The notes beneath the pieces were generated by a model, which was not told where the DNA came from, made no database searches, and was given only the letters and a program-made list of their open reading frames with translations. From the NCBI GenBank assembly GCA_000310025.1, contig FN649748.1, positions 1,662,273 to 1,686,371 on the forward strand: DNA of 24,099 nt. The letters are read 5' to 3'. Positions 1 to 24,099 of this stretch are shown here, one piece after another (the first letter of the stretch is position 1; each line of letters opens with the position of its first letter). The position numbers and the translations under genes are program-made. Origin of the DNA: Ectocarpus siliculosus. Taxonomy: Eukaryota > Sar > Phaeophyceae > Ectocarpales > Ectocarpaceae.

Positions 1-118
1 CCGGCCCGGGGGTCAAAGGTTTTAACCCCCAAAAGGCCGGGAAAAGGGGGGTTCCCCCCCCCCCCCCCGCGGGGCCCCTTTTTTTTTTTCCCCCCCCCCC
101 CCCCCCCCCCCCCCGCTC
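1..118. other. Low-quality contig edge
   Basis: The sequence is almost entirely runs of C, G, T and A homopolymers, including a C run of about 30 bases. No coding or RNA signal is visible. The far end of the window has the same texture, so I read both as unreliable consensus at contig ends, not biology. Confidence 0.7.
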
Positions 119-178
119 TCGCTCCTTGTGTCCCGAAAACTCCTGTTACCTCGTATTAAAAGGAGAACACACGAAAAG

Positions 179-357
179 CACCTTCTGCGGTGAGATCGCT
201 GACGCTTGAGACTTTCGACGCCGTGGCGATGGACCCCAGCAAGCACACTCTGGTGGAGTTCTTCGCGCCTTGGTGCACCCCGTGCAAGAAGCTCGAGCCC
301 GTCTACGAGGAGCTGGGGAGACGCTTCGAGACGGAGAGCAACGTCGTGGTGGCGAAG
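179..357 (+). CDS. Exon: N-terminal half of PDI-type thioredoxin domain, CTPC active site
   Basis: The open frame reads through beta-alpha-beta elements typical of PDI a-domains: LTLETFDAVAMD, then LVEFFAPWCTPCKKLEP, then a helix ending RRFETES. The active site is CTPC, where classical PDIs have CGHC. The donor AAG|GTACAA at 357 is phase 0. The 5' boundary is uncertain: an in-frame stop lies at 157-159, and AG acceptors end at 162 and 178. The GTG at 190 is only where an open frame could be called and is unlikely to be a start, since a signal peptide is expected upstream. Confidence 0.85.
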
Positions 358-3300
358 GTACAATTGAGCCGCGTGTTGTGAAATAGTGTACATATGCTTG
401 ATAAGGCGTTGCGATTACGGTCCCCCCCCCCGCGCGCGCGCTCACAGCAGCGGAGTGCACACGACCTGTAGAGAAACAGCAGTTATGTTCAGCGTATGCT
501 CATGGCCACCCAGCTCCCGCGGAAGTGATTACACCGGACAAGCTTCGTGTAAGTCGAGGTGGCGTGGTCTTTCAAGGAGTTTTAAAGGCTTTCGCGACCG
601 TTGACCATGTCATTTAATGTTCATGTGTCTCTTCTTCCTTCCTGGCTTCCTGGCACCACTAACCACCGCCGTGCGACAGTTTCGAAGCATCTACCTAAAC
701 CCACCCCTACACCATCGTCATAAGGTGGTCCACCTCCCCCCCAAACACACCACGACGGCGGTACGTGATGTACAGTGCATGCAGTCATGCCGCGCCCCGC
801 TTGTTATGCCCCCCTTTTCGGCGCCCCCACAACCCTCCAACGATACCTACTCCCACGGCTCCATCGCTGCTGAAACCGTTACACGGACCCCCCCGCCGAT
901 GCCGCGGTCGTAAATCACTCGTTCGCCAGGTTGATGCCACGGGGGAGCAGGACCTCAAGAAGCGGTTCGACATCACCGGGTTCCCTAGGTTAAAGTTTTT
1001 CCCAGCGGGGGGCGGCGTGGAGCCGTACAGCGGCACCCGGGACCTGGAGTCGATGGAGGAGTTCCTAAAGGAGAAGGTGCGGGGGTTGGGTGATTGGGTG
1101 AGAGGAAGGGGGGTTGGGGGTTGAATTGGCTTGTCCTGCGACTGGTTTTTCAGTTGCTGGGACTACTCTCGGTACACGGACTATCGTTGACTTGGCCGCT
1201 GAAGTCCAAGAGCAAAAATGCAAGAGTAACTCGGGCTACTCTCTACTGACGAATCCAATTTGGGGTGAACAATGGAGGTAGGCGGCGGCCCTGATAACAT
1301 GTTGATACAATATATGCAGACAGATGGTTCGCCCTCGTTCGGCATCTCTCAAATGCTCTGTGCAACAACTCTATGTATTCAAGATAAGGAGAAAAACAAA
1401 GGTTCATGGTCGGCTGAAAGCATATCAACATGTTATCAGGTGCCTTTGGCCGGCTGTTTGCTATTGTAGGTGACGTGCGAGGAAGACAATATCTTTGTTC
1501 GCTCTCACTCTCGACCTCGTCACGCTTACGGGAACGGAATGGAACTGTTCTGGTTGGCTTTTCTGGCTGCTGCTGCTGCTGCTGCTGTGTCATTTTCTTC
1601 AACTTTACTCGGAGAACGGGCACGGACAAACGCTCTACTGGTTGATACCTACAATCCAGGGGTTCTACAACTGGACTTGACAAAGTGCATCAACTCTCGT
1701 CGCCGCACGCTGGAATACCTTGGTTGAGCGTGCCCCCCCCCGTTGCCCCCAACAATGCCTGGTTTTCGACGAAAGGTGGCGTCGTCCGCCCCCAAGGTAT
1801 CGCCTCCCTCGGCGGCACAACGGTCGCCACCCCCAACAGTCAGCTCCAAGCCTGCCCCCTCTCCGTACCAAGAGTACATGGCCGCGAGGTATTTGTGTGT
1901 TGAGATGTTTATTGAGTGTCTCGTGCTGTGCTGGTCGCCCAATAGGTACCTTCCTTGTTGTGGCGAGATGAGATGCATGGTTCTGTGCATTCGAAGGCGA
2001 AAAAGCCTAGACTTTGAGCCCTAAACTGTATGTTTTGGTATGAGAGATGCCTGTGGGCATGGGTCTATCGACTTTGTATATCTCCTGAGCTTGTTTTACC
2101 TGGCGTCACGTTCTCTCGGCGGCTGGGCGCACACGTGCGGAACAAAAGCATCGAACTTTAACTTTCGCAGATTCTGTTGAAAGGTGGGTGCCATCAGGTC
2201 CATTTCACCTTTATATCTATCAATGCGTTGATTTTTTCCATGTGTTTTTCCGCTTGCTTGCAGGAAAAAACACACTGCCCAAGTCGAAGCTCCTCCTGCT
2301 CAGTGGGTTCACCGAACCGTTGTGCCAGCGGAGGAAAAGGCGGCTCCGTCTCCGTCAGTGCGAGGCGAAACTGGTTCGCTGTATGAATCCTACATGGCGT
2401 CGAGGTGAACGAAAGAGCTGTGGACGGCGATTTCGAAAAAGAAATGTTTTTTACCTACCAGGCCGCTTGGATTTTTGAACTGCTGTTAAATAGTGCTTTT
2501 TTTGTGTGTGAGGCATCCCTGTGGCCAACTGTCGAGCAAGGCTTAAGGCTTCTGGCGCGCCTGCGTGCGTGGGCCATTTTTCCTTCTTTATTCAAAGGTT
2601 GCGACCACCGACGAGAAATTCCACTTTGAGGTAGGGTCTTGAGCAAGGCTTAGTTTAGTCACTTGCACGTGTGGTGCTGCAAGGACAATGCTGTGGTTGC
2701 CTGCGTATTACACGGAGAGTGAATCCCCTTCCCGACCGCCGCCTTTTTCTTGGTCTTGGTTGCTGCATTGATTTTTGTTTTGTTGTTGTTGCAGGATTGC
2801 GAAAGAAAATGCGGCGAAGGCAGTCGAGAGCGTGAGGTTGACGACTGGGGAGCACGGGCTGTCGGAGTGCTTGGCGAGCGGAGAACCGTGAGTGGTTTGT
2901 CCGGCAACAGGCCACTGCTGAATTTTGGCCGGGTACACGGAGCACCCTGCACTTTCCAGACCATAAGGCAACGAACGTTCCGGACTCGTATGATACCACA
3001 CTATCTCACCGACTTAGAACAGGGCGATCAGACTTTCTTATTGCGCCCTTGCGAGGAAACTAGTTTGAGCCGCCTCATGCTGTGCCCCGCGTTCGGCTAA
3101 CAGCAGTTTCTGCAACGTCGCCTCTCATTTTCAGGAGCTGTGAAAATTTATTCGCCGTCTCCCCAAGAGATCCACGTGGACACGCCTGGCCAATCTCACG
3201 GACTTGTATCTCGTTTGCTCCATGGCGTCGGTTTGCTCCTCGCATTGTTCCTTGCCAAACCTCTGTTTTCATCTCCTCCTCGACTGTCTGTTTGTTTTTG

Positions 3301-6300
3301 TTGTTTTCGTGGTTTCCAGAGACCCGCCGATTGAGTGTGCCGCTCCCCCGGCCGCGGCGGCGAAGAGCGGACCTGTCGCCTCCGGCGGACTGCTGAGAAA
3401 GGTCGGTTTCGCCGCCCGAGCTTCGGTGAGAAGGGTCGCTGGTCTTGGGAGGCCCGCCTCTTCTTCTTCTTCTTCTGGCAGCTCGTCGGTGACTCCTAAC
3501 GGTGGCTCTGCAGGACAGGCATCATGCGGGGATGTGTCTCCGTACGAGCAGTACATGCGGTCGAGGTGGGTGATGTGGGGTCAAGTAGTCTTGGTTCTTG
3601 GTCATGTTTGTCGTCCACGCAACCAAAGACTGTGAAGGTTTAAATCATTATCAAAGCAACAAGAAGGAGAGATACGAGTTGAGCTTCAGCACCCCCCCCT
3701 TTCTTCCGTCACGCCATTTTTTTTCTGGTGTGAATAAAATTGGATGTTGTGTTGTGTGGTTAGGAGTCAGTCGCCGTGGTGCTTTCCCGTGGGATGGTGG
3801 GTACCCGTGACGTTGCGGAATTTCGATGAGAGGGCAAGGAGTGGTGAACCTGAGACTTGAAATGAGTCATTTGGACGCCTCTTGAGGGCCTCTTGCTTGC
3901 TATCTGCTGCTGTCTCTTCCTCGTGATTGCACCTTTTTGCGGGTTCGTGTTAATTCGTGTGTAGTCTGGATGCCGCTGTTTCCCTCGTTTTCCTTCGTTT
4001 TGCTGTGATAGTTATCTTGATAACTGTGTGGACGGGATGCCGCCGCTGTATTCCCTGCCATCTGGCTGTTTATCTGTGTTGATCGCACTCTCTGTTATTC
4101 CAGGGGGCAGTCGATGGAGTGCGGGGCTCCTGAGGAGGAGGAGAAAGAGCAGACGTCGCGCGTCGGGGGGTTGATGACAACGTTGAGACGAGCAGGGTCG
4201 GCGTTCTCTCGTCTGCTGTCTCCGGTGCTGAACTTCTTCTTGAGGAGAGATCGATCGTGAGTGACCAACCCGTTGGGGGAAGACACCATTATTGTTGGTG
4301 TTTTTGTGGGGGTCGTCTCGTACGCGTGGTTGATGTGTTGGGCAGAGTTTCACCTCGGCAACACGCCGATGATGCTAGAACCTGGGCAGGAGGGGGTGTA
4401 ATTTCGGGACGTACTTACGTACGTGCCTTTGGCGGATATGTTAACCCTCCTCGGTGTTCGATCATTTTGTTGTTTGTGAGGTTGTCTTGTCTTATTGCGT
4501 CCACTCTTGACAGAAAGTGGTGGCAGAGGGTGGGTTGAAGGAAACGAACCGATCCATGCCGGCAGCCTCTTCTCCACGATGTTGGCTACATACCTTATAG
4601 CCACCGAAGTACGATCAGCACGCCTATTCCCCAGCTCAAGTCGCTCAGCTTCACAGGTAGATTGCGTTTGACTGTTTGAGGCCTAGCTGTTTGCATTCCA
4701 TGCTTCACCCTGGTGAAGTCCTTGTCGACTCGCTTAAGCTGGGCTCAGCTCTCTCCCCCTCCTCTCGCTGTCGCTGTCTCCCTGCCTCTGTGCGTGTCTG
4801 CCTTTCTGTCTCGCCTCCCTCCGTTTTTTCAGAAAGGAGGCGTCGTGCGAGCCAGGGTGTCCGGATGTACCAGACGAGTGCAGGTGGGGATCCAGCAGCA
4901 TACAGTCGTACAAGATAGCTAATTGTTCCGCTGGTGTGCGTTACGTGCATGTCTTTCCTGCTCTGGCGTTGTTGGGGTCTTCGCTCGCTGACGTTCTCAT
5001 CTTTCTTCTTCCTCGTCTGTCCTCTATCTGTTGGGCGTGCTGCGGCGGCGGTCGAGCCCGTACGCCAGCTACATAGCGCCCAATTAAGGAGAACTCCTGG
5101 ACGCATGTTGTTGCCGTTCAGTTGCGTTTGCGATGTTCGTTTCTCCGCATTTATTAATTCCACCGTCCACCGGTGCATTTCTTGCTTGTGTTGTCCTTGT
5201 GTGTGTTTTCCAGAGAGGCTGCAACTGCTCCAGTTTCGTTGTACGAGGAGTACATGGCGGCGAGGTGGGCGAACACTGCAACGAATACGGCCTGCTTTGC
5301 ACTTGGCCGTTGCCGAGCAAAGCAAACGGAGAGAGTTTCGTTCGTAGCCTCCGTGTGTTCGATGGATGGGTTTAGCTTTGAAATCGGTGACCATGTATCG
5401 TGTACAAATAGTGTTGTTCTTCCCTTCCTAGCTTGCTGTCTTGTTATATCTTCCTGTTCCGTTGGTTTTTTTTTCGTTTTTCTGGTCACAATGGAAGCCG
5501 ATGCCGTTTTTTTTTTTCGTAGGCAAGATCCCTTGATGTACCATGCGTTAAAGCGTACGTGCCTGTGTTTCAAGTGTGCTGGGCTTCGCTTTCTTCCAGG
5601 AGTAAGAAAGACCATAACACAGGATGCGATGAACTGACATGTATGCCCGCGGTCAGCGGTCTCTCTTGCCCAACTTAGCCTCGCTTTAAAATATTTGCCT
5701 AACAAAATTCTGGATTGTTCACGCGCGCAGGGCTAAAAAAGAAGCTGCTATCCAAAAGCCTACCGCACCTCAGGCTGCCGCGCCACAAGGAAGGCAACAG
5801 GAATGCCTCTCGCCGTACGAATCATACATGGCGTCGAGGTCAGTTCACAAGTTACATTTTGCTTTTCTCGCTTCGGTTCATGTTTGATTTTAACTCAGGT
5901 GGGTGGGTGGATGGGTGAGTGAGTTAGTGCCCGCAGCAGTGTCTACGCTTTCAAGGCTGTAAGCCTCGCGCTCACGGCCTCTGTTGGTTGACGGTTCTGT
6001 TTCGCTCTGAATGATGTTGATGCTGTTTACGGCTGTCACGGCCCTATTGATCGTCTGTGCTTAACTTATCCCCCACGAGCGCAACGACCCGTATGATTGA
6101 CCACCGCTGATTATTCGGCATCACGTTTCCGCAGGAAGAGACATGCTGGATGACCTGGCTACCAGAACAACAAGTGTCGGAGGGAATATGCGCGCTTGAC
6201 CATGGGCGCGGGGATGCGCGCATCGATGATCCCGGCCCCGACTTTGGCATGTCCTGAGTCCCCACACGCTCCGGAAAATGAAACTGCTGCTAGTAGTTTT

Positions 6301-9300
6301 TCGCTCCCGAGCAACGAAGTGCCTCTTCACTCTTAGGTAGTGATTGTTGTGCGTCCCCCGATTCCGCCTCAACTGTTGTCGTTTTTTACGAGATGACTCG
6401 GCCACATTTTCTTTGGTTTGTGGAGGCTGATGTGCGTTGAAGAGAGGAACGATAATCATACTGCGGTAGTACCGTACCGTTTTTTTCACTCCAAGTAAAA
6501 CTAGGTAGTATGGTAAGAGAATCTTGTCGACACACACATGCTCCACCTCTAGACAAGAAAAGGCGTGGGAATCTTGACTTTTTTTTTTTTTGCACCACAA
6601 CTTGAGAAGAGGGGATGGTTGAGGGAAGGAAACACCTAGCGATTTCACGGAGCCCCCAGGGTGTACAGATGGTGGCGATGGGTTTCCGTGTTGCTAAGGT
6701 GTTGTGCCGGGTGGTTGTGCTCTCTTGTCTCTCTTGCTGTACATGTATTTATGTTGTGTTCGCTAGCTCGTTAGGTCAAGTGCAGCAGCTTAGAGCTAAC
6801 TGAAATCGGAAGAGGCACGCAAGGACTTGCAATTGTCCTACGTAGGGAGAGGGGGGGGGGGGGTGCTTCAGTAGGACCCAGATCGTGGGGCAAGCAAGAG
6901 GGCGAAGCTGGAGAGTGATCAATATCCCTAAAATGCTTCGAAAAGGTCTACGTTGACAAGAGATAGAGAGGCCTTAGACAAGTGCAGCATACAGACTTGG
7001 TGGTGGCTGGTGGTAGAGCTTGAGCTAGTTATAGCTGTAGAATAACGCCACCGGGGGCGGTGTTCTGTGAAGGGGTGTGTTGTGCTTCGGGGGGTGACAG
7101 GGGGGAGGGGGTCTCAACTTGGAGGGGGGCATCTACTGCTGCTGCTCTGTATCGCCGTAGATGGTATAATAGTCGTGATGATCGGTTGGGGACGATGGAC
7201 GTTGATATTGTGAGGTCTGGGGACGACTAATTATTATCTAGCAGGGATTCGTTTCGGACGCTTTGTGCCCACCGTGGGAGTTTTGACGAATGGCGCCGCA
7301 TTGCATGTGGTTGGGTTGTACGCACATCCAAGGCCGTTGGTTTCGTTGGGTGTTTTTTCATCATGCCTACTGCAGTACTAGGAGATGTTGAGGGTTGTGC
7401 CATACTGAAAGCATGGGGTCACTAACAAAGGTAACGCCAATCGTTGTACGCAATGGTGGTTCCAGGGCGAGGAATAATATAGAGCGCACGACGATGAATG
7501 AATTTGAACGAGTTGCTTTTGACCACCCAGCCCGGATATGCACCGCAGGGGGTGCCGGGAACGGATAGCGTAAGACGCAATACATTGCGGAAATTGGGTG
7601 GCTCAGGATAGCCGTGTAGGGGCAACCCATCCTCCTGTGGTCTGATGAGATCAACTACTACTTGTCTTTTGGGAAGTTGCGCGCCCGAGGGATGTTGGTA
7701 TCTGTGATGTGTGAATGTTCCATTTGGATCAAGGTCGTTGGTTGGTAGTCAGGACCATTTTTTTTGTATCGTGTCTTTTATATTATGTTTGTTTACTTGA
7801 ATGGATTTCGTGTAGCAATAGCCAACTGCGCACGCCAACATCCTTTTGTTCTCTGGGCTTTTGGGGGATCGGGGCAAAGAGTGCGTCTACAGGAACAACG
7901 TGGTGGGGTAAGGCCTTTTATTGTTGGCTTCTGTGGGCTGAAATTGGAAAATTGCGGGAGTGAACAAGATGCAAATAAAATGGTGCGGGAGCAAACAATA
8001 ATCCGTAACACTTTTGATGTGTTGTAGTGGCATCTTGTTTAGTTAGCCGCTCGTTGAACGGCAGGGAGCCGAGCTGTCCAACGGGAAGACACGGCGGCAC
8101 TCGATACAGGGATAACTGTAACTGACGATCAATCATTGCGTTGAGTGTGGCATGATGACTCGTTCGTTCTTGGCAATACCTAGAACCTTTAACAATAATT
8201 AATGTTGCCACCCCTGTCACGCAATCAAACGCTGGCTTTATACATGTAGAGTGCCATACTTACTGTATTTTTGTGTGTCGGGTACTGGACCAACTCGCTC
8301 GCTGCGTGTTGTGTGTACAGCAGTGTACAAAATGCAACAACTACGATCATGTTATTTTGCTCGCATCGTCAACAACAACAACAACAATCAATCGTCAACG
8401 CGAACCACACAATAAACACACCCCGTTGCTGTTGCTCTCTCTTGTAGTAACAACAGTGTTGCGCCATCGACCTCAAAATGATTCTACACCGGGAAGAACT
8501 AGACTATAGACTTATCAATCTTCCACCCGTCCTAGCTTTCAGAGCATCCGATCCTTTTGGGTGACCTTGGGCTATCTACTAACTGCTGTAGGGTGTGTTA
8601 CATACCTTACTTACTACAGTGCTGCACGGCTGAAAAAAAAAAAGTGTGAGAAAAAAAGCTTCCAACGGGAGAGCGGCCCCCTGTGGAAACCCCTCTGATC
8701 AGGCGGCTCATATGGCGCAAAAGGCCTCCACACCCAGCACCGGCTCTAGAGGGCGAACAAGAGGCTAAACTGTCCAGTTTTCAAAATAGTTGTGTTAACA
8801 CGATGCCAGGGCACAGCAGGGTGTGTTTTATACGTCCAGGTGCACTTGGTAGGGTGAGAAAGTTGGACTTTAGCTACAAGCGTGCCGTAGAGCCTACCGA
8901 CCAGAAGCTCCAAGATCAGGGCACGGGCTTCACACGCGAACCGACCTCTGCGCGAGGTTGGTGTCTTGCAGCCTAACTATGCTTCCGCCATTTACCTAGG
9001 TCGCATTGCCACCTAATGCAAAAGGTTTGAGACGATTTGGTGATGCAGGGGATAAGCATGGTGAGTTCAAAATTCAAATTTCAGGAGAGCCCACGCCGGG
9101 GGTTCGAACGCACGCTCTTGCATGTTGCGCGTGTGTATCCACTGGACACACGATCCCCACCCCAAGATAATACGGAAATGCCGGATACAATCACGCTAGC
9201 TCAGGGTCAGACTATCACAACGATTTTCAGAAGATCTGGGCTTCAAGAAGGCAAGTACGACTGTCTTCAAGTTCAAATTAATCTCAGTGCTTTCTTTGCC

Positions 9301-12191
9301 GTATACTATTATTATAGCCAAACATGACCCGGGGCGCTCAGCTACGTACACTCCAGACCGTGCATAGTCTATACTGTGTAGATTGAAACCCCGCAGCTTT
9401 ACAGAGTCAGGTATATATACTACAGTACGTAGTTCGACAGGTTTCAGTCGTCACGCTCTCAGGCACATAAGCATGCCCGTACGGCGGATCAGATCTTCTG
9501 CATGGCCGTCAAGAGACAATGAAGCGCCCAGACCTAGGATAGGTGTGCGGCCTGCGTATGCTGTACATATCACGTGACATTTTGTAATTTTTGTTGTTTA
9601 GTCTACTCTGGTAAGGTGTTTATATCGGCCGGCATGGATCGAGTTGCTGTTAGATGACCCGTCGGAGAGGTAGGCGGGGCAGCCCGGCTTGTGGGGGTAA
9701 CAGCCCGACATGTCAGCTGGCTACGCCACCGGCTAGGCCTCGGAACCAGCCTGGGAGCTCTGTTACACCCGGAAGCGGAGGTATGCAGCTAATATGGGAC
9801 CTTCGCCAGCTTACGGAAGGCACGCTTACCCCGGGGACTCCAGTGGTCGACCACACACAAGGAGACATCACAAGTGAACGTCCACGGGGTGGTAGCAGGA
9901 GAGAGGGCAATCTAACCAGCGAGGTGCGCACCCCCATCGCCGCGACAAAGCGCGACGTGAGAGATTCCGCTGCACGCGCCCGACGGACAGGAGGAAAGAC
10001 CCGGTCGGGAAGGAAACACAGGAGGAGGCCCTCTGTTAGGGTTGCGGGTGGCCAACCTTATCGTGAGAGCAACCTCTCGGAGGAGGATTATTGCAAGCAG
10101 CAGGGCGAGGCGAGGAGGGACGCAACGGCACGTATAGATCGCACGAATGCCGAAGATGAACGGCGACAATCGAAGTCTGGGGGGAATTACCCCGTCGATG
10201 CTCGGCGTAGAAGTCACGGCGGGAACCCCAAGACAAGCCGGTTATCAGCCAAGCAAGCGGAATGCGGGTAGTAGACTTTCTACCCCCGCGGTGCTATTTG
10301 AAAGCCAACCAATAGGCAAGAAAGTGAAAAAAGGCGTGCTGGTGGCGGGTCTACCGTGCCGCTTTGCTTCAATCTATAATCTGGTACCACAAGGTAGAAG
10401 GATAGTCTTTGACAGCAAACAACGTCCAATCAAAATCCGTTTTTTTTGCAAGCGGTCGTCGTGCGTAGTGACTGACTGACTGCACCATCATCTGTTGTGC
10501 ACAACGGCCGCCCCTTGGTCGTTCGTTGGTGGTTTCTAGGAAGGCGAAGGAGTCGGGAGGAGATGTCCCCCTGGCCGACTGCGTGGAGGAGGAGTGCTCG
10601 GCGGAGGAGGTGGAACAGGAGGCCGGTCTATTCGCGTTGTACATGGCGTCCAGGTGGTGAGTGAATGGGCCAACAAGGACAAAGAGGCAGGCGTTTCGTA
10701 TGCATACGTTTTTGTTTTCTGCAGCGTGTATGAGCTTGTACCATGTTTCTTGGTGTTGTTGTTGTTGTTGTTGCGGTCTTGTCCTTGATCGTCGACACAA
10801 GGTCCTGACCTCTCTGACGTCATGACGTCATGACGAGGGCCGTCCGTGCGAATGGATCCGACAACATGCTAAATAGGCGGTGTATACTGTCAACCAGATG
10901 GTCTCGCGTGAGACTTGTAGAGGCAGGCATGCTCGACCAACAGCACTAGGGGGGAGGCGATGCTTGCAAGGGTTGCTCTGCAGATCTTTGTAGCTTCCCT
11001 CGTAATGTCCTCTTGGGAGTCGCGACATGCACAGCTGAATCAGTTCGCCACACACACACTACACAGTACACACGAAAAGTTGGCGAGTGAGTTCCTTTTT
11101 TTTTTTTTTTCTCCCATCATTGGACTCTGTCGTCTGCCCCTCTGGCCCCTATCCTCCACTTCTACTAGCCAGACGACCTAACCGGGGTCACATAGGAGGG
11201 GGGGGGTTGGACCCCCTCCTGCGGCAAAAAACACACACACTACACACGAAAAGCTGGCGAGTGAGTGTCGCGAGGCGGTTTGTTTCACTTCACATGGGGA
11301 CAGCCCCTCGTCGTCGGTGTTCCAACGCCCCTTGAAGTGTTGAAGGTAGGCAACAACGCGGGCGCTCGCTGGGCTTTCACCGGTGTTCGAAGTCAATTTT
11401 TGGACCGCACACAGGAAAGCAAGAAGAGCCCAAAGAACGCCTTCTAACGAAGCGTGTCTTTGTTGTCCCTTTTTTGCGAAAAGATGTTCTACCTGGCATC
11501 CAATAAAAGAACAAAGATTGTTTGAGAAGCCGCGTGACTGTCGTCTTGATATCGTGGTCTTCTCTTTTTCTTTCTTCCTTGTTTGGTTGTCCAATGTTGT
11601 TGGTGGCGTTTTCCAGAGGCACGAAGGTAGAAGCCGCTCCTGGCATCGTCGTCTCCTCTTTTGATTGTTGTTTCGTGTTTGATTATACATATTGTATGCT
11701 TTCACTGATGATGATGTTTTCCAGAGGCATCAAGCAAGGTAGAAGCCGCTCCTGACATCGACTGCGAGGAAGAAGATGAGTGCACCACGGAGGAGCAGGT
11801 CTCGTACTACGACAGCTACATGGCGTCAAGGTGAGGACCAGCCTACGGTAGTCATCCCCCCCGCTTGTGGATCGTACTAAGCACGTACCACTTTGCTCAC
11901 AGGGTGGAATGCGGTAGGACACCACAATTATTTGAGGACCCCGCGTTATATGGACAAAACACCCACTTATATACAACAATGGTGCCCCGCAGAATGTAAT
12001 ACCGATGGGGAGGTACATTCTTAGGGACATGTCGTCCCTGCTGTGGTGTTTTGGCGGGGAAAATTGTACCGGTTCGTTTGCACTGCTGTGTGTGTTTCTG
12101 CTGTGCGGAGGGAGATCGTTTAATATTTTCTCTTGCTGCATCTATCCACCTTGTATTTATCTACCTTCCACCTACCGGTTTTAATGTGAAG

Positions 12192-12247
<56 letters not shown>

Positions 12248-12403
12248 AACCTACCACCAGGAAGCACGTGAAGGATGCTACCGCCGATGTGACACCGCAG
12301 GAGGCGGAGAACGTGAGCCTCTTCGACAGCTACATGTCCTCAAGGTGAGTGACAGGGTACGTTTGTATCATAGAAAGATGCTCTTTCTCTCTTTGCCTCT
12401 CTC

Positions 12404-12438
<35 letters not shown>

Positions 12439-14817
12439 TCCCCCCCCCCCTTTNNNNNNNNNNNNNNNNNNNNNNNNNNNNNNNNNNNNNNNNNNNNNNN
12501 NNNNNNNNNNNNNNNNNNNNNNNNNNNNNNNNNNNNNNNNNNNNNNNNNNNNNATGTAGTCAAATTCCTATCGTCCCATAATCGTCTCCGACTGGCGGGA
12601 GGGGGCAAACGTGAAGTGGCCGACCCGTCATGGGATGGAACCTTAATTGTAGATACCTCGGAAGGGTGTGTTCTGGAAATGTGTGCAACTTGACAACGCG
12701 TGGCGCTATGTTGTTGTCCTGTGGTATAGCTACTTTGTTGTGGTGGGCGACTCCGCGGCAGCAGCAACGGTCGGAAAATGTTGGCCTTTTGTTTTGGTTC
12801 TCGCCCAACTCTCACGGGAAATGAACAAACGTCGGTGGTTGTCGTGGGGGACGATACAGCGAAGCGACCTGCTAACCCTACAATAAATTTTGCAACAACG
12901 CCTACTTTGGGCTCACACAGGTTGCCTTACCCCAAGAAAATGTGCATGCATCCATGGACGGACACAAGTTCGCACGGCAAGGTACTTGGAAACAGGGTGT
13001 CATGCTGGAGCAACCAACCACCCCACGACACGCGCTATCCTATCTGCTTATTATGTACACTCGCGCTAGTTTCACCCCATAGTTTCCTTTTTTACCGTGG
13101 ACGGTCGTGCTTGCTTGTCTTGTTCAATCTCGGATCAACACTACATGAACACCAACACATTAAAAACAATTTGTGTTTGTCGTTGCTCTCGCCCTTGTCC
13201 TCGTGCTCGATTTCGCCCCCCCGCTTACTCTCTGGCCGTACACCACCGTATCGTGTGTTGCTGTGTCGCCGACCATGCCAACCATGTGCGTTGCCGCTCG
13301 ATGGACTACTCTCCCGCCTGCTTCTGGCCCTCTGCGACATCACCAGCCCAGCCCCACCCCGGTGAGAGAGGCTTCCCCGATCCCTGACGCTAACCCTAAA
13401 AGGACAATGCCAGTGGCTTACCCTAAGAGTCCTAGCCCCTGTCTGTCCCTAACCCTAACCCTAACCCTAACCCTAACCCTAACCCTAACCCTAGCCCTAA
13501 CCCTAGCCCTAACCCTAGCCCTAACCGCCGTCGTTTGGAACAACTGGTCGTGCATGCCACCCGTCGTCGTTGGTGAATTGAATTAATCGCTGACGCTGTT
13601 TTTCTATTTTCTGATTGCCTTGCGCCAAGATGATAATTATTGGTGTGTGCCCGAAACGTTTCTTGTCCCTACGACTTGGTTTCTGCCGTCGGGAGGCAAG
13701 AGCTGTGTCGCAAGCACCTCTTACTCAGACTACTGTGGTTGTTCTGGCATACAATGTCGAACCCGTCGGTTAGCACTGGATTCGATTCGAATTTCCCCGC
13801 TCGCCGCATCAGTATTAAATGCACTCGACCTTTGTGCGTGTCGTGCTGCTGTAATTCGGTCGAGACCCTTGAAGCTCCCGGTTTCTCGATTCGAGAAACC
13901 ACACGTGTAATTCATTCGTGGCCGTCTTGATTTGGATAGGCTGGATAGACTCATAGCACCTACTCACAAGCCCTTTTCACGTTGAACACCCCGAAGAGCC
14001 TGCTGAAAACTTATCCTCATCGTAGGTACGTGCCAGGCCGTTTCCCCCGCCCTAAAGTGTACCGAGCGCCCGCCCTGTTGATCAGCCTATTCAAAGCACG
14101 GCATGAAACAACTTGATCAATTCCATCCGTAAAAAGCAACAGGTTTCAGCATCCCTATACAGCAGTACCGGCCACTCCCGCCCTACAGAGGCCCCGCGAC
14201 TGACATGCGCCTCTTTACCCCTCCTCCGAGACTTGTGCCATGAGAGTTCTGTCGTGCATCGACGACGCCCTGCTGCCGAAATCGGCAAGAAGAACCTTCC
14301 GTTCTCGACAATAGACTACTATATTAGTGAGCAAAATTTTCTCTTTGTTGTTGACTCATGTATTGAGCAAATATTTTCTCTTTTGTCGCATGAATGAGCA
14401 ATATTTTCTCCTTGTTGTTGACTCATATGTTGAGCAATCCTTTCTCTTTGTTGTGTGTGTTTTTATTATTAGCATCGACCGCGCTGCTAACCGGCTGACC
14501 AATGAAAAAGACGTCAGTCTTAGTGCGGTTGACAACACGAAACACTTCTATCTGCCATGGACTGGGACCCCGTGAGGGGGCAGCATGGGGGAGGCTAAAC
14601 TGTGTGTGTGTGTGTATTTGTGTCCTCCTCTTGATGCCAGACGACGACGACGACGACGGGGACGTCGAGCAATACTCCTCCCGGGCACAAGGGCACAGGC
14701 GGCATGGCAGAAACCCGCGACCCCGCGCACCCGTGGACCACGAGGACCCCCCCCGCAAGTCCATCTCCGCCGCACCCTCCCTCGTTCGCGGAGTACCTCA
14801 AGTCCAAGCAGAACTAA
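179..14817 (+). CDS. PDI-like thioredoxin protein with long repeat-exon tail (multi-exon gene model, 5' partial)
   Basis: Spliced gene of about 15 exons and roughly 610 visible residues. Exons 1-2 form one thioredoxin fold of the protein disulfide isomerase type: an APWCTPC active-site segment, then a GFP cis-proline loop and a final helix. Such domains oxidise or isomerise disulfides in the secretory pathway. The remaining exons encode a Pro/Ala/Ser/Glu-rich tail with no family I recognise. Eight tail exons end in a motif like SLYESYMASR and are symmetric phase 2-2. Exon joins were chosen on GT-AG sites and phase continuity. The N-terminus, including any signal peptide, lies before the window or in the bad edge. 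The predicted end, KSKQN, is not a KDEL-type ER retention signal. Weak points are the exon at 14473, the entry frame of the last exon and the 100-N gap in the intron after 12344. The thioredoxin part is firm; the full chain is an inference. Confidence 0.72.
358..929 (+). other. Intron within the thioredoxin domain
   Basis: The 572-nt phase 0 intron runs from AAG|GTACAA to TTCGCCAG|GTTGATG. It contains CA- and C-rich stretches and no supported exon. Splicing it out joins NVVVAK directly to VDATGEQ, as in the strand-loop-helix of PDI domains, which strongly supports both borders. Confidence 0.8.
930..1076 (+). CDS. Exon: C-terminal half of thioredoxin domain with cis-Pro loop
   Basis: Forty-nine codons, phase 0 at both ends. 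It begins VDATGEQDLKKRFDI and contains ITGFPRLKFFP, where the Pro after GF is the conserved cis-proline facing the active site. It continues with YSGTRDLESMEEFLKEK, the usual last helix of a PDI a-type domain. It completes a single thioredoxin fold of about 105 residues with the preceding exon. No second CxxC domain follows in the gene. Confidence 0.85.
1077..1775 (+). other. Intron with fold-back repeat and short CTG run
   Basis: The 699-nt phase 0 intron lies between the thioredoxin domain and the tail. It holds a perfect 18-bp inverted repeat (1290-1307 and 1423-1440) and a CTG-type trinucleotide run near 1565-1588. Short open frames here lack splice or family support. Confidence 0.65.
1290..1440. 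repeat. Fold-back element with 18-bp inverted arms
   Basis: The arm CCTGATAACATGTTGATA at 1290-1307 is exactly reverse-complemented at 1423-1440, with a 115-bp spacer. Flanks and inner ends show weaker complementarity. It could be an old MITE or another hairpin insertion. No clear target-site duplication is visible. Confidence 0.6.
1776..1888 (+). CDS. Tail exon 1: Pro/Ser-rich linker ending PSPYQEYMAA(R)
   Basis: Enters in phase 0 after GACGAAAG and leaves in phase 2 at GCGAG|GTATTT. It encodes 37 residues rich in Ser, Pro and Ala, ending with the first copy of the YM motif. It therefore converts the gene from phase 0 introns (thioredoxin part) to phase 2 introns (tail). Confidence 0.75.
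2264..2404 (+). CDS. Tail exon 2: symmetric 2-2 exon ending GSLYESYMAS(R)
   Basis: The acceptor is TTGCTTGCAG and the donor TCGAG|GTGAAC. Length 141 nt (1+138+2) keeps phase 2. The encoded 46 residues start KKHTAQVEAPP, run through an Ala/Pro/Glu-rich linker and end with the clearest motif copy, SLYESYMASR. The frame is fixed by the previous exon and has no stop. Confidence 0.82.
2795..2887 (+). CDS. Tail exon 3: symmetric 2-2 exon with degenerate motif
   Basis: The strong acceptor TTGTTGTTGCAG and donor CC|GTGAGT bound 93 nt (1+90+2). The open frame reads IAKENAAKAVESV and ends GLSECLASGE, which may be a worn copy of the YM motif (LASG against MASR). Phase supports it; the lack of a clean motif lowers confidence. 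Confidence 0.6.
3135..3230 (+). pseudogene. Probable decayed copy of a tail exon
   Basis: After the acceptor ATTTTCAG there are 96 nt (a 2-2 length) ending ...TCCATGGCGTCG|GTTTGC. The DNA resembles the motif end TACATGGCGTCGAGG, but in the frame required by the neighbouring exons ATG-GCG-TCG is not read in frame. The AG before the donor is lost. Joining 2887 directly to 3320 keeps phase 2, so this copy can be skipped. Confidence 0.45.
3320..3565 (+). CDS. Tail exon 4: longest symmetric exon, ending VSPYEQYMRS(R)
   Basis: Acceptor GGTTTCCAG, donor TCGAG|GTGGGT, length 246 nt (1+243+2), 81 residues. It starts DPPIECAAPPAAA. The middle carries a basic, hydrophobic segment (GGLLRKVGFAARASVRRV) that could form an amphipathic helix, followed by a Ser run (SSSSSSGSSS). 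The end is SPYEQYMRSR, a good motif copy. Confidence 0.82.
4104..4256 (+). CDS. Tail exon 5: acidic then basic amphipathic segment, no YM motif
   Basis: Acceptor GTTATTCCAG, donor GATCGATC|GTGAGT, 153 nt (1+150+2). The 50 residues begin with an acidic stretch (CGAPEEEEKEQ) and end with a basic amphipathic stretch (LRRAGSAFSRLLSPVLNFFL), then RRDRS. It resembles the basic helix of tail exon 4 but lacks the Tyr-Met ending. Splice sites and phase are good. Confidence 0.68.
4833..4883 (+). CDS. Tail exon 6: 51-nt micro-exon with three cysteines
   Basis: The acceptor CCGTTTTTTCAG and donor TGCAG|GTGGGG enclose 51 nt (1+48+2). It encodes KEASCEPGCPDVPDEC and then a split Arg. Three Cys in 16 residues are notable in a protein with a disulfide-exchange domain. 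There is no YM motif. The same length is found in the next exon, which does carry the motif. Confidence 0.6.
5214..5264 (+). CDS. Tail exon 7: minimal motif exon, EAATAPVSLYEEYMAA(R)
   Basis: Acceptor TGTTTTCCAG and donor GCGAG|GTGGGC bound 51 nt (1+48+2). This is almost the bare motif: a six-residue linker followed by SLYEEYMAAR. It defines the smallest repeating unit of the tail. Confidence 0.82.
5731..5838 (+). CDS. Tail exon 8: Ala/Gln-rich linker ending LSPYESYMAS(R)
   Basis: Acceptor GCGCGCAG, donor TCGAG|GTCAGT, 108 nt (1+105+2). The exon starts AKKEAAIQKPTAP, runs through Ala/Gln-rich sequence and ends with a canonical motif copy. The next supported exon is 4.7 kb away. Confidence 0.8.
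5839..10539 (+). other. 4.7-kb intron with low-complexity sequence and an unassigned ORF
   Basis: No copy of the tail motif with splice sites was found here. The interval holds homopolymer runs (T near 6580, G near 6850), a CAA run near 8378, a tRNA-like box pair on the minus strand (9102-9151) and an Arg-rich ORF (9654-10271). A TTTCCGCAG at 6126-6134 looks like an acceptor, but the phase 2 frame after it stops within six codons. The large size relative to the other introns suggests inserted DNA. I could not delimit an element. Confidence 0.5.
9654..10271 (+). CDS. Hypothetical Arg-rich ORF inside the large intron
   Basis: A 205-codon uninterrupted frame with an ATG start. It is strongly basic and hydrophilic, with an Arg/Gly/Ser/Pro-rich N-terminal half and a second half carrying a charged segment (EEDYCKQQGEARRDATARID). 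I recognise no domain. It is the longest uninterrupted ATG frame in the window and has no visible splice context. It might be the remnant of a mobile-element protein (Gag/ORF1-like proteins are often basic), or chance in GC-rich DNA. No zinc knuckle, protease or reverse-transcriptase motif is visible. Confidence 0.28.
   Translation: MTRRRGRRGSPACGGNSPTCQLATPPARPRNQPGSSVTPGSGGMQLIWDLRQLTEGTLTPGTPVVDHTQGDITSERPRGGSRREGNLTSEVRTPIAATKRDVRDSAARARRTGGKTRSGRKHRRRPSVRVAGGQPYRESNLSEEDYCKQQGEARRDATARIDRTNAEDERRQSKSGGNYPVDARRRSHGGNPKTSRLSAKQAECG
10540..10653 (+). CDS. Tail exon 9: acidic linker ending AGLFALYMAS(R)
   Basis: Acceptor GGTTTCTAG, donor TCCAG|GTGGTG, 114 nt (1+111+2). The linker is acidic with two cysteines (PLADCVEEECSAEEVEQE), and the motif copy is GLFALYMASR. 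A second donor three bases downstream (GTG|GTGAGT) fits the splice consensus better and keeps phase 2, so the last residue may be followed by one extra codon. Confidence 0.78.
10654..11616 (+). other. Intron with twin palindromic TGACGTCA and a direct repeat
   Basis: It contains two abutting TGACGTCA octamers (10815-10830), a T run near 11096-11110, and a CA-rich direct repeat at 11049-11092 and 11231-11266 that shares CACGAAAAG(T/C)TGGCGAGTGAGT. No exon is supported. Confidence 0.6.
10815..10830. promoter_or_regulatory. Two adjacent TGACGTCA palindromes
   Basis: TGACGTCA at 10815-10822 is immediately repeated at 10823-10830, followed by TGACG. TGACGTCA is the classical full site bound by CREB/ATF-type bZIP proteins. 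The match is exact, but the intronic location and lack of other promoter signals leave its role unknown. Confidence 0.3.
11608..11760 (+). repeat. Direct duplication of an acceptor plus exon start
   Basis: GTTTTCCAGAGGCA...AAGGTAGAAGCCGCTCCTG occurs at 11608-11648 and again at 11716-11760. The second copy carries a 4-base CAAG insertion, which would break the phase 2 frame from its TTTTCCAG acceptor. See the exon at 11735 for the resulting splicing alternatives. Confidence 0.75.
11735..11830 (+). CDS. Tail exon 10: acidic linker ending SYYDSYMAS(R)
   Basis: The 3' part is secure: frame KVEAAPDIDCEEEDEC, then SYYDSYMAS with donor TCAAG|GTGAGG. The 5' border is ambiguous because the exon start is duplicated upstream. 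One model uses ATCAAG|C at 11735 (phase 2 in). The other uses a 10-nt micro-exon at 11617-11626 (phase 2 in, phase 0 out at AAG|GTAGAA) joined to 11739. Both keep the frame. The acidic Cys-containing linker resembles that of tail exon 9. Confidence 0.72.
11831..12260 (+). other. Intron with long CAA microsatellite
   Basis: A 430-nt intron with an uninterrupted CAA run of about 55 bases (12192-12246) just before the CCACCAG acceptor. Nothing else was seen in it. Confidence 0.7.
12261..12344 (+). CDS. Tail exon 11: linker ending VSLFDSYMSS(R)
   Basis: Acceptor CTACCACCAG, donor TCAAG|GTGAGT, 84 nt (1+81+2). The linker begins KHVKDATADVTPQEAEN and the motif copy is SLFDSYMSSR. This is the last clean motif exon before the sequence gap. 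Confidence 0.82.
12454..12553. other. Assembly gap (100 N)
   Basis: Exactly 100 Ns follow a CT microsatellite and a C run. This is the usual placeholder for a gap of unknown size, so the distance and any exon content here are unknown. Confidence 0.97.
13447..13526. repeat. Interstitial CCCTAA/TTAGGG telomere-like array
   Basis: About 13 hexamers. The first seven or so are perfect CCCTAA, and later ones alternate CCCTAG with CCCTAA. Isolated units also occur just upstream (near 13391 and 13421). TTAGGG is a common eukaryotic telomere unit. Here it lies inside a gene, with coding exons on both sides. Confidence 0.9.
14328..14460 (+). repeat. Four-unit TGAGCA tandem repeat
   Basis: Units begin TGAGCAA and run TTTTCTC(C/T)TTGTTG. 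They start at 14328, 14364, 14395 and 14431, with lengths of about 36, 31, 36 and 30. Units 1 and 3 contain TGACTCA. The last unit runs into the T-rich tract before the acceptor at 14472. Confidence 0.8.
14473..14571 (+). CDS. Tentative tail exon 12 (2-2 phase, no YM motif)
   Basis: The acceptor TTTTTATTATTAG and donor ACCCC|GTGAGG bound 99 nt (1+96+2) with an open phase 2 frame that begins IDRAANRLTNEKDVSLS. It lacks the motif, and its composition is less Pro/Ala-rich than the other tail exons. Splice sites and length are consistent with a tail exon, but chance is possible. Confidence 0.42.
14641..14817 (+). CDS. Terminal exon ending PSFAEYLKSKQN-stop
   Basis: After the acceptor TTGATGCCAG there is a Thr/Pro-rich segment (PPASPSPPHPPSFAEYLKSK), then QN and TAA at 14815-14817. 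SFAEYLKSK matches the spacing of the tail motif (acidic, Tyr, Leu/Met, Ser, basic), so I take this frame as real and the stop as the protein end. It needs phase 0 entry at 14641. A phase 2 entry would require an internal acceptor such as ACCACGAG|G near 14740. The entry point is unresolved. Confidence 0.55.
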   Translation, partial: TTTTTTGTSSNTPPGHKGTGGMAETRDPAHPWTTRTPPASPSPPHPPSFAEYLKSKQN

Positions 14818-14885
14818 ATAGTGGGAGAATATTCCCAATTTGCCATAGGAACCGTAGAGAGAGGCAGCCATCGTCGTGAGACCGG

Positions 14886-15020
14886 AGCTTCGCGGAGCAT
14901 GCATGCCTCAAGTCCAAGGAAAACCGGAGGCAGGCCTCGGAAGCAAGCGTGGAGTCAGGCGAGGGCATGGCAGAGAGCTCTATCTACCAGATCGCCGCCG
15001 GTTATAGGAGGCTGCCTGGC
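14886..15020 (+). pseudogene. Second copy of the terminal-exon motif, past the stop
   Basis: SFAEHACLKSKEN is encoded at 14886-14924. It matches SFAEYLKSKQN of the terminal exon, with identical DNA in TTCGCGGAG and CTCAAGTCCAAG. The copy lacks the stop and stays open through a Ser/Glu-rich stretch, then IYQIAAGYRR. An in-frame TGA lies at 14877-14879. It may be a dead duplicate or an alternative last exon. Confidence 0.4.
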
Positions 15021-15443
15021 GCATGCATGCGATGTACGCGGGGATTAGTTTTCTTTAGAGAGGGAGGGCCCCCGTCCATCCGTGTGTTGGTTTCGTTTTG
15101 CCAAAGGGAGAGAGGACGAGGATTCAGCGACCGGCCGATACACAACCAACCCCCGTAGCATTCACGTTTCGAAGGTAATCCGGCTGGTTCAAGACCGATC
15201 GGATTTTGTACGGTAGTCTTGAGGGGGTGATTTTTGGGTGGTGATATGCTGATGAGTATTTGGAGAAAACCTCGTGCGGGGGTTGTCGGGTGACGAGGTT
15301 CAAAGAGGGTTGGGTAGGCGGTAACAGTGCGCCCACCCTCCGCTCCCATTGTTAAAAGAAAGACGAGTAAGACACCGTGAGGGTTCGGAAAAATAAACAG
15401 TGGACGGGTGTGTGTCTGGAGGTAGGTTTGAATTTTTACCCAG

Positions 15444-15500
15444 TTGGAGGATTCGGATGTCGAACGCGAAAGTCCAATAGAACTCATGGCGTCGGCGCTT
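15444..15500 (+). pseudogene. Degenerate tail-exon copy downstream of the gene
   Basis: The acceptor-like TTTTTACCCAG precedes an open frame, LEDSDVERESPIELMASA. ESPIELMASA resembles SPYESYMASR with one residue missing, and the acidic lead resembles tail exons 9 and 10. No good donor follows, and the phase 2 frame hits a stop. The frame stays open to 15749, but I recognise nothing in the remainder. Confidence 0.35.
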
Positions 15501-17535
15501 TCTTCTGGTTCGAGGCCTTTCTTTCCGATGGACGAGTGGTCTAATGTCTATACAGTAGCTTGGGCACGATGCCGCCTGCCTCTCTTTGTGTACTCTTCCA
15601 ACACCTACACCTTGGAGCAGTCAAGTTTTCGATGCAATTGCTTTTTTGGTGCTGGAGGACACGGTTGGTTGTCGGCAGATGGGGGTGCGCTTGCCATCAT
15701 GTTTGATTCGGGTGGGTGTTGGCAAATAAATGTGTTTGCTCCACTGTAAACATGTCGGAGTTGTTTTGTGGGCAAGGGCATCGGGAGATTCGACTTGGTT
15801 CGCATGGGGGCAGGGAGGGGGGAGGGGGGGGCTTGCGGAGATTTTTTCACCCACTTGGGTATACCTTGTGGTGGTGATAGACCAATGAGAGGGCACTCGG
15901 AGGGAGTATTATTAGATCATAACCGACGCCGCGTCAATCCTTTCGTTGACACTCAATTTTTTCGCGTATGCATTCTCCTTGCGTCTGGTGTACGTTCGTT
16001 CGCTCCTGTCGTATCGGATACATGCTTCCGTCTGTGGCATATGTTTGCTGCATGCCCTCGCCGTCATGGTGCCGCCATCTTTGCCGCAAGCAGTCCACAC
16101 GCCGAATCCGAGATTTTCTCACAACACTATCAAATCATTCGAGGATCAACAACCAATCAACTTCGAGAGTTCGACCCATGATCGATCATCGGCATCCTCA
16201 TTGTAGGTTACTCTCATTCATCTCGTTGGCGTTCGTTCTGAGGGTTGGGGTGTTCGATCGCTATCACGAGGACGAGCGAGCCGCAAGTGTCACCCACTGC
16301 TGCATGCATAGAACGTTTCATTGTAGCAGCCAACTAACTCCCACACGGACGGGTGATTGGCCTATAGCGTCGCCGTCCAAGAAACTTGCCGCACCAGAAA
16401 TGACGAAAAAACACCACGTATGAGAGAAAGAGGACGGAACGAAGTGAACACGTCAAAGATAGATCCTGAAATTTTCCTTTTGTTCCTTTCGGCTGCTTTC
16501 TTTTTGCCAAGAAAAAAAAAACAAGTCCAACCCCCAGAGCCATGCACAAGTTTCACAAAAAATATTATTTTCTCTGGCCCTATTGTATCTGTCGAGTTGC
16601 TGTTATCTATTATCCCAAACCTCCCACCCCCTGGGTTCAAGCACCAACACTTTGTAACCGTTGCAAGACAAAATGGACACACTCGATTTTTTGTTTTTTT
16701 TGTATGTACCCGAGCGGTGACTACTTCAGATGGTGCCCTCGACCCCAACCGACCCGCGTCTACTATTATCCTAGGACCTGCACCCAAAACATGATGGTGC
16801 CGCGTCTATCATCCCAACATATTATATATAGTACCAACATCCCAAGCATTAAGAAAGGGCTAACACCATAGAGGCAAAAAGGGGATGCCGATCGATCGAT
16901 CCCGGTGTGGCGTACACATGCACGGACGGACGTGAGGGTACAAAGCCGCTACTTTCCTCCGCGCTCCCAGTCAAGAATGACGACGCAAAAAAATAAAAGC
17001 TACCAACAATAATAAAAAAAACTTATTTCTCTTCGCTATGTACAGCGGTCGTCTTTCCTACATACGTAGATAGATTGATAGATGGATAGATCGATCGATT
17101 GCGCTGGTCCGTTTCCGCCTCTCAACACAAGCAGAGCAAGACGGAAGACTGCCTCCGAGAAGGCGCACGGCACGTTAACCCACACTCCAAACATCCTTAC
17201 ACACGGCAGCAACAAACTCTGTTTTTCGGAATGGCCGGGGCTCTTAGACCTCTGCAGAGCCCCCCTCGTCGTTCTTGGCTCCCAAACGTGCAACAACTTC
17301 CAAGCATCACGTAGCCAAGCGACTCCCTCACCGTGCCTATCAAGACTGCGACCCCCGAAATGTAAGGATCGCAGAAAAAAACACTTTGTATCTCTACTGG
17401 GATTGTGGCAAAGCACCCAGAAATGACTAATTATTTACTCCACAAAGTTCGGAAACTCTGCGTTCTCGTTTTTCGTCCTTCGAAGCCGACAGCCGCAGCA
17501 AGAGTGTTTTTCCTCGCCTCTACGACGGGGAACAC

Positions 17536-17759
17536 GATCTCCCAAAGATCAATCATGATCTCCGAAAGGTCAACCATGATCTCCGAAATCAATCCTGATC
17601 TCCGAAAGATCAATCATGATCTCCAAAATATCAACCATGATCTCCGAAATCAATCATGATCTCCGAAAGATCAATCATTATTTCCGAAATATCAACCATG
17701 ATGTCCGAAATCAATCATGATCTCCGAAAGATCAATCATGATCTCCGAAATATCAACCA
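17536..17759. repeat. Higher-order minisatellite (61-bp period of 21+21+19 subunits)
   Basis: Eleven subunits of the form GATCTCCGAAAGATCAATCAT alternate in the order 21, 21, 19 bp. Full 61-bp blocks start at 17536, 17597 and 17658, and a partial block starts at 17719. The 19-bp subunit lacks two bases of the 21-mer. The array reads open in several frames only because the unit lacks stops; 61 is not a multiple of three. Confidence 0.92.
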
Positions 17760-18601
17760 AGGTCTCCCCACGAACCCTCCTAAAGGGACAGCTTCAGCCG
17801 CTATCCGATTACAGTCACGAGAGCAATATCGCTGTTCTTCTAGACACTACATATTGTATATCTCTGCAGAACCATCATGAACAAACACGCTACAGGTTTG
17901 AGATGACTGAGGTCGAACGAACGACCGCACCACCGGCCGTGATCCAATAGCTGCCCGCACCCCACAGATGGACGCTGCACAACATCCTCTTCACGGCTAC
18001 AGCAGTAGCTTGCACGCCGACCGTTGTCCAAGGTAGGAGCTCAGAGCTCAGCCCACCACGCCTCGGAGCTGACTACAACACCCTCACGCACCAATATTTT
18101 TACCTGAATCAGAAACACAACACGACGCCACCTGCTCCAGAGTTGACTCCCATCTCTACAGGAAACAAGACAACGTCTCTCGGGGTTTACAGGGGGGCAC
18201 AGCTTTCTTTCCCCTGCTGAAACACTAGTACTCGTATTCAAAGTATTCCAACAATAGTCACTTCTCAACCAGGCACAACGCTTTCCTCCCACTTTCAGCC
18301 GGAGGCACAAGGGGTACGTCAACAGCAGTGGTTCCGGGGACTGCCTTTGCAAGGATATTATTGTTATATAGTCTATCCAGTATAGAGGGGGGTTTCGTAT
18401 CCCTAACCCCTGACCCTACCCCCCCCTCCCTACTAAAACAAAGACTAATATTTTCGCGAAGGCTAATGGGCTCCGGGGGGGGGGGGGGGACAAACATCAA
18501 CAACTTTTTGGCGGGGGGTCCCCCCCATGCAAAACCCCCTTTTGCCCCATCACCCCATCGAAAAACAAAAATAGTCCAGTGGAGCGGAATGGGAACACGG
18601 T

Positions 18602-23790
<5,189 letters not shown>

Positions 23791-24099
23791 CTGGAAATGT
23801 TGATCGGCTCCGCTGGTGGGGTCGCGAAGGGGGGGGGGGGGGGGGGGTACGTTTTGCATGCCTTAGCGGTATAGCCATTGACCACGCGTCCCTTGAGAGG
23901 ATGGTGCATTATTCCCGCAGGACCAATCGCTCCTTCCTACTTTCCCCAAAGGGGGTCAAAAATTTTTTTCCCAACCCACCCATCCCACGGGGGGGGGGGG
24001 GGGGGGGGACCCTAATTTGGGGGGCCGGAAACCTTTTTACCTTTTCCCCCCCCCCCCCAAAAAACCGGGGGGGGAACCCCGGGGTTTTCCCGGGAACGG
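23791..24099. other. Upstream intron fragment and low-quality contig edge
   Basis: It contains a G run at about 23829-23847. From about 23936 onward the sequence is almost only homopolymer runs, mirroring the start of the window. No gene can be read; the 5' exons of the CREST-like gene are missing. Confidence 0.65.

Follow-up and report, generated by a model that had tools for sequence, protein, structure and literature searches.

Exons of the window

The window, a stretch of 24,099 nucleotides from contig C23 of the brown alga Ectocarpus siliculosus, holds on its plus strand two exons of a thioredoxin domain, an array of short exons most of which end in copies of one motif, and a C-terminal cap exon. 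The model of this tail has 12 exons: eight end in the motif, three lack it (2795-2887, 4104-4256 and 4833-4883) and one is the cap. The exons are listed below, with start and end phases of the array exons.

163..357, plus strand: thioredoxin exon 1 (PDI a′-type, WCTPC), 67% identity to the PDI exon on contig C16, inferred acceptor
930..1076, plus strand: thioredoxin exon 2, ends in phase 0 (AAG/GTGCGG), 57% identity to C16
1776..1888, plus strand: tail exon W1, phase 0 to 2, ends SPYQEYMAAR
2264..2404, plus strand: tail exon W2, phase 2-2, ends GSLYESYMASR
2795..2887, plus strand: tail exon W3a, phase 2-2, without motif
3320..3565, plus strand: tail exon W3b, phase 2-2, ends VSPYEQYMRSR
4104..4256, plus strand: tail exon W4a, phase 2-2, without motif; acidic, then a basic/hydrophobic stretch
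4833..4883, plus strand: tail exon W4b, phase 2-2, Cys-rich, without motif
5214..5264, plus strand: tail exon W4c, phase 2-2, ends VSLYEEYMAAR
5731..5838, plus strand: tail exon W5, phase 2-2, ends LSPYESYMASR
10540..10653, plus strand: tail exon W6, phase 2-2, acidic Cys linker, ends AGLFALYMASR; counterpart of exon X7 on contig C483
11735..11830, plus strand: tail exon W7, phase 2-2, ends VSYYDSYMASR; acceptor uncertain; counterpart of X8
12261..12344, plus strand: tail exon W8, phase 2-2, ends VSLFDSYMSSR; counterpart of X9
14641..14817, plus strand: C-terminal cap exon beginning in phase 0 and ending PPSFAEYLKSKQN-stop; compared with its relatives, the frame shifts and returns

All eight motif exon ends reported in the initial annotation are found at their places on the plus strand, where a GT donor directly behind each of them divides an Arg codon (AG/GT), and the terminal exon, described there as ending SFAEYLKSK, reads SFAEYLKSKQN-stop. 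The motif exons and their ends are real; the exon count, the acceptor of W7 and a missing exon needed correction, and the linkage to thioredoxin is a candidate one. Joined at GT-AG borders, the 11 exons from 1776 to 12344 form a single stop-free frame of 416 codons, in which the motifs are spaced 28-113 residues apart. The start of W1 is in phase 0; all borders that follow, through W8, are in phase 2. Since this regularity makes the exons symmetric, single tail exons could be duplicated or lost without breaking the frame.

The motif and its splice donor were searched genome-wide with a strict DNA pattern, TWY-N6-TAY-ATG-NNN-KCN-AGGT. The 189-Mb genome (492 contigs) has 16 exact matches: eight in the window, three on C483 and five that lie singly elsewhere, so that the pattern clusters only in the window and on C483; the reversed control pattern matched twice. 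A looser pattern gave 45 matches genome-wide against 33 for its control, adding one on C483 and none in the window. With AYG allowed for ATG, positions 1100-14900 of the window (Ns dropped) have eight matches on the plus strand and none on the minus strand, against a mean of 0.001 and a maximum of 1 in 2000 first-order Markov sequences.

Three places in the model are irregular. The acceptor of W7 (11735-11830) is not obvious: use of the AG that corresponds to the canonical one in the paralogue leads into a stop. The last exon starts in phase 0 and W8 ends in phase 2, so one exon is unaccounted for, as it is on C483; a search for a phase 2-to-0 exon, confined to certain donor types and to pyrimidine-rich acceptors, gave three candidates on C483 and one in the window, none of them matching between the two. 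In the cap, insertions and deletions relative to two relatives shift the frame and restore it, with the conserved RKSISAAPS lost and FAEYLKSKQN kept.

Other features of the window were recorded along the way. The start of W7 is partly duplicated at 11613-11760, with a spacing of 108 bases between the copies (11613 and 11721). Between W5 and W6, the 4.7-kb intron contains an open frame of 205 codons (9654-10271) with much Arg, Gly and Thr, perhaps part of a mobile element; it has no Pfam match at E up to 1. A telomere-type CCCTAA/CCCTAG array lies at about 13447-13524, within the last intron of the tail gene. Farther downstream are an imperfect tandem repeat seen by eye at 17520-17760 and based on GATCTCCGAAA-ATCAATCAT, a tRNA-Pro (TGG) gene at 19902-19974 in an AT-rich patch that is possibly an organelle-derived insert, and, on the minus strand of 18600-23900, exon-like frames that read as a multi-pass membrane protein; joined, these last pieces have no Pfam match above cut-off (best CPP1-like, E 0.24). 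Elsewhere in the genome, all 150 scored places for the EsV-1-7 family (of 880 candidates) pass the cut-off, and none of 14 control genomes gives a hit; passages of PMC7457493 describe this family as expanded in brown algae.

Relatives of the tail in the genome

On its minus strand, C483 carries nine serial motif exons with the same phase 2 borders, in an open frame of 281 codons with motifs 23-43 residues apart. A third tail gene lies on the same contig and strand as the window, about 15 kb upstream of W1 with an assembly gap included; it has one motif-like exon (SFTEMLREK), a long Pro/Ala-rich exon and the common cap, and it contains a single KKWEPR. Their coordinates are:

C483:404594-404734, minus strand: cap exon, following the nine motif exons
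C23:1643261-1648746, same strand as the window: third tail gene

The two relatives share the cap GTGGMADTRDP..RKSISAAPSFAEYLKSK, and in both the first motif exon starts in phase 0, as W1 does. Used as a query against the whole genome, the C483 tail hit 11 places at E up to 10: six on C483, four in the window and one in the upstream gene.

Clear exon counterparts between window and C483 are the pairs W6-X7, W7-X8 and W8-X9. Within C483, X4 resembles X10, and X3 resembles both X9 and X10. Comparison of linkers over 171 pairs, with 500 shuffles each, left six pairs at the shuffle floor (1 in 501), one of which joins the first motif exons of the two relatives (X2 of C483 and U3 of the upstream gene). 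These resemblances among linkers suggest duplication of exon blocks. We are inclined, if only slightly, to see the window tail as one member of a family with three genes found in the E. siliculosus genome, a view that we hold jointly with the scaffold reading given below.

The initial annotation had proposed selection on the motif over the linkers, which the paralogues do not bear out: in the three alignable exon pairs (the other eight window exons, X2-X6 and X10 lack a clear counterpart), motif codons have dN 0.305 (27 codons) and linker codons dN 0.301 (65), an equal divergence. For the same paralogous modules, 3 of the 11 window exons, dN/dS is about 0.23 at dS 1.29. Acidic linkers with paired cysteines are conserved between the paralogues as well, with DCVEEEC in W6/X7 and CEEEDEC and CEDEEEC in W7/X8, so selection acts beyond the motif. 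These linkers may be redox or metal sites.

It is unlikely, in our estimate, that the window copy is a decaying duplicate or an artefact of assembly. The compensated frame shift in the cap and the odd acceptor of W7 would fit such an origin, as would the gap of 100 Ns within the gene (12454-12553) and the large gap upstream. Set against these are the 11 exons that retain splice sites and frame, the low dN/dS of the three exons just given, and a copy on C483 of the same design. The exon array is real, and its family matches nothing in the libraries searched. The tail has no Pfam match above cut-off; GP40, HVO_2248, FAM192A and LZ_Tnp_IS66 fall below it at E 0.036-0.18. In the PDB, phmmer matched neither the cap nor the third relative. 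A 105-residue query had 10 pattern matches in IMG/VR and 326 in GTDB, with none confirmed in either, and no paper was found by searching literature text for the motif or cap peptides. A profile of 19 motif copies brought up five PPR repeat proteins in the PDB (whole-sequence E of 4e-11 for four and 0.025 for one). We rejected these because no single stretch passes, and we take the scores for noise summed over designed repeats.

Presequences, thioredoxin exons and the start of the tail gene

Both relatives open with two exons that end in phase 0 and that, by inspection and simple counts, encode a signal peptide, a Phe and a region free of acidic residues. The presequences read MMNGQVKSCLTAVIMLLAAAIRADG followed by FVCPTGR.. 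and MTMSGRTRSCLSAVIMLLAAAMQTEA followed by FVAGPV..; each has a hydrophobic core, the Phe and then, within 20 residues, no D/E and two R/K. A signal peptide with Phe and such a transit region is described in passages of PMC4329603 as the plastid presequence of algae with red secondary plastids. Judged from these N-termini, which resemble those of ochrophyte plastid proteins, the proteins of the tail family are probably targeted to the plastid.

In the relatives, 2.6 and about 3.2 kb separate exon 2 from the first motif exon downstream of it (on C483 exon 2 would end at a GC donor, not GT), and the equivalent position in the window falls inside the N gap. This gap lies directly upstream of the window (C23:1652099-1662272, 10,174 Ns), and by eye the first ~115 bases of the window resemble the end of a contig. 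Neither exon 1 nor exon 2 of the relatives finds a homologue in the window (best E 2.6 and 5.3). Over window positions 1-1790, the sole listed signal-peptide-like frame with Phe at the cleavage place starts at ATG 1539; we rejected it as a presequence, for it lies in a GCT repeat, is not homologous to the exons of the relatives and by eye has a poor phase-0 donor. A presequence search of the whole genome, taken to E 10, gave seven matches; three belong to the upstream relative, and the others are weak (E 0.95-6.9). The search missed C483, where a local tblastn found the exons (E 5.8e-6 and 0.11), and the absence of further matches therefore means little.

The joined thioredoxin exons match PF00085 (E 7.4e-27), with the WCxxC site present as WCTPC, and their nearest solved chains are PDI and its relatives. 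One thioredoxin domain is seen in the window, with the N gap upstream of it. The domain most resembles the second of the two thioredoxin domains in a PDI on C16 and has its intron at the same position; this a′ domain of C16 has phase-0 introns on both flanks and is followed by an ERp29c-like exon, for which the window has no match better than E 1.4. Not all PDIs possess an ERp29c-like domain. The position homologous to the C16 acceptor is not AG at thioredoxin exon 1. Over 102 codons, dN is 0.25, dS 0.97 and dN/dS about 0.26, values that suggest long constraint on the window thioredoxin. The window has thioredoxin exons, intron position and phase in common with the ER-type PDI of C16 (two thioredoxin domains and an ERp29c-like end), and differs from it in its one domain, in WCTPC for WCGHC, in the lack of an ERp29c-like exon and in the array of motif exons downstream.

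The initial annotation had taken the thioredoxin domain as the defining part of the tail protein. That part of the interpretation is not supported, the relatives having a plastid-type presequence and no thioredoxin in the stretches read; the serial exons, the short motif and the docking-site reading are. Whole-genome search gave nine thioredoxin matches, none of them on C483. No thioredoxin was found in 40 kb around the C483 tail (best E 0.074, not thioredoxin-like) or in 50 kb around the upstream relative on C23, and the motif expression has no match in a stretch of 40 kb around the C16 paralogue. It is not safe to give the window tail gene a thioredoxin label, and the tail so appears to mark a plastid-type repeat family rather than a PDI family.

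Because the gap cuts off the thioredoxin exons and the 5′ end, fusion and separate genes are both possible. The thioredoxin pair could be spliced to W1, since W1 shares its phase-0 start with the first motif exon of the relatives. One protein, with the thioredoxin exons spliced into W1 and either plastid presequence exons in the gap or a PDI-type N-terminus, is an arrangement that we rate a little below an even chance; such a gene may be a chimera that joins a plastid presequence to thioredoxin and tail. The phase 0 end of thioredoxin exon 2 agrees with the start of W1, but phase 0 is common and its agreement is weak evidence. Shuffling is permitted by the phase-0 flanks of the C16 a′ domain and by the second intron of both tail relatives, which is phase 0 on both sides; yet neither relative has a thioredoxin nearby. 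The absence of a subsequent ERp29c-like exon, and evolution of the domain under constraint, speak for fusion. On the other side, the tail gene could begin separately at an in-frame ATG (1755) or with the signal-peptide-like frame from ATG 1539, reading through past thioredoxin exon 2 meets a stop after 15 codons that could be an end of its own, and the acceptor of thioredoxin exon 1 is not conserved.

The other arrangement, which we regard as evenly balanced between true and false, has two neighbours: a truncated PDI-like gene or pseudogene at the edge of the gap and, apart from it, a tail gene with presequence exons that either fall in the gap or have been replaced. It accords with tail relatives that have a presequence of their own and no thioredoxin close by, and with a window thioredoxin that lacks the C-terminal exon of its PDI relative and adjoins low-quality sequence and the long run of Ns. 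The failure to find a presequence homologue in the window is neutral here, the expected place being the gap. Presequence exons in the gap would, however, put the thioredoxin exons inside an intron of the tail gene on the same strand. In terms of mechanism, PDI-like thioredoxin exons would have been shuffled into the phase-0 second intron of the window copy to give a redox-active variant, or would belong to a separate truncated PDI gene. If fused, the gene would be a clear stramenopile case of domain capture through exon shuffling.

The motif and pyrenoid linkers

The motif has the consensus S-[LP]-[YF]-[ED]-x-Y-M-x-S-R, with eight copies in the window and nine on C483. Over 19 copies (these plus one from the third gene and one from the cap), numbered from the aromatic residue, S occurs at -2 in 15, E/D at +1 in 13, Y at +3 in 18, M at +4 in 14 and R/K at +7 in 18; the copies were picked by their aromatic and Tyr/Met core, that is, by an aromatic residue three places ahead of Tyr or Met. 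This spacing would suit a helix, with S-x-x-E as its capping box and then a turn and a half that brings Y, Y, M and R to the same side. Each motif would accordingly read as a short amphipathic helix, with Y/F, Y, M and R at i, i+3, i+4 and i+7, and each such helix would dock on one partner. Disorder-promoting residues make up 64-68% of the tails. The charge-hydropathy test across the two tails is equivocal: the window tail (0.436 against a boundary of 0.424) falls slightly on the ordered side, and the C483 tail (0.425 against 0.440) on the disordered side.

The proposal in the initial annotation that the serial motif exons provide repeated docking sites is still their best reading, the tail having neither a Pfam family that passes the cut-off nor a PDB match that was accepted, and multivalent docking is the likely service of the repeats. 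With so many copies, the protein could serve in the plastid stroma as a multivalent scaffold or as a condensate linker, much as Rubisco linkers do in pyrenoids. On balance we favour, by a narrow preference over its opposite, a three-gene family of motif helices on variable and largely disordered linkers that would act as a multivalent plastid scaffold or condensate linker.

Rubisco as the partner is a guess made by analogy. There is about an even chance that the motif docks elsewhere (thylakoid, plastid division or import machinery) or is a modification site, and that the protein is another kind of plastid scaffold. In favour of this reading, Tyr, Ser and Arg in the motif are residues that might carry modifications, and the tail has no relative in Pfam above cut-off and no accepted one in the PDB. 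What counts against it is a pyrenoid-linker architecture, with a plastid-type presequence on the relatives and motifs 23-113 residues apart, which is a matter of resemblance alone. The fullest version, in which a family of Rubisco-condensate or pyrenoid linkers would have arisen by exon repetition and one member would have captured a PDI thioredoxin through phase-0 shuffling, coupling a redox domain to the linker, we consider quite improbable.

EPYC1 and CsLinker carry short repeated motifs on disordered linkers, and their motif differs from that of the tail; a sequence relation of the tail family to them is not known. Both are linkers of the green lineage, and passages of a 2026 review (PMC13159521) describe them as pyrenoid linkers without sequence in common with PYCO1. 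The same passages state that the pyrenoid linkers of separate lineages have no common sequence and that a few brown algae have pyrenoids; according to passages of PMC8260720, pyrenoids are present in Ectocarpales. Among the titles and abstracts listed from the open-licence literature, none was of a brown-algal pyrenoid linker.

A close comparison is with the red-type pyrenoid linker PYCO1 of Phaeodactylum. Passages of PMC10288592 present it as a disordered protein with repeats that belongs to a plastid condensate and uses short helical stickers for both subunits of Rubisco. The KWSP and GTGYNP motifs of PYCO1 are absent from the window and C483 tails. Scored with the motif profile, the large-subunit peptides AAEWGSMNQ and ASEWASMNT of PYCO1 reach chance probabilities of 0.008 and 0.076 against random 9-mers, and 0.022 and 0.106 against permutations, in an alignment chosen after the fact; the similarity of the tail motif to these sticker peptides is weak, a lead and no more. 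What the tail family has in common with PYCO1 is a repeated short motif on low-complexity linkers and, on two relatives, a plastid-type presequence, and its three genes form a short candidate list for the pyrenoid linker of brown algae.
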